A stretch of 64,000 nt of DNA from Cycloclasticus sp. (GTDB taxonomy: Bacteria; Pseudomonadota; Gammaproteobacteria; Methylococcales; Cycloclasticaceae). The stretch covers positions 1 through 64,000 of the forward strand of contig PADC01000011.1 in NCBI GenBank assembly GCA_002700385.1. Reading direction: 5' to 3'. The position numbers were made by a program, and so were the translations under genes. Position 1 is the first letter of the stretch. Every line of letters begins with the position of its first letter. The notes beneath the pieces are model-generated. The model was not told the origin of the DNA and ran no database searches. It worked only from the letters and a program-made list of their open reading frames with translations. This document shows positions 1 to 64,000 of the stretch, piece after piece.

Positions 1-290
<290 letters not shown>

Positions 291-291
291 T

Positions 292-1986
292 TTATTTCAC
301 CGTAGCAGACGTCTTCTTAGGCTCTTCTAGAAAGCTTTTATAACGAGCGAAATTACCTTTTAAAGATGGTTTATTAACCACAATCGGTTTTAAAAAGATA
401 ACCAATTCAGATTTTTTCGTTTTATTTTCTTTATAACTAAAGGCCTCGCCTAAATAAGGTATTTTTGATAGAAGAGGCAAGCCATCTGTGCTTTTGCTTC
501 GGCTATCCTGCATCAAGCCACCAATCACCGCAACATCACCATTTTTTACTTTAAGTAACGTTTCTATCTCTCGAACAGAAACCTCTGGAATAAAGCTCTG
601 AACGCCATTTTCAGATAATGTAGGATTGGGGACTTCTACGGATTGAATAATTCTCGAAATCGTTGGCCTGACATTCAGTGTTACTTCGTTATCTGAGGAA
701 ATTTGTGGTGTAACCCCCATGACCAAACCAACGGGTAAGGTATGAATCTCTGTTTCAAACGTTCGCTGTATACCAAACTCTGTCGTTTCCACATCAACAT
801 CAATGGTGAAGTATATTTTATTATCCACGACCTTAAGCAAGGCTGTTTGGTTGTTCAATGCTAATATTTTGGGTGTTGATAGCACCTTTGTATTACCAAA
901 TTGACTCAACAAACTCACTGCGACATCAATTTGGAATTTGCTGCCCGTATCTGTATACCCCAATGTTGAAATGGGTGAGTCTACAAAGTTATCTCTGATC
1001 AACGATTGATTAAACGTAAGCCCTTCGGTGAAGCCAGCATTTAATACCCGACTCCAATCCACCCCTGCTTGATAATCATCATTTAACTCAACCTCAACGA
1101 TCATAGCCTCTATAAAAACCTGTCTTTGAGCGCCACCTAACATTAAATCCAGGTATTCCTGAACCAATTCATGTTGCTTTAGCGTCGCCATAACCGTTAA
1201 AACACCGCTTTCCGGGCTGATGGTCACGGCATCCATGCTTGTCGCCGAGTCGCTCAACGTTTCATCCCCTGAGATCTCTTCTTCTCCGGCCTCACCCACC
1301 ACGGCAGCATCGCCTGTTTCCGCCGCCTCTGCCAAACCTGTTTCAGTCGAACCCAAGGTATCGTCAGGGCTATTTAACTGAATGATATTCCTCACATTAG
1401 TGCGCAATGTTCTCCAAAAGCGGTTTGTCGATGTATTATTAACACTGGTATTAGAAATATTTCCAACTGAATCAGATTCTCTACTGCCGGTTGTAGAGAC
1501 TTCAGTTGCAATCGAAATAGTCGATTGACTGGTCCGCTCCATATTCACATAAGCTACCTCATAATGTTTTATAAAAGGCGCATCAACTTGCACATAAATA
1601 ATGCCATTTTCTTTGCTGTAACGAATATCTGTTTGCTTGCTAATTCGTTGAAGCAATTCCTCAAATGTTGCATCTATTGCATTCAGTGTTACGGTGCCTT
1701 CAACATCTGAATGAACATCAATTTCAACATTCGCATCCCGTGCTATCGCAAAAATAAGTTCTTTTACGGGCACATCATTAACAACCACCGTAAAAGTTTC
1801 ATTCAGCCTCTTCTGAGCAGGTGCCTCAGGCATTGGCGCAGATTGAATAATATCGGGAGCATTCGATGCTGGGCGAACAGCTTCTTTTATATGATGATCC
1901 GATACAGAAAAGTCAGCTGGCGCATTAGCACAAGAAATCAGCCCTAAAGGCATTAAGATACATAAAATTTTTTGTAGGTTTTTCAT
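292..1986 (-). CDS. mshL: MshL-like secretin (MSHA/type IV pilus outer-membrane channel)
   Basis: 564 residues. The N-terminus is a lipoprotein signal with lipobox LISC, predicted lipidated Cys19. Residues about 60-135 resemble a secretin short N domain (VPVKELIFAIARDANVEIDV). A Ser/Asn/Glu-rich low-complexity insert covers about 160-250. The C-terminal half is the secretin homology domain, with VEVEVEL-type strands, KVLSTPKILALNNQTALLKV and the conserved late motif GGLMQDSRSKSTDGLPLLSKIP. Length and order match MshL of mannose-sensitive haemagglutinin pili. It lies downstream of an MshM-like ATPase (113-nt gap) and directly before the MshN/TPR-type gene. PilQ and GspD are alternatives, but the partner genes favour MshL. 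Confidence 0.88.
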   Translation of the reverse strand: MKNLQKILCILMPLGLISCANAPADFSVSDHHIKEAVRPASNAPDIIQSAPMPEAPAQKRLNETFTVVVNDVPVKELIFAIARDANVEIDVHSDVEGTVTLNAIDATFEELLQRISKQTDIRYSKENGIIYVQVDAPFIKHYEVAYVNMERTSQSTISIATEVSTTGSRESDSVGNISNTSVNNTSTNRFWRTLRTNVRNIIQLNSPDDTLGSTETGLAEAAETGDAAVVGEAGEEEISGDETLSDSATSMDAVTISPESGVLTVMATLKQHELVQEYLDLMLGGAQRQVFIEAMIVEVELNDDYQAGVDWSRVLNAGFTEGLTFNQSLIRDNFVDSPISTLGYTDTGSKFQIDVAVSLLSQFGNTKVLSTPKILALNNQTALLKVVDNKIYFTIDVDVETTEFGIQRTFETEIHTLPVGLVMGVTPQISSDNEVTLNVRPTISRIIQSVEVPNPTLSENGVQSFIPEVSVREIETLLKVKNGDVAVIGGLMQDSRSKSTDGLPLLSKIPYLGEAFSYKENKTKKSELVIFLKPIVVNKPSLKGNFARYKSFLEEPKKTSATVK

Positions 1987-2099
1987 AGCCCGTTTTTATA
2001 TTGTTTCCAGAAAGAATAGCTTAAAAAAGAAAAATCACCAGTTTAATAAACTATCTTAAGAATATATCACAACACATTGTTTTTGCTAAGAAAATAAAA

Positions 2100-3428
2100 T
2101 TAATTTTCTTGCTTGGGGATATTGGTAATAAAAGGGGCTGCGTTCTGCATGGCAGTTGGCAAACCAGCGATAGCCTTGAAAGCTTCTGAATGCGTCTCAA
2201 ATGATCCAAAATAAGTAATGTACCCTAAGTCCGACGTTCGGTATTGACGAACAAATACTTGATTCATATCTATTTTATTTTTAATCCCTTCAAGGTATTG
2301 GTTCGTTATTACACCCTCTTCATCACTCTTAACTGAAAAGACCTGAAGCGTATACTTTTTTTGTGTTTTTGCGCGCCATTCTTCATACGCCTTTTCTCGG
2401 CGATCCAGCAATCTCAGCAGTTGCTTTTTCTCTTGTCCAACTTGCCGTGGCAAAACGGGGACTGTCTTAATTTGCTCCCTCTCGTCACTCATTACACTAT
2501 TGCCTAAAGCGATATTCAGCAGCTGTTTTTTGTTCTGTAGAAACCCATATCCCGCACCAACGATAATGGCAAGCACTAATAAGGAGAAAACGACAAATTG
2601 AGGCGTAATTTTTTTAACATCGCTCTTTACATTATCTTTCATCGCTAAACGGATATGCTTTGTGTCTACCACTGGGCTTTTATCTAAATAAGCAGCCAAT
2701 AACGCTTTATCCGCCATCACATTGAGCCGCCTCAATGTGCCATTAGCATAATTAGTTAAGAGTTTAATGGCACCCATGCTAAAAATACCTCGACCTGTGT
2801 GCCCTGCTTTTGCAAGACGAAAGTGCAGGTATTTATCCGTCATATGCCAATCTAACGGGCTTAAATAAAAGCTGTACGTTATTCTTTCTCGTAATTGCCT
2901 AACACTGGGCGAATCGATGTGTTCATCAAGTTCCGGTTGACCAAATAATAAAATCTGTAATAACTTTTCTGTTTCGGTTTCTAAATTACTCAGCAACCGA
3001 ATTTCTTCCAGTGTACCCAATGGCATCTGCTGGGCCTCATCGATCACTAAAACAACCTTTTTACCCTGTTGGTATAATGCCAATAGTTTTTGCTGAAGCA
3101 CATGTAATATTTGGATAGATTGGTCGTTAGGGTCAACTTTTAACCCCAAATCATAGGCAATGGCATACAGCACTTGCTCGGCGCTGATACTGGGGTTTAA
3201 TAAATAGACGAATACCGTCTCATCTGGCATTTTATTCACCAACATGCGAGATAACATCGTTTTACCGCTGCCCACTTCACCCACGACTTTAATAATGCCC
3301 TGACCTGAATTTAAAGCATAGATCACTGCCTCGAGCACATCCCCGCGGTCCGCCCCTTTAAAAAATAAGGAGGTATCCGGAGTGATTCCAAAGGGTTGCT
3401 TTTTTAAACCAAAATAATCTAGATACAT
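2100..3428 (-). CDS. ExeA/MshM-like AAA ATPase with C-terminal SPOR-like domain
   Basis: 442 residues. It begins MYLDYFGLKKQPFGITPD, the typical start of the GspA/ExeA/MshM family. Walker A is GEVGSGKT at 50-57; Walker B is VVLVIDEAQ at about 125-133. One membrane helix (FVVFSLLVLAIIVGAGYGF) lies at about 278-296, giving a cytoplasmic ATPase and a periplasmic tail. That tail ends in a SPOR-like fold (about 361-435, starting KKYTLQVFSV and including YFGSF), a domain that binds denuded peptidoglycan. The family probably helps secretins cross or assemble in the cell wall. The start is 2 nt after the stop of the small membrane gene upstream. The AAA plus SPOR layout also recalls DamX, but the secretin next door points to the pilus. 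Confidence 0.85.
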   Translation of the reverse strand: MYLDYFGLKKQPFGITPDTSLFFKGADRGDVLEAVIYALNSGQGIIKVVGEVGSGKTMLSRMLVNKMPDETVFVYLLNPSISAEQVLYAIAYDLGLKVDPNDQSIQILHVLQQKLLALYQQGKKVVLVIDEAQQMPLGTLEEIRLLSNLETETEKLLQILLFGQPELDEHIDSPSVRQLRERITYSFYLSPLDWHMTDKYLHFRLAKAGHTGRGIFSMGAIKLLTNYANGTLRRLNVMADKALLAAYLDKSPVVDTKHIRLAMKDNVKSDVKKITPQFVVFSLLVLAIIVGAGYGFLQNKKQLLNIALGNSVMSDEREQIKTVPVLPRQVGQEKKQLLRLLDRREKAYEEWRAKTQKKYTLQVFSVKSDEEGVITNQYLEGIKNKIDMNQVFVRQYRTSDLGYITYFGSFETHSEAFKAIAGLPTAMQNAAPFITNIPKQEN

Positions 3429-3430
3429 GT

Positions 3431-3574
3431 TTATTGATCAAACTCTACTTGATAGGAAATATCACTCGACGGTAACGGCTGAAACTGGCTTAACCAATAA
3501 AAAACCCCCAACCCCATCGATACGGCGATGACACTTAAAATAAACATGATGATTGAAAATTTAATTTTTTTCAT
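3431..3574 (-). CDS. Small single-pass membrane protein (47 aa), unannotated type
   Basis: An open frame of 47 codons between the glutaredoxin-like and ATPase genes. It starts [20 protein letters not shown]: two Lys clusters, then a hydrophobic helix of about 22 residues (5-28), then a short polar tail ending VEFDQ. Its ATG overlaps the stop of the glutaredoxin-like gene as ATGA (4 nt), and its stop is 2 nt before the next ATG, so it is locked into the operon at both ends. No family recognised. A role with the pilus or secretion ATPase is only inferred from position. Confidence 0.72.
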   Translation of the reverse strand: MKKIKFSIIMFILSVIAVSMGLGVFYWLSQFQPLPSSDISYQVEFDQ

Positions 3575-3831
3575 TTCTCACAACTAATCCCAGCAAATTG
3601 CGCCAGCCTTTCATAATCAAAAGGCCACCCCAGTTCCGCCGTACTAGCATTATTTTTTACCACAGGAATCCGTGTTCCATATTGCTGTATTAAATTGTCG
3701 ACACTGACTATATCGATGACTTCTACTTGAAAATGCACTGGATAATGCTGTAATAATTGCTGAAGAAATACCCTTGCTTCTTCACACAGATGACAGCCTT
3801 CTGTCGTGTAAAATGTTAACTCAGTTATCAT
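3571..3831 (-). CDS. Glutaredoxin-like (DUF836-type) thiol protein
   Basis: 86 residues from the chosen start, [19 protein letters not shown]. The redox motif is C13-H-L-C16 after the first strand. A cis-Pro segment (YGTRIPVV) and a C-terminal helix complete a small thioredoxin fold. The frame can be read upstream for 13 more codons, but those lie inside metH and would make an unusual extension. The internal ATG, overlapping the metH end by 11 nt, gives the standard family length. Its stop overlaps the next gene's ATG. Substrate unknown; the position between metH and pilus genes does not specify a partner. Confidence 0.85.
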
Positions 3832-6800
3832 CCGGATCGTAAGCCAAACTGGGTGCCAACCAACGTTCAATATAGTCTACAGACTCGCCTTTCCGTTCTG
3901 CGTAATCGTCAACTTGATCTTTTTTTAGTTTACCCACATTAAAATACTGTGCATCAGGGTGTGCAAAATACCAGCCACTGACTGCAGCGGTTGGTGTCAT
4001 CGCAAAACTTTCCGTCAGCTCAATACCGGTTTTCTCTGTGGCATCCAGTAAGGCGAACAATGTTGCCTTTTCAGTATGATCCGGACACGCTGGGTAGCCT
4101 GGCGCAGGACGGATACCCTTGTATTTTTCCTCAATGAGGTCTTCATTCACCAGTGATTCATCGGGTTCATAAGCCCAATATTCCTTCCTTACTTTTTGAT
4201 GCAAACACTCGGCAAAAGCTTCTGCCAAACGATCTGCTAATGCTTTTAGCATAATAGATTGATAATCATCGTGCTCTGCTTCAAAGCGTTTAACGTGTTC
4301 TTCAATACCAATACCGGCCGTCACGGCAAACGCACCCACATAATCACTAACGCCTGACCCTTCTGGCGCAATGGTATCGGCTAGACAATAATTTTTTCGC
4401 CCCGGGGGTTTAATATTTTGTTGGCGCAAATGATGCAATACGGCCGCTTCAGATGTGCGCGATTCGTCATCGTAAATAACAATATCATCAGTACGACTAT
4501 TTGCTGGGTAAAAGCCAATCACGCCGCGAGCCGTTAGCCATTGCTCATCGATGATTTTTTTTAACATGATTTGCGCGTCTTTATACAGTTCTTTCGCGTG
4601 CGCACCCACCACTTCATCATCCAATATTTTAGGGTAACTACCGACCAGTTCCCATGTTTGAAAAAATGGTGACCAGTCGATAAAAGTGGCGATTTCTTCC
4701 AGTGGAAAATCGTCTAAGACTTTTGTCCCTAAGAATGTTGGCTTAATGGGCGTAAACGCATGCCAGTCAATCGCCATTGCGTTTTTGCGTGCATCGTCTA
4801 AATTCAGCTGACGTTTTGTAGACTGCCGACCTTTATGTCGTTCACGAACCTCGGCATACTCCGTACGCAAAGCTTGTTGATACTCATTCGAGGCTTCCTT
4901 GTCCATCAACTTAGTGAGCACACCAACAGAACGCGATGCGTCTGTAACGTAAACACTGGCGCCGTGATAATTCGGCTCAATTTTTACCGCCGTATGCGCA
5001 CGAGAGGTCGTCGCACCACCAATCATTAGCGGCACATCAAACCCGAGCCGCTCCATTTCTTTCGCCATATGGACCATTTCATCGAGTGAGGGTGTGATTA
5101 ATCCACTTAAACCAATCACATCCACACCTTGTTTGCTGGCTTCTTTTAAAATGGTATCTGCCGGCACCATGACACCCAGATCAACCACCTCAAAACCGTT
5201 ACATTGCAACACGACACCGACAATATTTTTACCAATATCATGCACATCCCCTTTAACAGTCGCCATCAGAACTTTACCGTTACTTTCAACGATATCGCCT
5301 TTTTCAGCTTCCATAAAGGGCATTAGGTACGCAACAGCTTTTTTCATTACACGCGCCGATTTAACAACTTGCGGCAAAAACATTTTACCTGCGCCAAACA
5401 AGTCACCCACCACATTCATTCCATCCATGAGTGGGCCTTCGATGACATGTAAAGGTCTCTCTACTTCTTGCCGGACTAATTCTGTATCTTCTTCAATAAA
5501 CTCGGTAATGCCTTTAACCAGCGCATATTCCAAACGTTTTTTAACAGGCCATGAACGCCACTCCGCTGTTTCATTCGTCGTGTTATCAGCCGCATCACCA
5601 AGATACTGAGCAGCCATCTCAAGTAAGTTTTCAGTCGCGCTGTCCCCGGCTTTAGGCGTCCGATTGAGAATAACATCCTCTACAGCATCGCGTAATTGTG
5701 CGGGGATATCGTCGTAAACAGCTAATTGACCGGCATTAACAATGCCCATATCCATACCTGCTTGAATGGCGTGATATAAAAATACGGCATGAATCGCCTC
5801 ACGCACCACATGATTACCTCGAAACGAGAACGACACATTTGACACGCCACCAGACACCATGGCATGCGGCAGCGTTTCTTTTATGACCCGTGTCGCCTCA
5901 ATAAAATCAACGGCGTAATTATTGTGTTCATCGATACCTGTAGCGACGGCAAATATGTTCGGGTCAAAAATAATATCTTCAGGCGGAAACCCTGCCTTTT
6001 CAGTTAACACCTGGTAAGCCCGTGTGCAAATCTCCACTTTACGTTCAAACGTATCAGCCTGCCCTGTTTCGTCAAACGCCATCACAATCACAGCTGCACC
6101 ATAGCGCATGATGGTTTTTGCTTGATTGATAAAATTTTCTTCGCCTTCTTTTAAACTGATAGAGTTGACAATGGCTTTACCCTGAACGCATTTCAACCCT
6201 GCTTCCAAAATATCCCACTTTGATGAGTCGATCATCACCGGCACAACGGAGATGTCGGGTTCTGCTGCAATCAAGTTAAGAAAGCGTACCATCGCATCTT
6301 TAGACTCCAGCATCCCTTCATCCATATTGACATCGATCACTTGCGCGCCATTTTCAACTTGCTGACGTGCAACATCCAGGGCTGTTTCGTAGTCTTGTTC
6401 TTTAATTAACCGTTTAAACCGTGCAGAACCGGTGACATTGGTTCGTTCACCCACGTTGATAAACAACGAATCTTTAGTGATATTCATGGGCTCCAAGCCC
6501 GACAAGCGGCATGCTATATCAATGTTGGGGATTTGCCTTGGCGCACAATCTGTCACGGCTTTCTTCATTGCCGCAATAAACTCTGGCGTCGTGCCACAAC
6601 AACCACCGACAATATTCAACAAACCACTTTGCGCCCACTCTCGAATATGGGTCGCCATGTCGTCTGATGTTTCATCATACCCACCAAACTCATTCGGCAA
6701 GCCAGCATTCGGGTGCGCACTCACATAGGTCTCTGCAACTCGTGACAATTCTTCTACATATTGGCGCAATTCCTCAGCACCTAACGCACAATTAAGGCCT

Positions 6801-7534
6801 ATACTAATCGGTTTTATATGCCGCAATGAATTCCAAAAAGCTTCAGTCACTTGGCCAGACAATGTCCGACCCGACGCATCGGTGATCGTGCCGGAGATCA
6901 TCACAGGGTATTCCACCTTATGTGTTTCAAAATACACATCTATCGCATATAAGGCTGCTTTGGCATTCAAGGTATCGAAAATCGTTTCTACCAAGATAAT
7001 ATCTGCACCGCCTTTAACCAAGGCATCAATAGATTCGCTATAAGCGTCCGCCAATTCGTCAAAACTGATGTTTCTAAAGGCAGGGTCATTTACATCGGGG
7101 GAAATACTTGCCGTACGATTGGTTGGCCCTAAAACACCGGCAACAAAACAAGTCCTGTCTGGGTATTTTGCCTCAATATCATCCGCCGCTTGTCGAGCAA
7201 GACGTGCAGATTGTTCATTAATTTCATATGATAAATCCTGCATATCATAATCAGCCATTGCCACACGGGTCGCATTAAACGTGTTTGTTTCTATAATGTC
7301 CGCGCCAGCTTCCAGATATGCCATGTGAATCGCTCGAATACTGTCCGCCTGCGTTAGCGATAACAAATCATTATTACCTTTTACATCGCTCGGCCAATCT
7401 GCAAAACGTTCACCACGATAGTCACTTTCGCTAAAATCATAAGACTGAATCATCGTACCCATCGCGCCATCCAGCAGTACAATGCGTTGCTTTAATAAGT
7501 TTAATAGCTGTGTGTGTTTTTCTGTTTGCGCCAT
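3821..7534 (-). CDS. metH: Cobalamin-dependent methionine synthase
   Basis: 1237 residues, close to the E. coli enzyme (about 1227). It transfers methyl from 5-methyltetrahydrofolate via cobalamin to homocysteine in the cytoplasm. Domains in order: homocysteine-binding barrel (1-330), with zinc ligands Cys249 and the Cys312-Cys313 pair in GGCCGT; pterin-binding barrel (about 355-620); helical cap; cobalamin domain with DVHDIG, whose His replaces the lower B12 ligand; and the reactivation domain with [12 protein letters not shown], which binds S-adenosylmethionine. All key residues are present. It is first in a tightly packed minus-strand string and divergent from thiD across 99 nt. I saw no cobalamin or SAM riboswitch in that short gap. 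Confidence 0.98.
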
Positions 7535-7633
7535 GGTGCATTAACATTGAGATTTAAATAATCCGATATTTTACGCTTTTGCTACTCATCCGGCACTGCT
7601 TGTTGTAGATTTATTCTTATACAATCCAGTTAA

Positions 7634-8458
7634 TTGAATTCATACGGTCTTTTTTTGCCAAATTCCTCAGAAAATTTATCCAAAAAACCGGTCATTCTCT
7701 GCCTCTCAGGACATGACCCCAGCGGCGGTGCCGGCATTCAGGCTGATATCGAAGTTCTTCAGCACTTTAATTGCCATGCGTGTACCATTATCACCTGCTT
7801 AACGGTTCAAGACTCAAGCACCGTCAAGCGACTGATTCCTCTCAATGGCAAAGACATTGTCGAACAGGCCGCCGTTCTTTTCAAAGACATGCCCATAGCG
7901 GCGATTAAAATTGGTTTAACCGGTTCAATGGCGGCTATTGATGCCATTCATCGAATTCTAGCGTTGCAGCCCAATATACCGGTTATTTTTGACCCTGTTC
8001 TAGCAAGTGGCGATGGCACTTCGTTAGCTAATCGCGAATTAATTAACGCAATAGTCCGTCAATTGTTACCCTTAACAACCGTTTTGACCCCCAACACCGT
8101 TGAGGCCGCCCAACTGTCTGGCTTACCTAACAACAGTACTCCGGAACAACTCGGCCTCGCCTTGCTCCATCAGGGCGTGGAGTACCTCTTGCTGACCGGC
8201 GGACACTCACCGGGATCAGTGCTGAGCAACCACTTATTTAGCAAAAATAATAAATTGGCCAGCTACGAATGGCAACGTCAAGCCGGTGACTTTCATGGTA
8301 CTGGCTGTGCATTAGCTTCAGCCATTGCCGCGTTAATCGCCAACAACCATACAATCCCAAAGGCCATTGATTTAGCTCAACACTATGTTGACCAAACCAT
8401 TAGACAAGCCCAGCAGCTCGGCAAAGGGCAAGCTTTTCTTCATCACTCCTCAATATGA
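7634..8458 (+). CDS. thiD: Hydroxymethylpyrimidine/phosphomethylpyrimidine kinase
   Basis: Phosphorylates HMP and HMP-P for thiamine synthesis. The ribokinase-fold signatures are clear: SGHDPSGGAGIQADIEV near the N-terminus, and HGTGCALASAIAAL with the catalytic Cys near the C-terminus. Up to 274 residues. The start is unsure. The longest frame opens with TTG at 7634 and carries about 16 residues before the usual family N-terminus (KPVILCLSGHDPSGG); a second TTG at 7655 is possible, and neither has a clear ribosome site. Its stop overlaps the ATG of thiE by 4 nt, so the two are translationally coupled. Confidence 0.93.
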   Translation: MNSYGLFLPNSSENLSKKPVILCLSGHDPSGGAGIQADIEVLQHFNCHACTIITCLTVQDSSTVKRLIPLNGKDIVEQAAVLFKDMPIAAIKIGLTGSMAAIDAIHRILALQPNIPVIFDPVLASGDGTSLANRELINAIVRQLLPLTTVLTPNTVEAAQLSGLPNNSTPEQLGLALLHQGVEYLLLTGGHSPGSVLSNHLFSKNNKLASYEWQRQAGDFHGTGCALASAIAALIANNHTIPKAIDLAQHYVDQTIRQAQQLGKGQAFLHHSSI

Positions 8459-9075
8459 ATTCATTACCTAAAAAAGGCGTCTACGCCATTACACCGGATA
8501 TTGATGACACCGTCTTACTCATGGAGAAAGTCGAGCAGGCGCTACAAGGTGGCATCCGTCTCTTACAATACCGAGACAAACTAAGCCTGCCGGAAGAGAA
8601 ACGATTTAGGGCAAAAGCCATTCATTACCTATGTTTAAACTATAACGTTCCGTTGATCATCAATGATGACCCCGAACTTGCGCTAGCTTGCCAGGCAGAA
8701 GGCGTTCATCTCGGTCAATCCGACGCTAGCATTCAAGACGCAAGAGAGCTGTTAGGAAAAGATGCTTTTATTGGAGTCACCTGCCATCATAAGCTATCGC
8801 TCGCTATCAGCGCCGAACGACAAGGGGCTGATTACGTGGCTTTTGGACGGTTTTTTAATTCTTCCACAAAACCTGGCACACCGTTAGCCAATATAAACAC
8901 TCTCGTCGATGCAAAAGCCGCCTTATCTATCCCTGTCGTTGCCATTGGTGGCCTTCGTCACGACAATTCAAAAGCTCTGATTACCGCAGGGGTCGACTAC
9001 CTTGCTGTCGTCGATCACCTTTTTAACACAGGAAACATCACCGAAAACTGCCAGTCCTTCAACGCATTATTCTAA
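8455..9075 (+). CDS. thiE: Thiamine-phosphate synthase
   Basis: 206 residues, normal for ThiE. It joins HMP-PP to thiazole phosphate. Family motifs in order: GVYAITPD at the first strand, LLQYRDK, IINDDPELA, VHLGQSD, FGRFFNSSTKPG (phosphate loop) and VVAIGG. The ATG lies inside the thiD stop (ATGA). No thiC, thiG or TPP riboswitch is in the window. Its stop is only 2 nt from the stop of the convergent porin gene, leaving no space for a separate terminator. Confidence 0.95.
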   Translation: MNSLPKKGVYAITPDIDDTVLLMEKVEQALQGGIRLLQYRDKLSLPEEKRFRAKAIHYLCLNYNVPLIINDDPELALACQAEGVHLGQSDASIQDARELLGKDAFIGVTCHHKLSLAISAERQGADYVAFGRFFNSSTKPGTPLANINTLVDAKAALSIPVVAIGGLRHDNSKALITAGVDYLAVVDHLFNTGNITENCQSFNALF

Positions 9076-9077
9076 GG

Positions 9078-10376
9078 CTACAGCACCCAAGTATAAGCAA
9101 CGTGTATTGCATTCACATAGGGGGTTACCGACTCACTGGCACCAGGGAATAATGCAGAAGGGCCTCTGTATGTTTCTTTAATAAAACGTTCATAACCTAC
9201 ATGTAACGCATTACCTTCTTCTGTCTTCCAACTCAAGCCAACGCTTAATTGGTGGACAGGGTTTGGCGTTAATATGCTCAGTGTTGTCGCATCGATATCA
9301 TTATCACTGGGTCTTTTCCCATAAGCATAACCTGCCCTTAGCGTTAAGTTTTTGGAAGCGAAATAAGTCACCCCAAGCCTATAATTTGTTTGATTTCGAT
9401 CCCAGCCAAACGCACTACCGGAAGCGCTTCCGATGGGCGGAGCACCAGGAGATAGTGAATTAAGCACACTATTACCTAATGCTTTCACCTCAGAAAACTC
9501 AATTCGTTGAATATCTAATGCGATAATCCAGTCCTCATTTGGTTTAATGGCGGCTCCTATACTGTAATTGGCAGGAATATCAAAGCTACCTTCTGCCAAC
9601 AAGCCTTTGTAGTCATCAAATTCTTGCATATAGATCTTCGATGAATACGCCGCGCCTAATGATAACCAAGGCGAGACTTCTGCATACCAGCCGACCCGCG
9701 CGCCAATGCCTAAAGCAATATCATGACCCTTATTGGTGAGCTTGCTTGGGTATTTTGATAATGGAGCCATTCCCTGAAAACCAAAGGCCTCAAAGCTTTG
9801 TATTGCAAACAACGGTGAGAGACCAATGCTCTGTCTAGGGGACACCTTCCAAGCAAGCGTTGGCGCAATAATTAACTGCGCCAAATCAAAGCCTAATTCA
9901 TCGCAGCCGGTAAAAAAGTTACCTGCTTTATTGCCGCAAACAGCTGGGTTCGCATTTGTTCCTGGAATACCGGTGGTCTCTGTATATTCACTGTTAAGCC
10001 CACCATTTGCATAGGCAGTCACACCCACTGTCACTTCTTCATTCAGCCGATGCGAATAAGCAACATCTGGAATAAGAAAGAGTGAGTTACGACTATCCGA
10101 TGAGAAGTTATAAATCGATCCCGGACCCGTTGCCCCCTTTCTTTTCACTTCTCTATTAGGGCTAAAAAACTCCATACCCACTTCAAACTGGTTCCCTGCG
10201 GCCGTCAACTTAGCTGGGTTAGAAGCCCCCGCATAAGCATCTTCCGCCACGGCCGTTACCGCGCCTGCTGTTTGTTTTGCAACGTGCCCATACCCTATAG
10301 AAAAATAACCGCCACCTGCAAAGGCACTACTCGATAAAACACACAATAAGGGACACACTTTTATTAACCTTTTCAT
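9078..10376 (-). CDS. FadL/TodX-family outer-membrane transport protein
   Basis: 432 residues. A signal peptide (MKRLIKVCPLLCVLSSSAFA) is followed by a Gly-rich mature start, GGGYFSIGYGHVAKQTAGA, then the family motif SNPAKLTA (the NPA of the hatch region). The rest alternates aromatic strands and ends in an aromatic-rich strand (VAYTWVL) suited to Bam insertion. FadL/TodX channels admit hydrophobic molecules such as long-chain fatty acids or toluene. An aryl-alcohol-type dehydrogenase just upstream on the same strand makes an aromatic or hydrocarbon substrate plausible, but the sequence does not show it. The ATG is preceded by a strong GAGGAGAG ribosome site. Confidence 0.88.
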   Translation of the reverse strand: MKRLIKVCPLLCVLSSSAFAGGGYFSIGYGHVAKQTAGAVTAVAEDAYAGASNPAKLTAAGNQFEVGMEFFSPNREVKRKGATGPGSIYNFSSDSRNSLFLIPDVAYSHRLNEEVTVGVTAYANGGLNSEYTETTGIPGTNANPAVCGNKAGNFFTGCDELGFDLAQLIIAPTLAWKVSPRQSIGLSPLFAIQSFEAFGFQGMAPLSKYPSKLTNKGHDIALGIGARVGWYAEVSPWLSLGAAYSSKIYMQEFDDYKGLLAEGSFDIPANYSIGAAIKPNEDWIIALDIQRIEFSEVKALGNSVLNSLSPGAPPIGSASGSAFGWDRNQTNYRLGVTYFASKNLTLRAGYAYGKRPSDNDIDATTLSILTPNPVHQLSVGLSWKTEEGNALHVGYERFIKETYRGPSALFPGASESVTPYVNAIHVAYTWVL

Positions 10377-10475
10377 ACTCTCTCCTCTTTTTTATTTTTT
10401 TTATTAACCCTATATCGATTTTTCATAAAACCAATAAAAAGGTATATCAGAACAACGAACTTAATTACCTGAGTC

Positions 10476-10505
10476 TGTATAGCGCAACTCAATATTGCCT
10501 AACAA
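10476..10505 (-). promoter_or_regulatory. Candidate sigma-70 promoter of the FadL-like gene
   Basis: On the minus strand, TTGTTA (10505-10500) and TATACA (10481-10476) are separated by 18 nt, about 100 nt upstream of the start codon. Each matches the consensus at four of six positions. The site lies after the dehydrogenase terminator, so the porin can be transcribed on its own. Confidence 0.4.
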
Positions 10506-10562
10506 GGGCTAATGAGGCAAGGCAACTTTGTTACATTCTCCTTCAAGAAATTTAAAACGCAT

Positions 10563-10594
10563 AAAAAAAGCCGGGACCTACTATAGGCCCCGGC
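10563..10594 (-). terminator. Intrinsic terminator of the alcohol dehydrogenase gene
   Basis: Read on the minus strand, an 11-bp stem (one mismatch) with arms at 10594-10584 and 10580-10570 and a 3-nt loop is followed by seven T at 10569-10563. It lies about 25 nt after the dehydrogenase stop. The GC-rich stem (GCCGGGG/CCCGGC) makes it strong. Confidence 0.93.
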
Positions 10595-10619
10595 TTTAAC
10601 AATAACGATTAAATAATAA

Positions 10620-11723
10620 TTATTTAATCCGCATGATCGCTTTTAGCGTGGTTCCTTTTTCAGACTCTTCTGCCGCTTCATTAATTTGATCAAGCTCATA
10701 GAATTTAACCAGTTTATCAAATGGGAATTTACCCTGCTGATAAAGACTAATTAACCTTGGAATAAAGATATCTGAATTTGATTCACCTTCTACAATTCCA
10801 CGTAATTTACGGTTGAATAACATATGGTTAATATCAAGCGGTATGGTTGTTCCCATTGCTGGCGCACCCACAATACCAATCTCACCACCCACACAAGATG
10901 ACATGATGGCTTGAGTTAAAACCGGTGCAACACCACTGGTTTCAAGAACGTATGCAATACCTGCTCCACCCGTTAATTTTTGTATCTCTTCAACAGGATC
11001 TGCTTCAGCCGCATTAATTGTGTGAGTTGCGCCTAATTCTTTGGCCAATGCTAAACGATTTTCCTTCACATCAATTGAAATGATCGTGGTGCAATTCGCA
11101 ACCGCAGCACCCATAATGGCAGAAAGGCCGACCGCACCTGCTCCAAATACGGCAATAGCACTACCCGCGGGTGGGTTTAACGCATTAAGCACAGAACCGG
11201 CACCCGTTTGAACGCCACAACCTAATGGGCCCAATAAATCGATTGGCGCATCTTTTGTCACCTTAACGGTATTACGCTCATAAGCCAAGGCATGACTGGC
11301 GAATGATGATTGCCCGAAGAAACTGCAACCAATTTCAGCACCGTCATGATCATGAATAGTACAGCTGCCATCCACTGCACGCCCCATAAAGTTTGGACCA
11401 AATGAATTTGCACAACTTGTTGGATCACCAGAAACACAAGCGTCACATTTACCGCAGGTATAAAACGTTAAAACCACGTGATCGCCCGGTTCAACTTTAG
11501 TCACGTTTTTTCCAACTTTTTCTACAATACCTGACCCTTCATGGCCAAATACCATTGGGAGAGGAACCGGATAAAGCTGATCGCGGCACGTTAAGTCGGT
11601 GTGGCATAACCCGACACCGGCAATTTTAATTAGAATTTGATCATCTGACGGCTCTGACAACTCAAGGCTTTCGATCTTAAAATCACCTTTACCTTCACGA
11701 ACTACCGCTGCTTCAATCTTCAT
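10620..11723 (-). CDS. Zinc-dependent alcohol dehydrogenase, aryl/benzyl-alcohol type
   Basis: 367 residues, MDR superfamily. Catalytic zinc ligands are Cys40 (GLCHTD), His61 (GHEGSG) and Cys169 ([10 protein letters not shown]). Structural zinc ligands are Cys90, Cys93, Cys96 and Cys104. The Rossmann motif is GAGAVG at about 194-199, followed by SIDV, suggesting NAD. The layout resembles aryl-alcohol dehydrogenases (XylB/AreB) and class III formaldehyde-type enzymes. The [13 protein letters not shown] region is closer to the aryl group, but this is a family impression and the substrate is unproven. Strong ribosome site AAGGAGAGAG. It is single-cistron by its terminator, flanked by the FadL-like and TonB receptor genes. 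Confidence 0.9.
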
Positions 11724-11882
11724 ACACTCTCTCCTTAATCACTTTAAAATTATAAAAAACAAACCTATCAAATAAATTTTATATTATTAGAACGATATAG
11801 AAACATCATCCTTTTGTATCGTCAAATAAAAGTTAAGTGAATGGAGACAATTATCATTCATCTATTTTGTTTGAAACTGAAT

Positions 11883-11910
11883 AAAAAAAACCCAAGCAAA
11901 TGCTCAGGTT
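11883..11910 (-). terminator. Intrinsic terminator of the TonB receptor gene
   Basis: On the minus strand, AACC and AGCA arms pair with TGCT and GGTT (two mismatched pairs between the stem parts), followed by eight T at 11890-11883. It lies about 28 nt after the receptor stop. The stem is weak because of the internal mismatches, but the T tract is long. Confidence 0.7.
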
Positions 11911-11937
11911 TTTCTCTCTTTAAATAAGACCGTTAGC

Positions 11938-14010
11938 CTACCATTCATAACGAGCCGTAATGTATAAGTTTCTCCCTTGGCTGGGGACTTTATCTCCAAC
12001 CGCTACATCTGCATTACCCATCACACGATTGATAGCCGCTGTATGGTCTTCATAGTCTTTATCTAAGATATTCTCCACGCCTACACCGACATTAAAGCCT
12101 GTCGCTGGCTGAATTTCGCCACGCAGATGAAGTAAACCATAACCCGCTGAATTCATTTCGCCGTTATAGTCAGCCACATCGTTTTGCGCAGCATAGGCCT
12201 CGACTTCTGTGGCAATAGACCAGTTATTTTGCGCGTAGGTTAATTGAGTTCGGGCATTAAGCGGCGCTATCCGGTAGAGGTTATCGCCCCCCTTGTCTCT
12301 TTGACGCCCTCGCACATAACTTACCGTACCGTCTAAACGCCAATCATTTGTCATCTCATACCCCCACTCTACATCCACACCGTAAAGCTCGGCATCCACA
12401 TTCGTAAACTGAAGCGCATCCCGCCCTGTATTTGAATTTGCAATCATATTGGCAGCAGCATTCGTGCTAACCTCACCTTGGATGTAATCATCTATACGAT
12501 GATAAAAAGCACGTGGTGCGACATACAACCCACCAGATGCGTACTCTAACCCCGCTTCAAACTGATACGCTGTTTCTGGGTCCAAGTTAACGTCACCAAT
12601 ATACACTCGGTTATCCGCTAATCCACCCGTCGCCTCTAGAGGTATCCATAAAAAACGTTCTTGATATGAGGGGGAACGCATTTTACGAGCCAAACCAACT
12701 TCTGCTGTTAATTCGCTGGACAAGGTTTGCCTCAAGATCGCAGCAAAATCCCAGTTATGGTCTGTTTGAGAACGATCACTGCCATTAAAATTATCAACAA
12801 GAACTGTTACAGGCATCATCATCCCATACATGTGATGGTTTACCTCGTCGGAATCCATATCAACTTGTGTATAACGAACACCTGCCTCAAGTTCTAAGCC
12901 CTCGTCAATATCACCTTTCCATTCAACAAACGTACTGTAACGATTTTTCTCCGCTCCGTTGAAGTTATCCACGCCAAACATCGGGTTATTTCGATCAGTG
13001 ATAAATCCGTCATGCGTTGACTCATCGCCTTCAAGTCCTAGACTTAAACGCCCCCCTGATAAAGGCAGATGATACACAATAGATAAACCACCGCCATCAA
13101 CCGTCGTTAAGTTTTGACGCTCTCTACCAGCTAATACACCGTTAGGGCGCAAACTGAAGTTATTCATCAAGTGACGCATATCTTGGTAGTAATAATCAAC
13201 GTCTAGCGAACGACTTCCACCTAACTGCAATGAGTAGTCCGCTGTCAAGACACCACCACGAACCCAAATAATGTCCATGGGTAATGAAGGCGTACCGGAG
13301 TGCCCCGTATCGTTATTGCTGTAATCAAAACCGAGCTCATGTGCGCCTTGACGGAAACCGTAGCCAATCGTGTATGCATCTCGGTCGTACTGACTGGGGT
13401 CAACAGATTGACTGCCATCGAACTCGTAATCGTCGCCCTGTTCTTGACTCAAACTGGCATGAAAACGATGACTATCATTAGCATAAGTACCTAAAACACT
13501 GCTTGTTAGTCCGTTATCTACTTCACTATAGCCCAAAGAGGCTAACCCATGAAACTCAAAATCAGTGTTATCCGCAAACTCACTTTTACGCGAAGCTGCA
13601 GACATTGACCCCCCGATGGTTTCAATCCCACTGCTAACGGGCGCGATGCCACGATAAACTGTTAAGTTATCCGTTAAGGCTGCAGGGATGTGACTTAATG
13701 GCGGATCCATACTGTTAGGTCCCACTTCTTTCCATGACATACCATCAACCGACGTATTCACTCGAGAACCAAATTGACCCCGATAAGAAGCAATCCCGGT
13801 TAACGGGCCATTCCTATTAACATTTGCACCCGGCACACGTTTCAATAACGCCGCGGTGTCTTTTAACGCTAAAGATTCTGGAGCAAGACCAAATGCACCC
13901 GGGCGCATTTTGCTGTCTTCAACAATAATGGTTTGATTGGTATAGTCTGCCGCATGGGCGGAAACAGCAGCAATCGCTGCTGGCAATAAACTGAACTTAA
14001 GCTGTTTCAT
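11938..14010 (-). CDS. TonB-dependent receptor, OprC/NosA-like (probable copper)
   Basis: 690 residues. Signal peptide MKQLKFSLLPAAIAAVSAHA, then a TonB-box-like stretch (QTIIVED). The plug domain contains RVPGANVNRNGPLTGIASYRG, VDGMSWKEVGPNSMDPPLSHI and YRGIAPVSSGIETIGGSMSA. A 22-strand-type barrel follows, ending in an aromatic strand (LYITARYEW). The plug resembles OprC/NosA copper receptors. A Met/His-rich extracellular-looking segment (VNHHMYGMMMPV) fits a soft metal, though OprC-type cysteines are absent. The start has a good AAGGA site. Just upstream is an operator and -10-like element shared with a divergent predicted small RNA. Copper is inferred; another metal or a small organic substrate is possible. 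Confidence 0.82.
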   Translation of the reverse strand: MKQLKFSLLPAAIAAVSAHAADYTNQTIIVEDSKMRPGAFGLAPESLALKDTAALLKRVPGANVNRNGPLTGIASYRGQFGSRVNTSVDGMSWKEVGPNSMDPPLSHIPAALTDNLTVYRGIAPVSSGIETIGGSMSAASRKSEFADNTDFEFHGLASLGYSEVDNGLTSSVLGTYANDSHRFHASLSQEQGDDYEFDGSQSVDPSQYDRDAYTIGYGFRQGAHELGFDYSNNDTGHSGTPSLPMDIIWVRGGVLTADYSLQLGGSRSLDVDYYYQDMRHLMNNFSLRPNGVLAGRERQNLTTVDGGGLSIVYHLPLSGGRLSLGLEGDESTHDGFITDRNNPMFGVDNFNGAEKNRYSTFVEWKGDIDEGLELEAGVRYTQVDMDSDEVNHHMYGMMMPVTVLVDNFNGSDRSQTDHNWDFAAILRQTLSSELTAEVGLARKMRSPSYQERFLWIPLEATGGLADNRVYIGDVNLDPETAYQFEAGLEYASGGLYVAPRAFYHRIDDYIQGEVSTNAAANMIANSNTGRDALQFTNVDAELYGVDVEWGYEMTNDWRLDGTVSYVRGRQRDKGGDNLYRIAPLNARTQLTYAQNNWSIATEVEAYAAQNDVADYNGEMNSAGYGLLHLRGEIQPATGFNVGVGVENILDKDYEDHTAAINRVMGNADVAVGDKVPSQGRNLYITARYEW

Positions 14011-14045
14011 GATTTCCTTATTTTTGTTTTTTTACAATAAAAGTA

Positions 14046-14090
14046 ATTCTACCTATGAAAGAGCTTGCTGAAGTGTGACAAATTGTCGCA
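14046..14090 (-). promoter_or_regulatory. Operator plus -10-like element of the TonB receptor gene
   Basis: On the minus strand, the 17-mer TGCGACAATTTGTCACA (14090-14074) is followed after exactly 22 nt by TAGAAT (14051-14046). Transcription would begin near 14039, about 29 nt before the ATG. The 17-mer is itself a near palindrome (TGYGACAA, one centre base, TTGTCRCA). Centred near -43, it is placed like a class II activator site. An identical copy faces the other way at 14222-14238. Confidence 0.7.
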
Positions 14091-14104
14091 CCTATACTCC
14101 TCAT

Positions 14105-14167
14105 CTAAAAAGCAACAGATTTATTAGCCTTTTTAGAAACCTTGAGTCGCAGAATTTTTTATTCTGC
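14105..14167. repeat. Two hairpin-forming inverted repeats between the paired operators
   Basis: CTAAAAAG at 14105-14112 pairs with CTTTTTAG at 14129-14136; GCAGAAT at 14149-14155 pairs perfectly with ATTCTGC at 14161-14167 over a 5-nt loop. Neither is followed by a T tract on either strand, so they are not intrinsic terminators. They may be additional protein sites or merely structure. Confidence 0.6.
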
Positions 14168-14221
14168 CAAGCTTAATATCTTGACGGGTTTATAAAATAA
14201 ATTCTCCACTTCAATGGGTTC

Positions 14222-14266
14222 TGCGACAATTTGTCACATTCAAAAAATCTAAAATTCAGTTAGACT
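14222..14266 (+). promoter_or_regulatory. Second operator copy with -10-like element, facing a predicted small RNA
   Basis: TGCGACAATTTGTCACA at 14222-14238 is base-for-base the inverted copy of the site before the TonB receptor. It is followed after exactly 22 nt by TAGACT at 14261-14266, matching TAGAAT at the same distance on the other side. Predicted transcription start is about 14273, running plus-ward. Confidence 0.68.
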
Positions 14267-14271
14267 TTATA

Positions 14272-14376
14272 CCAACTCTTAATCAGCATGCCGCCTCCTC
14301 ATAGCTGGCTGCTTCCGATCTCAAATCTTTTAAGAGTCCCTTTAACCGCCCTCTACACTTTAGAGGGCGTTTTTTT
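14272..14376 (+). ncRNA. Predicted small regulatory RNA with intrinsic terminator
   Basis: No credible gene lies in this plus-strand stretch, yet it ends in a strong intrinsic terminator. ACTCTTAA (14275-14282) pairs perfectly with TTAAGAGT (14330-14337), closing a domain that begins at the predicted start site. Inside, AGC/GCC arms (14285-14292) can pair with GGC/GCT (14307-14313), leaving a 14-nt loop with CCTCC at 14294-14298, complementary to a Shine-Dalgarno core. The terminator follows at 14347-14376. The only ATG (14288) lacks a ribosome site, and its frame runs through the terminator, so a peptide is unlikely. Expression is inferred, not shown. Confidence 0.65.
14347..14376 (+). terminator. 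Strong plus-strand intrinsic terminator with no upstream gene
   Basis: CGCCCTCTA (14347-14355), loop CACTT, TAGAGGGCG (14361-14369), then seven T (14370-14376). The stem is 9 bp and perfect. On the minus strand no T tract follows, so it serves plus-strand transcription and is a poor terminator for argG, which ends just beside it. Confidence 0.93.
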
Positions 14377-14380
14377 GATT

Positions 14381-15598
14381 CTAAGAATGCTTACCTGCGG
14401 CAATTCGCATACGCAACGCATTTAATTTGATAAACCCTTCGGCATCTTTTTGATTGTACGCACCGCCGTCATCTTCAAACGTCGCGATATTTTCATCGAA
14501 CAAGCTATCTGTCGCAGACTCTCGACCAACAACAATCACATTGCCTTTATACAGTTTTAAACGAATTCGGCCATTAACACTCACTTGCGAGGCATTAATC
14601 ATTGTTTGCAACATGTCACGTTCGGGGCTCCACCAATACCCGTTATAAATTAAGCTCGCATAACGAGGCATTAACTCGTCTTTAAGGTGCGCCACTTCAC
14701 GATCTAATGTTATAGATTCCATGGCACGGTGAGCTTTGAGCATAATCGTTCCACCCGGCGTTTCGTAACAACCACGCGCCTTCATACCGACATATCGGTT
14801 TTCTACAATATCTGCACGGCCAATGCCATTTTCACCACCTACTTTATTTAATTGTGCAAGCACCGTCGCTGGTGACATGGCTTGACCATCAATAGCGACG
14901 ATATCGCCGGCTTTGTATTCGAGTTCAAGGTACGTTGGTTCATTTGGTGCTGCTTCAGGTGAGACTGACCAACGCCACATTTCTTCTTCTGGCTCAACCC
15001 AGGGGTCTTCCAAAATATCGCCTTCATAGGAAATATGCAGTAAGTTTGCATCCATCGAATAGGGTGATTTTTTACCGCGTTTCATTTCAACGGCAATCCC
15101 TGCTTTTTCAGCGTAGGCCAACAAGGAGTCACGCGATGTTAAATCCCATTCACGCCAAGGGGCGATAATTTTGACATCCGGTTTTAAGGCATACGCCCCC
15201 AATTCAAAACGTACCTGGTCATTGCCTTTACCCGTTGCGCCATGAGAAATGGCATCGGCGCCGGTTTCATTAGCAATTTCAATTAAACGTTTTGAAATAA
15301 GTGGTCGGGCAATAGAAGTCCCTAACAGGTATTCGCCTTCATAAATCGTATTGGCACGGAACATTGGGAATACAAAATCACGAACGAATTCCTCTTTTAA
15401 ATCATCAATATAAATTTCTTTTATGCCGTATGAGGCGGCTTTTTCGCGTGCAGGTTCAACTTCTTCACCTTGCCCTAAGTCTGCGGTGAATGTGACCACT
15501 TCACAATCGTAAACATCTTCTAACCATTTGAGGATAACTGACGTATCTAATCCGCCCGAATAGGCCAGAACAACCTTATTAACTTCTTGCTTTGACAT
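14381..15598 (-). CDS. argG: Argininosuccinate synthase
   Basis: 405 residues, normal for the class. It condenses citrulline and aspartate with ATP in arginine synthesis. The N-terminal P-loop-like ATP motif is [13 protein letters not shown]; other hallmarks are ADLGQGEE, the citrulline/aspartate segment [15 protein letters not shown] and the conserved GRSESPYS-type region, here [11 protein letters not shown]. argB is at 24851, 9 kb away, so arginine genes are dispersed here. A single gene by spacing (61 nt to the next start upstream). Confidence 0.98.
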
Positions 15599-15659
15599 GA
15601 AATAACTCGCAACTAAAAAATATGAAGCGAATTATAACCGATTGGCTGACTATCTGGCG

Positions 15660-16811
15660 TTAGCCTGAGATTGAAATATCAACTCGCCTGTTTAGTTGAC
15701 GGCCTGATGGGTATCTATTACTGCTTGTCGGTCGGCTTTCGCCATAGGCTTTGGTAATAAATTGATTAGAACGGACGCCCTTTGATAAAAGGTATTGCTT
15801 AATCACGTCCACCCGTTTTTTTGCTACTGCCATGTTCGCATGACGCGAACCTTCACTATCACTATGCCCTTCCAAAACCAGGATGCCGTGCGGTTTTTTT
15901 AGACGCATGTAGTCCAATAAATAATCCAGCTTGGCTTTATCGCGACTGTTTAAGTGAATAGAACCTGACCTAAAATAAATATGTTTAAACGGTTCTGGGC
16001 CAGCCACCTTCAAGCGAACACTGCCTTCGGGTGTATCAAGTGCCTCTGGGTCATCCAGTGCAATAATTTGTTCGGGCGGCATGCCCTGCTCAACCAATAG
16101 TTTGCGCAAAGTTTGAATACGTCTATTATGAAGGCGCCGACCCTCTTTAACCGAAAACCCTTCTGTTCCTCTAATCAGGTCAATGCGTTCACTCTCTCCG
16201 GCTTCTTTTACATAGGTGACTGCTTTATTTAAAAACTTACGATTCTGATGTGTCATTGATGTACTTCGATGATCAAACAACGACAGCTGTTGATGGAGCT
16301 CATTTCGACTATAGGGAAGTAACTCTTGACGACATGCCTCAAATTGCAACATAACATCCAAAAAGTTAACGGAAGAAACGACAACGTTCACTTGTCCAAC
16401 TTGCCCAGTTTGATAACTGAATTGAGGAAAACGGCCGTTTGATAATTCTTGCAACATCCGTTCAGACACATCACTATCGACCACTACTTTTTGGGTAACC
16501 GCTTTAACGGTCGCTAATTTAAATGGTGACGTATCATGCATCCAAACAGGTGGCACAGAACTTAGCATTGCCGTTTGAATCGGCGGCACATAAGATTCGG
16601 CCTTTAGAATAAAGTTAACCCGCTCACCCGATTTTTGTTCAAAAACGCCTACTCCGTATTGTGGAATGACATGCGTTATGGAACAGCTCACTTTATTGCC
16701 TGAGAACCGCCATTGTGAGTCCGTAATAGCGGCCTGATACTGCTGTGCTTGCGCACCCGCACAAAACATTATCGCTGCAACTAAAATCATTAAATAACAA
16801 AACGTCTTCAT
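15660..16811 (-). CDS. MotY-like flagellar OmpA-family protein
   Basis: 383 residues from MKTFCYLMILVAAIMFCAGAQA, a clean signal peptide. Starting 8 codons earlier would bury it. The N-terminal domain (YQAAITDSQWRFSGNKVSCSITHVIPQYG) resembles MotY, the T-ring protein that holds sodium-driven stators. The C-terminal 110 residues are an OmpA-like peptidoglycan-binding domain with IYFRSGSIHLNSRDKAKLDYL, LEGHSDSEGSRHANM and NRRVDI. It is longer than Vibrio MotY (about 293) because of the middle segment. No other flagellar gene is in the window, so MotY is a family-level call. Confidence 0.75.
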   Translation of the reverse strand: MKTFCYLMILVAAIMFCAGAQAQQYQAAITDSQWRFSGNKVSCSITHVIPQYGVGVFEQKSGERVNFILKAESYVPPIQTAMLSSVPPVWMHDTSPFKLATVKAVTQKVVVDSDVSERMLQELSNGRFPQFSYQTGQVGQVNVVVSSVNFLDVMLQFEACRQELLPYSRNELHQQLSLFDHRSTSMTHQNRKFLNKAVTYVKEAGESERIDLIRGTEGFSVKEGRRLHNRRIQTLRKLLVEQGMPPEQIIALDDPEALDTPEGSVRLKVAGPEPFKHIYFRSGSIHLNSRDKAKLDYLLDYMRLKKPHGILVLEGHSDSEGSRHANMAVAKKRVDVIKQYLLSKGVRSNQFITKAYGESRPTSSNRYPSGRQLNRRVDISISG

Positions 16812-16853
16812 ACCAGTTTTATCGGCAGATAACATCAGAACTTTATAATTTTT

Positions 16854-17630
16854 TTAACTTAAAAAACTGGTCAGTTTTGTCATAAATTCCTGAGGTGCCT
16901 CAATGTGAGGCCAATGGCCAGATTTTTTGATCACCTGAAATTCCGCTTGGGGAAAAAGTTCTTTTGCAGCGGCTTGATGTCTCGAAGCGACATACGTTGA
17001 TTTACCACCCCTTATAAATAAGGTTTGGCCGTGGTAGTTTCCCCCTCGCTGACCGAGTGGAAAGCCCATAATATCACTCATACCTTCTTCAATACTTGCC
17101 AGGTTTACTCGCCATTGGTAGCCGCCAGACGTATTACTGACTAAGTTCTGCAATAAAAACTGCCGCAGACTCGGCACATCAATCTTTTCTGCCAAGTATT
17201 TATCTGCCTCTTTTCTTGAACCTACGCCATCAAGTGGCACATGGTACAACCCCACCAGGACATCATCAAAATTGTGCTGATACGTCACCGGGGCAATATC
17301 AACAACAACAAGCTTACTCACCTTATCTGGTGCCGACAGAGCCAGTTGCATCGCTACTTTACCACCCATGCTATGCCCTATAATCGTTGCCTTAGCTAAC
17401 CCCTCGAGTGCCATAAACGCTAGTACATCATCCGACATCGACTGATAGTCCATCTCATCAGCATGCGGAGAAGAGCCATGATTACGCATATCTAAGGCAT
17501 ACACGGTATAACAAGCCGACAACTGTTTAGCAATGCCCTGCCAGTTCCTCGCGCTACCAAACAGGCCGTGTAAGATAACTAACGGCTCACCCTGATCGCC
17601 ATGTTTCACAGACTTTAACGCAACACTCAT
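16854..17630 (-). CDS. Alpha/beta-hydrolase (YbfF-like esterase)
   Basis: 258 residues. The fold is marked by VILHGLFGSARNW (oxyanion loop), ALDMRNHGSSP, the nucleophile elbow GHSMGG (Ser87) and the catalytic His in SGHWPHIEAP. This combination fits the YbfF family of acyl-CoA and short-chain esterases. It lies 16 nt after lpdA on the same strand and may be read through from the pyruvate dehydrogenase operon. Natural substrate unknown. Confidence 0.85.
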   Translation of the reverse strand: MSVALKSVKHGDQGEPLVILHGLFGSARNWQGIAKQLSACYTVYALDMRNHGSSPHADEMDYQSMSDDVLAFMALEGLAKATIIGHSMGGKVAMQLALSAPDKVSKLVVVDIAPVTYQHNFDDVLVGLYHVPLDGVGSRKEADKYLAEKIDVPSLRQFLLQNLVSNTSGGYQWRVNLASIEEGMSDIMGFPLGQRGGNYHGQTLFIRGGKSTYVASRHQAAAKELFPQAEFQVIKKSGHWPHIEAPQEFMTKLTSFLS

Positions 17631-17646
17631 TAAAAAATCCTGCCAA

Positions 17647-19380
17647 CTATTTTTTCTTTACGTATAAATCCGTAATTGAACCCGCTTGCATTTCGGCTGA
17701 GAAACATAACGTCTCTGACAACGTTGGATGCGGATGAATCGTTAAGCTCATATCATCAACATCCGCACCCATTTCTAACGCTAAAACGGCTTCAGCTATC
17801 AGTTCCCCTGCATTCGTGCCTGTGATGCCTGCGCCTAAAATACGTTTTGTTTCAGGGTCCCAAAGTATTTTCGTCATGCCTTCATCACGATCAATGCTTA
17901 ACGCACGACCGCTCGCTGCCCATGGAAAGACTGATTTTTCATACTGAATCCCGTCGGCTTTTGCCTTTGTTTCAGTCAACCCCATCCAAGCTATTTCCGG
18001 ATCGGTATAAGCAACAGATGGAATGGTCAAAGGATCGAAGGCTACTTTTTCACCGGCGATAACTTCCGCGGCTACTTTTGCTTCATGCACGGCTTTATGC
18101 GCTAACATTGGATTGCCCACAATATCTCCAATGGCAAAAATGTGCGGAACGTTTGTTCTCATTTGCTGATCCACCGAAATAAAACCACGCTCATCGACCT
18201 TAACGCCTGCTTTGTCCGCTGAAATTAATTGGCCGTTAGGGCTCCGTCCAACCGATAGTAAAACCCTATCGTACACTGCAGATTCAGGTACCCCCTCGCC
18301 TTCAAAGCTCACTTTTAGCCCCGCCTCTGTTGACTCTATAGCCGTGACTTTTGCTTTTAAATAAATCTGCTCAAGCTGTTTAGACAAGCGTTTATGTAGC
18401 GGTTTGACAAGATCCTTATCACAACCCGCAACTAGTTGATCCATCAGCTCTACCACGCTGATTTTTGACCCCAAAGCATGGTAAACGGTTGCCATTTCAA
18501 GCCCTATTATGCCTCCGCCAATAACCAGCATCGTCTCGGGTACATCTGCCAACGCCAATGCACCTGTTGAATCCATCAAACGCTCATCATCATAAGGAAA
18601 ACCGGGTATTTTTATGGGCTGGGAACCCGCCGCAATAATGGCATGATCAAACGAAATTGATTGGCTGACACCTTCATGTTCAACCCTAACTGAATGGCTA
18701 GATGCAAAATTTGCATAGCCTGTAACAACGGTTACATTTCTTTGTTTTGCCAAGCCGGTCAAACCACCCGTGAGTCGCTTGATAATGCTTTCTTTATGAC
18801 CACGGATGCCATCAATATCTAACTTAGGTGGCTCGAAAGTAACACCATGTGCTGACATCTCTTCCGCTTCATGAATAACCTGTGCTTGATGTAATAAGGC
18901 TTTAGAGGGAATACACCCCACATTTAAACAAACCCCGCCCAATGAAGAATAGCGCTCTATCAGCACCACCTTTTTTCCTAAATCAGCGGCTCTAAACGCC
19001 GCCGTATAGCCGCCCGGCCCGGCTCCCATCACAAGTACGTCGGCATGTAAATCTGCGCCTGTATCAGCAGGGCTCTTTTCTGGCTTTGTCACAGGGGGTT
19101 CTGTTTTTTCAGGCTTTGGTGTTTCTGCATTCATTTCCAAGCTTTCAAGCGTCATTAACAAATCACCTTCTACCACCTTATCACCCACTGCCACTATAAT
19201 CTCTTTCACCAACCCCACAGAGGGACTTGGGATATCCATAGAGGCTTTGTCACTTTCCAACGTCACGATTCCGTCTTCAATAGCAACACGATCGCCGACT
19301 GATACAGCAATATCAATCACCTCAACACCGTCGTCAAACTCACCAATATCAGGAACAACTACATCGATTAAATTAGCCAT
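17647..19380 (-). CDS. lpdA: Dihydrolipoamide dehydrogenase with N-terminal lipoyl domain
   Basis: 577 residues, about 100 more than plain E3 because a lipoyl domain is fused at the front (lipoyl Lys45 in LESDKASMDIP) with a Pro/Lys/Glu linker (85-110). Then comes FAD binding VMGAGPGGYTAAFRA, the redox disulfide Cys151-Cys156 (GGVCLNVGCIPSK), NAD binding VIGGGIIGLEMA and the His-Glu pair in HPHPTLSE. Third gene of the aceE-aceF-lpdA string, 8 nt after aceF. E3 subunits with their own lipoyl domain are known in other bacteria. Confidence 0.96.
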   Translation of the reverse strand: MANLIDVVVPDIGEFDDGVEVIDIAVSVGDRVAIEDGIVTLESDKASMDIPSPSVGLVKEIIVAVGDKVVEGDLLMTLESLEMNAETPKPEKTEPPVTKPEKSPADTGADLHADVLVMGAGPGGYTAAFRAADLGKKVVLIERYSSLGGVCLNVGCIPSKALLHQAQVIHEAEEMSAHGVTFEPPKLDIDGIRGHKESIIKRLTGGLTGLAKQRNVTVVTGYANFASSHSVRVEHEGVSQSISFDHAIIAAGSQPIKIPGFPYDDERLMDSTGALALADVPETMLVIGGGIIGLEMATVYHALGSKISVVELMDQLVAGCDKDLVKPLHKRLSKQLEQIYLKAKVTAIESTEAGLKVSFEGEGVPESAVYDRVLLSVGRSPNGQLISADKAGVKVDERGFISVDQQMRTNVPHIFAIGDIVGNPMLAHKAVHEAKVAAEVIAGEKVAFDPLTIPSVAYTDPEIAWMGLTETKAKADGIQYEKSVFPWAASGRALSIDRDEGMTKILWDPETKRILGAGITGTNAGELIAEAVLALEMGADVDDMSLTIHPHPTLSETLCFSAEMQAGSITDLYVKKK

Positions 19381-19388
19381 TATTTCTC

Positions 19389-20990
19389 CTATAACAAGAC
19401 ACGACGAATATCATTCAGGTAACCAGACAGTGCAACCATAAAGGCGGCCGCATCAGCACCATCAATCACACGATGATCGTAGGTCATATCTAATGGCAAC
19501 ATTAAGCGTGGAACAAATTCTTTGCCATCCCAAACAGGTTGCATCTGTGCACGCGTTGCACCCAAAATGGCCACTTCAGGTGCATTAACGATCGGCGTAA
19601 AGGCTGTTCCACCAATGCCACCCAAACTCGAAATCGTCATACAAGCCCCTTGCATGTCTTTAGGCGATAATTTGCCATCTCTCGCCTTTTTACTAATCAC
19701 ACCCATTTGTTCTGCCAAGTCAAAAATACTGGTTTTGTCAACGTCGTTGAATACGGGGACCACCAAGCCGTTTGGCGTCGCCACGGCAATACCGATGTGG
19801 TAGTATTTTTTGTATATCAGACCTTGGCCATCTGGCGATAATGAGGCATTAAATTGAGGAAACTCTTTTAACGCGGCAACCAACGCTTTCATAATAAAGG
19901 CTAAAAACGTCACCTTAACGCCCCTTTTTTCAGCTTCTGGCTTTAAAGATTTTCTAAACGCTTCCATGTCTGTAATATCAGCCAGTTCATGGTGTGTCAC
20001 CATCGGTACGTTCAGCCAGGCCCTTGATAGGTTTGTGCCGGTTAAGCGCTTAATTTTGCTGAGCGGCTTTTCTTCTATCTCACCGAATTTTGAAAAATCA
20101 ACCGCTGGGATTGGTGGAATGCCTGTCCCTGTTGAAACGGCTGATGAGGCACCCGACAATATTTGTTTAACATGATGGGCAATATCTTCTTTTAACAAAC
20201 GGCCTTTGGGTCCCGTTGCCTTAGTAACGGTTGATAAATCAACGCCCAATTCTCTCGCAAATTTTCTCACTGCAGGGCTCGCATGAATATGCCCCGTTGG
20301 TTTTGATGTGACAGATGATGAAACCGTCGAAGTCACTGGGGCAGCCTTTGCAGGCGACGTAACATTTGATGCCGATGAAGACTCTACTTTAACCTCTTTA
20401 GCAACAGGCGCCGCTGAATCAGATTGAGCCGATAAGACAACAATCAAATCTCCTTCAGACACCTGGTCACCGATTGAGACTTTAATATCTGTGACGGTAC
20501 CTGCTGCCGTGGATGGAATTTCCATACTGGCCTTGTCACTTTCTAATGTAATCAATGATTGTTCTTGCTCAACCACATCGCCTACAGCCACATTGACTTC
20601 TATGACTTCAACCGAATCAAAATCACCGATATCAGGGACATGAATATTGACTGACGTTGCTTGCACGTTTTTTTCAACCACTTCATCCCGTTTCTCAACC
20701 ACTTCATCCCGTTTCTCAACCACTGTTTTGCCAGCTTCCTCTGAACCTTCAACCTCTTTTAATCGAACAACAACGGTTCCTTCAGCAACTGAATCACCTA
20801 CCTTCACCAGAATTTCTTCAACTACTCCAGCGGCTGACGATGGAATTTCCATACTCGCTTTATCGCTTTCCAGTGTTAGTAAGGCCTGTTCGACTTCAAC
20901 GGTATCGCCAACCGATACCAGCACCTCAATCACCTCAACCGCATCAAAATCGCCAATATCAGGAACGGCTACTTCTACTAAATTACTCAT
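19389..20990 (-). CDS. aceF: Pyruvate dehydrogenase E2, dihydrolipoamide acetyltransferase
   Basis: 533 residues. Two lipoyl domains carry Lys44 and Lys153, each in LESDKASMEIP. A linker between them (about 85-110) contains a tandem VEKRDEV repeat. The peripheral subunit-binding domain is at about 235-272 (HASPAVRKFARELGVDL, then TGPKGRLLKEDI). The acetyltransferase domain ends with the catalytic DHRVIDGADAAAF. With the E3 lipoyl domain, the complex would have three lipoyl sites per E2/E3 set. 17 nt separate it from aceE. Confidence 0.97.
   Translation of the reverse strand: MSNLVEVAVPDIGDFDAVEVIEVLVSVGDTVEVEQALLTLESDKASMEIPSSAAGVVEEILVKVGDSVAEGTVVVRLKEVEGSEEAGKTVVEKRDEVVEKRDEVVEKNVQATSVNIHVPDIGDFDSVEVIEVNVAVGDVVEQEQSLITLESDKASMEIPSTAAGTVTDIKVSIGDQVSEGDLIVVLSAQSDSAAPVAKEVKVESSSASNVTSPAKAAPVTSTVSSSVTSKPTGHIHASPAVRKFARELGVDLSTVTKATGPKGRLLKEDIAHHVKQILSGASSAVSTGTGIPPIPAVDFSKFGEIEEKPLSKIKRLTGTNLSRAWLNVPMVTHHELADITDMEAFRKSLKPEAEKRGVKVTFLAFIMKALVAALKEFPQFNASLSPDGQGLIYKKYYHIGIAVATPNGLVVPVFNDVDKTSIFDLAEQMGVISKKARDGKLSPKDMQGACMTISSLGGIGGTAFTPIVNAPEVAILGATRAQMQPVWDGKEFVPRLMLPLDMTYDHRVIDGADAAAFMVALSGYLNDIRRVLL
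20675..20723 (-). repeat. 21-nt tandem repeat inside aceF linker
   Basis: Two identical 21-nt copies (20675-20695 and 20696-20716) plus a 7-nt partial third encode VEKRDEV twice in the inter-lipoyl linker. The copies have no mismatch, so the duplication looks recent or slippage-prone, and it stays in frame. Confidence 0.93.
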
Positions 20991-21007
20991 CTAATTCTCC
21001 TGCCACT

Positions 21008-23683
21008 CTAAACCAGCCAAGGTGCTGGCTTATCGGTGTCTAATCCATACTTCTCTATGGCTTTTTCAACAACAGCCACCTCAATTTGCCCTAAATCGGC
21101 TAATGAATTAAGCGCTGTTACCGCAACATAGTACCGGTCTACTTCAAAAAAGCGGCGAAGATTTTCACGTGTATCTGATCGACCAAAACCATCTGTCCCT
21201 AAAACGACACAATGTTTCCGAATGAATGGGCGAATAGAGTCAGCCAATAAGCGCACATAATCTGTCGAAACAATCACCGGCCCTTCGCGGTCGTCTAAAC
21301 ATTGAGAAACGTAAGGAGTTTGCTTCTCTTGTGATGGTTTCAGACGGTTTGCTCGTTCACACGCTTGCCCTTCTCGCGCCAATTCTGTAAAACTTGGGCA
21401 ACTCCAGATATCCGATTCAACATCCCAATCTGCTTTCAGCAATTCAGCTGCTGCAATCACTTCATTGAGAATTGTGCCCGAACCCAGCAATTGAACACGC
21501 AGTTGGCTATCCTTACCTTCTTTGAACAAATACATCCCTTTGATAATGCCTTCTTCAGCCCCTTCCGGCATGGCAGGATGGGCATAGTTTTCATTCATCA
21601 CCGTTAAGTAATAGAAAACATCTTCTTGCTCTTTGAACATTCGCTTCAAACCATCATGCATAATCACAGCAAGTTCATAATTAAAGGTTGGGTCATACGA
21701 AATACAATTCGGTACTGAAGAGGCCCACAACAAGCTGTGCCCATCCTCATGCTGAAGCCCTTCCCCATTTAATGTCGTTCGTCCGGCTGTCCCACCTAAT
21801 AAAAAGCCACGCGCACGCTGATCGGCCGCAGCCCAAACCAAGTCACCAATTCGCTGAAAACCAAACATGGAATAGAAAATATAGAACGGGATCATCGGAA
21901 CATTACTGGTTGAATATGACGTACCTGCAGCAATCCAATCACACATGCCACCGGCTTCATTAATGCCTTCCTGAAGCACTTGACCGTGTTTATCTTCCTT
22001 ATAAAACATCAATTGCTCTGAGTCTTGGGGGGTATATAACTGCCCCAATTGCGACCAAATTCCCAATTGACGAAACAGACCTTCCATACCGAATGTACGC
22101 GATTCATCCGGTACAATCGGTACAATCCGCTGACCAATTTCTTTATCTTTGAGCAAGATATTCAACAAACGAACAAAGGCCATGGTGGTGGAAATCTCGC
22201 GCCCTTTTGAAGTCCCTTTCATCATGGGCTCAAACACCGATAAATCTGGAATATTCAACGAGTCAGACTTTTCACGGCGAGCCGGTAAATAGCCTCCTAA
22301 ATCTTCTCGCTTTTTCTTCATATATTCTTGCTCAGGCGAATCTTCAGGGAAACTGAGATAAGCCAGATTGTCGACATCTTCGTCAGAAATCGGCAAGTCA
22401 AATTTGTCTCTAAAATGTAATAATGAGTTATGACTCATTTTCTTTTGTTGATGCGTCGTATTTTGCGCCTGACCGGATTCACCCATACCATAGCCCTTAA
22501 TCGTCTTAGCTAGAATCACCGTTGGCCTTTGAGTCTCTTTGCATGCTGCATCATAAGCTGCATAGACTTTAGCCGGGTCATGCCCACCTCGATTAAGATC
22601 CCAAATATCCTTATCGGACCAATCAGCGACCATCGCTTTTAATTCAGGTGTATTGAAGAAATGCTCACGAACATAAGCACCGTCTTTTGCTTTCATGGTT
22701 TGATAGTCGCCGTCAACACAAGACATCATGCGTCGACGCAAATGCCCTTCTTCATCTCGCGCTAAAAGCGCATCCCAACGATTCCCCCAGATAAGCTTGA
22801 TAACATTCCAACCCGCTCCTCTAAACTCCGATTCCAACTCTTGAATGATTTTTCCATTTCCACGAACTGGCCCATCCAATCGCTGCAAATTACAGTTAAC
22901 CACAAACACTAAGTTGTCTAAATTTTCACGGCCAGCCATCCCGATAGCGCCGAGTGATTCAGGCTCATCCGTTTCTCCATCCCCTAAAAAAGCCCAAACT
23001 TTTCTTTCAGACGTTTCTGCAAAACCCCGATCTTCAAGGTACTTCAAGAATCGCGCTTGATAAATTGCCATGATTGGCCCCAGCCCCATGGACACTGTGG
23101 GAAACTGCCAGAAATCAGGCATCAACCAGGGATGCGGGTAAGACGAAAGGCCACCGCCATCAACCTCTTGACGGAAATTATCCATTTGATCTTCGCTAAG
23201 GCGCCCCAGCATAAAAGCACGCGCATAAATTCCAGTGGCAACATGCCCTTGCACATAGACTAAATCACCACCATGTGTTTCACTCGCCGCATGCCAGAAA
23301 TGGTTATACCCCACATCATATAATGTCGCTGAGGATGCAAAACTGGCTATATGCCCACCGACATTCGTATTTTTATTAGCGCGAAGCACCATCACCATGG
23401 CATTCCACCGGACATAAGATCGAATTTTATGCTCTAGCGTGCTATCGCCCACATACTGAGCTTGTTGGGGCACAGAAATCGTATTGATATATGCAGTAGC
23501 CGCGCTAAACGGAATATCGGCCCCAGCAAAACGAGCTTTTTCAATTAAACTCTCAAGTAAGAAATGGGCACGCTCCTCACCTTCGTGCTCAATCACTGCC
23601 TGCAACGCCTCAAGCCACTCTTTAGTTTCTTGAGGGTCGGTGTCAACCGCGTTAGCAATGTTTGGAAATTTATCGACGGACAT
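21008..23683 (-). CDS. aceE: Pyruvate dehydrogenase E1, homodimeric type
   Basis: 891 residues, close to the E. coli 887. It decarboxylates pyruvate with thiamine diphosphate and acetylates E2 lipoyl groups. The ThDP motif is GDGETDEPESLGAIGMA, ending in NLDNLVFVVNCNLQ. Other landmarks are GGHDPAKVYAAY, the regulatory-loop region and the C-terminal VLGTDGFGRSDTRENLRRFF. The first gene of the PDH operon. The 211-nt gap upstream to the divergent DUF4124 gene carries its promoter. Confidence 0.98.
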   Translation of the reverse strand: MSVDKFPNIANAVDTDPQETKEWLEALQAVIEHEGEERAHFLLESLIEKARFAGADIPFSAATAYINTISVPQQAQYVGDSTLEHKIRSYVRWNAMVMVLRANKNTNVGGHIASFASSATLYDVGYNHFWHAASETHGGDLVYVQGHVATGIYARAFMLGRLSEDQMDNFRQEVDGGGLSSYPHPWLMPDFWQFPTVSMGLGPIMAIYQARFLKYLEDRGFAETSERKVWAFLGDGETDEPESLGAIGMAGRENLDNLVFVVNCNLQRLDGPVRGNGKIIQELESEFRGAGWNVIKLIWGNRWDALLARDEEGHLRRRMMSCVDGDYQTMKAKDGAYVREHFFNTPELKAMVADWSDKDIWDLNRGGHDPAKVYAAYDAACKETQRPTVILAKTIKGYGMGESGQAQNTTHQQKKMSHNSLLHFRDKFDLPISDEDVDNLAYLSFPEDSPEQEYMKKKREDLGGYLPARREKSDSLNIPDLSVFEPMMKGTSKGREISTTMAFVRLLNILLKDKEIGQRIVPIVPDESRTFGMEGLFRQLGIWSQLGQLYTPQDSEQLMFYKEDKHGQVLQEGINEAGGMCDWIAAGTSYSTSNVPMIPFYIFYSMFGFQRIGDLVWAAADQRARGFLLGGTAGRTTLNGEGLQHEDGHSLLWASSVPNCISYDPTFNYELAVIMHDGLKRMFKEQEDVFYYLTVMNENYAHPAMPEGAEEGIIKGMYLFKEGKDSQLRVQLLGSGTILNEVIAAAELLKADWDVESDIWSCPSFTELAREGQACERANRLKPSQEKQTPYVSQCLDDREGPVIVSTDYVRLLADSIRPFIRKHCVVLGTDGFGRSDTRENLRRFFEVDRYYVAVTALNSLADLGQIEVAVVEKAIEKYGLDTDKPAPWLV

Positions 23684-23793
23684 ACCTGCTCCAAATGTAT
23701 CAAATATTTAAAAAAAAACAGTACTGGCTTTGCATTCCCACAAAGACTGCATTCTGAACTATACTCTGTAACCATACTGACAGCAGAAATAAG

Positions 23794-23820
23794 ATTATAA
23801 CCAAGTTCGCTTTTAAGCAA
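23794..23820 (-). promoter_or_regulatory. Possible promoter of the aceE operon
   Basis: On the minus strand a perfect TATAAT (23799-23794) lies about 110 nt before the aceE start. A TTGCTT (23820-23815) is upstream, but only 15 nt separates them, shorter than usual. The -10 is convincing, the -35 less so. Confidence 0.35.
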
Positions 23821-23903
23821 ACGACTGCCTAAGTTTTTAGTATATCCCTATGATAACGATTATTAATTTAATCTTTAAATAAAAAAACACACTTTTGACG
23901 ACA

Positions 23904-25744
<1,841 letters not shown>

Positions 25745-25773
25745 TTATGTTTTAATGGGCTTAAATAAGGCGA

Positions 25774-28158
25774 CTAAAAGGGCAGCGTGATATCAGCATT
25801 AATTTTCAACATTTGTTCCCTGAAGACTTCTTTAATTCGCTCCAGCGCTCCCTCATCATCAGCTTCAAATCGTATCACTAGAGACGGCGTTGTATTGGAT
25901 GCTCTAACCAAACCCCAGCCGTCTTTAAATTCTACTCGCACACCGTCTATAGTGATAACATTAGCGCCTTCAAATTCAGCTTGAGATTGCAGCGCTTTAA
26001 CAAAGCTAAAATTTTCACCTTCTTCCAAACTAATGTTTAACTCAGGCGTGCTAACGCTATCAGGCAGATCAGCAAAAATCTCAGCCGTTGGCCTGAACTC
26101 TCCCGTCAAAATCTCTAATAAACGCGAGGCTGTATATAAGGCATCATCGAAACCGAACCAGCGCTCTTTAAAAAAGATGTGCCCACTCATTTCACCAGCA
26201 AGCTCAGCTTTCGTTTCTTTCATTTTAGCTTTGATTAACGAATGCCCTGTTTTAGACATGACGGGTTTCCCCCCATGTTTTGCAATGACTTTCGCTAAAT
26301 TTCGTGTACATTTCACATCATAAATAATGTCGGCTCCTGCTTGCCTGGACAGCACATCCATCGCATACAGCATCATTTGTCGGTCTGGCCATATAACATT
26401 ACCGTTGGAATCCACGACACCTAAACGGTCTCCATCACCATCAAAAGCCAGACCCAGCTCTGCTTCTTCTTCATGTACTCGATCAATCAACTCTTGTAAA
26501 TTTTCGGGCTTACTTGGATCGGGGTGGTGATTTGGGAAATTACCATCAATTTCACAGTATAAAGGCACCACATCGCAGCCTAGCGTTGATAAAAGCATGG
26601 GGGCCGCCTCTCCAGCTACCCCATTGCCACAATCAACTACCACCTTCATCATTCGACCCAAACGAACATCAGCAGTAATCGCACCAATATACTCTGATAG
26701 TAAATTTTGCTCTTGATAAAGTCCCTCGCCGTCTTCAAAATCTTCTTGTTGAATTCGATGATACAGTTGTTGAATAGCCTCACCCGACAAGGTATTACCT
26801 GCAATCACAATTTTTAAGCCATTATAATTTGACGGATTATGGCTACCCGTAATCATCACGCCTGATTGTGTTTTCAAATGATGCGTGGCAAAGTACAACA
26901 CGGGTGTTGGGACTTGACCAACATCTATCACATCGCATCCAGTGGATTGGATACCTTTAGAAAGAGACTCACTGAGTCTCGGGCTATGAAGACGGCCATC
27001 ACGTGCAATCGCGATACTCTGCTGCCCCACGCTTAAGGTTTCACTTCCTATCGCACGCCCAATCATAAAAACACCTTGTTCTGTCAATGTCTCATCAACA
27101 ATGCCACGAATATCATAGGCCCTAAAAATACTTTTCGACACATCCGTTTCTGTCACGACCTCGATTCCATCATCATTCATAAAATTTGTTCCTCCGGCTT
27201 GTTCCTTAGACTCACTAACACTTTCCTTGATGGTTTGCGAAATTTTTTCAGAACCCATTTCTTCATTTGCCAGTATCAAAGCAAGGGCTTTTTCACTCTC
27301 ATCCAGTTCATTTATTACCTTCCTCGCTCGTTTCCCAGATGAACTCTTCGTTTTACTGCGTTTGCCCGAAGCTTTTTTCTTCGCCAATAGGCCACCAATT
27401 AGTGACAATATACATAATAAAACAACCGTATATTTTAATAATTCAAGCTCAGTCAAGGGAGGCTTTAGTATTTGTTTTTTAATCTCTATATGCCAACCTG
27501 TTCCTGCTATCTTTACCTTTCCTAAAACCGGAGCCTTTCGATGCTTTGATGCGCCATGACTCGCTAGTCTTAATCCATTCTGCTTAAGTGTCAGCCAACC
27601 TCCCCTTTCATTTTTTACAATGGCAACAAAAGCTTTTTGCAAAATAGAAACTTCAAACGTGCTTAACACCACTGCTTGCAATGTCTCATCCTCTAACACA
27701 GGGACTGCCATCGTGATATGACTATCTTTTGTTCCCATCAAAAGTATTTCAGGCATTTGAGTTTTTTTTGATTCTTCAATTCGTCGAATTAAATCCAAAC
27801 CCGCATAACCTATCGGCGGTTTTACCTTGTCATTAATCTGCATTAATCCGGGACGAACGACTTTTAGTGAAGTCAGTCCATCGATCCCAGTTTTTTGGTG
27901 CTGTTCAACCCACTTTCTTAATGCTTCGTCGCCTTGAGATAAACTTGTTATCAAAGCAGGGTCTTGCACCAACTTTTCTATGGCTTGCTGCCAGGTCTTT
28001 ACTTTTTCAGTTAAAGCGCTACTGACTATTTTCACACGTGCAGTTAACTGTTTAGCTTCATCAATATTTCGCTGCTCAACCTGCCCCAAATAAATATAAC
28101 CTGCGCCTGCTCCAACAGTCGTAAGTAACATCAATACCAGTATCACTTTTTTTATCAT
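25774..28158 (-). CDS. algC: Phosphomannomutase/phosphoglucomutase with membrane N-terminal domain
   Basis: 794 residues from MIKKVILVLMLLTTVGAGAGYIYLG. The longer frame adds 22 residues lying inside dut; the internal ATG has an AAGGAA ribosome site that overlaps the dut stop. The first half is a membrane anchor, a periplasm-type sensor-like domain (about 25-225), a second membrane helix (about 240-260) and a basic Ser-Lys-rich linker. The second half is a complete mutase: phosphoserine loop TGSHNPSN, metal site DGDGDRLGV, sugar loop GEMSGH and a C-terminal phosphate-binding domain. It supplies mannose- or glucose-1-phosphate for polysaccharide. Long algC forms with a membrane domain are known; the purpose of the extra domain is unclear. 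Confidence 0.93.
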   Translation of the reverse strand: MIKKVILVLMLLTTVGAGAGYIYLGQVEQRNIDEAKQLTARVKIVSSALTEKVKTWQQAIEKLVQDPALITSLSQGDEALRKWVEQHQKTGIDGLTSLKVVRPGLMQINDKVKPPIGYAGLDLIRRIEESKKTQMPEILLMGTKDSHITMAVPVLEDETLQAVVLSTFEVSILQKAFVAIVKNERGGWLTLKQNGLRLASHGASKHRKAPVLGKVKIAGTGWHIEIKKQILKPPLTELELLKYTVVLLCILSLIGGLLAKKKASGKRSKTKSSSGKRARKVINELDESEKALALILANEEMGSEKISQTIKESVSESKEQAGGTNFMNDDGIEVVTETDVSKSIFRAYDIRGIVDETLTEQGVFMIGRAIGSETLSVGQQSIAIARDGRLHSPRLSESLSKGIQSTGCDVIDVGQVPTPVLYFATHHLKTQSGVMITGSHNPSNYNGLKIVIAGNTLSGEAIQQLYHRIQQEDFEDGEGLYQEQNLLSEYIGAITADVRLGRMMKVVVDCGNGVAGEAAPMLLSTLGCDVVPLYCEIDGNFPNHHPDPSKPENLQELIDRVHEEEAELGLAFDGDGDRLGVVDSNGNVIWPDRQMMLYAMDVLSRQAGADIIYDVKCTRNLAKVIAKHGGKPVMSKTGHSLIKAKMKETKAELAGEMSGHIFFKERWFGFDDALYTASRLLEILTGEFRPTAEIFADLPDSVSTPELNISLEEGENFSFVKALQSQAEFEGANVITIDGVRVEFKDGWGLVRASNTTPSLVIRFEADDEGALERIKEVFREQMLKINADITLPF

Positions 28159-28162
28159 TTCC

Positions 28163-28618
28163 TTACCCTTGTCCTGTGTGGCCAAATCCCCCTTCACCAC
28201 GATCACTTTCATTGAAATTATCAACTAGCTTAAATTTGACTTGCTCTACGGGCACGAAAATAAGCTGCGCAATACGGTCACCTACTTCAATAGTGAATGA
28301 GGTCTCACCTCGATTCCAGCATGAAACAAACAGCTGACCTTGATAATCAGAGTCTATCAAACCAACCAGATTACCTAAGACAATGCCATGCTTATGCCCT
28401 AAACCCGATCTTGGCAAAATCACCGCGGCTAAATTTTCATCGCCAATGTGGATAGCCATGCCCGTTGGAATTAACTTAGTTTCCCCTGGATTAAGTAACA
28501 ACGGCTCCTCTAAACAAGCTCGCAAGTCGAGCCCTGCTGAACCACTGGTAGCATATTCTGGCAAAGGAATTGATCGTCCCAGGCGCTTATCGAGTAGTTT
28601 GAGCTGTATTTTTTTCAT
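28163..28618 (-). CDS. dut: dUTP pyrophosphatase
   Basis: 151 residues, matching the E. coli enzyme from the first residue ([14 protein letters not shown]). All five trimeric dUTPase motifs are present: [37 protein letters not shown] and the C-terminal Phe-lid [10 protein letters not shown]. It overlaps the coaBC end by 32 nt; the start was kept because it aligns with known homologues. It hydrolyses dUTP to dUMP, keeping uracil out of DNA. Confidence 0.98.
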
Positions 28619-29810
28619 GATATTTTTTTGCTATTAATGTCACTAATTCTCGAGCCAATTCAGGTTTAGGCATATTCCCAAACTCCTGACCGCCCTTTTT
28701 CCAATAAACCGACAAGGCATTATGGTCACTATTAAAGCCGCCATTATCTCTACCGACCCAATTGGCGGCAATCATATCCAGTGACTTCCTTTCTAATTTA
28801 TCTTTGGCATATTCTTCCAGGTTATCTGTTTCTGCCGCAAAACAAACACAAAATAACCTGTTATTTTGTTCCGCCACATTACTCAGAATATCCGTGGTCT
28901 TAACAAGTGTTAATTGCATTTGTGATGCATTCTTTTTTATTTTATTGCTTGCTATTTCAACAGGCGTGTAGTCAACCACAGCCGCCGAAGCTATAAAAAT
29001 ATCAGCCTGACCTACTGCCGACATCACTGCCTCGGACATTTCACTTGCGCTCACCACATCAATCCGTTTTACCCCTGCCGGTGTTGCCAAATGAACAGGG
29101 CCTGCCACTAACGTAACACACGCACCCGCTTCAACACAGGCTTGAGCTAAGGAAAACCCCATCTTCCCAGAACTATGATTACTGATGTAACGAACTGGAT
29201 CAATATCTTCTCTTGTTGGCCCCGCATTCAACAAAACATTCACCCCAGCCAACTCCCCTGTTTGAAAATGATCCGCAACAGCGTTGGCCAGTTCTTCTGG
29301 CTCCAACATTCTCCCCAGCCCAACTTCACCGCAGGCTTGTACACCTTCTCCAGGGCCAAGAATCACCACACCTTGTGACTCAAGCTGACTAAGGTTGTTT
29401 TGAGTGTTTGGGTCATCGTACATAGCTCGATTCATTGCCGGCGCCAGCATGACGGTTTTTTCCGTTGCCAATAAGAGTGTCGTCAATAAGTCATTAGCCA
29501 TACCCGCCGCTAAACGAGCAATAAAATCAGCACTGGCCGGCGCCACCAAAATCAAGTCCGCCCAACGCGCAAGGTTAATGTGTCCCATGCCGGCTTCTTC
29601 TTCAGCATCAAGCAGTTGCGTATGGACCGGCAAACCCGACAAGGCTTGAAATGTTAATGGTGTTATAAACTCTGTCGCTGCCGACGTCATAACAACACGA
29701 ACCTCAGCCCCCATTGCTTGGCATTGACGTAAAATTTCCGCCGCCTTATAAGCCGCTATTCCCCCAGTGACGCCCAGTAAAATACGCCGATGTTGAAGTT
29801 TATTCGCCAT
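28587..29810 (-). CDS. coaBC: Bifunctional phosphopantothenoylcysteine synthetase/decarboxylase
   Basis: 407 residues; coenzyme A synthesis. The N-terminal flavoprotein decarboxylase (1-190) has [14 protein letters not shown], the active-site region [13 protein letters not shown] and [10 protein letters not shown] with the catalytic Cys. The C-terminal synthetase has [21 protein letters not shown] and [12 protein letters not shown]. Both halves appear intact. First gene of the coaBC-dut-algC-argB set; divergent from radC across about 90 nt. Confidence 0.97.
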
Positions 29811-29902
29811 TTTTTTACATCTTGATTTAAGTAATACCCTATTATGTCATACAACACGATATATTCTATCGAGTAAACCAACATCATTATCAAGGATTGA
29901 TT

Positions 29903-30577
29903 ATGTCTATTACTGATTGGCCAGAGCTCGAAAGGCCACGAGAAAAACTGTTAAGTCGTGGTGCGGCCAGCTTATCTGACGCTGAACTTCTTGCGATCTT
30001 TCTTCGCACCGGAACCAAAGGCGTCACCGCCGTTGACTTATCCCGCCTTCTGTTAAAACAGTTTGGCTCGTTAAATGCGTTAATGCATGCGAGAGAAACC
30101 GAGTTTTGCAAAGGGCACGGGCTTGGAAAAGCCAAATACGCCCAATTGCAGGCGGTTCTTGAAATGGCCCGTCGGTATCTGCATGAAAATATTAATAATA
30201 AAAGCGCTCTGAACAACCCGAATGACACTAAAAAATTCCTGAAAAGCCAATTAGCACATCAACAAAGAGAGGTATTTGCCTGTCTTTACCTGGATACCAA
30301 ACACCAAGTTATCGCGTTTGAAGAACTCTTTTTTGGAACCATTGACAGCGCCAGCGTTCACCCTCGAGAGGTTGTTAAAAGCGCGCTGCAGCACAACGCC
30401 TCAGCGGTTATTTTTGCCCACAACCACCCATCAGGCGACCCGACCCCCAGCACCTCTGATCTTCACATTACCCAGCAACTTATCCGGGCTTTAAAATTAA
30501 TAGATATCAACGTATTAGATCACTTAATCATTGGTCATCATGGCACATCGTCTCTGGCTGAACTGGGGCAAATTTAG
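29903..30577 (+). CDS. radC: RadC/MPN-family DNA repair-associated protein
   Basis: 224 residues. The ATG at 29903 has an AAGGA site 6 nt upstream; a TTG two codons before is less likely. An N-terminal helix-hairpin-helix ([14 protein letters not shown]) precedes the JAMM metalloprotease-like domain with [14 protein letters not shown], whose His and Asp would bind zinc. The biochemical role of RadC is still debated. It sits before rpmB-rpmG as in many gammaproteobacteria. Confidence 0.95.
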
Positions 30578-30597
30578 ATCAGCAACCTAGATTTTCC

Positions 30598-30626
30598 TTT
30601 ACTCAATTGACAAATTCTGGTATAAA
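30598..30626 (+). promoter_or_regulatory. Extended -10 promoter of rpmB-rpmG
   Basis: TTTACT (30598-30603), 17-nt spacer, TATAAA (30621-30626), with TGG directly before the -10, the extended -10 form. It lies just after the radC stop and about 50 nt before the rpmB start. Confidence 0.65.
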
Positions 30627-30681
30627 TTCGCACCGTTTCGCAGTAAGCTGCCAATCAACTCAATTTAATAGAGGTTTAATC

Positions 30682-30918
30682 ATGTCTAAAGTATGCCAAG
30701 TCACTGGCAAGCGCCCCATGTCGGGAAACAATGTTTCTCACGCGAAAAATAGAACCCGTCGCCGTTTCGAGCCCAATCTTCACCACCACCGGTTTTGGGT
30801 AGAAAGCGAAAATCGTTTTGTTCGCTTACGCGTTTCAGCAAGCGGCATGAGGACTATTGATAAAAAAGGCATTGATACTGTTTTAGCGACCATTCGTTCA
30901 CGCGGCGAAAAAGTTTAG
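30682..30918 (+). CDS. rpmB: Ribosomal protein L28
   Basis: 78 residues, the standard length, from [20 protein letters not shown]. Reading from further upstream adds 25 residues with no family match, and the ATG at 30682 has its own AGAGG site. Arg/Lys-rich body with [19 protein letters not shown]. Part of the 50S subunit, 10 nt before rpmG. Confidence 0.99.
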
Positions 30919-30928
30919 AGGCGAAAAA

Positions 30929-31084
30929 ATGAGAGAAAAAATCAAATTAGTTTCAAGCGCGAAAACAGGTCACTTCTACACAACGACTAAAAACAAGCGC
31001 AATATGCCTGAAAAAATGGAAATCAAAAAATTTGACCCAACGATCAGGCAGCACGTCATGTACAAAGAAGCCAAAATTAAATAG
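30929..31084 (+). CDS. rpmG: Ribosomal protein L33
   Basis: 51 residues: [20 protein letters not shown] at the front and [10 protein letters not shown] at the end. It is the zinc-free (C-minus) form, since the CxxC pairs are missing. The ribosome site (AGAGGCG) overlaps the rpmB stop. Followed by a strong terminator. Confidence 0.98.
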
Positions 31085-31101
31085 CTTCTAAACAAAAAAA
31101 T

Positions 31102-31132
31102 AAAAACCCGTCAAATTGACGGGTTTTTTTTG
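31102..31132. terminator. Bidirectional terminator shared by rpmG and the Rieske gene
   Basis: Five A, then CCCGTC (31107-31112), loop AAATT, GACGGG (31118-31123), then eight T (31124-31131). It works in both directions. On the minus strand it overlaps the last codons and stop of the Rieske gene. Confidence 0.92.
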
Positions 31133-31509
31133 ATCTCCAGTAAAGCAATATACGACATCCCTTTTTCTTCGACACATCGTAACGATTTTAAAAACTGGCC
31201 ACTGCACGGCCCAGCAAAACATTCCCCGTTCTCTATTTTAAACATCGCCCCATGAATCGAACATTGGATATACAGTCCGGTCCTTGTTAGAAATTGATCT
31301 GGTGTCCAATTTAACGGCGCCCCTGTATGTGGGCAGCTATTTTTATAAGCCCGTAAGGTCATGTCCTTCTCGCGCACCAAGAAACCACTACAAAACCCTT
31401 TATCACCCAAATCAATCTCAAACGATCTGGAACTCAGAGCTTCAAGACTCTCTACTTCAATCGCCTGCACATACCTTTCCCCATTGACCACTAACTCGCC
31501 TATTTCCAC
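31111..31509 (-). CDS. Rieske [2Fe-2S] protein
   Basis: 132 residues. The cluster ligands are clear: Cys59 and His61 in CPHTGAPLNW, and Cys83 and His86 in CSIHGAMF. There is no membrane segment, so it is a soluble ferredoxin-like protein rather than the bc1 subunit. Its first codons overlap the end of the giant coiled-coil gene by 10 nt, implying coupled translation. Electron partner unknown. Confidence 0.88.
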   Translation of the reverse strand: MEIGELVVNGERYVQAIEVESLEALSSRSFEIDLGDKGFCSGFLVREKDMTLRAYKNSCPHTGAPLNWTPDQFLTRTGLYIQCSIHGAMFKIENGECFAGPCSGQFLKSLRCVEEKGMSYIALLEIKKNPSI

Positions 31510-34500
31510 CAGCTTTTCTTCACTTCTTTTTCAGATTCTTCAGGGGTTACTTCTTGGTTCGATAAGGCTTGCATGGATAGTACTTTTTTCTTCAGCACCA
31601 AATTAATTTTTTCACTATTTTCTAGTTTTGCTTGCATTGCTTGAAGGTCTTTTTCAGTCTGCTCTCTCACTAAATCCAACTCAGATTGTAGTGCCTTTAA
31701 TGCATCTTTTTCTGGCTCAGATGGCTCTAAATTTTTTCCAATAGAAGAAGCTTCTAATTTTATCTCTAAATCCAATAACATACTTGAGGCATCATCCAGT
31801 TGTTTTTCCAGTTCTTTTATGCGCTCTTCGGAAGCCTTGTTATCTGACATTTGAGATACCCTTCTTTGCGCATCAATAACCTGAATCTCCAAACCATTGT
31901 TTTTTGCATTTGCTATCACTAACTGGTCTTCCAAATCCTTTTTTTCATTCTCGACAATTTCATAATTTACCCAAACCTCATCCAGCTTGTTTCTCGCCAT
32001 CTCAGCTTCATTTTTCGCTGCTAGCAATTGCTCTTTCTTATCATTATTCTCTTTGTTAGCCTCATCAACAAGCCGCTTATTATCATCTTGAAATTGCTTC
32101 AAAGAAAGCTCAAACTCCTCGATTTTTAGCCGCAAAGTTGTTACCTCTTCATCACCCGATAATTTAGCCTGCCTAAGCGCTTCCATACTGTTAAGCGCAT
32201 CTTCTTTTTCATTCGCTAGTTCAGATAGACTCGCTTCAGAAGATTGTAATGCCTCTTCTTTTATTCGAAGCGCCTCTTGGGCTTGAAGTATTTTAGTCTC
32301 CAGCGCTTTTTTAGATTCACTCAGTTCTTCTTTAAGCGCTTCGTTAGCGGCTACCGCTTCTTTTATTTCTACTTGTTTTGAGTCATTGTCTTCTTTAAAT
32401 GCCTGTAACTCACCCCTTATCTTACTCAGTTCTAGTGACAATGCTTCTTGATCATCGGCTGAAACGGATAAAGCCTTCTCTGCATCTAATAACTTTTGTT
32501 GCAACGCCGTATTATCACTCTGAACCACGGCCAATTGCTTTTCACCTTCTAATCGCTGCTCATTGGCTGCCTTTAACTCAGATTCTAAAGCCGTTACTTG
32601 CTGAACCCGAAGCGCATCGGCTTGATCCACTTTATCTTGGAAAGCATTTTCTGATTGCTGTAGTTGCGCTTGAGTCTGTTCCAACTGACCCGTTAATTTT
32701 CGCTGTTCACTGTTTTTTTCACGAATTAGCTCATCCTGTTGCAAATGAACCTGTGAAAGTTCTTCGTTCATTTTTTGCTGCTCAACCAAGCTTGCCTCAA
32801 GTTGACTTTGTGCAACCGACAACGTTTGCTCTAGTTTTTCTTTGTCTAACGCAGCCTGTTTAAAATCAAGCTCAACGTTAGCTTTCTCATCCACCAGCAT
32901 AGTGAAAGCGGCTTCTTTATCTTTAAACTCACCTTCAAGTTGTTGCAACGTCGCTGTTACCCGAGCAAGCTCTGATTCACCTTGCTGTCGTACCGTGTCG
33001 ATCTCTAGCTGAGCTTCAACCAATTGTTGATTTACTATTTGCTGCTCATTTAAAGCATCTTCTAACTGCTGAGTTAAGAAAGAGCTTTCTTGTTGTAGTT
33101 GCTCTTTCTCACTCACTTCCGCTTTTAATTGTTTCTCTATTTCTTGCCGAGCTGACAAGACTGTCTCGTAATGAGCCTCCGCTTCAGCTAAACGTTGCCT
33201 TAATTCACTTTTCAATGTTTCCTTGCCAGAACTAAGTTCACTCAACATAGCTTCGGCTTTTTCCACTTGCCGATTAGATTTTTCTAAGGCTTGATTAGAT
33301 GCCTCTAATTTTTCTTTCTCTTCACTTAGTTGACGATTAACCTCATAGAGATCCCTCTCTTTCTTATTCAGAATAGCTTCTTGAGTCTCGCCTTCCTCTT
33401 TAACCAAAGCAAGTTCTTTATCAAGAGAACTGATGCTTTCTTTATGTTGTGCTAATCTTGCCGTCTTCTCCTCAAGTTGCAGCGCTAAAATATTTAACTC
33501 ATTTTCAAACTGATCTTGTCGGCTCTTCGAATCCACCTCATTTTGTTCTCGTGCTGCCTTTTCTCTTTTTTCTGCTTGCTCAAGTAACTCAGTTCGCTCT
33601 GATAATGTCGCCTCAAGCGCCTTAATTTTCGATTCTTTCTCTAAAAGATCTTGATTTGAATTCTGACCTGATGCTTCAAGCTGTTGCTTCAACTGTTGTT
33701 TCGACTGATTTAATTCATCAATCTCACGCTTTAAATCATCGGCATTGCTTTCCAACGATCTGTTATCCGCTGTTAATTCAGCAATTTCTTTTTTTGCAAT
33801 GATCAATGACTGGTTAAGCTCGCTAGAGGAGAGCTCTTCATTTCTTTTAGCCTTGCTTAGTGCGAGTTTCAGCTCCTCTAACTCTCTATCTTTATGTGCT
33901 ACCCCCTTATCTAACGACGCCAAGGATTCACGCGTTCTATCGGCTTCCTTTAGGGCTTTATCTAGCGCTGAATGTTTATCCTTTAACTCTAAAGAAAGAG
34001 CCGCATTTTTTTCCTTTTCAATTTTTAATGCTTGACTAAACTCAGCCTCATGACTTTCAGTTCGCTTCCGAATGGCTGCCAGCTCATCTTCCACTATTTT
34101 TGAAGACTGTTGTAATTCTTTTATTACAATAGCTTGCTGTTCATTTTGGTGCTGCAAATCATGGCGCTCTAACTCCAGTCTATTCAATTGCTCATTTGAC
34201 TGAGCGCAAAGTTTTTCAAGCGCTAAAATTTTGCCTTTCGCTTCTTCCAGTTGTTTTGTATCTAACCCCTTATCTACACCAACGGCCGAATTTGAAGGGT
34301 GCGTTAATGGCGTGTTTTCCTTTTTGGCTGATGATTCAGAGACTGGTAAGGGCGAACCGCTGATACTTTTTTCCCAACGCGCCATGCCCCCATTCAAAAT
34401 CAACGCATTAAAACCAAACTTCAACAATAAAAAGGCGGCGGCTTCGCTTGTCCGTCCATTAGCACACACCAAGACTTGTAACTGATCATGGCGTAGCTCA

Positions 34501-35405
34501 GAAATTTTCATTCGAAGTGAAAAGAAAGGTATATTAACGCTGCCTTCAATATGCGCATTGGCATATTCATCAGCGCTTCTAACATCTAACCAACTAGCGC
34601 CGCCATTTACCTTATCTTGGCCTTCTTCAAAATTGACGTATTGTAAAACGGGTTCTTTCACTAACTTTATGAAGTTAGCCTTAGAAAGACGTAGCATTTG
34701 ACCTTTGCCTTTCATTTGGACGGTTACATTTCTTGGGTTACCTGACAATAAAGCATCTTCACCAAAAGCATCACAACTATGTAGTTCGCCCAACTTAACC
34801 GGTCTTCCTCCCTCTGAAGGCTGACGAATGAGTTCACAATCCCCTGATTTGATAATGTAATAGAAATCAGCTTCATCACCTTGCTTAACAACCACCTCTC
34901 CCGCATCAAAAGCAACTTCTTCCATTTGCATCATCACTTTTTGCAAATTGGAAGCGGGCAGTCGCTGAAAAACGGGCGATTGCAACATCGTGGTCATCCA
35001 ATCACCGCCATGATCCTCAACTTCATCTACCAAATAGGTTTGCCCATTGTCCTTTGGGCTATCCATATCCAGCATATGGGTCGGTATGCGCACGATGCGT
35101 GCTTTCGATTTAGTCACCGCCTTAACTTTACGAGGCAAATGATGTGCTATTGCAAAACGCGCGACCTCAGAACCGGTTACTATCGTTTCCATCTCCATCT
35201 CACCCGCATACAAGCCAATCATGCCACTCACAAGATAAATGAATTCCTTAGTCTCATCTCCTTGTTCAAAAAGAATGGTTCCTTTCGCACATTCTTCAAT
35301 CTGACATTCGTCACAAACTTTTTTAAAAAGACCACTCGGCAGCGTATTTAACGGGATAAAGCCCCTTAAAATATCTTGATTATTTTGCTGTCTTTGCGCG
35401 CTCAT
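31500..35405 (-). CDS. Giant cNMP-binding / rhodanese / coiled-coil protein
   Basis: 1301 residues from MSAQRQQNNQDIL; the frame can be extended 6 codons to a TTG. Numbering below includes those 6. A degenerate cyclic-nucleotide domain (18-120) is followed by a better one (about 145-255, EVVVKQGDEADFYYIIKSGDCELI and FGEDALLSGNPRNVTV). A rhodanese domain covers about 270-355, with LDVRSADEYANAHI and the active Cys320 in VCANGRTSE. From about 385 to 1290 almost every residue is Glu/Lys/Gln/Leu/Ala-rich heptad pattern, a very long coiled coil. The cyclic-nucleotide fold and rhodanese pairing is known in short proteins; a 900-residue coil behind it is unusual. No membrane segment seen. Co-transcribed with the Rieske gene. 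Role unknown: scaffold, cytoskeletal element or redox sensor. Confidence 0.88.
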   Translation of the reverse strand: MSAQRQQNNQDILRGFIPLNTLPSGLFKKVCDECQIEECAKGTILFEQGDETKEFIYLVSGMIGLYAGEMEMETIVTGSEVARFAIAHHLPRKVKAVTKSKARIVRIPTHMLDMDSPKDNGQTYLVDEVEDHGGDWMTTMLQSPVFQRLPASNLQKVMMQMEEVAFDAGEVVVKQGDEADFYYIIKSGDCELIRQPSEGGRPVKLGELHSCDAFGEDALLSGNPRNVTVQMKGKGQMLRLSKANFIKLVKEPVLQYVNFEEGQDKVNGGASWLDVRSADEYANAHIEGSVNIPFFSLRMKISELRHDQLQVLVCANGRTSEAAAFLLLKFGFNALILNGGMARWEKSISGSPLPVSESSAKKENTPLTHPSNSAVGVDKGLDTKQLEEAKGKILALEKLCAQSNEQLNRLELERHDLQHQNEQQAIVIKELQQSSKIVEDELAAIRKRTESHEAEFSQALKIEKEKNAALSLELKDKHSALDKALKEADRTRESLASLDKGVAHKDRELEELKLALSKAKRNEELSSSELNQSLIIAKKEIAELTADNRSLESNADDLKREIDELNQSKQQLKQQLEASGQNSNQDLLEKESKIKALEATLSERTELLEQAEKREKAAREQNEVDSKSRQDQFENELNILALQLEEKTARLAQHKESISSLDKELALVKEEGETQEAILNKKERDLYEVNRQLSEEKEKLEASNQALEKSNRQVEKAEAMLSELSSGKETLKSELRQRLAEAEAHYETVLSARQEIEKQLKAEVSEKEQLQQESSFLTQQLEDALNEQQIVNQQLVEAQLEIDTVRQQGESELARVTATLQQLEGEFKDKEAAFTMLVDEKANVELDFKQAALDKEKLEQTLSVAQSQLEASLVEQQKMNEELSQVHLQQDELIREKNSEQRKLTGQLEQTQAQLQQSENAFQDKVDQADALRVQQVTALESELKAANEQRLEGEKQLAVVQSDNTALQQKLLDAEKALSVSADDQEALSLELSKIRGELQAFKEDNDSKQVEIKEAVAANEALKEELSESKKALETKILQAQEALRIKEEALQSSEASLSELANEKEDALNSMEALRQAKLSGDEEVTTLRLKIEEFELSLKQFQDDNKRLVDEANKENNDKKEQLLAAKNEAEMARNKLDEVWVNYEIVENEKKDLEDQLVIANAKNNGLEIQVIDAQRRVSQMSDNKASEERIKELEKQLDDASSMLLDLEIKLEASSIGKNLEPSEPEKDALKALQSELDLVREQTEKDLQAMQAKLENSEKINLVLKKKVLSMQALSNQEVTPEESEKEVKKSWWK

Positions 35406-35617
35406 TTTACTCAGTTCGATCAACTTTTAATGGTCTACATGACACAGTGTAGTCTATGCCATGAAAATGGTCTTGTTTCCATTTTAGAAATTAAATTTTT
35501 GCCAATCCGGTCACATCGGTTTTGCTACTTATGAAAACACACTAAAACGTTCATTAAGTATTCAGTCTTTTCGGGTAGAATATTGACGTCTCAATTCTGT
35601 TAATAGAGGGCCATTCG

Positions 35618-36037
35618 TTGAAAACAACCACATTCTCACCAAGCAGTTTTTTTACTCGTTTAGTCATCGCCTGCCTACTGGTCTTTGCCAGCTATAACCC
35701 AACGGAACTCTCATATTATCACTGGGCAATCAAAAAAATACCGGACGTTACCCCAGTAATGGCTTTAGCTGGTCTTATTTTAATCATTGGCTGGGTTATC
35801 TACATCCGTGCCACCTTACGTTCCCTCGGCGTTATTGGCATTTCATTGGCTATCGCCTTCTTTGCCACGCTTTTCTGGATGATCATTGACTGGGGCATCA
35901 TTCCTGCTGACAATATTCAGGCTGTGACTTACATTATCCAAACGATTTTATGCTTCATTATGGCAACAGGCATGTCTTGGTCACATATCCGGCGTCGAAT
36001 GAGCGGCCAAATTGACGCTGATGATGTAGACGAATAA
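35618..36037 (+). CDS. DUF6524-like inner-membrane protein
   Basis: 139 residues with four predicted membrane helices (about 12-27, 45-63, 70-92, 98-117) and an acidic end (DADDVDE). It starts with TTG at 35618, supported by an AGAGGG ribosome site 7 nt upstream. The family name is from memory, so moderate. It is 15 nt before the protease gene, probably one transcript. Confidence 0.65.
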   Translation: MKTTTFSPSSFFTRLVIACLLVFASYNPTELSYYHWAIKKIPDVTPVMALAGLILIIGWVIYIRATLRSLGVIGISLAIAFFATLFWMIIDWGIIPADNIQAVTYIIQTILCFIMATGMSWSHIRRRMSGQIDADDVDE

Positions 36038-36052
36038 CTCAACGGTCTTAAA

Positions 36053-37420
36053 ATGAAATTTCTACGCACTTCACTATTAACTCTCGTGTTTTTAATAGCA
36101 CACCTTAACGTACACGCCGCCATTCCAACCGTTATGGATGGAAAACCGTTACCCAGTCTGGCACCTGTCTTAGAAAAAGTAACCCCAGCCGTTGTTAATA
36201 TCGCGACTAAGAATATGGCGCGCCAACGCGAAAACCCATTATTACAAGACCCTTTTTTTCGTCACTTTTTTCAACTGCCTAATGCACCGAAAAAACGCTC
36301 AACACAAAGCTTGGGTTCCGGTGTTATCGTTGATGCAAAAAAAGGGCTGATTATTACCAATCATCATGTCATTGATAAAGCGGATAAAATTACCGTCACT
36401 CTTCGGGATGGGCGCTCTTTTAATGCCAAGGTTGTCGGCAATGATCCCGAATCTGATGTTGCTGTTATCCAAGTGAAGGCAGAGCGCTTGGTAGACTTGA
36501 AAATTGCGGACTCGGATAAACTCCGTGTAGGTGATTTTGTTATCGCCATTGGAAACCCGTTTGGACTTGGACAAACAGTGACTTCTGGTATCGTCAGTGC
36601 ACTTGGACGCTCCGGCTTAGGTATTGAAGGGTATGAGGATTTTATTCAAACGGACGCCTCCATCAACCCCGGTAACTCGGGCGGTGCCTTAATTAACCTT
36701 AGAGGCGAGCTGATCGGCATTAATACGGCAATTATCGCGCCGAGTGGTGGAAATGTTGGAATTGGTTTTGCCATACCCAGCAATATGGCCATCAGCCTCA
36801 AAGACCAATTAATTCAGTTCGGCAAGGTAAAGCGAGGTCAACTGGGCATTAGCGTACAGGATTTAACACCCGACCTGGCTCAAGCCTTTAATCTTAAAAT
36901 CAAACAAGGGGTTATCATCAGCCAGGTTGCCGCCAATTCCCCTGCAGATAAGGGGGATTTACACCCAGGCGACATCGTCTTAAGCGTTAATGGTAAATTA
37001 ACAAAGAACAGTGCCAGCCTGCGAAACAGTTTAGGACTCTTAACGATCGGCGATGTGGCCAACTTGCAAATTCTGCGTAACGGCAAGAAAAAAAAGGTGA
37101 GTATTGAAATTGGCGAACCAACGATCGTTACTGTTGATGGCTCTCGCATTCATGAGCAGTTGAGCGGTGTTAAACTCTCAAATTTATCCGTTGATAGCAA
37201 GCCATACACCAATCAACAAGGCGTTCAAATCATTGATGTTAAAACTAACTCTAAAGCATGGTTAAATGGTCTCCGAAAAGGTGACCTCATTACTCAAGCA
37301 AACCGTGTAGCCGTTCAGAATATTTATGATTTAGTCAACGCCACTAAAAACCGCAGGTCCTCTTCATTACTGCTGAATATTCAACGTGAGAATAGCGCCT
37401 TCTTTTTAATTATTCGGTAA
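36053..37420 (+). CDS. degQ: DegQ/HtrA-family periplasmic serine protease
   Basis: 455 residues. Signal peptide MKFLRTSLLTLVFLIAHLNVHA. The catalytic triad is His105 (TNHHVID), Asp135 (ESDVAVIQ) and Ser209 (INPGNSGGAL). Two PDZ domains follow, about 250-345 and 370-455. The residue count and short LA loop fit DegQ or DegS-like forms better than DegP. A periplasmic protease and chaperone. The gene lies between a membrane protein and moaB, 5 nt before the latter. Confidence 0.93.
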   Translation: MKFLRTSLLTLVFLIAHLNVHAAIPTVMDGKPLPSLAPVLEKVTPAVVNIATKNMARQRENPLLQDPFFRHFFQLPNAPKKRSTQSLGSGVIVDAKKGLIITNHHVIDKADKITVTLRDGRSFNAKVVGNDPESDVAVIQVKAERLVDLKIADSDKLRVGDFVIAIGNPFGLGQTVTSGIVSALGRSGLGIEGYEDFIQTDASINPGNSGGALINLRGELIGINTAIIAPSGGNVGIGFAIPSNMAISLKDQLIQFGKVKRGQLGISVQDLTPDLAQAFNLKIKQGVIISQVAANSPADKGDLHPGDIVLSVNGKLTKNSASLRNSLGLLTIGDVANLQILRNGKKKKVSIEIGEPTIVTVDGSRIHEQLSGVKLSNLSVDSKPYTNQQGVQIIDVKTNSKAWLNGLRKGDLITQANRVAVQNIYDLVNATKNRRSSSLLLNIQRENSAFFLIIR

Positions 37421-37425
37421 CATAA

Positions 37426-37950
37426 ATGTCTTCTAACGCTCGTCAATTTATCCCACTTAAAATTGCCATCATGGTGGTTTCTGATTCACGCACTGAAGAA
37501 ACCGACACGTCAGGAAAAGCGCTGGTTGATCGCTTAACAAAAGCAGGGCATTACTGCGCGGATAAAGCAATCATTGCCGATGATATTTATCTGATCCGTG
37601 CGAAGCTATCAAGCTGGATCGCTGACCCTGATATTAACGCCATTATCACAACCGGTGGCACTGGAGTGACTGGGCGCGACGGAACGCCTGAAGCAGTGCA
37701 GCCTTTGCTTGACAAAGAGCTGACGGGGTTTGGCGAAGTGTTCCGTAACCTGTCGTATGATGAAATAGGCACTTCAACCATTCAATCTCGCGCCATTGCG
37801 GGTGTTGCTAATGGCCACTATATTTTTTGCGTGCCGGGTTCATCCGGTGCCTGCCGAACGGCTTGGGATAAGCTCATCAGCGCCCAGCTGGATTACCGGA
37901 CCCGCCCTTGCAATCTTGTTGAAGTGATGCCCCGGTTGCTGGAAAAATAA
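37426..37950 (+). CDS. moaB: Molybdenum cofactor biosynthesis protein B
   Basis: 174 residues. The MoaB/MogA fold is shown by [32 protein letters not shown] and [14 protein letters not shown]. It belongs to molybdopterin adenylation or its support step; MoaB is more likely than MogA from length and start. No other moa gene is nearby in the window. Confidence 0.92.
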
Positions 37951-37955
37951 ACCTT

Positions 37956-38330
37956 ATGAATACATCTCCGTTTATCATCATAGGCGCTGTTCTTGCCTTC
38001 TTTGCTGTTATGTTAGGTGCTTTTGGGGCCCATGCCTTAAAAAGCCATTTATCAACTCATTACCTGACAATTTATCAAATAGCAACTGATTATCAAATGT
38101 GGCATGCTATTGGCCTCATCATGATTGGCATACTACATCAACAAAACCCAACCCATGTGTTACGAAAAGCGGGTTGGTTTATGTTTGTCGGCCTTCTTAT
38201 TTTTTCTGGCAGCTTATACGCGCTTAGTTTAACTGGTGTCAAAGCCCTTGGTGCCATCACGCCCTTTGGAGGCACGGCACTTCTGATCGCATGGCTCCTT
38301 CTTGCATACAACGCCTTTAAATCAAACTAA
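37956..38330 (+). CDS. DUF423 (YgdD-like) inner-membrane protein
   Basis: 124 residues, four predicted membrane helices. The family opening is exact: GAVLAFFAVMLGAFGAHALK. The function of DUF423 proteins is not established. It is packed between moaB (5 nt) and pepN (4 nt) on the same strand. Confidence 0.88.
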   Translation: MNTSPFIIIGAVLAFFAVMLGAFGAHALKSHLSTHYLTIYQIATDYQMWHAIGLIMIGILHQQNPTHVLRKAGWFMFVGLLIFSGSLYALSLTGVKALGAITPFGGTALLIAWLLLAYNAFKSN

Positions 38331-38334
38331 TGTT

Positions 38335-40962
38335 ATGTCTGTTGCTGAACAAAAAACCATTTATCTAAAAGACTATACGGTACCTGAATTCCTAATCAGC
38401 CATACTGACCTCCATTTTGAACTATCAGCTGAGAGCACCTGTGTCCGCTCTCGCCTTCAGATTCAAAGAAACCCTGATTGCAAGAAGAAAAACCCCGACC
38501 TGGTTTTAATGGGCGAGGAACTTTCTCTTATTTCTATTGCTGTTAATGGTCATCCACTGGCTTCAGACCAATACACTTTGACTGAAGAAACGCTCACGCT
38601 CCATCACCCAAACTCAGATTTCGTTTTAGAGATTACCAACCGCATTAACCCGTCTGAAAATACGGCCCTTAGCGGCCTTTATCAATCCAAAACAATGCTT
38701 TGCACACAATGTGAAGCGGAAGGCTTTAGGCGTATCACGTGGTATTTAGATCGACCCGATGTGATGTCCATTTTTAGTGTCACCTTAGTGGCCGACAAAG
38801 ATCAATACCCCGTTTTATTGTCAAATGGGAACTGCACCAAGCGATCTAATGACGAACTGGACAACAATAAACATTCAACTCAATGGCTCGACCCTTTTCC
38901 TAAACCAAGTTATTTATTCGCCTTGGTTGCAGGCAATTTAACTTGCTTAACAGAAACATTCACCAGTTGCTCGGGGCGGGATATTGCTCTGGAAATCTAT
39001 GTCGAAGAACACGATTTAGACAAAACTCAGCACGCCATGCTCTCATTAAAGAACGCCATGCACTGGGATGAAAAAGCCTTTGGGCGCGAATATGATCTGG
39101 ATTTATACATGATCGTTGCCGTTAGTCATTTCAATATGGGGGCAATGGAAAATAAAGGGCTTAATATCTTCAACACCAAGTACGTACTGGCCAACGAAAA
39201 AACAGCCACTGATACCGATTTTGAAAATATCGAAGCCGTCATTGGCCACGAATATTTTCACAACTGGTCGGGAAACCGTGTCACTTGCCGTGATTGGTTT
39301 CAACTGAGTTTAAAAGAAGGGTTTACGGTCTTTAGAGACCAGCAGTTTACAGCGCATCGAACGTCTGAGGCCGTTAAACGAATTAAAGATGTCAATATGT
39401 TAAGAACCCATCAGTTCGCCGAAGATGCCAGCCCATTAGCCCACCCTATTCGCCCCGATTCTTTTGTAGAAATTAACAATTTTTACACCCTCACCATTTA
39501 TGAAAAAGGCGCTGAGGTTGTTCGCATGCTTCACACGTTACTGAACGAAGCTGGCTTTAGAAAAGGGTGCGATTTATATTTCGAACGGCATGATGGGCAA
39601 GCCGTTACTACAGAAGATTTTGTTCATGCAATGGAGGATGCCAACCAGATCGACTTGAGCCAATTTAAAAACTGGTACAGTCAAGCAGGTACACCCGTTT
39701 TAACCGTGTCTACCGAATATAAACCTGATAATAAAACATATACACTGACCTTCTCCCAACACCAAACAGGCCAGGGAAACAACGGCCCCCTGCTTATTCC
39801 TGTTCGATTAGGTTTAATCGATAAAAACGGCCAAGAAATAAACATAGCAAAAGACAAAACATCGCTCGTCCTAAAACTGACTCAAACTGAACAACAGTTT
39901 ACTTTTTCTAATCTAGACGCCGAACCAACACCGTCTATTTTACGGGGATTTTCTGCGCCAATAAAACTTGAGCACCCGCTAAGCGTAGACCAACAACTGC
40001 ATCTTTTTCAACATGATACCGATCCTTTTAACCGATGGGAATCGGGACAAAACTGCTTGAGCCACTTTATTTTTAACGTTGTTTCCGCCATTCAAAACAA
40101 TCAAACTGTTGACCCTTTAAGCGATCAATTAGTCGAAACATTCCGCGCCATTTTACAGCGCCCTTTAGACGACTTAGCCTATCAGACCCTTTTGTTAAGC
40201 TTGCCCTCTAAAGCCTATCTGGCTGAACAAATGGAGACGATTGATGTTGACGCGTTATATCAGGCTCATCGGTTGATAAAACAAAACCTTGCTTTATCAC
40301 TTAAAGACTTATGGACGAAGAATTATCAAGCAAACCATTATGTTGAAGCAGGCCATAACCCTCAAAGTATTGCACAGCGATCTTTCAAAAACCTTTGCTT
40401 AGATTACCTAATGGCCCTAGAGGGAGAAGCGCCTCTGGAACTCTGCATTCATCAATTTGAGCATGCTCAAAACATGACGGATCAAATTGCAGCGCTCGGC
40501 CAATTAAGCCACCTTGACAGTGCTTTAAATACGCCATTTTTCGACGCCTTCTACCAACAATGGAAACATGAAGATCTGGTGATAGATAAATGGTTCACTT
40601 TGCAAGCCTGCTCAGAAGAAACAACGGCTTTAGAGAAGATAAAAAAACTCTTGGAACACCCGGATTTTGATCTCAAAACCCCCAATCGCGTCAGAAGTGT
40701 TATTGGTGCTTTCGCCTCATCCAACCTGTTAAATTTTAATGCTGAAAATGGGGCCGGCTATGCCTTTGTCGCTGATCACGTTATCACGCTGGATGCAATT
40801 AACCCACAAATTGCCGCCCGACTAACTAATTCACTCAGCCATTGGAGGAAGTTTGATCCCAAACGCCAACAACTTATTAAAGCACAGTTATCACGAATAC
40901 AAGCCCACAGCCCTTTATCAAAAGACGTATCAGAAATTGTCAATCGCAGCCTAACAGCTTAA
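38335..40962 (+). CDS. pepN: Aminopeptidase N (M1 family)
   Basis: 875 residues from MSVAEQKTIYLKDY, near the E. coli 870. The longer frame adds 11 residues inside the previous gene and opens with TTG, so the ATG at 38335 is preferred. The exopeptidase motif GAMENKGLN and the zinc motif HEYFHNW, with downstream Glu in LKEGFTVFRDQQF, are intact. It removes N-terminal residues from peptides in the cytoplasm. Confidence 0.97.
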   Translation: MSVAEQKTIYLKDYTVPEFLISHTDLHFELSAESTCVRSRLQIQRNPDCKKKNPDLVLMGEELSLISIAVNGHPLASDQYTLTEETLTLHHPNSDFVLEITNRINPSENTALSGLYQSKTMLCTQCEAEGFRRITWYLDRPDVMSIFSVTLVADKDQYPVLLSNGNCTKRSNDELDNNKHSTQWLDPFPKPSYLFALVAGNLTCLTETFTSCSGRDIALEIYVEEHDLDKTQHAMLSLKNAMHWDEKAFGREYDLDLYMIVAVSHFNMGAMENKGLNIFNTKYVLANEKTATDTDFENIEAVIGHEYFHNWSGNRVTCRDWFQLSLKEGFTVFRDQQFTAHRTSEAVKRIKDVNMLRTHQFAEDASPLAHPIRPDSFVEINNFYTLTIYEKGAEVVRMLHTLLNEAGFRKGCDLYFERHDGQAVTTEDFVHAMEDANQIDLSQFKNWYSQAGTPVLTVSTEYKPDNKTYTLTFSQHQTGQGNNGPLLIPVRLGLIDKNGQEINIAKDKTSLVLKLTQTEQQFTFSNLDAEPTPSILRGFSAPIKLEHPLSVDQQLHLFQHDTDPFNRWESGQNCLSHFIFNVVSAIQNNQTVDPLSDQLVETFRAILQRPLDDLAYQTLLLSLPSKAYLAEQMETIDVDALYQAHRLIKQNLALSLKDLWTKNYQANHYVEAGHNPQSIAQRSFKNLCLDYLMALEGEAPLELCIHQFEHAQNMTDQIAALGQLSHLDSALNTPFFDAFYQQWKHEDLVIDKWFTLQACSEETTALEKIKKLLEHPDFDLKTPNRVRSVIGAFASSNLLNFNAENGAGYAFVADHVITLDAINPQIAARLTNSLSHWRKFDPKRQQLIKAQLSRIQAHSPLSKDVSEIVNRSLTA

Positions 40963-40996
40963 AGTATTTCAGTTAATTTTCTTCATTAGGACCGTC

Positions 40997-41524
40997 ATGG
41001 TGATGAGCGTTCAACGAGAAATCCAAATTCAAACGTACCACAGCCCTGTTGGGCCACTTATTATCGGTTCGTTTAACGATCAGCTTTGCTTATGTGACTG
41101 GCAACATCGACAAAGTCGACCCACCATCGATAAGCGCATACAAACCTCTTTGCGTGCTCATTACAAAGAAAAAAACGCTCCTGTCATCAAGCAAACTATT
41201 GAACAGTTAAACCAATACTTCCAAAACCATTTGCAGCAATTTGATCTTCCGTTGCTCCTGCTGGGAACCGACTTTCAGCACCAAGTCTGGCTTGCTCTTC
41301 AACAAATCCCCTATGGCAAAACCCTCTCTTATCAAGCCTTAGCGGGGAACATAAACCATCAGAAAGCTGTACGTGCCGTGGCTAACGCCAATGCGGCGAA
41401 TGCCATCAGCCTTGTCATCCCTTGCCATCGAGTCATTTCAAGCAAGGGCCAATTAACCGGTTATGCCGGCGGCGTGGAAACAAAAAGACAATTGTTAGCC
41501 TTAGAAAAAACAAACATCCAATAA
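40997..41524 (+). CDS. ogt: Methylated-DNA-protein-cysteine methyltransferase
   Basis: 175 residues. The acceptor Cys is in the invariant PCHRVI, with YGKTLSYQALA and GYAGGVETKRQLL on either side. It repairs O6-alkylguanine by a one-time transfer. Two in-frame ATGs open the gene (MVM); the first has AGGA at the right distance. No AdaA-type N-terminal domain, so it is the Ogt class. Confidence 0.95.
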   Translation: MVMSVQREIQIQTYHSPVGPLIIGSFNDQLCLCDWQHRQSRPTIDKRIQTSLRAHYKEKNAPVIKQTIEQLNQYFQNHLQQFDLPLLLLGTDFQHQVWLALQQIPYGKTLSYQALAGNINHQKAVRAVANANAANAISLVIPCHRVISSKGQLTGYAGGVETKRQLLALEKTNIQ

Positions 41525-41577
41525 CAGCGAAGCTGTAAAATACACCCATTAGCCCATATTTCACTGCAGGATTCTTT

Positions 41578-42051
41578 GTGACCAATAACGATATTTTACG
41601 CCGCCTTCGCTACACCTTTGATTTTAGTGATTCAAAAATGATCCATATATTCAATTTAGCTGGGCTTAAAGTCACGCGTGAACAAGTGAGCCATTGGTTA
41701 AAAAAAGACGATGATGAGGCTTACGAAAGTTGTCGAGACACCCCATTTTCTATCTTTTTAAACGGCCTCATTATCGAACGCCGCGGCGCGCAAGATAGAC
41801 CAACACCTGAGCCTGATAAAAAACTCACGAACAATATGGTGCTTCGTAAACTAAAAATTGCATTCGATATGAAAAATGAGGATGTTTTAGCCCTTTTATC
41901 AACCGCGGGTTTAAACCTTGGTAAACACGAATTAAGTGCCTTTTTCAGACGCACCGACCATAAGCACTATCGCCCCTGCAAAGATCAAGTCCTTCGAAAC
42001 TTCTTACGCGGATTACAAATCAAATACCGACCCAACCCAACTAAAAATTAG
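41578..42051 (+). CDS. DUF1456 (YehS-like) protein
   Basis: 157 residues made of two repeats of one helical unit: NNDILRRLRYTFDFSDSKMIHIFNLAG and NNMVLRKLKIAFDMKNEDVLALLSTAG. The family is widespread, with unknown function. The start is GTG at 41578 with AGGA upstream. It overlaps the convergent Nudix gene by 11 nt. Confidence 0.9.
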   Translation: MTNNDILRRLRYTFDFSDSKMIHIFNLAGLKVTREQVSHWLKKDDDEAYESCRDTPFSIFLNGLIIERRGAQDRPTPEPDKKLTNNMVLRKLKIAFDMKNEDVLALLSTAGLNLGKHELSAFFRRTDHKHYRPCKDQVLRNFLRGLQIKYRPNPTKN

Positions 42052-42643
42052 AAAAGCCTTGCTCGGTTTTTTGAATCGCTGCTAAGCGTCCAGCAAAGGC
42101 GTACAGCATTGCCGCCGTCGCCCCCCAAATTTGGAACCCATCGTAGGTCAGTTCCCAGTAAGCTCTATTTTTACCCTGCCATAAAATTTTTCTTCGCTGG
42201 TAGCGTGCTTGATCGGCTAAAACAGATAAAGGCACTTCAAATACATCGGCGACTTCGAACTCATCAACATTCAGCGTAAACCCAGGGTTAACAACGCCGA
42301 CAATAGGAACAACTTTAAAATTCGTTACCGTTAAATAAGGCTCAATAAGGCCAACCGCCTTAATAAAATGCTGTTGAATACCCACCTCTTCTTCCGTTTC
42401 TCGCAAAGCCGTGTCCAACGGTGAGGCATCTGTAGACTCTGCTCGGCCACCCGGAAAACTTACTTGTCCAGCGTGATTATTTAAATGCGCAGTACGTTTG
42501 GTCAATAACACCTGCCATTCATCTCGTTCAATCAAGGGAATCAAAACAGCAGCATTGCTGAGCCCTTCAACAGGCTTATGATGAGACCAAGCCTGCAATT
42601 GTGCCATTGGTTCTAGCGCCTGAATAATGCATTCCCGTTTCAT
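42041..42643 (-). CDS. nudL: CoA pyrophosphatase-type Nudix hydrolase
   Basis: 200 residues. The Nudix box is complete: GGRAESTDASPLDTALRETE, continuing EEVGI. The NudL/CoA-ase marker LLTKRTAHLNNHAGQVSFPGG precedes it. It likely cleaves CoA and its derivatives to 3',5'-ADP and phosphopantetheine. It is followed upstream by a second Nudix gene and an Rsd-like gene on the same strand. Confidence 0.9.
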   Translation of the reverse strand: MKRECIIQALEPMAQLQAWSHHKPVEGLSNAAVLIPLIERDEWQVLLTKRTAHLNNHAGQVSFPGGRAESTDASPLDTALRETEEEVGIQQHFIKAVGLIEPYLTVTNFKVVPIVGVVNPGFTLNVDEFEVADVFEVPLSVLADQARYQRRKILWQGKNRAYWELTYDGFQIWGATAAMLYAFAGRLAAIQKTEQGFSNF

Positions 42644-42664
42644 CGTGCGCTGATCTAATGTAAT

Positions 42665-43207
42665 TTATTGCAATAACGGCTTATTAATATCCGTCGATCT
42701 AAATTTAAATGTACCGGCTTTTCTATCTTGAAAATAGTATTCCAATGATAACCGCATTGTTTCAAACGCCAAGTCACCCCAGGGAATCTCATGTTCTGCA
42801 AAAAGACGAACATCCAAACTTTCTATACCGCTTGAAAACTCGGGCTTTAATAAAACCGAGCGATACATCATGTAAACCTGATTGATATGCGGCAAGTTAA
42901 AAACCGCGTACAGCTCTTCTGTTTGGACAAGGGCCTCGGCCTCTTCTAGCGTTTCCCGAATAGCAGCCTGCTCAGTTGTCTCCGCCAATTCCATAAAGCC
43001 TGCTGGCAACGTCCAAAAGCCTTTTTGAGGGTGGATTGCACGCTGACATAATAAGACCTTATCTTCCCAGACGGGAATACAGCCGGCAATTATGCGAGGG
43101 TTTTGATAGTGAATAAGGTCGCATGAATCACAGACATCTCGGACTCGATTATCGCCTTCAGGAATCAGTGATACGGTTTTATTGCCACATTGTGGGCAAA
43201 ATTTCAT
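42665..43207 (-). CDS. Zinc-ribbon Nudix hydrolase
   Basis: 180 residues. The first 35 form a zinc ribbon (MKFCPQCG, then VCDSCDLIHYQNPRI), the four Cys binding zinc. The Nudix domain follows with GFWTLPAGFMELAETTEQAA, then IRETLEEAEA. The layout resembles NudC-type and other NUDIX_N proteins, but the NudC substrate marker (SQPWPFPQ-like) is absent, so NAD is not assured as a substrate. 6 nt from the Rsd-like gene. Confidence 0.85.
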   Translation of the reverse strand: MKFCPQCGNKTVSLIPEGDNRVRDVCDSCDLIHYQNPRIIAGCIPVWEDKVLLCQRAIHPQKGFWTLPAGFMELAETTEQAAIRETLEEAEALVQTEELYAVFNLPHINQVYMMYRSVLLKPEFSSGIESLDVRLFAEHEIPWGDLAFETMRLSLEYYFQDRKAGTFKFRSTDINKPLLQ

Positions 43208-43213
43208 CGCCGG

Positions 43214-43675
43214 TTAAACCAACATTTCGCCTATTAATTCATCTTCCAGTTCAATACGATTTGCTAAATGCTCTCCAACTGAAGATAAATCGTTAGCCAA
43301 TTCATTTAAAATCATTGCCGGTGTGGTTTTTTGGTATTTTTCACTAAAGTCCAAAACCGCTTCCGTGGCAGCAGAAATGTTAGGGTAAATCCTTTCTGCA
43401 GCAGTCAGCACCGATTTTCGTCTTTCATTCCCTTCTAAAATACGCTGATAAACACCGAAATGCCCTAGCGAGATATAATCAATGGTTAATTGACAAAATT
43501 CCTGAAGTAACTCTTCTATCGTCTTTTGGCCTTGGTACTCATCGATACCCGACACACTGCAATACAAAGACCAGACTTGTTTTCGCTCTTCCAATAACTC
43601 ATCAATTAAACCACTGGTTTGGCTTCGTTCTTTTAGTTGAACTACCTTTTCATTAGACATCTTTCCACTCATCAT
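43214..43675 (-). CDS. rsd: Rsd/AlgQ-like anti-sigma-70 regulator
   Basis: 153 residues, all-helical. It has WSLYCSVSGI, FCQLTIDYISLGHFGVYQRI and YPNISAATEAVLDFSEKY, as in Rsd/AlgQ. Rsd binds region 4 of the main sigma factor and rises in stationary phase. Three in-frame ATGs are possible (43675, 43672, 43660). The first two lie within a perfect 22-bp palindrome that could hide them in the mRNA, which raises the chance of translational control. Confidence 0.85.
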   Translation of the reverse strand: MMSGKMSNEKVVQLKERSQTSGLIDELLEERKQVWSLYCSVSGIDEYQGQKTIEELLQEFCQLTIDYISLGHFGVYQRILEGNERRKSVLTAAERIYPNISAATEAVLDFSEKYQKTTPAMILNELANDLSSVGEHLANRIELEDELIGEMLV

Positions 43676-43690
43676 AAAATTTTATGATGA
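43669..43690. repeat. Perfect 22-bp palindrome over the rsd start codons
   Basis: The left half TCATCATAAAA is the exact reverse complement of the right half. In RNA it can form a 9-bp stem with a 4-nt loop and hold both first AUG codons; in DNA it could be an operator. There is no T tract, so it is not a terminator. Confidence 0.85.
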
Positions 43691-43742
43691 ACACTCTATG
43701 ATATTGCCAGCAGTTCGACAATATAAAACTCCAGTATTTCTA

Positions 43743-44549
43743 CTAAAAATAGGGTGTTTCATACGTTTTAACAGCATCACCCACCGTCAACGCCTTCTTC
43801 GCCTGCTCAAGCCCGATGTTTGTATTCAGGCTAAGCCTGTACCAATGGTCAAAGCAAGCAGGGTCTAACCAATCTGGCCTTGTCTGTTCCCGTTGAGCAA
43901 TAAAGGTTTCGTAAAAGTTATTATACGGCTCGCCTGTATCAGGGTGCTTAATGGGTACTGAACAGCGGGCACAAGGGTTAGAAACATGAATAAAAACATC
44001 ACCTATTTGAAGAGATTTCGGCTGTCGATCGCGCTTAAACAAACCGTCTTCCCAAAAGGCAGGCGCTGGTGAGAGTTCTAAATTCACCCGAAACCGTGCA
44101 CGTATGTCGTCTAAGGACAGGTCTGGATACCAAGAAGCCACCGTTTCCAATGACGCCTGAGTGACAACCGTAGGTCCTGAAGCAGTTATATCATCGGGAA
44201 AACCTTGCTTTTTATTTTCTTTAAGAAAAACAGGTTGTTTAAGTGCCTTGCTAAAGTACTTCGATAATCCGGATAAATTAGCTAAATCAAAAGTCTCTCG
44301 AGTATTTTCACCCTCTAAAAAACTGACCGTTTCGAGTTCTAAATCAAAGGTGGGCTTAAGTGAAAAGAGATGTTTATTATTTTTCCCATTCACCATCCGG
44401 CCTTTTCGATCCAAAATCCCCCAGCGTCGATCATTATAAAGCGCACCCCCTTCGGTTATACGCACTGTCTCTAATTCAACAGCCGGTAGCGCTTTGATTG
44501 GATAAACAAACACCTTACTCAGTTTAATTTTTGCTTCTTCGCAACTCAT
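43743..44549 (-). CDS. MOSC-domain protein (YcbX/mARC-like)
   Basis: 268 residues from MSCEEAKIKLSKVFVYPIKA; starting 12 codons earlier is possible but weaker, and this ATG has AGGCG before it. The N-terminal MOSC beta-barrel has VYPIKALPAVELETVRITEGG and DRRWGILD. The MOSC domain has RFRVNLEL and the invariant Cys in NPCARCSVPIKHPDTGE that binds molybdenum. It may reduce N-hydroxylated compounds, as YcbX does. The ferredoxin domain of YcbX is absent. Confidence 0.88.
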   Translation of the reverse strand: MSCEEAKIKLSKVFVYPIKALPAVELETVRITEGGALYNDRRWGILDRKGRMVNGKNNKHLFSLKPTFDLELETVSFLEGENTRETFDLANLSGLSKYFSKALKQPVFLKENKKQGFPDDITASGPTVVTQASLETVASWYPDLSLDDIRARFRVNLELSPAPAFWEDGLFKRDRQPKSLQIGDVFIHVSNPCARCSVPIKHPDTGEPYNNFYETFIAQREQTRPDWLDPACFDHWYRLSLNTNIGLEQAKKALTVGDAVKTYETPYF

Positions 44550-44692
44550 TATTTTTCGCCTAAAATTCAGTACAAAGTAGCGCACTTATACTGATTAGTG
44601 AGCACCAGCCCTATCTATTCCAAATAAAAAACAGCGTCCAATTTAATAAAAGATCCACGCATTAATTTTTATTTTTCGTTAATCTTAGCACC

Positions 44693-45844
44693 ATGAATAT
44701 AAAAATTCTTCAAAGCATTGCCGATATAACAGCCAGCGAATGGAATACTTTATTTGACACTTCAAACCCCTTTATCCAGCATGTTTTTTTATTGGCACTG
44801 GAACAAAGTGGCTGCACCCAACCATCGACTGGTTGGGAACCTCAACACCTGGTTGTCTATCAAGATAATGACATCGTGGCCGCTTTGCCCAATTTTCTTA
44901 AAACGCATTCCTACGGCGAATATGTTTTTGATTGGGCGTGGGCCAACGCCTATCAACAAAACGGCTTATCGTATTACCCAAAATTAGTGTCTGCGATCCC
45001 TTATACCCCGTCCACAGGCCCGCGCATAGGCTTTGGTAAAGACACGAATACCCAAGAAAAACGGTTAATAATTAAAAGGATCAGCCAAACCCTAGGGGAT
45101 CAATTTTCGCATGCCGATTTATCAAGTTGGCACCTGCTTTTCCCTGAACACGCGCTGTCAACCTTATTGCAACAAGCCCATTGGAAACAACGGGTTGGCC
45201 TTCAATACCACTGGTATAACGATCAATATGCGTCTTTCGATGATTTTCTCAGCACTTTTAAATCTCGGAAGCGAAAAACATTACGTAAAGAGCGACAAGC
45301 TATTATTGACCAAGGCATCACCATGGAGCGTGTTCAAGGCAATGACATCAGCAAAGAATTGATGACCCAGTTTTATCGCTTTTATCACCTCACCTATTTA
45401 AAACGCAGTGGGCAGCATGGTTATTTGAATTTGAAGTTTTTTCTTATTTTGCTAGACACAATGAGTGAGAACTTAGTCATGATGTGCGCTAAAAAAAACC
45501 AAGCACTCGTTGGCGCGGCCTTATGTTTCAAAGATGAGAAAACGTTATATGGGCGCTATTGGGGTTGCGAGCAAGAATACGAGTTTTTACATTTTGAAAC
45601 TTGTTATTATCAAGGTATTGAATACTGTATTCGTCATCGGCTTGATCGTTTTGACCCCGGTGCTCAAGGCGAACATAAAATTTCTCGCGGTTTTAAACCC
45701 ACGAAAACATTTTCAAATCACCTGATATTACACCCCGATTTTCGACGGGCTATTCACCATTTTATTGACGAAGAAGAGATACAAATTAACGCCCATTTAA
45801 CGCACTTAAACACCTTATTACCTTTTAAATCGGAGTCTTCATGA
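44693..45844 (+). CDS. FemAB-like/DUF482 GNAT-fold acyltransferase
   Basis: 383 residues. It matches the proteobacterial DUF482 group: WNTLFDTSNPFIQHVFLLALE, SRKRKTLRKERQAI, VGAALCFKDEKTLYGRYWG and FDPGAQGEHKISRGFKPT. The fold is two GNAT-like halves, as in Fem proteins that add amino acids to cell-wall precursors, but the substrate of this group is unknown. Its stop overlaps the next ATG by 4 nt. Confidence 0.82.
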   Translation: MNIKILQSIADITASEWNTLFDTSNPFIQHVFLLALEQSGCTQPSTGWEPQHLVVYQDNDIVAALPNFLKTHSYGEYVFDWAWANAYQQNGLSYYPKLVSAIPYTPSTGPRIGFGKDTNTQEKRLIIKRISQTLGDQFSHADLSSWHLLFPEHALSTLLQQAHWKQRVGLQYHWYNDQYASFDDFLSTFKSRKRKTLRKERQAIIDQGITMERVQGNDISKELMTQFYRFYHLTYLKRSGQHGYLNLKFFLILLDTMSENLVMMCAKKNQALVGAALCFKDEKTLYGRYWGCEQEYEFLHFETCYYQGIEYCIRHRLDRFDPGAQGEHKISRGFKPTKTFSNHLILHPDFRRAIHHFIDEEEIQINAHLTHLNTLLPFKSESS

Positions 45845-46440
45845 ACAGAACCATCAATCATGTTATTAACGAAATACGGGTACTCGAAGAAGAACTTGAA
45901 GCCCTGATTGAGCAACAGCAACAACACTTTTTATACAAAGTCGAAGGCGCAAAAATAGAATTCGAAAAAACACTGCTCGCAAAACAAAAAGCGCTCAAAA
46001 TAGGGCTTATTAAGTGGCTAAGAAAAAGCAGTATCCGCTCAATTCTTTCAATACCTTTTATTTACGCAATGATCATTCCTTTGTCTTTGCTCCACTTCAC
46101 GATCGAAGTGTATCAAGCCATTTGTTTTCCCTTATACAAAATCCCAAAAGTGAAACGGCGTGACTACTTCATTGCCGATAGAGAACAACTCCCCTATCTG
46201 AATATTATCGAAAAATTTAACTGCGCCTATTGCACTTATGGAAATGCCGTCATCGCCTATACCCGTGAAATTATTGGACGAACTGAACTCTATTGGTGCC
46301 CTATCAAACATGCTAGAAAAGTCATCGGAACGCACAAACATTATCAACAATTTATAAATTTTGGAGAGCACGAGGACTACCATGTAAAAGCCGCTAAACT
46401 TCGGGCAGCGTTATCAGCTTTAGATCAAAAAGAACCTTAG
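45841..46440 (+). CDS. Conserved protein of unknown function, Cys-rich, membrane-associated
   Basis: 199 residues. N-terminal coiled coil (5-50), a hydrophobic region of one or two helices (about 60-92), then a conserved-looking domain with CxxC (FNCAYCTYGN), REIIGRTELYWCPIKHAR and a His-rich end. The three Cys and neighbouring His could bind a metal or cluster. I have no family name. It overlaps the FemAB-like gene by 4 nt and meets the convergent lipoprotein stop-to-stop. Confidence 0.7.
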   Translation: MNRTINHVINEIRVLEEELEALIEQQQQHFLYKVEGAKIEFEKTLLAKQKALKIGLIKWLRKSSIRSILSIPFIYAMIIPLSLLHFTIEVYQAICFPLYKIPKVKRRDYFIADREQLPYLNIIEKFNCAYCTYGNAVIAYTREIIGRTELYWCPIKHARKVIGTHKHYQQFINFGEHEDYHVKAAKLRAALSALDQKEP

Positions 46441-46847
46441 TCCAATTTAAAATCCGGCATCTCACTGTCTAAAAACCATTGCTTTGATTCCTCATCAAAC
46501 CACCAAATTTGAGTGTGCTTAATTTGATATACGCGGCCCGTATCGTTTTGAATGTAACCAAATAAAGCTTGCGCCACAACAGACCCATCGTCTGCATGAG
46601 GGGCTGACCCTAATAGATCATACGACGTCACTGTAATTTTATTTAAACCATCAATTGGGCCAAGTTGACGTGCCGGATTTCTAAAACGAATCACACTGGC
46701 GGCCGTTTCGTACGATTTCCAGCGAAGTGCCTTCATGAATAATTTTTGTTTAGCGTCCAAGTGTTCTAACTTTTTTTGCTCGGTAATATGAGCGCACGCC
46801 GATAACATCATTACCAGTACAATACTAAATCCTTTAATTTTTCTCAT
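46437..46847 (-). CDS. Lipoprotein of unknown function
   Basis: 136 residues. Lipobox LSAC with Cys18 after an 17-residue signal. The mature part has KQKLFMKALRWKSYETAASVIRFR and QTNTQIWWFD-type strands; here QIWWFDEESKQWFLDSEMPDF. It looks like a small NTF2-type or similar beta-rich domain, but I cannot assign a family. Faces the RND operon divergently. Confidence 0.7.
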   Translation of the reverse strand: MRKIKGFSIVLVMMLSACAHITEQKKLEHLDAKQKLFMKALRWKSYETAASVIRFRNPARQLGPIDGLNKITVTSYDLLGSAPHADDGSVVAQALFGYIQNDTGRVYQIKHTQIWWFDEESKQWFLDSEMPDFKLD

Positions 46848-47039
46848 CTCATACCCTGATTATTTTCTTAGCCAGCCGTTTACTATGCATACCCACCTTT
46901 TTATTATTGCTTATTAACTCAAAGGCTTCCATTTAAAATTGTATATCAAATGTAACTAATATTTAATTTGAGCACGCCTGTTAATCATCGTACAATGCAA
47001 GGACAGCTTTCGCTACAAAACGACATTATGGAGAGTCTT

Positions 47040-48113
47040 TTGACTAAAAAAATAGTTTTACTGATCATTTTTGTTTTACTACTGCTGGGTGGACTGTTCG
47101 GTACAAAGTTTTTTCAAATCAACCAAGCGATAACATCGCGCAAACCGCCGCCGCCTCCAGTCGTCACTATTGCCAATGTGAGCGAAGTAAAATGGGCAAC
47201 GACTGTGTCATCTATTGGCACAATCAACCCCGTTTTAGGGATTACCGTCAGCAATGAAATCGCCGGGGTTATTTCAGCACTTCATGTTGAATCTGGGCAG
47301 TATGTCAATAAAGGTGACCTTATTCTTGAACTCGACACATCAACAGACACGGCAAATTTAGAAGGCCTGATTGCTGCTGAAAAACTGGCTTTAATCAAGT
47401 TCAAACGGCAAGCAACACTGTTAAAAAATAAAGCCACCTCCTTCTCATCGCATGATGAAGCCCGCGCAGAGCTGGATATTGCAAAAGCAGCCGTTATTTC
47501 GCAGAAAAGTATTATCAATAAAAAGAAAATTCGTGCGCCATTTTCTGGACAATTAGGTATCCGGCAAGTCAGCCTTGGGCAATACCTGGATAAGGGAAGC
47601 GAGATTATTTCCTTAATATCGTTGGACAAAACCATCGCAGATTTTTCGTTTCCTGAGCGCGATTTTGCTCAATTGAAAGTTGGGCAAGTCGTAAAAATTA
47701 GCACACAAGCCTACCCCGGTGAAATATTTGAAGGAGTCATCCAGGCTATAAACCCCGGGTTATTTGAAGAAACTCGAACCATTGGCGTCAGAGCTTTAAT
47801 GAACAACCCTGATCAAAAATTAAGAACGGGGATGTTTGCAGACGTGAGTGTGATCACTTCTGAACCCAACTCTGTTCTGGTCATCCCTAAAACAGCCGTA
47901 TTATTTAATACCTATGGCGAAAATGTGTATGTCGTCAAACAACAAGGCGATGATCATATCGTTGAGTTACAAAATGTGGAAACAGGGGCTCATCGAAATG
48001 GCTATGTTGAAATTACGAAGGGGCTTACAGCAAACGACACAGTCGTCGATGAGGGTCATGTAAAACTCAGAAACGGCCAAAAAGTCACCCTTTCAACTAA
48101 CAACCAATCATAG
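47040..48113 (+). CDS. RND efflux periplasmic adaptor (membrane fusion protein)
   Basis: 357 residues from a TTG at 47040 (TKKIVLLIIFVLLLLGGLFG), preceded by GGAGAG. An ATG at 47028 is also possible. The membrane anchor is followed by a lipoyl half (ALHVESGQYVNKGDLILELD), a helical hairpin (about 100-145) and the second lipoyl half (RAPFSGQLGIRQVSLGQYLDKG), then the beta-barrel and membrane-proximal domains. It links the inner-membrane pump with an outer-membrane channel, for which no gene is present here. 8 nt before the pump. Confidence 0.9.
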   Translation: MTKKIVLLIIFVLLLLGGLFGTKFFQINQAITSRKPPPPPVVTIANVSEVKWATTVSSIGTINPVLGITVSNEIAGVISALHVESGQYVNKGDLILELDTSTDTANLEGLIAAEKLALIKFKRQATLLKNKATSFSSHDEARAELDIAKAAVISQKSIINKKKIRAPFSGQLGIRQVSLGQYLDKGSEIISLISLDKTIADFSFPERDFAQLKVGQVVKISTQAYPGEIFEGVIQAINPGLFEETRTIGVRALMNNPDQKLRTGMFADVSVITSEPNSVLVIPKTAVLFNTYGENVYVVKQQGDDHIVELQNVETGAHRNGYVEITKGLTANDTVVDEGHVKLRNGQKVTLSTNNQS

Positions 48114-48121
48114 AGACCACT

Positions 48122-51100
48122 TTGAACTTTACCACTATCTTTGTCAAACGGCCTGTCCTAGCAAGCGTTGTTAGTTTGCTTATTTTTGTACTGGGCCTGC
48201 GCTCAATGAATTCATTGGAAATACGCGAATACCCGGAAACAAAAGATACCGTCATTTCTGTTAGCACCTCTTACCCTGGCGCCAGTAGTGAGCTGATTAA
48301 AGGTTTCATCACAACACCATTACAACAAGCCATCGCGCAAGCGGAAGGTATTGACTATATTTTTGCTACCAGCACACAAGGGCGCTCATCTATTGAAGCC
48401 CACATGAAACTCAATTACGACGCCAATGATGCCATTGCAGAGATTCAAGCTAAAGTGGCCAGCCAACGCAGTGTTCTGCCTCAAGAAGCGTTAGATCCTG
48501 TTATCACTTCTAAAACCGGCTCCACAACCTCATTAATTTATCTCTCATTTTTTAGTGAGACCATGAAAGACATCCAGATAGCTGATTATCTGTTACGTGT
48601 CGTTCAGCCAAAATTGCAATCCATTGAAGGTGTCGGTCGAGCTCAACTGTTAGGCAACAGCGTTTATGCTATGCGAATTTGGTTAAAACCAAAAAGAATG
48701 GCTGCCTTAGGGATTACTGCGAACGACATTACGCAAGTCTTACGTCAAAACAATTACCTCTCAAGCGTCGGCCAAACAAAAGGTCCAAGGGTCAGTATTG
48801 ACTTAGGCGCCACCACTGACGTTGCCAAAGAAGAAGATTTCTTAAAACTGGTTGTTGGCAAACAAAACGGCGCCTTAATACGCCTATCGGATGTCGCTGA
48901 TATTGAGCTTGGCGCAGAAGGCTACGACAGTGAAAACCTATACAGTGGCAAACCTGCGGTCTTTATCGCGATTGACCAATCGCCCGGTTCAAACCCTCTA
49001 AAAGTAGCACAACGAGTCCATGTTGCCGTTCAAGAGATCAAGTCTTCGCTGCCTGAGGGGCTGAATTTTTATATGCCGTACGACGCCAGTAAATTCATTG
49101 ATGAATCCATCAACGAAGTAGGGATGACCTTACTGGAAGCACTGAGCATTGTGATTGTCGTGATTTTTCTCTCTCTCGGTTCTGTGCGTGCAGCCCTTAT
49201 TCCAGCCATTACCGTGCCTTTATCCTTGGTTGGTGCATCATTTATTATGTTGTTACTGGGTTTTTCATTAAACCTCTTAACGCTACTGGCTATGATCCTC
49301 GCGATTGGCCTCGTTGTAGACGATGCCATTGTGATGGTAGAAAACATACACCGGCATATCGACATGGGTAAATCACGCATTCAAGCAGCCATAGATGGCG
49401 CTAAAGAATTAAGCCTGCCGATTATTGCGATGACAACAACCCTTATCGCCGTCTATTTCCCCATCGGTTTTATGGATGGGCTGGTCGGCACCTTATTTAC
49501 TGAGTTTGCTTTTTCCCTTGCTGCTGGCGTGCTCATTTCGGGCATCGTTGCACTGACTTTGGCCCCCATGCTCAGTGCTCGAATATTAAAAAGCTCTGAA
49601 GAAGCCGGTCGTTTTGAGAAGTATGCAGAACGCTTTTTTGAAGGCCTAGCGACCAAGTACAGAAAAACATTACACCCCCTTCTATCGACACCCTCGATTC
49701 CTATTGCCTTTGCAATCGTCATTCTATTGAGCTTATACCCCATGTATTCGCTCTCGAAAAAAGAACTTGCCCCCACTGAAGATAGAAACTTGCTTATTGC
49801 TATTGGAACAGGCCCTCAAACAGCCACGGTAGATTTTATAAAACAACAAGCTCAAAAATTGCAGACCATCTTTGAAAGCATGACAGAATATGACCATAGT
49901 TTCATTTTGCTGGGCTTGGGTGGCGACACCAATCGGGTATTAGGCGGTTTTAAAATGAGCGACCAATCCATGCGCGACCGCACCCAAATGGAAGTGCAGC
50001 CCGAACTGCAACAAAAGGTAGCGGGCATTACCGGCATCAGAACTGCTGTCGTGCAACAGCCCGGCTTACCAGGCGCTGGTGGCGGCCTTCCCGTTCAATT
50101 TGTTGTTATTTCTGATGCTGATTACAGTCAACTGAGCGATACGGCAAGCGAGCTTATTGGGTCAGCGATGCAAAGTGGAAAATTTATTTTTTTGCAGAAA
50201 AGCATTGAATTTGATCGCCCGAAGTCGAATTTAATTGTTGATAAAGATCGAGCCGCTGACTTGGGCATTACCATGGAAGAAATAGGCCGAAACCTGTCAG
50301 GCTACTTTAGCGAAGGCTATGTGAATCGCTTTAGCATGCAAGGTCGTAGCTACAAAATCATTCCTCAGGTTGCCGATATCAGTCGATCTGACATAGAAAA
50401 GCTTAACGACATTTACTTACGCACTGCCTCAGGAAAACAAGTCCCTTTAAGCTCCATCGTCAGCATCTCTAATCAGGTTGAACCCAGCAAACGAACCCAG
50501 TTTCAACAATTAAACAGCCTGACCATCGAAGGCCTACTACGCCCTGGCGTTACCATGGGTGAAGGCTTGAGTTTTCTTGAAGAAGAAGCTCAACGAATAT
50601 TTCCAAGAGGCTTTAAATGGGATTACACCGGCAGTTCTCGCCAGTACAAGCAGCAAGGTAGCGCACTGATTCTGACCTTTTTCATGTCATTATTGGTCAT
50701 CTACTTAGTTCTTGCTGCGCAATTTGAAAGCTGGCGTGACCCGCTGATTATTTTGATCTCCGTTCCTCTGTCATTGGCCAGTGCAATGGCTTTTATCATG
50801 TTGGGGGCGGCAACGATGAATATCTATACCCAAGTTGGGCTGATCACTTTAATCGGGCTGATCGCAAAAAATGGCATTTTAATCGTTGAGTTTGCTAATC
50901 AGCTGCAAATAACCGAAAAATTGTCTATGCGAGACGCTGTTGAAAAAGCCGCCACTGTTCGTTTAAGGCCCATCTTAATGACAACCACATCGATGATCGT
51001 CGCCATGGTCCCTTTATTATTTGCATCAGGGCCGGGGGCAGTCAGCCGATTTGATATTGGTTTAGTCATCGCCACAGGGCTTGGCATAGGCACTTTGTTT

Positions 51101-51166
51101 ACCCTCTTTGTTGTCCCTGCCTTCTATTTAGTACTGGCTAGGAATCACTCCAGAACGGAAAGCTAA
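48122..51166 (+). CDS. RND efflux pump, HAE-1 family
   Basis: 1014 residues, starting TTG at 48122. Twelve membrane helices in the usual pattern; helix 4 contains the proton-relay pair in LAIGLVVDDAIVMVENIHRH, and RPVLASVVSLLIF opens helix 1. Two large periplasmic loops. It is similar to the MexK/AcrB-type HAE-1 group; substrate not predictable. It ends with a 4-nt stop overlap with the convergent anti-sigma gene. Confidence 0.93.
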   Translation: MNFTTIFVKRPVLASVVSLLIFVLGLRSMNSLEIREYPETKDTVISVSTSYPGASSELIKGFITTPLQQAIAQAEGIDYIFATSTQGRSSIEAHMKLNYDANDAIAEIQAKVASQRSVLPQEALDPVITSKTGSTTSLIYLSFFSETMKDIQIADYLLRVVQPKLQSIEGVGRAQLLGNSVYAMRIWLKPKRMAALGITANDITQVLRQNNYLSSVGQTKGPRVSIDLGATTDVAKEEDFLKLVVGKQNGALIRLSDVADIELGAEGYDSENLYSGKPAVFIAIDQSPGSNPLKVAQRVHVAVQEIKSSLPEGLNFYMPYDASKFIDESINEVGMTLLEALSIVIVVIFLSLGSVRAALIPAITVPLSLVGASFIMLLLGFSLNLLTLLAMILAIGLVVDDAIVMVENIHRHIDMGKSRIQAAIDGAKELSLPIIAMTTTLIAVYFPIGFMDGLVGTLFTEFAFSLAAGVLISGIVALTLAPMLSARILKSSEEAGRFEKYAERFFEGLATKYRKTLHPLLSTPSIPIAFAIVILLSLYPMYSLSKKELAPTEDRNLLIAIGTGPQTATVDFIKQQAQKLQTIFESMTEYDHSFILLGLGGDTNRVLGGFKMSDQSMRDRTQMEVQPELQQKVAGITGIRTAVVQQPGLPGAGGGLPVQFVVISDADYSQLSDTASELIGSAMQSGKFIFLQKSIEFDRPKSNLIVDKDRAADLGITMEEIGRNLSGYFSEGYVNRFSMQGRSYKIIPQVADISRSDIEKLNDIYLRTASGKQVPLSSIVSISNQVEPSKRTQFQQLNSLTIEGLLRPGVTMGEGLSFLEEEAQRIFPRGFKWDYTGSSRQYKQQGSALILTFFMSLLVIYLVLAAQFESWRDPLIILISVPLSLASAMAFIMLGAATMNIYTQVGLITLIGLIAKNGILIVEFANQLQITEKLSMRDAVEKAATVRLRPILMTTTSMIVAMVPLLFASGPGAVSRFDIGLVIATGLGIGTLFTLFVVPAFYLVLARNHSRTES

Positions 51167-51861
51167 AGCCATTCAATGACTTCATCAGTAAAATTTTCTT
51201 CAGGCAGTACGATTGTTGAGCCGCCTAAAACAGCGATTGAGCCCTTTTTCAACGGTTTAGCCCAGCCATGTAGGCCGGCGTACTCAAAAGGTAAGGTTTG
51301 ATCCAAGCTGATTTCGGGCATGTAAATCACTGTCACAGGTTGTTTATTGTATTGATACACCATGTGCAGACCATAGCTATTACCAATAGGGCATTTTTCT
51401 GCAAAACTTATATAGTCCGCTAAATTGATTTTTATGCCGAATTCTTTGCTCACCTTTGCCAAAGCCAGTGGCGTCAGTTGATGTGAAGCTTGCATCGAAG
51501 ACAGCCCATCGTGCTCAAAATGCTCTAGTACCAGTTGATCAATCGGTAGCGATTGGTAATCATCCTGAGGCGCATTGATCATCACAAGACCCACAACCAT
51601 CAACAAGGAAGCCGCCAAAGCAACTGAGGCTTTTGGATAACGCCAGAATTTAGGCCTACCTCCAGCCATTTGGTTTCTCAATGAGTGTCTAAAACCTTCA
51701 GGCACCTCACAATTGATCACCCCGGCTAATTGCTGTTCAAACGTGTCTTGCCGTTTAACGAACAATTGGCATTCACGGCAATTCGCCAGGTGTTCACGTG
51801 CCTCGTCTTCAATTTCTTCAGGGGCTACTGAGTAGCTAAATTTAAAATCTTCACATTTCAC
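51163..51861 (-). CDS. DUF3379-type anti-sigma factor with zinc-binding motif
   Basis: 232 residues. The N-terminal zinc anti-sigma motif HxxxCxxC is His24, Cys28 and Cys31 (EHLANCRECQLF). A membrane helix lies at about 78-96, then a periplasmic domain with Cys in FAEKCPIGNSYGLHMVY. It should hold the ECF sigma factor whose gene overlaps it by 4 nt, and release it on an envelope signal. Confidence 0.85.
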   Translation of the reverse strand: MKCEDFKFSYSVAPEEIEDEAREHLANCRECQLFVKRQDTFEQQLAGVINCEVPEGFRHSLRNQMAGGRPKFWRYPKASVALAASLLMVVGLVMINAPQDDYQSLPIDQLVLEHFEHDGLSSMQASHQLTPLALAKVSKEFGIKINLADYISFAEKCPIGNSYGLHMVYQYNKQPVTVIYMPEISLDQTLPFEYAGLHGWAKPLKKGSIAVLGGSTIVLPEENFTDEVIEWL

Positions 51862-52403
51862 GTTTTACCCTCCAGATCACCCTCGGGTCTTAACACGTCT
51901 CTTAATTTTTGCTTTGCACGAAACAAACGTGTCATCGTCGCACTTTTTGAAATATTACATACTGAGGCTATTTCTTCACAACTCAAGCCTGCAATCACCT
52001 GGAGAAGAAGCGGTTCTTTATATTCACCTGCCAACTCATTCAACGCTTGTTTTAAAGCAAAAGCATCGGGGCTGGTATCGTTGTCAGTGTCTCTTAAACT
52101 TAACATATCCAAATTCAAATCAACCATATCAGGTCGGTATCGAGTATATTGCCGAGCATGCTCATTACGTAAAATGGTCATCAACCAGGCTTTGCTTGAT
52201 GAGGTATCGCGCAACTTGTCTAATGATTTCCAAGCTCGCATACAGGCTTCTTGCACTAAGTCTTCAGCCATTTCCTTGTCTCGGCACAACCATAACGCGT
52301 AACGGAATAGCTCATCGCTATACACCAGCACTAACCGTTCATATTCCAGCTGTTTACGTTTCTGTTGCAATATTAGACCTTGATAGCCTGTACTATCTTT
52401 CAA
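51858..52403 (-). CDS. ECF-family RNA polymerase sigma factor
   Basis: 181 residues. Region 2: LFRYALWLCRDKEMAEDLVQ, then EACMRAWKSL. Region 4: LQVIAGLSCEEIASVCNISKSATMTRLF, a helix-turn-helix. The frame opens with TTG; a TTG further in is possible, so the exact start is uncertain. It pairs with the overlapping anti-sigma gene. Likely autoregulated, but I do not see a convincing ECF promoter upstream by eye. Confidence 0.9.
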   Translation of the reverse strand: MKDSTGYQGLILQQKRKQLEYERLVLVYSDELFRYALWLCRDKEMAEDLVQEACMRAWKSLDKLRDTSSSKAWLMTILRNEHARQYTRYRPDMVDLNLDMLSLRDTDNDTSPDAFALKQALNELAGEYKEPLLLQVIAGLSCEEIASVCNISKSATMTRLFRAKQKLRDVLRPEGDLEGKT

Positions 52404-52941
52404 GTAAAAATTGGATTGATACCCGCCTGTAAAACATTAATATGTTACTTTTTGAAGCCTCTATTCTGATCGACCTTATTCAATAACACAAGAGCCCTTA
52501 GAACACCTTGAGTCACCCTAATAAGCACCCCTTACTCTGCAAAATAATATTTGGACTGCTAGAATTTTTTTGATTTAAAATTTGCTGATTTTTGCACTAG
52601 TTACGGCTTAAAACCTTATACAAAAAGGCTTCTTATTCACAAGGAGAAAGTTAGAATTTATTTACTGTAATATTTTTATTATCCATCACAGAAACAATAC
52701 TTGATTTTTTTAACTTATTGTTTTTAAAGAAAATATAAACATTGGTTTATTTTGTTACAATCTGATGTCAGGCCTATTGGAATCAGCGCTGAGGGGCTTT
52801 ATGAATAGATCATCCACAAAGTTATCCACAGAAAATGTGGATAAATTAAAAACCACTTCTAACTCATTAAGTTAGCGATTTATTGTAGATTTTTTCAATG
52901 TTTTCAGGCTAACTGATCAAAAATATTTAATACCTCTTTTA
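52404..52941. other. AT-rich intergenic region with DnaA boxes
   Basis: A 538-nt gap between divergent sigma-factor and priA genes. Matches to TTATNCACA: 52633-52641 (TTATTCACA, plus), 52822-52830 (TTATCCACA, plus) and 52836-52844 (minus). 52810-52818 (TCATCCACA) is one base off. The two perfect boxes are inverted with 5 nt between. From about 52640 to 52760 the sequence is very AT-rich. No dnaA, dnaN, gyrB or mnmG is nearby, so a classical oriC is not shown. Confidence 0.7.
52801..52875 (+). CDS. Possible 24-residue leader peptide upstream of priA
   Basis: An ATG at 52801 with GAGGGG 4 nt upstream opens a 24-codon frame ending TAG at 52873-52875, 66 nt before priA. The peptide (MNRSSTKLSTENVDK, then KTTSNSLS) has no known match. 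The DnaA boxes lie inside it. The ribosome site is strong, but the frame could be chance. Confidence 0.3.
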   Translation: MNRSSTKLSTENVDKLKTTSNSLS

Positions 52942-55143
52942 ATGTCCAATTTTTACCTGAATATTGCTGTCGATACACCGCTTTATCGTATTTTCGACTA
53001 CCTGCCGATAAACAATTCGCCACGCTCTGATTATCAAGCTGGCCAGCGTGTCTCTGTTTCTTTTGGGCGACGTCAAAAAATTGGTGTGATTCTTAATATC
53101 TCTTCATCAACCGACATCAGTAAGGCACAGCTCAAACCCATTTCAAAACTGCTCGATGCAGAACCCCTGCTATCGCCTGAAGACCTAACGCTTTACAAAT
53201 GGGCTGCCAATTATTATCACAGCCCTATTGGTGAAGTATTTGCTCAGGCTCTGCCAAAGCAATTACGCATGGGCAAAGAACCCACGATAAAACTAGCGAC
53301 GCTCTACAGTTTATCCCAATCGGGGCATGCGTTAGATGAGACATGCTTCAATCGCTCGCCCAGGCAAAGGGCACTGTGGCAACAGCTAAAGTCCACAGCA
53401 AATCCTGTTGACCGGCACGTCTTCGCTGCGCTGGATTGGGACTGGCGAGCCCCCATTAACAGCATGATCAAGAAAGGCTGGGTCGATATCCAACATGAAG
53501 ACGCCCCCGCACTGTCTCCACCTGAAGCCCCTTTATTTAGTCCGAATTCAGAACAGCAAGCTGCCATTAAAGCCATTAGCAAAAAACAACAGGCTTTTCA
53601 GGTTTTTTTATTGGACGGCGTAACCGGCAGTGGAAAAACAGAGGTTTATCTGCAACTCATTCAACAAGTTATAAATAATGGCAAACAAGTATTAATTTTA
53701 TTACCTGAAATCACACTGACTCCACAATTGGCTGAACGATTTAGAAAACGCCTTGCCACGCAAATGGTCGTTTCCCATTCTGGGCTTAATGATTCACAAC
53801 GCTCGCAAGCATGGCTTCGAATTAAAAAAGGCCTTGCCAATATTCTGTTGGGGACACGTTCAGCCGTTTTTACGCCCATGAACGCACCCGGCATGATTAT
53901 TATGGATGAAGAACATGACCCTTCATTTAAGCAACAAGAAGGGTTTCGATATTCCGCTCGCAACGTTGCCATAATGCGCGCAAGAGATTACAACATTCCA
54001 ATTGTCTTGGGCTCAGCCACCCCTTCATTGGAAAGCCTTCACAGCGTTCAACAAAACCAGTTCACACATCTAGTCCTAACCAAACGTACAGCTGGGGCTT
54101 CCCAGCCGGTCATCCGCTTGCTCGACTGTCGCCATCAAACCTTGGACAACCATCTAAGTCCATCACTCCTCAACGCGATTAAAAAAACCCTTGAACGTAA
54201 CGAACAAGTGATTCTATTCGTTAATCGCCGAGGGTTTGCCCCTGTTTTGATGTGCCATCGTTGTGGCTGGGTCGGTGAGTGTCGTCGTTGTGACTCGCGG
54301 TTAGTCATACATAAAGAGGCCCATTTACTCAAATGCCATCACTGCGGGACTGAACACCGTATTCCAAGCACTTGCCCCTCTTGCCAAGAGGCAGAGCTTT
54401 TTCCTTTAGGCTTAGGGACCGAGCGCGTTGAAGAAACACTGAACTCACATTTCCCCAACACACCTATCACGCGAATAGACCGCGATAGCACACGACAAAA
54501 AGACGCGATGCAATCGCTTATTAATCAGGTTCGCCAAGGAGGCGGTCAAATTTTAGTCGGCACACAAATGCTCGCCAAAGGGCATCATTTTCCAAATGTC
54601 ACCTTAGTTGGCATCGTTGATATTGATGCCGGATTATTTAGTTGTGATTTTAGAGCCAGTGAACGCATGGCTCAACTTATTACACAAGTTGCCGGGCGCG
54701 CAGGTCGAGAAGAAAAACCGGGGCGTGTCTTGATTCAGACACACCAACCCGAACACCCTTTACTGAATACTTTAATTGAACACGGCTACGCACGTTTTGC
54801 AAAAGAGGCCCTTGCTGAACGACAGCAAGCTCAACTTCCACCATACCACTACCATGCTTTATTACGCGTTAACGCTGTCAAAGAGCAAGCCGTTCTAAAT
54901 TTTCTAACCGATGTGGGTCATTTAATCAGCAACATTCAATTAACGTCCATCCAAATTTTAGGCCCTGTTCCCGCCCCCATGCTTAAAAGAGCCGGACGTT
55001 TTCGCTACCAATTGCTCATCGAATCCCCTCAGCGTAAAGCACGGCATCAATTTTTAAAAAGCCTTTTACCCGAACTCGAAAAAATTAAGTCCTCACGCCA
55101 AGTTCGCTGGTCGATCGATGTGGACCCCATCGACATTTTTTAA
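52942..55143 (+). CDS. priA: Primosomal protein N', replication-restart helicase
   Basis: 733 residues, equal to the usual length. Walker A is [13 protein letters not shown]; the DEAH-like box is DEEHD. The zinc cluster has eight Cys: [14 protein letters not shown] and [17 protein letters not shown]. Helicase motifs in the last third include [14 protein letters not shown] and QVAGRAGR. It reloads the replisome at stalled forks. Its promoter must lie in the DnaA-box region upstream. Confidence 0.98.
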
Positions 55144-55250
55144 CCGCGTTTAGACTTGCAAGTTTTATCCCACAGGCGATAATACACTCCGGTACTGGCA
55201 TTCAGTGTCTAACCGCTATTCAGCGCATAAATCAACGATTTAAATTTAAT

Positions 55251-57008
55251 ATGAAAACACGTTTGGCCTCTTTGCTTCAGCAAGCCATTGCATCGCTTCA
55301 GAACGAAGGCGTATTACCTGCAGATTTGGACCCTGTTATTAAAATCGAGCATACGCGGGACCCCTCTCACGGGGATTACGCCAGTAATCTGGCAATGATG
55401 TTAGCAAAGCCTGCGAAGAAAAACCCGCGTGAAATCGCACAATCCATTATCGATCACTTGCCTTCTGATAATGATATCTCGAGGGTTGATATTGCCGGTC
55501 CCGGGTTCATTAACTTTTTCATTAACCCTTTAAGTCAACACGCTGTTATTCGGGATATTCTTGAGCAAGGCGAGCGTTTTGGCACCTCCAATATAGCCGA
55601 TGGAAAAAAAGTGCAGGTTGAATTCGTTTCTGCTAACCCGACCGGACCACTTCATGTCGGGCATGGCCGAGGAGCGGCTTATGGCGCAACGGTTTCTAAC
55701 CTATTAAGTGCTATCGGTTACACCGTGCACCGTGAATATTATGTTAACGATGCAGGCCGTCAAATGGATATTTTAGCCACCAGCGTCTGGCTACGTTATC
55801 TAGAAGCTTGTGGGGAAACAATGACGTTTCCGAGTAACGGTTACAAGGGGGCTTATGTGTCTGACATAGCAACGAGCCTTAAAGAATCCCGGGGTGACCA
55901 ATTTATTGCACCGGCTCGTGATGTTTTTCATAACATCACAGCTGACGAGCCGGCAGGCGGCGATAAAGAACAACATATTGACGCCCTGATTTCTCGCGCT
56001 AAAACTCTGCTAGGCGAAAATAATTACCGCACAATTTTCGACACCGCACTCACAGCCATTTTAGATGATATTCGCTTAGACCTTGAGGACTTTGGCGTCC
56101 AATACGACGACTGGTTTTCTGAGCGTTCGTTAATGGACAAAGGTGCCATTGATAACGCTGTTGAAAAACTGAAAGCCTCGGGCTATATGTACCAAAAAGA
56201 AGGCGCCTGGTGGTTTAAATCAACCGAATTTGGTGATGAGAAGGACCGGGTCGTCATTCGTGAGAATGGGTTAACCACCTATTTCGCCTCCGATATTGCT
56301 TACCACTTACACACGCTAGAGCGCGGTTACGATATTATTGATATATGGGGTTCAGATCATCACGGATATGTGCCGCGCGTTAAAGCGGCCTTGCAGGCCA
56401 TGGGAGCAGACCCCGAACGCCTGAAAGTATTACTCGTCCAATTTGCCGTGCTCTATAAAAACGGCGAGAAAATGCAAATGTCCACACGCTCAGGTCAATT
56501 CGTCACTTTAAGAGAATTACGAGATGAAATTGGATCTGATGCCGCGCGTTATTTTTATGTAATGCGGAAAGCCGAACAACATATGGACTTTGATCTCGAT
56601 TTAGCCACCTCGCAATCAAATGAGAACCCATTATTTTACGTACAATATGCCCATGCACGCGTCTGCAGTGTCATGCGTTTGCTCGCTGAAAAGGGCTTAA
56701 CGTATAACTCAACGGATGGTTTAAATCATTTAGAAAAACTAACCGAGACTCACGAGATCACTCTGATTGATACCTTAAATCGTTACCCAGAAAAGCTAAC
56801 CCAAGCCGCCCTGCAATACGAACCGCACCAGCTAAATCATTACCTGCGCGAACTCGCCACACACTTTCACAGTTATTATAATTCGCATAAGTTTATTATT
56901 GATGATGTTGAATTAATGCAAGCCCGACTCACGCTTATCAATGCGACAAAACAAGTCTTATCCAATGGCTTGCAGCTACTGGGCGTTAATGCTCCGGAGT
57001 CCATGTAA
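55251..57008 (+). CDS. argS: Arginyl-tRNA synthetase
   Basis: 585 residues, class I. The HIGH motif is HVGH in [19 protein letters not shown]; the KMSKS counterpart is MQMSTRSG, the variant usual in ArgRS. An Add-1 domain opens the protein ([13 protein letters not shown], with DYASNLAM), and the C-terminal DALR anticodon domain ends it. Its stop and the next ATG overlap by one base (TAATG). Confidence 0.98.
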
Positions 57009-57586
57009 TGCCAAGAGACTACAAACATCGAGTTAACAACCATAAAACTCGACAAACAAAAAACACTATCCCGGGTTATTGGTGGCTGATCACCGGCCTG
57101 CTTATCGGCGGCTTCGCGATGTTTCTGTCTGACCTAAAAGACACCACGAGCAACCCAACAGCCAGCGTCCCACCACCTAACGTGCAAAATGAAACACGTG
57201 ATGTTAAAAAACCTACGCAAGCCCCCATCAAGCCGATAGAAGACGACAAACCTCGATTCGATTTTTATCAAATATTACCGGACATGGAAATTGTTATTCC
57301 AGAACATGAAATTGAAGAGCGGCGACGCTTAGAAGGCACAGGGAAAAGTAAAGCAGGCACCTTTATTATTCAAGTGGGTTCGTTTAGAAAAGCCAGCCAA
57401 GCCGACACACTGAAAGCCCGTTTAGCCTTATTAGGTATCGAATCGGTCGTACAAAAAGTCGATCAAAACGGTAGCATTTGGCACCGTGTGAAATCCGGCC
57501 CCTATACCTCATTTAGAATGGTTGATAAAATTCAAAATCGATTGCGCCACAACCATATTGATAGCATTGCTATCAAATTAAAATAA
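57008..57586 (+). CDS. SPOR-domain cell-division-type protein (FtsN-like)
   Basis: 192 residues. Basic cytoplasmic tail (1-23), one membrane helix (WWLITGLLIGGFAMFL, about 25-41), a Pro/Lys-rich periplasmic linker, and a C-terminal SPOR domain (about 117-192) with FIIQVGSFRKASQADTLKARL and WHRVKSGPY. The argS-then-SPOR pairing is seen in many gammaproteobacteria, in the ftsN position. It should bind denuded glycan at the septum. Confidence 0.85.
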   Translation: MPRDYKHRVNNHKTRQTKNTIPGYWWLITGLLIGGFAMFLSDLKDTTSNPTASVPPPNVQNETRDVKKPTQAPIKPIEDDKPRFDFYQILPDMEIVIPEHEIEERRRLEGTGKSKAGTFIIQVGSFRKASQADTLKARLALLGIESVVQKVDQNGSIWHRVKSGPYTSFRMVDKIQNRLRHNHIDSIAIKLK

Positions 57587-57632
57587 CCCGCTACATGTAA
57601 CGGAGGGGCCTCTCTAGTAGACGGCTATTGCC

Positions 57633-58724
57633 ATGAATCGTCATTTTTTTCGATTTTTATTTCCCCTCGGTTTATTGCTGGTCGCGACGTTTATTTTTAT
57701 TTGGTTCAGCACCTTCCACCCTGCCGACATTCAACCCGAAAACATCACCTGCTCGCCAGATGCACCCAATTTGGCGAGTGGCCAAACCCTAAAAATATAC
57801 AACCAAAATGTACAATACATGGCTGGAAAGAACTACGTTTTTTTCTACGATTTGCCCAATAACGCAGGGCCTGACAATCGACCATCAAGTGATGACATCA
57901 AGGCAACTGTTCAAGGCCTCGCCTCACTCATAAACCAGCAAAACCCCGATATCATACTGTTACAAGAAGTTGATGATGGCGCAAAACGAACTGACAAAAA
58001 AGATCAGCTCAAGCAATTGCTCGCCTTACTGCCTAACGATTACGTTTGCCATACCAGCAGCTTTTATTGGAAAGCCACTTATGTTCCGCACCCGCACATT
58101 ATGGGATCAGTAGGCACTAAACTGAGCGTTATTTCCAAATACAATATGTCATCGGCTACACGTATTCAACTGAGCTTAATACCGCAGGATCCCATTACGC
58201 AGTTGTTCAACTTTAAACGCGCCCTCCTCGACGTGCGCCTGCCTATTGACACTGGCGGCGAACTGGCCGTTTTAACTACCCATTTATCTGCTTTTTCCAA
58301 AGGAACCAACACACTCAAAAAACAGATAAATCAAATTGACCAACGATTACATTCTCTGAATAAAGCACAAACACCTTGGATCATCGCGGGTGACTTCAAT
58401 TTATTGCCGCCAAACACCTATTCTCTTCTTAACGAGGAGCAGCGCCACTTTCATGAAAAACACTCAGCTATCGAAACACTTTATCAACAGTATCCCGCCA
58501 TACCCAAGCTAAGTGCGGTTCATTCTGAAGAGAGAGAAAATTGGCATACCTATTCTCCAAATGGTTCACCCGTCAAACAACCCGACCGCACCATTGATTA
58601 CTATTTTTATAGCCCCCAATTATCAGCACATGAGACGTTTGTAGAACAAGACAAAGCGCTGACTTTGTCCGACCATATGCCCATCATCGCGTCCTTTACC
58701 TTACCGCAAAAACGCTTAGAATAG
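57633..58724 (+). CDS. Endonuclease/exonuclease/phosphatase-family protein, membrane-anchored
   Basis: 363 residues. One N-terminal membrane helix or uncleaved signal (5-27). Hallmarks of the EEP fold: IYNQNVQYMAG, DIILLQEVDDG with the metal-binding Glu, IAGDFNLLPP, and SDHMPIIA with the catalytic Asp-His. The catalytic part would be periplasmic. Substrate may be nucleic acid, a phosphoinositide-like or other phosphodiester; not determinable here. Confidence 0.83.
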   Translation: MNRHFFRFLFPLGLLLVATFIFIWFSTFHPADIQPENITCSPDAPNLASGQTLKIYNQNVQYMAGKNYVFFYDLPNNAGPDNRPSSDDIKATVQGLASLINQQNPDIILLQEVDDGAKRTDKKDQLKQLLALLPNDYVCHTSSFYWKATYVPHPHIMGSVGTKLSVISKYNMSSATRIQLSLIPQDPITQLFNFKRALLDVRLPIDTGGELAVLTTHLSAFSKGTNTLKKQINQIDQRLHSLNKAQTPWIIAGDFNLLPPNTYSLLNEEQRHFHEKHSAIETLYQQYPAIPKLSAVHSEERENWHTYSPNGSPVKQPDRTIDYYFYSPQLSAHETFVEQDKALTLSDHMPIIASFTLPQKRLE

Positions 58725-58778
58725 CCCTATACGCTCTCTATAAACCCATTATTGCACCACAAGCCATAAGGAACCCCC

Positions 58779-60986
58779 ATGCCCTCACCAGCCCGCTATT
58801 TTGCAACAACTGCCAAAGGCATGGAGCTCATTCTTGCCGATGAACTGGAGCAAATCGGTGCCAAGCAAATAAAACCCGCTGCCGGCGGTGTTTATTTTGA
58901 AGGAGAGATAGACATGGCCTTACGTGCTTGCCTGTGGTCTCGCCTGGCCAACCGGATTCTAATGCCGTTGGCTCGTTTCACGGCTCAAACGTCTGATCAG
59001 CTTTACGCAGGCAGTTTAAAAATAAACTGGTCAGAACATTTTGATGTGTCTAAAACATTTGCCATTGATGCTTCTATTCGGCAATCGAAAATTAACCACT
59101 CACGTTATGCCGAACAAGTAATCAAAGATGCCATCGTTGACCAGTTTAAAGAAATTTCTGGTGACCGACCCAATGTCCAGCGCGAACAACCGGATATTCG
59201 CATAAACGCCTATATTAATGAGAACAAAGTAACACTGAGTCTGGACTTGTCAGGTGACAGCCTGCACCGTCGTCATTACCGAACCGAGTCGGTTGAAGCA
59301 CCGTTAAAAGAAAACCTGGCTGCGGCCATTTTAATTCGTGCTGGTTGGCCAAAAATCGCTGCCGAAGGCGGCGCTTTATACGATCCCATGTGCGGTTCAG
59401 GCACCCTATTAACAGAAGCCGCCATGATCGCCGGCGACATAGCGCCCGGGTTACTGCGCGATTATTACGGCTTTTTTGCCTGGAAGCCATTTAACCCTGC
59501 CATTTGGCAACGGCTGATTAAAGAAGCCGAATATCGTCGAGAAAAAGGCTTGCGTAAAATCCCACCCATCATGGGCTCGGATATCAGCATCAAACACGCG
59601 GGTATTGCCAAAGCCAATATTAAAGCGGCTCATCTGTCTGAACACGTTAAAGCCGTTAGCTTACCTTTATCTAAAATAGAGGCTGATGAATCATGGAAAG
59701 CCGGATTATTTATCGTCAACCCGCCTTACGGTGAACGACTCGGCGAAATGAAGCAACTGGAGCCACTCTATCAGGAAATTGGTAGCATACTCAAAGCCCG
59801 CTTTAACGGTTGGCAAGCCTCTGTTTTTACAGGCAATACCGATCTGGCATTTCATGTTTCATTAAAATCGCACAAATCTTACCAGCTCTTTAATGGCGCC
59901 ATTCCCTGTAAAATCTTTAACTTTTCGGTGACGCCAGAACGATATTTTGAAGGCCAACACGCTCGTGAACAACAACACATCGGCGATCATTTGAAAAAGG
60001 CCTTGCTCCCTACCCCTGGAGAATGGACTGAAGGGGCCACTATGCTGGCAAACCGCCTGCGTAAAAACATCAAAAAACTCACGTCTTGGGTAAAGAAAAA
60101 CAACATTCATTGCTACCGTATTTACGATGCCGATTTACCCGAGTATGCACTCGCCATTGATATTTATAATGGCGAAAAGAAGTGGGTGCATGTGCAAGAA
60201 TACGAGGCTCCTAAAACCGTCGATGACGCAAAATCTATTCAACGTTTACGTGATGCCCTGGCTGTTATGCCCGATGTTTTCGGTGTGCCTTCTAATCAAT
60301 TATCACTTAAAATTCGACGTCGCCAAAAAGGGAGCACGCAATACGAAAAACAAGGCACCGATGGGGGATTTCATGACGTTCAAGAAGGCAAGGCAAGATT
60401 ACTTGTCAATTTTAAAGATTATCTCGACACCGGTTTGTTCTTAGACCATCGCCCCATACGTCAATGGATTGGTGAAAATGCAGGCGGCAAACAGTTTTTA
60501 AACTTATTTGCCTATACCGGCTCCGCCACGGTTCATGCGGCACTCGGTGGCGCAACCACCTCCACAACCGTGGATATGTCTAAAACCTATTTAGATTGGG
60601 CAAAAAATAATTTTGAACTGAACAATCTAAATTTGGAAAAGCACCAACTCGTTAGGGCCAATTGCATGGAATGGCTGGACAAGGCCATCGAAGAACAAAA
60701 AAAGTACGAACTGATCTTTATTGACCCACCCACTTTTTCCAATTCTAAGCGGATGGATAATGTGTTTGATATTCAACGTGATCATGTTGAGCTGATTAAT
60801 AAATCTGCCCAGTTACTCACAAAAAAAGGCACGCTGATATTTTCAACTAACTTCCGTAAATTCCAATTAAACGAGGCATCTCTCACAGGATTAGCCGTGC
60901 AAAATATCAGCCGCGAGACCCTGCCAAAAGATTTTGAACGTCACCCAAAAATACACTATTGTTGGAAACTGACCATTAAACATTAA
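58779..60986 (+). CDS. rlmKL: 23S rRNA (m2G2445/m7G2069) methyltransferase
   Basis: 735 residues (E. coli RlmL about 702). The N-terminal THUMP domain is at about 45-155, then the RlmL methyltransferase with GGALYDPMCGSGTLLTEAA and NPPYGERLGEM, then the RlmK methyltransferase with LDHRPIRQWI, FLNLFAYTGSATVHAAL and FIDPPTFSNSKRMDN. It makes two guanine methylations in domain V of 23S rRNA. Good AAGGA site before the ATG. Confidence 0.97.
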   Translation: MPSPARYFATTAKGMELILADELEQIGAKQIKPAAGGVYFEGEIDMALRACLWSRLANRILMPLARFTAQTSDQLYAGSLKINWSEHFDVSKTFAIDASIRQSKINHSRYAEQVIKDAIVDQFKEISGDRPNVQREQPDIRINAYINENKVTLSLDLSGDSLHRRHYRTESVEAPLKENLAAAILIRAGWPKIAAEGGALYDPMCGSGTLLTEAAMIAGDIAPGLLRDYYGFFAWKPFNPAIWQRLIKEAEYRREKGLRKIPPIMGSDISIKHAGIAKANIKAAHLSEHVKAVSLPLSKIEADESWKAGLFIVNPPYGERLGEMKQLEPLYQEIGSILKARFNGWQASVFTGNTDLAFHVSLKSHKSYQLFNGAIPCKIFNFSVTPERYFEGQHAREQQHIGDHLKKALLPTPGEWTEGATMLANRLRKNIKKLTSWVKKNNIHCYRIYDADLPEYALAIDIYNGEKKWVHVQEYEAPKTVDDAKSIQRLRDALAVMPDVFGVPSNQLSLKIRRRQKGSTQYEKQGTDGGFHDVQEGKARLLVNFKDYLDTGLFLDHRPIRQWIGENAGGKQFLNLFAYTGSATVHAALGGATTSTTVDMSKTYLDWAKNNFELNNLNLEKHQLVRANCMEWLDKAIEEQKKYELIFIDPPTFSNSKRMDNVFDIQRDHVELINKSAQLLTKKGTLIFSTNFRKFQLNEASLTGLAVQNISRETLPKDFERHPKIHYCWKLTIKH

Positions 60987-61043
60987 GCACCACAAGCTAA
61001 TAACACCCTCACCTTGACCTGATCAAGCAAGAACTTGCCGTCA

Positions 61044-61072
61044 TTGCGCTCTTTAAATGATCGGCCTATACT
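61044..61072 (+). promoter_or_regulatory. Sigma-70-like promoter of the ABM monooxygenase gene
   Basis: TTGCGC (61044-61049), 17-nt spacer, TATACT (61067-61072). About 40 nt before the start codon, which has its own AAGGA site. Confidence 0.6.
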
Positions 61073-61111
61073 GAATTTCCTTGCCAGTGAATCATTAAAA
61101 AGGAAACGACT

Positions 61112-61405
61112 ATGTCTGTTGATATTATTTTAGATTTACACGTAAACCCCGAAAACAGAGAAGAACTCCTCAGTTTTTTTTCTTCAATACTCCCCGATAC
61201 GCGTGCTTACAAGGGGTGCCAAAATATTACAGTAACCAGCAACGAAGACAACTTACATAATATTGTCATCCTAGAAAAATGGAACCAGCGAAGCGATTAT
61301 GAAAACTACATGGCGTGGCGAACCGAACGCGGTGATATTGAAAAAATTGCTAACTTATTAGCTTCCCCTCCAAATCTCCGCTACTTGGCCGCGATTGCTA
61401 TTTAA
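61112..61405 (+). CDS. ABM-domain putative quinol monooxygenase
   Basis: 97 residues, the normal size. The ferredoxin-like alpha/beta fold has VDIILDLHVNPENREELLSFF, TRAYKGCQNITVTSNEDN and VILEKWNQRSDYENYMAWR. ABM proteins include quinol monooxygenases, haem-degrading enzymes and simple ligand binders, and nothing here decides between them. A single gene by its promoter and the 145-nt gap after it. Confidence 0.85.
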   Translation: MSVDIILDLHVNPENREELLSFFSSILPDTRAYKGCQNITVTSNEDNLHNIVILEKWNQRSDYENYMAWRTERGDIEKIANLLASPPNLRYLAAIAI

Positions 61406-61550
61406 TTTTACTGGCTGTTTAAGCGCAGGCTAATCAGCTGATAATTACTAATTTAAGCCCGCAGACGCCTTGGGGTATGGTTCTCCATCAAAAACCGAAC
61501 ACCATGGGCACTCAACACACATTGACCCTAATAAAAATACATTATTATAG

Positions 61551-61976
61551 ATGCTCCAAACATTTGCTTTAAACGCCTTTGTCGTTGCCCTTGCAGTCAT
61601 TATTCATTACGAATTTTTATACCGTATCTCTCGGTATATTCCTACCATGACACTTAGGCACCGCTTAAGGATTCTTTTTGGCGTCTTTGCGGCGCTTATC
61701 GCCCATGCTGTGGAAGTTTGGGTGTTCGCTTTAGCGTTTTATTTCATGCACCATGCTGAAGGCTGGGGGCATTTAGAAGGAAACTTTGATGGCAGTTTAC
61801 TGGATTGCACCTACTTATCGTTCACAACGTTTACAACGCTGGGGTTTGGAGACATTCAACCCATTGGTGATTTACGCCACTTAACCGGTCTCGAATCATT
61901 AACAGGGCTGGTTTTAATCACTTGGACGGCTTCTTTCTTATATTATGAAATGCAACGTTATTGGGATAATCAGTAA
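61551..61976 (+). CDS. Small potassium-channel-like membrane protein
   Basis: 141 residues. Helices at about 7-26, 41-67 and 113-132, with a pore loop between the last two holding the filter TTLGFGD (95-101), a variant of TTVGYGD. No cytoplasmic regulatory domain. There is no ribosome site before the ATG; TATTAT is only a few bases upstream, with TTGACC 15 nt before it. Either the message is leaderless or the true start is elsewhere. Confidence 0.78.
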   Translation: MLQTFALNAFVVALAVIIHYEFLYRISRYIPTMTLRHRLRILFGVFAALIAHAVEVWVFALAFYFMHHAEGWGHLEGNFDGSLLDCTYLSFTTFTTLGFGDIQPIGDLRHLTGLESLTGLVLITWTASFLYYEMQRYWDNQ

Positions 61977-62075
61977 TTAACCAAATCGCCTAATGTTTCT
62001 GCCCGACTTGTTTTCTCATCTCAAGAGCCTGTGACCTGTATAATTCTTACCCACACCGCACATTAGGAACATATC

Positions 62076-62918
62076 ATGGTTACGTTGGGTAAAACACATC
62101 AACTGGAAGTGATCAAGTCACTCGACTTTGGCTTTTATTTAGATGCCAAAGAACTGGGTGAAATACTACTTCCAAACAAACAAGCCCCTAAAGATCTGGC
62201 TGTAGGCTCACTCATTTATGTTTTTGTTTACCTTGATTCAGAAGACCGCCCCATTGCTACAACAAAAAAGCCAAAAGCCGAGGTCGGCGAATTTGCGTAC
62301 CTAAAAACGGTGGCCCGAACACATGTTGGCGCTTTTTTAGACTGGGGGTTAGAAAAAGATATTCTCGTACCATTTGCTGAGCAGCATCGCCCGATGGAGG
62401 TGGGAAAATCTTATTTGGTCTACCTGTACCTCGATAAGAATGATGGTCGCCTTGTCGCTTCATCAAAAATCGACAAATTTCTCGATGATGAAAAGCCGCA
62501 CGATTTCAAGCCTCATCAAAAAGTGGACTTAATAATCGCCAACAGTACTGACCTGGGCTACAAAGCCATTATCAATAACAGCCATTGGGGCTTATTGTAT
62601 AAAACTGAGGTGTTCCAAAAACTCAGCTTTGGGCAATCAAAAAAAGGCTTTATTAAGCATATTCGCCCCGATGGTAAAATAGACCTTAGCCTTCAGGGAG
62701 GGCAAGAAACGCGTGATAAATACAGCAAAATTATCCTGAACTATTTAGACAAAAATCATGGCTTTGCGCCCCTTCATGACAAATCAGACCCTGATCTCAT
62801 CGCAGATACATTTGGCATGAGCAAAGGCGCCTTTAAAAAAGCCATTGGTGCTTTATATAAGCAACGAATCATTACCATTTCCAAAGACGGCATCCGTCTT
62901 GTGACACAAGACTCCTAA
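62076..62918 (+). CDS. CvfB/YitL-like S1 RNA-binding protein
   Basis: 280 residues. Several S1-like beta-barrels (about 1-60, 65-130, 145-210), the second with GAFLDWGLEKDILVPFAEQ, then a C-terminal winged helix with DPDLIADTFGMSKGAFKKAIGALYKQ. This is the CvfB layout. In Gram-positives it affects virulence genes; in proteobacteria the role is open. Followed at 23 nt by the DUF3622 gene. Confidence 0.9.
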   Translation: MVTLGKTHQLEVIKSLDFGFYLDAKELGEILLPNKQAPKDLAVGSLIYVFVYLDSEDRPIATTKKPKAEVGEFAYLKTVARTHVGAFLDWGLEKDILVPFAEQHRPMEVGKSYLVYLYLDKNDGRLVASSKIDKFLDDEKPHDFKPHQKVDLIIANSTDLGYKAIINNSHWGLLYKTEVFQKLSFGQSKKGFIKHIRPDGKIDLSLQGGQETRDKYSKIILNYLDKNHGFAPLHDKSDPDLIADTFGMSKGAFKKAIGALYKQRIITISKDGIRLVTQDS

Positions 62919-62941
62919 CTTTCATTAACCGCTATAACATC

Positions 62942-63166
62942 ATGACTCAACGTAAAAAATACAGTTCCCTCACCCTTCAAGAAAAAGACAGTTGGCGTGC
63001 GAATATTCTTCGCCGTGCTAGTGCAAAAAAAACCATTGTCTCAAAAACGCTAGGTGGTTTTAAAACAGAAGCCGAAGCAACTGCGTGGGCAGAAAATGAA
63101 CTGAGTTTATTTACGACACTACAAAACGAGCGAAACAAACGCCAATCTCAAAAGCGCGCTGAATAG
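62942..63166 (+). CDS. DUF3622 small protein
   Basis: 74 residues: WRANILRRASAKKTIVSKTL, then GGFKTEAEATAWAENELS, matching my memory of DUF3622. It looks like a single small alpha/beta domain. The beta strands contain many Lys/Arg, so nucleic-acid binding is possible but unproven. No ribosome site is obvious; it may rely on coupling to the gene before it. Confidence 0.75.
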   Translation: MTQRKKYSSLTLQEKDSWRANILRRASAKKTIVSKTLGGFKTEAEATAWAENELSLFTTLQNERNKRQSQKRAE

Positions 63167-63196
63167 TCCAACATAACAACGCGGTAACGGCACTTT

Positions 63197-63925
63197 ATGG
63201 AACAAAGCATACAAAACATTCCTTTACTTAATCTGTCAGTTTCGTTTATTCCCGTAGCGCTCGCTTTATTTGTACTATTTAAGTGGTCGTTAAACTCAAG
63301 CAACGCCCTGTATGCCCTGGCGAGAATGCTGATTCAGCTCCTCCTCGTTGGCTATTTGTTAAGTTTTATTTTTGAATCGAATCATTCGGCCATGGTTATT
63401 GGTGTTTTGGCCATTATGGTGTTTGCTTCCAGCTGGATTGCACTTGGCACCCTGCCCACTAAACGCCGAACGTTATATCGGCATGCCTTACTCTCCATCT
63501 CAGCAGGCGGTGGATTTACCCTGCTCATTATTACCCAAGGCGTATTAACACTAGACCCTTGGTACTCGCCGCCATTAATCATTCCATTAGCCGGTATGGT
63601 TTTCGCCAATTCCATGAACAGTGTCAGCCTTGCTGCAGAAAGAATGTCTGCCGAAATACAGCGACAAGTGCGCTATATTGATGCGCGCCATATTGCCCTA
63701 CAGGCCTCTCTAATACCCATCATCAATTCTATGTTTGCCGTTGGGCTGGTCTCCTTACCCGGCATGATGACGGGACAAATTTTGTCGGGTGTTTCTCCGC
63801 TCATCGCCGTTCGCTATCAAATCATGGTGATGTGCATGATCTTCGCTTCATCCGTCCTATCCGCCGCCTTTTTTCTTCTCTTAGCCAAACCGATCTTCAC
63901 TGATATGGAAACAGAACAAAATTAA
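63197..63925 (+). CDS. fetB: FetB-like ABC transporter permease (UPF0014)
   Basis: 242 residues, seven predicted membrane helices. Family signature: LARMLIQLLLVGYLL, IPLAGMVFANSMNSVSLAAERM and LVSLPGMMTGQILSG. E. coli FetAB exports iron; the ATPase partner FetA is not next to it here, so it may lie elsewhere. 5 nt before the arfB start. Confidence 0.88.
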   Translation: MEQSIQNIPLLNLSVSFIPVALALFVLFKWSLNSSNALYALARMLIQLLLVGYLLSFIFESNHSAMVIGVLAIMVFASSWIALGTLPTKRRTLYRHALLSISAGGGFTLLIITQGVLTLDPWYSPPLIIPLAGMVFANSMNSVSLAAERMSAEIQRQVRYIDARHIALQASLIPIINSMFAVGLVSLPGMMTGQILSGVSPLIAVRYQIMVMCMIFASSVLSAAFFLLLAKPIFTDMETEQN

Positions 63926-63930
63926 GCGAC

Positions 63931-64000
63931 ATGCTCCGTATCAATTCAACTATCAACATTCCCGATGATGACATAGAGCTTACTGCCATTCGTGCCCAAG
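63931..64000 (+). CDS. arfB: Alternative ribosome-rescue factor ArfB, N-terminal fragment
   Basis: Only 23 residues are visible before the window ends: MLRINSTINIPDDDIELTAI, then RAQ. This matches the opening of ArfB/YaeJ, where the catalytic GGQ would follow directly (RAQGAGGQ in known members). It releases peptides from ribosomes stalled without a stop codon. Confidence 0.78.
   Translation, partial: MLRINSTINIPDDDIELTAIRAQ

Follow-up and report, generated by a model that had tools for sequence, protein, structure and literature searches.

RegB/RegA is a widespread redox regulator, and Cycloclasticus comprises marine hydrocarbon degraders. A closely related regulatory case has been described in Methylomonas sp. 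DH-1, where RegA is needed for a TonB-dependent receptor, the tonB operon and feo; according to the main text of that study the effect on feo is direct, whereas RegA was not found on the receptor and tonB promoters, so that these effects are indirect and run through unknown intermediaries (PMC13274454). Among receptors of solved structure the best relative by sequence is OprC, a copper importer of Pseudomonas aeruginosa with a CxxxM-HxM copper site, and the accessible part of its description reports that the C143A variant lost Cu(II) binding and still bound silver (PMC8610252). The CrtA receptor of Bordetella is, in the available sections of two reports, tied to respiratory oxidases and regulated through CruR (PMC12914433; PMC10422930). 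Sibling NmsR RNAs of Neisseria meningitidis are described, in the portion of the source at hand, as lowering TCA-cycle enzymes and as being controlled through the stringent response (PMC5362039).

The locus analyzed here is the gap between a gene for an OprC-like receptor and argG in a Cycloclasticus genome, within a window of 64 kb (the whole stretch of DNA that was analyzed). Judging from the sequence, we consider it likely that two outward promoters in this single gap are switched on together by a RegB/RegA-like redox system encoded elsewhere, and that they drive the OprC-like receptor and a small RNA. The features of the two promoters and of the flanking genes are as follows.

11938-14010, minus strand: OprC-like TonB-dependent receptor, 690 aa (open reading frame; profile and structure-relative matches)
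14046-14051, minus strand: -10-like hexamer TAGAAT, 22 nt from the operator (from reading of the sequence; putative start)
14074-14090, minus strand: RegA/PrrA-like 17-bp operator of the receptor promoter, TGCGACAATTTGTCACA
14222-14238, plus strand: RegA/PrrA-like 17-bp operator of the small RNA promoter (homologous sites precede the RNA in relatives)
14261-14266, plus strand: -10-like hexamer TAGACT, 22 nt from the operator (in relatives mostly TAAGCT-type at 22-23 nt)
14381-15598, minus strand: argG, the convergent neighbour, given as context and outside the unit (open reading frame and family match)

The operator pair and the OprC-like receptor

The two copies of TGCGACAATTTGTCACA are exact, inverted and facing outward (14090-14074 on the minus strand and 14222-14238 on the plus strand), as the initial annotation had stated. 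Its claim that such a match goes beyond chance was borne out as well, since with up to three mismatches to TGCGACAATTTGTCACA the window holds four matches, which are the same two places read on both strands, against 0.28 expected, and none of 100 shuffles reached four. A search for the 17-mer across the genome, which had been proposed at the same time, was carried out over 2.5 Mb with the pattern TGYGACAAWTTGTCRCA; the two operators are the sole sites at up to one mismatch, and the whole genome has one further site at two mismatches. The latter (G000:C8:36024-36040, in locus L075) lies between genes for a phosphate-selective porin and a sigma-54 activator, with a second TGTCTCA close by, and is probably unrelated.

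On the receptor side the nucleotides 14073-14052, and on the RNA side the nucleotides 14239-14260, make up the 22 nt between operator and -10-like hexamer. The operators, which share the core GACAA-N-TTGTC with one centre base, would be centred near -43 and cover the -35 region; the activator-like placement proposed earlier is supported by the sequence. A TTGTCA inside the operator was considered as a -35 element and dropped, the spacer to the -10 being 24 nt in that case. When spacers of 16-18 nt are allowed at the receptor promoters of the genus, the best -35 has one to four of the six consensus letters, and at most three in 11 of 14 promoters.

The motif is present at up to one mismatch in 15 of the 18 genomes of the genus, while the reversed pattern is found in 0 of 18, and the site precedes every full-length receptor gene found in the genus (14/14 loci). 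The distance from the receptor operator to a TAnnnT hexamer is 22 nt in ten of these loci and 23 nt in four, and most of the small RNA promoters in a set of 126 (see below) have 23 nt. The spacing rule is 22-23 nt rather than exactly 22; the matched 22 nt that had been pointed out earlier applies to both promoters here, and relatives do not follow it strictly. With this adjustment the arrangement is kept in relatives, both for the receptor (14/14 at 22-23 nt) and for the RNA (13 of 18 genomes). Two of the five genomes in which the RNA was not found, G014 and G015 (87% and 80% complete), have kept RegA and show neither a site at up to one mismatch nor the receptor, which weighs against the RegB/RegA-like reading.

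The description of the receptor as OprC-like is supported by the sequence. TIGR01778 is its best NCBIfam match (194.7 bits, with the curated cut-off of 472.45 not reached), and OprC is its best solved-structure relative by sequence. In all 14 genus receptors the Met and HxM ligand positions are kept and the cysteine of OprC is missing (glycine there), leaving the CxxxM-HxM copper site incomplete in 14/14. Because of the relationship to OprC and the kept Met and HxM positions, the cargo is probably copper or a copper complex, a reading from sequence that is weakened because the cysteine is missing. No operator was recognisable before OprC-like receptors of other families in 16 loci, where two listed places have four mismatches.

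Several further arrangements were seen within the genus. In G002 another TonB receptor, with a heme-type best match, occupies the place of the OprC-like receptor (L076, 4137-6401) and keeps the operator with one mismatch and a -10 at 22 nt. Second TonB receptors with an operator occur in L060, L062, L065 and L071, those of L065 and L071 being named by their likeness to L062; the genes next to them gave weak BNR repeat matches in L060 and L071 and no match in L062. A CobW-family gene, starting shortly 3' of the operator of the RNA, is found between small RNA and receptor in L049 (2965-3900) and in the loci of G009, G012, G013 and G017, where the identity comes from PF02492 for the L049 protein and was assigned by eye for the others. 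Operators also lie near copper monooxygenase genes in L058 (G005, by eye) and L061 (G007, by Pfam), which fits a copper link without proving one, and in G007 (L061) a Phenol_MetA_deg outer-membrane-type protein adjoins the operator.

The candidate regulator

The regulator of the operators is probably a RegB/RegA (PrrBA)-like redox system and not CusR/CopR, to judge from motif fit and gene neighbourhood. Of the 12 positions of the PrrA motif both operators match 11, and of the 11 positions of the RegR motif 9, in the form in which these motifs are quoted in a partly accessible source (PMC5506826); the PrrA motif alone is not rare, as the window has five places at 11/12. Within the genus a site is found before regB in 12 of 17 loci when up to two mismatches are allowed and the pattern is widened at two positions, a count that omits L085 with its three mismatches and does not have G012, a genome without a RegA hit, among the 17. 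The nearest -10-like hexamer of the genus regB promoters (TAAAGT-type) lies 27-28 nt away, as compared to 22-23 nt at the receptor. At the regB promoter of this genome itself no site can be recognised, and this speaks against autoregulation in the present case.

The RegA-like gene of this genome is located at G000:C3:353403-353936, and its product matches PrrA (1umq) over the DNA-binding end and also 3rqi. The kinase carries the H-box AHELGTPL and the quinone heptapeptide GGATNPF, which agrees with the RegB form GGxxNPF; it also has a cysteine, in KRCKKVL, as a candidate for the redox-active one. For the proteins of G007 the response regulator was found to contain Response_reg and HTH_8 (a receiver and a Fis-type helix-turn-helix), and the best NCBIfam models are ActR/PrrA/RegA for the regulator and ActS/PrrB/RegB for the kinase. 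Because the curated cut-offs of NF033791 and NF033792 were missed (209.1 of 250 and 235.3 of 350 bits, for the G007 proteins only), we use the names RegA-like and RegB-like.

The motif extends beyond the genus. When the motif is relaxed, 173 of 201 genomes of the order, presumably Methylococcales, contain an exact match, and six contain one to the reversed pattern by our own count; outside the order it is found in 44 of 271 genomes of the class (47 of 274 if three order genomes are counted in). The AMO/pmoA family is present in 166 of the 201. In 15 of 28 genomes the nearest site, among the matches listed, lies 1349-1838 nt upstream of regA, which is about the length of one regB gene; 18 such distances were picked by eye among the matches listed, and 15 of them belong to the 28-genome set. 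Among the class loci outside the order a RegB-like frame is seen in 8 of 28, and in six of these it directly adjoins the site. In two of the loci outside the order (L253 and L254) the site is flanked by a RegB-like gene on one side and a Phenol_MetA_deg protein on the other, and in L263 the neighbours are a RegB-like gene and a TonB receptor; some other site neighbours in such loci are TonB receptors or Phenol_MetA_deg outer-membrane-type proteins.

A RegA hit was obtained in 190 of the 201 order genomes, and 7 of the 11 genomes without one still have a motif match, so that the presence and absence of regA and motif track weakly. This would suit a different arrangement in which another protein, e.g. 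of CRP/FNR type, controls the operators as well as regB, with regB being a fellow target and RegA not the binder, and the lack of a site at the regB promoter of this genome points the same way. We find it unlikely, however, as the published PrrA motif is matched at 11 of 12 positions and the link to regB recurs outside the order, next to the site in 6 of 28 loci. A CRP site is TGTGA-N6-TCACA. The resemblance to CRP sites named in the initial annotation was not supported, since this pattern is unmatched at up to two substitutions in 14001-14400, the gap here is 7, and the recurrent partner of the motif is the regB promoter.

It appears quite unlikely that a RegA-like protein acts in the opposite direction and blocks the polymerase from its place over the -35 region until it is released. 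Such repression would agree with the overlap between operator and -35 position, but the fixed spacing of 22-23 nt and the poor -35 suit activation, and expression of the feo, tbdr and tonB genes of Methylomonas sp. DH-1 depends on RegA, as given in the main text (PMC13274454). Activation by a RegB/RegA-like system is the reading that we carry forward.

Predicted small RNAs of the genus and the order

The rightward promoter is followed by the features listed below, all ahead of the end of argG.

14273-14376, plus strand: small RNA, about 104 nt, with its start placed from the conserved 5' CAACTCTTA (covariance model, recurrence in the genus, fold)
14275-14282, plus strand: 5' strand of the predicted closing helix, ACTCTTAA
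14294-14300, plus strand: anti-Shine-Dalgarno-like CCTCCTC in the inner hairpin (from the sequence; putative function)
14317-14327, plus strand: GATCTCAAATC, the form that the conserved GACCTCAA box takes in this genome (alignment)
14330-14337, plus strand: 3' strand of the predicted closing helix, TTAAGAGT
14347-14369, plus strand: intrinsic terminator of the small RNA, with a T run after it (terminator search; helix kept in the alignment)

The small RNA that had been predicted earlier gained support from its terminator, from the fold (z = -5.08 with the terminator and -2.52 without it) and from homologues. In 13 of the 18 genus genomes an RNA of about 94-165 nt can be read that has its own site and is terminated, and a covariance model of nine sequences finds the same 13; the model matches 14273-14376 with an E value of 1.3e-13, this sequence being among its nine. 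The layout shared in the genus consists of a nearly invariant 5' CAACTCTTA able to pair with TAAGAGT, a variable inner part, the GACCTCAA box with a mean unpaired probability of 0.75, and the terminator. Without the terminator the RNA bodies of the 13 genomes have a mean z of -2.4, and for 6 of the 13 an equally good fold is reached by 10 or more of 200 shuffles. Covariation within the genus is slight, as two pairs, both in the terminator, are changed on both sides and there is hardly any variation in the closing helix. That the transcript might contain a conserved small ORF was considered and rejected, as start codons and frames differ across the 13 genomes and two have none.

Searches with the model in 43 genomes outside the genus, using stricter filters, gave nothing convincing (G034 and G057 at E 0.2-0.5), and in 31 loci of other families it had no match at E up to 1. 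Rfam 15 gave 0 matches at the gathering score in the window, in 10 loci and in 18 further loci. What the Cycloclasticus RNA has in common with the RNAs of other families is the wiring and the general shape only.

This wiring recurs in the order. Out of 126 distinct order promoters having the site 22-23 nt before a TAnnnT, 78 reach an intrinsic terminator within about 190 nt, a proportion that is not a genome-wide rate, since a locus had been picked for containing a site, a receptor or another match. Part of the 78 may not be genuine RNAs; L178 is one doubtful case and L004 another, its assigned end being an inner hairpin. In the control, terminators followed in 35 of 197 directions that start from a site of this kind and lack a -10 at 22-23 nt, a fairer comparison than random TAnnnT hexamers (115 of 1500), which include non-intergenic DNA. 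Outside the order, promoters with the site gave 0 terminators in 28. Anti-Shine-Dalgarno-like words (CCUCCU, UCCUCC, CUUCCU, CCUUCU) stand upstream of the terminator in 54 of 75 distinct RNAs, where shuffling gave a mean of 12 and a maximum of 20.

The RNAs of the order adjoin regB, rsmA, argG or msrA (rsmA and msrA by eye). For the RNA type of family f8, mostly near regB, an alignment of 14 sequences keeps 225 of 233 pair cells, and in 6 of its 17 pairs both partners are changed; the type mostly beside rsmA, assigned by eye, has nine sequences with 4 of 9 pairs so changed. Tandem copies or pairs of RNAs are found in families f2, f3, f6 and f8, and in eight loci (L151, L152, L187, L190, L191, L207, L219 and L231) two or three operator-driven RNAs stand in tandem in one intergenic region. 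In three loci of f6 (L186, L188 and L189) an operator with TATAAT at 22 nt was seen by eye before a frame resembling a heavy-metal-associated domain (GMHCTSCEK).

One might take the plus-strand transcript for spurious or a decoy, or its terminator for a shield of argG from transcription in the gap, with no regulatory RNA being made. In the genus the sequence between the two ends is strongly variable in length and letters, the near-invariant closing helix leaves little covariation evidence, and a target search for TTGAGGTCG followed by ATG after 2-12 nt in the 18 genomes was negative, with 46 matches against 38 for the reversed control and no clear enrichment. We nevertheless hold this explanation to be improbable, as 13 genomes share the promoter, the 5' end, the internal box and the terminator, the RNA unit is kept even where the receptor is located elsewhere, as in G007, and other RNAs of the order are wired in the same way.

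With a regulatory RNA as the preferred reading, we put forward tentatively, and with somewhat more doubt than conviction, that in the methanotroph order the RegA-like regulator may act largely through sequence-diverse RNAs sharing one operator. These RNAs could be what links RegA to the receptor and tonB genes that it affects indirectly in Methylomonas. The one in Cycloclasticus would lie head-to-head with the gene of a copper-type receptor, and redox state and metal supply would thereby be coupled at the levels of transcription and translation.

Proposed mechanism and comparison with known systems

The mechanism that we infer, from operator binding and activation through the redox signal and the copper cargo to the mode of action of the RNA, would run as follows. 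An over-reduced quinone pool would cause the RegB-like kinase to phosphorylate the RegA-like regulator, which in its phosphorylated form would bind both 17-bp operators near -43 and substitute for the absent -35. From the leftward promoter the OprC-like outer-membrane receptor would be made, probably for copper or a copper complex, and from the rightward promoter the terminated RNA of about 104 nt, which probably blocks translation of target mRNA via its C/U-rich anti-Shine-Dalgarno segments.

The direct signal is probably redox, sensed at the quinone pool, and not copper; the copper proposed in the initial annotation remains plausible as the cargo of the receptor and gives way to redox as the signal. 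A CusR/CopR box is GACAA-NN-TTGTC, with two centre bases. That a copper regulator of this type binds both sites and switches receptor and RNA by copper, as had been suggested from the GACAA-N-TTGTC core and as the Met and HxM positions of the receptor might also indicate, together with two genus genomes whose sites lie close to genes for copper monooxygenase (G007 by Pfam, G005 by eye), is highly improbable, because this pattern is unmatched at up to two substitutions in 14001-14400, the sites have one centre base and not two, and the recurrent neighbour of the motif across families is regB with its promoter.

If the RegB/RegA-like reading is true, bacteria that oxidise methane and hydrocarbons would place the uptake of metals under redox control via a layer of small RNAs that has no Rfam match in the scanned loci, and regulons could be predicted from a single operator rule in many genomes, the motif being present in 173 of 201. 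Among the papers listed for methanotrophs, RegA and small RNAs and for copper limitation and small RNAs, mostly outside subscription journals, we saw none on such RNAs.

The receptors of the genus resemble OprC in their sequence relationship, in the Met of CxxxM and in HxM, and differ from it, as OprC is presented in the accessible text, by lacking the CxxxM cysteine in 14 of 14 cases (PMC8610252). CrtA receptors, likened here by description alone, are copper-regulated, and that of Pseudomonas is also without the cysteine; in the available sections they form a sequence cluster apart from OprC, with control via CruR in Bordetella (PMC12914433; PMC10422930). On the regulatory side the RegB/RegA system of Methylomonas sp. 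DH-1 is alike in being a methanotroph system that governs a TonB-dependent receptor, and the words 'srna', 'motif' and 'consensus' do not appear in the main text of that paper (PMC13274454). This 2026 study left the indirect RegA control of the receptor and tonB unexplained in its main text, and the candidate RNAs make the question directly testable (PMC13274454). The NmsR RNAs, also likened by description, share the tandem arrangement and predicted anti-Shine-Dalgarno motifs, and their control by the stringent response, as stated in the part of the source available, differs from the RegA-like redox control proposed here (PMC5362039). Finally, PcrZ and PcrX of Rhodobacter sphaeroides are by description small RNAs under PrrA and other regulators in feed-forward loops; they belong to another class, have photosynthesis targets and respond also to AppA/PpsR and FnrL, and PcrX, in the account given by the accessible text, comes from a 3' UTR, whereas the RNAs of the order come from promoters of their own (PMC8307010).
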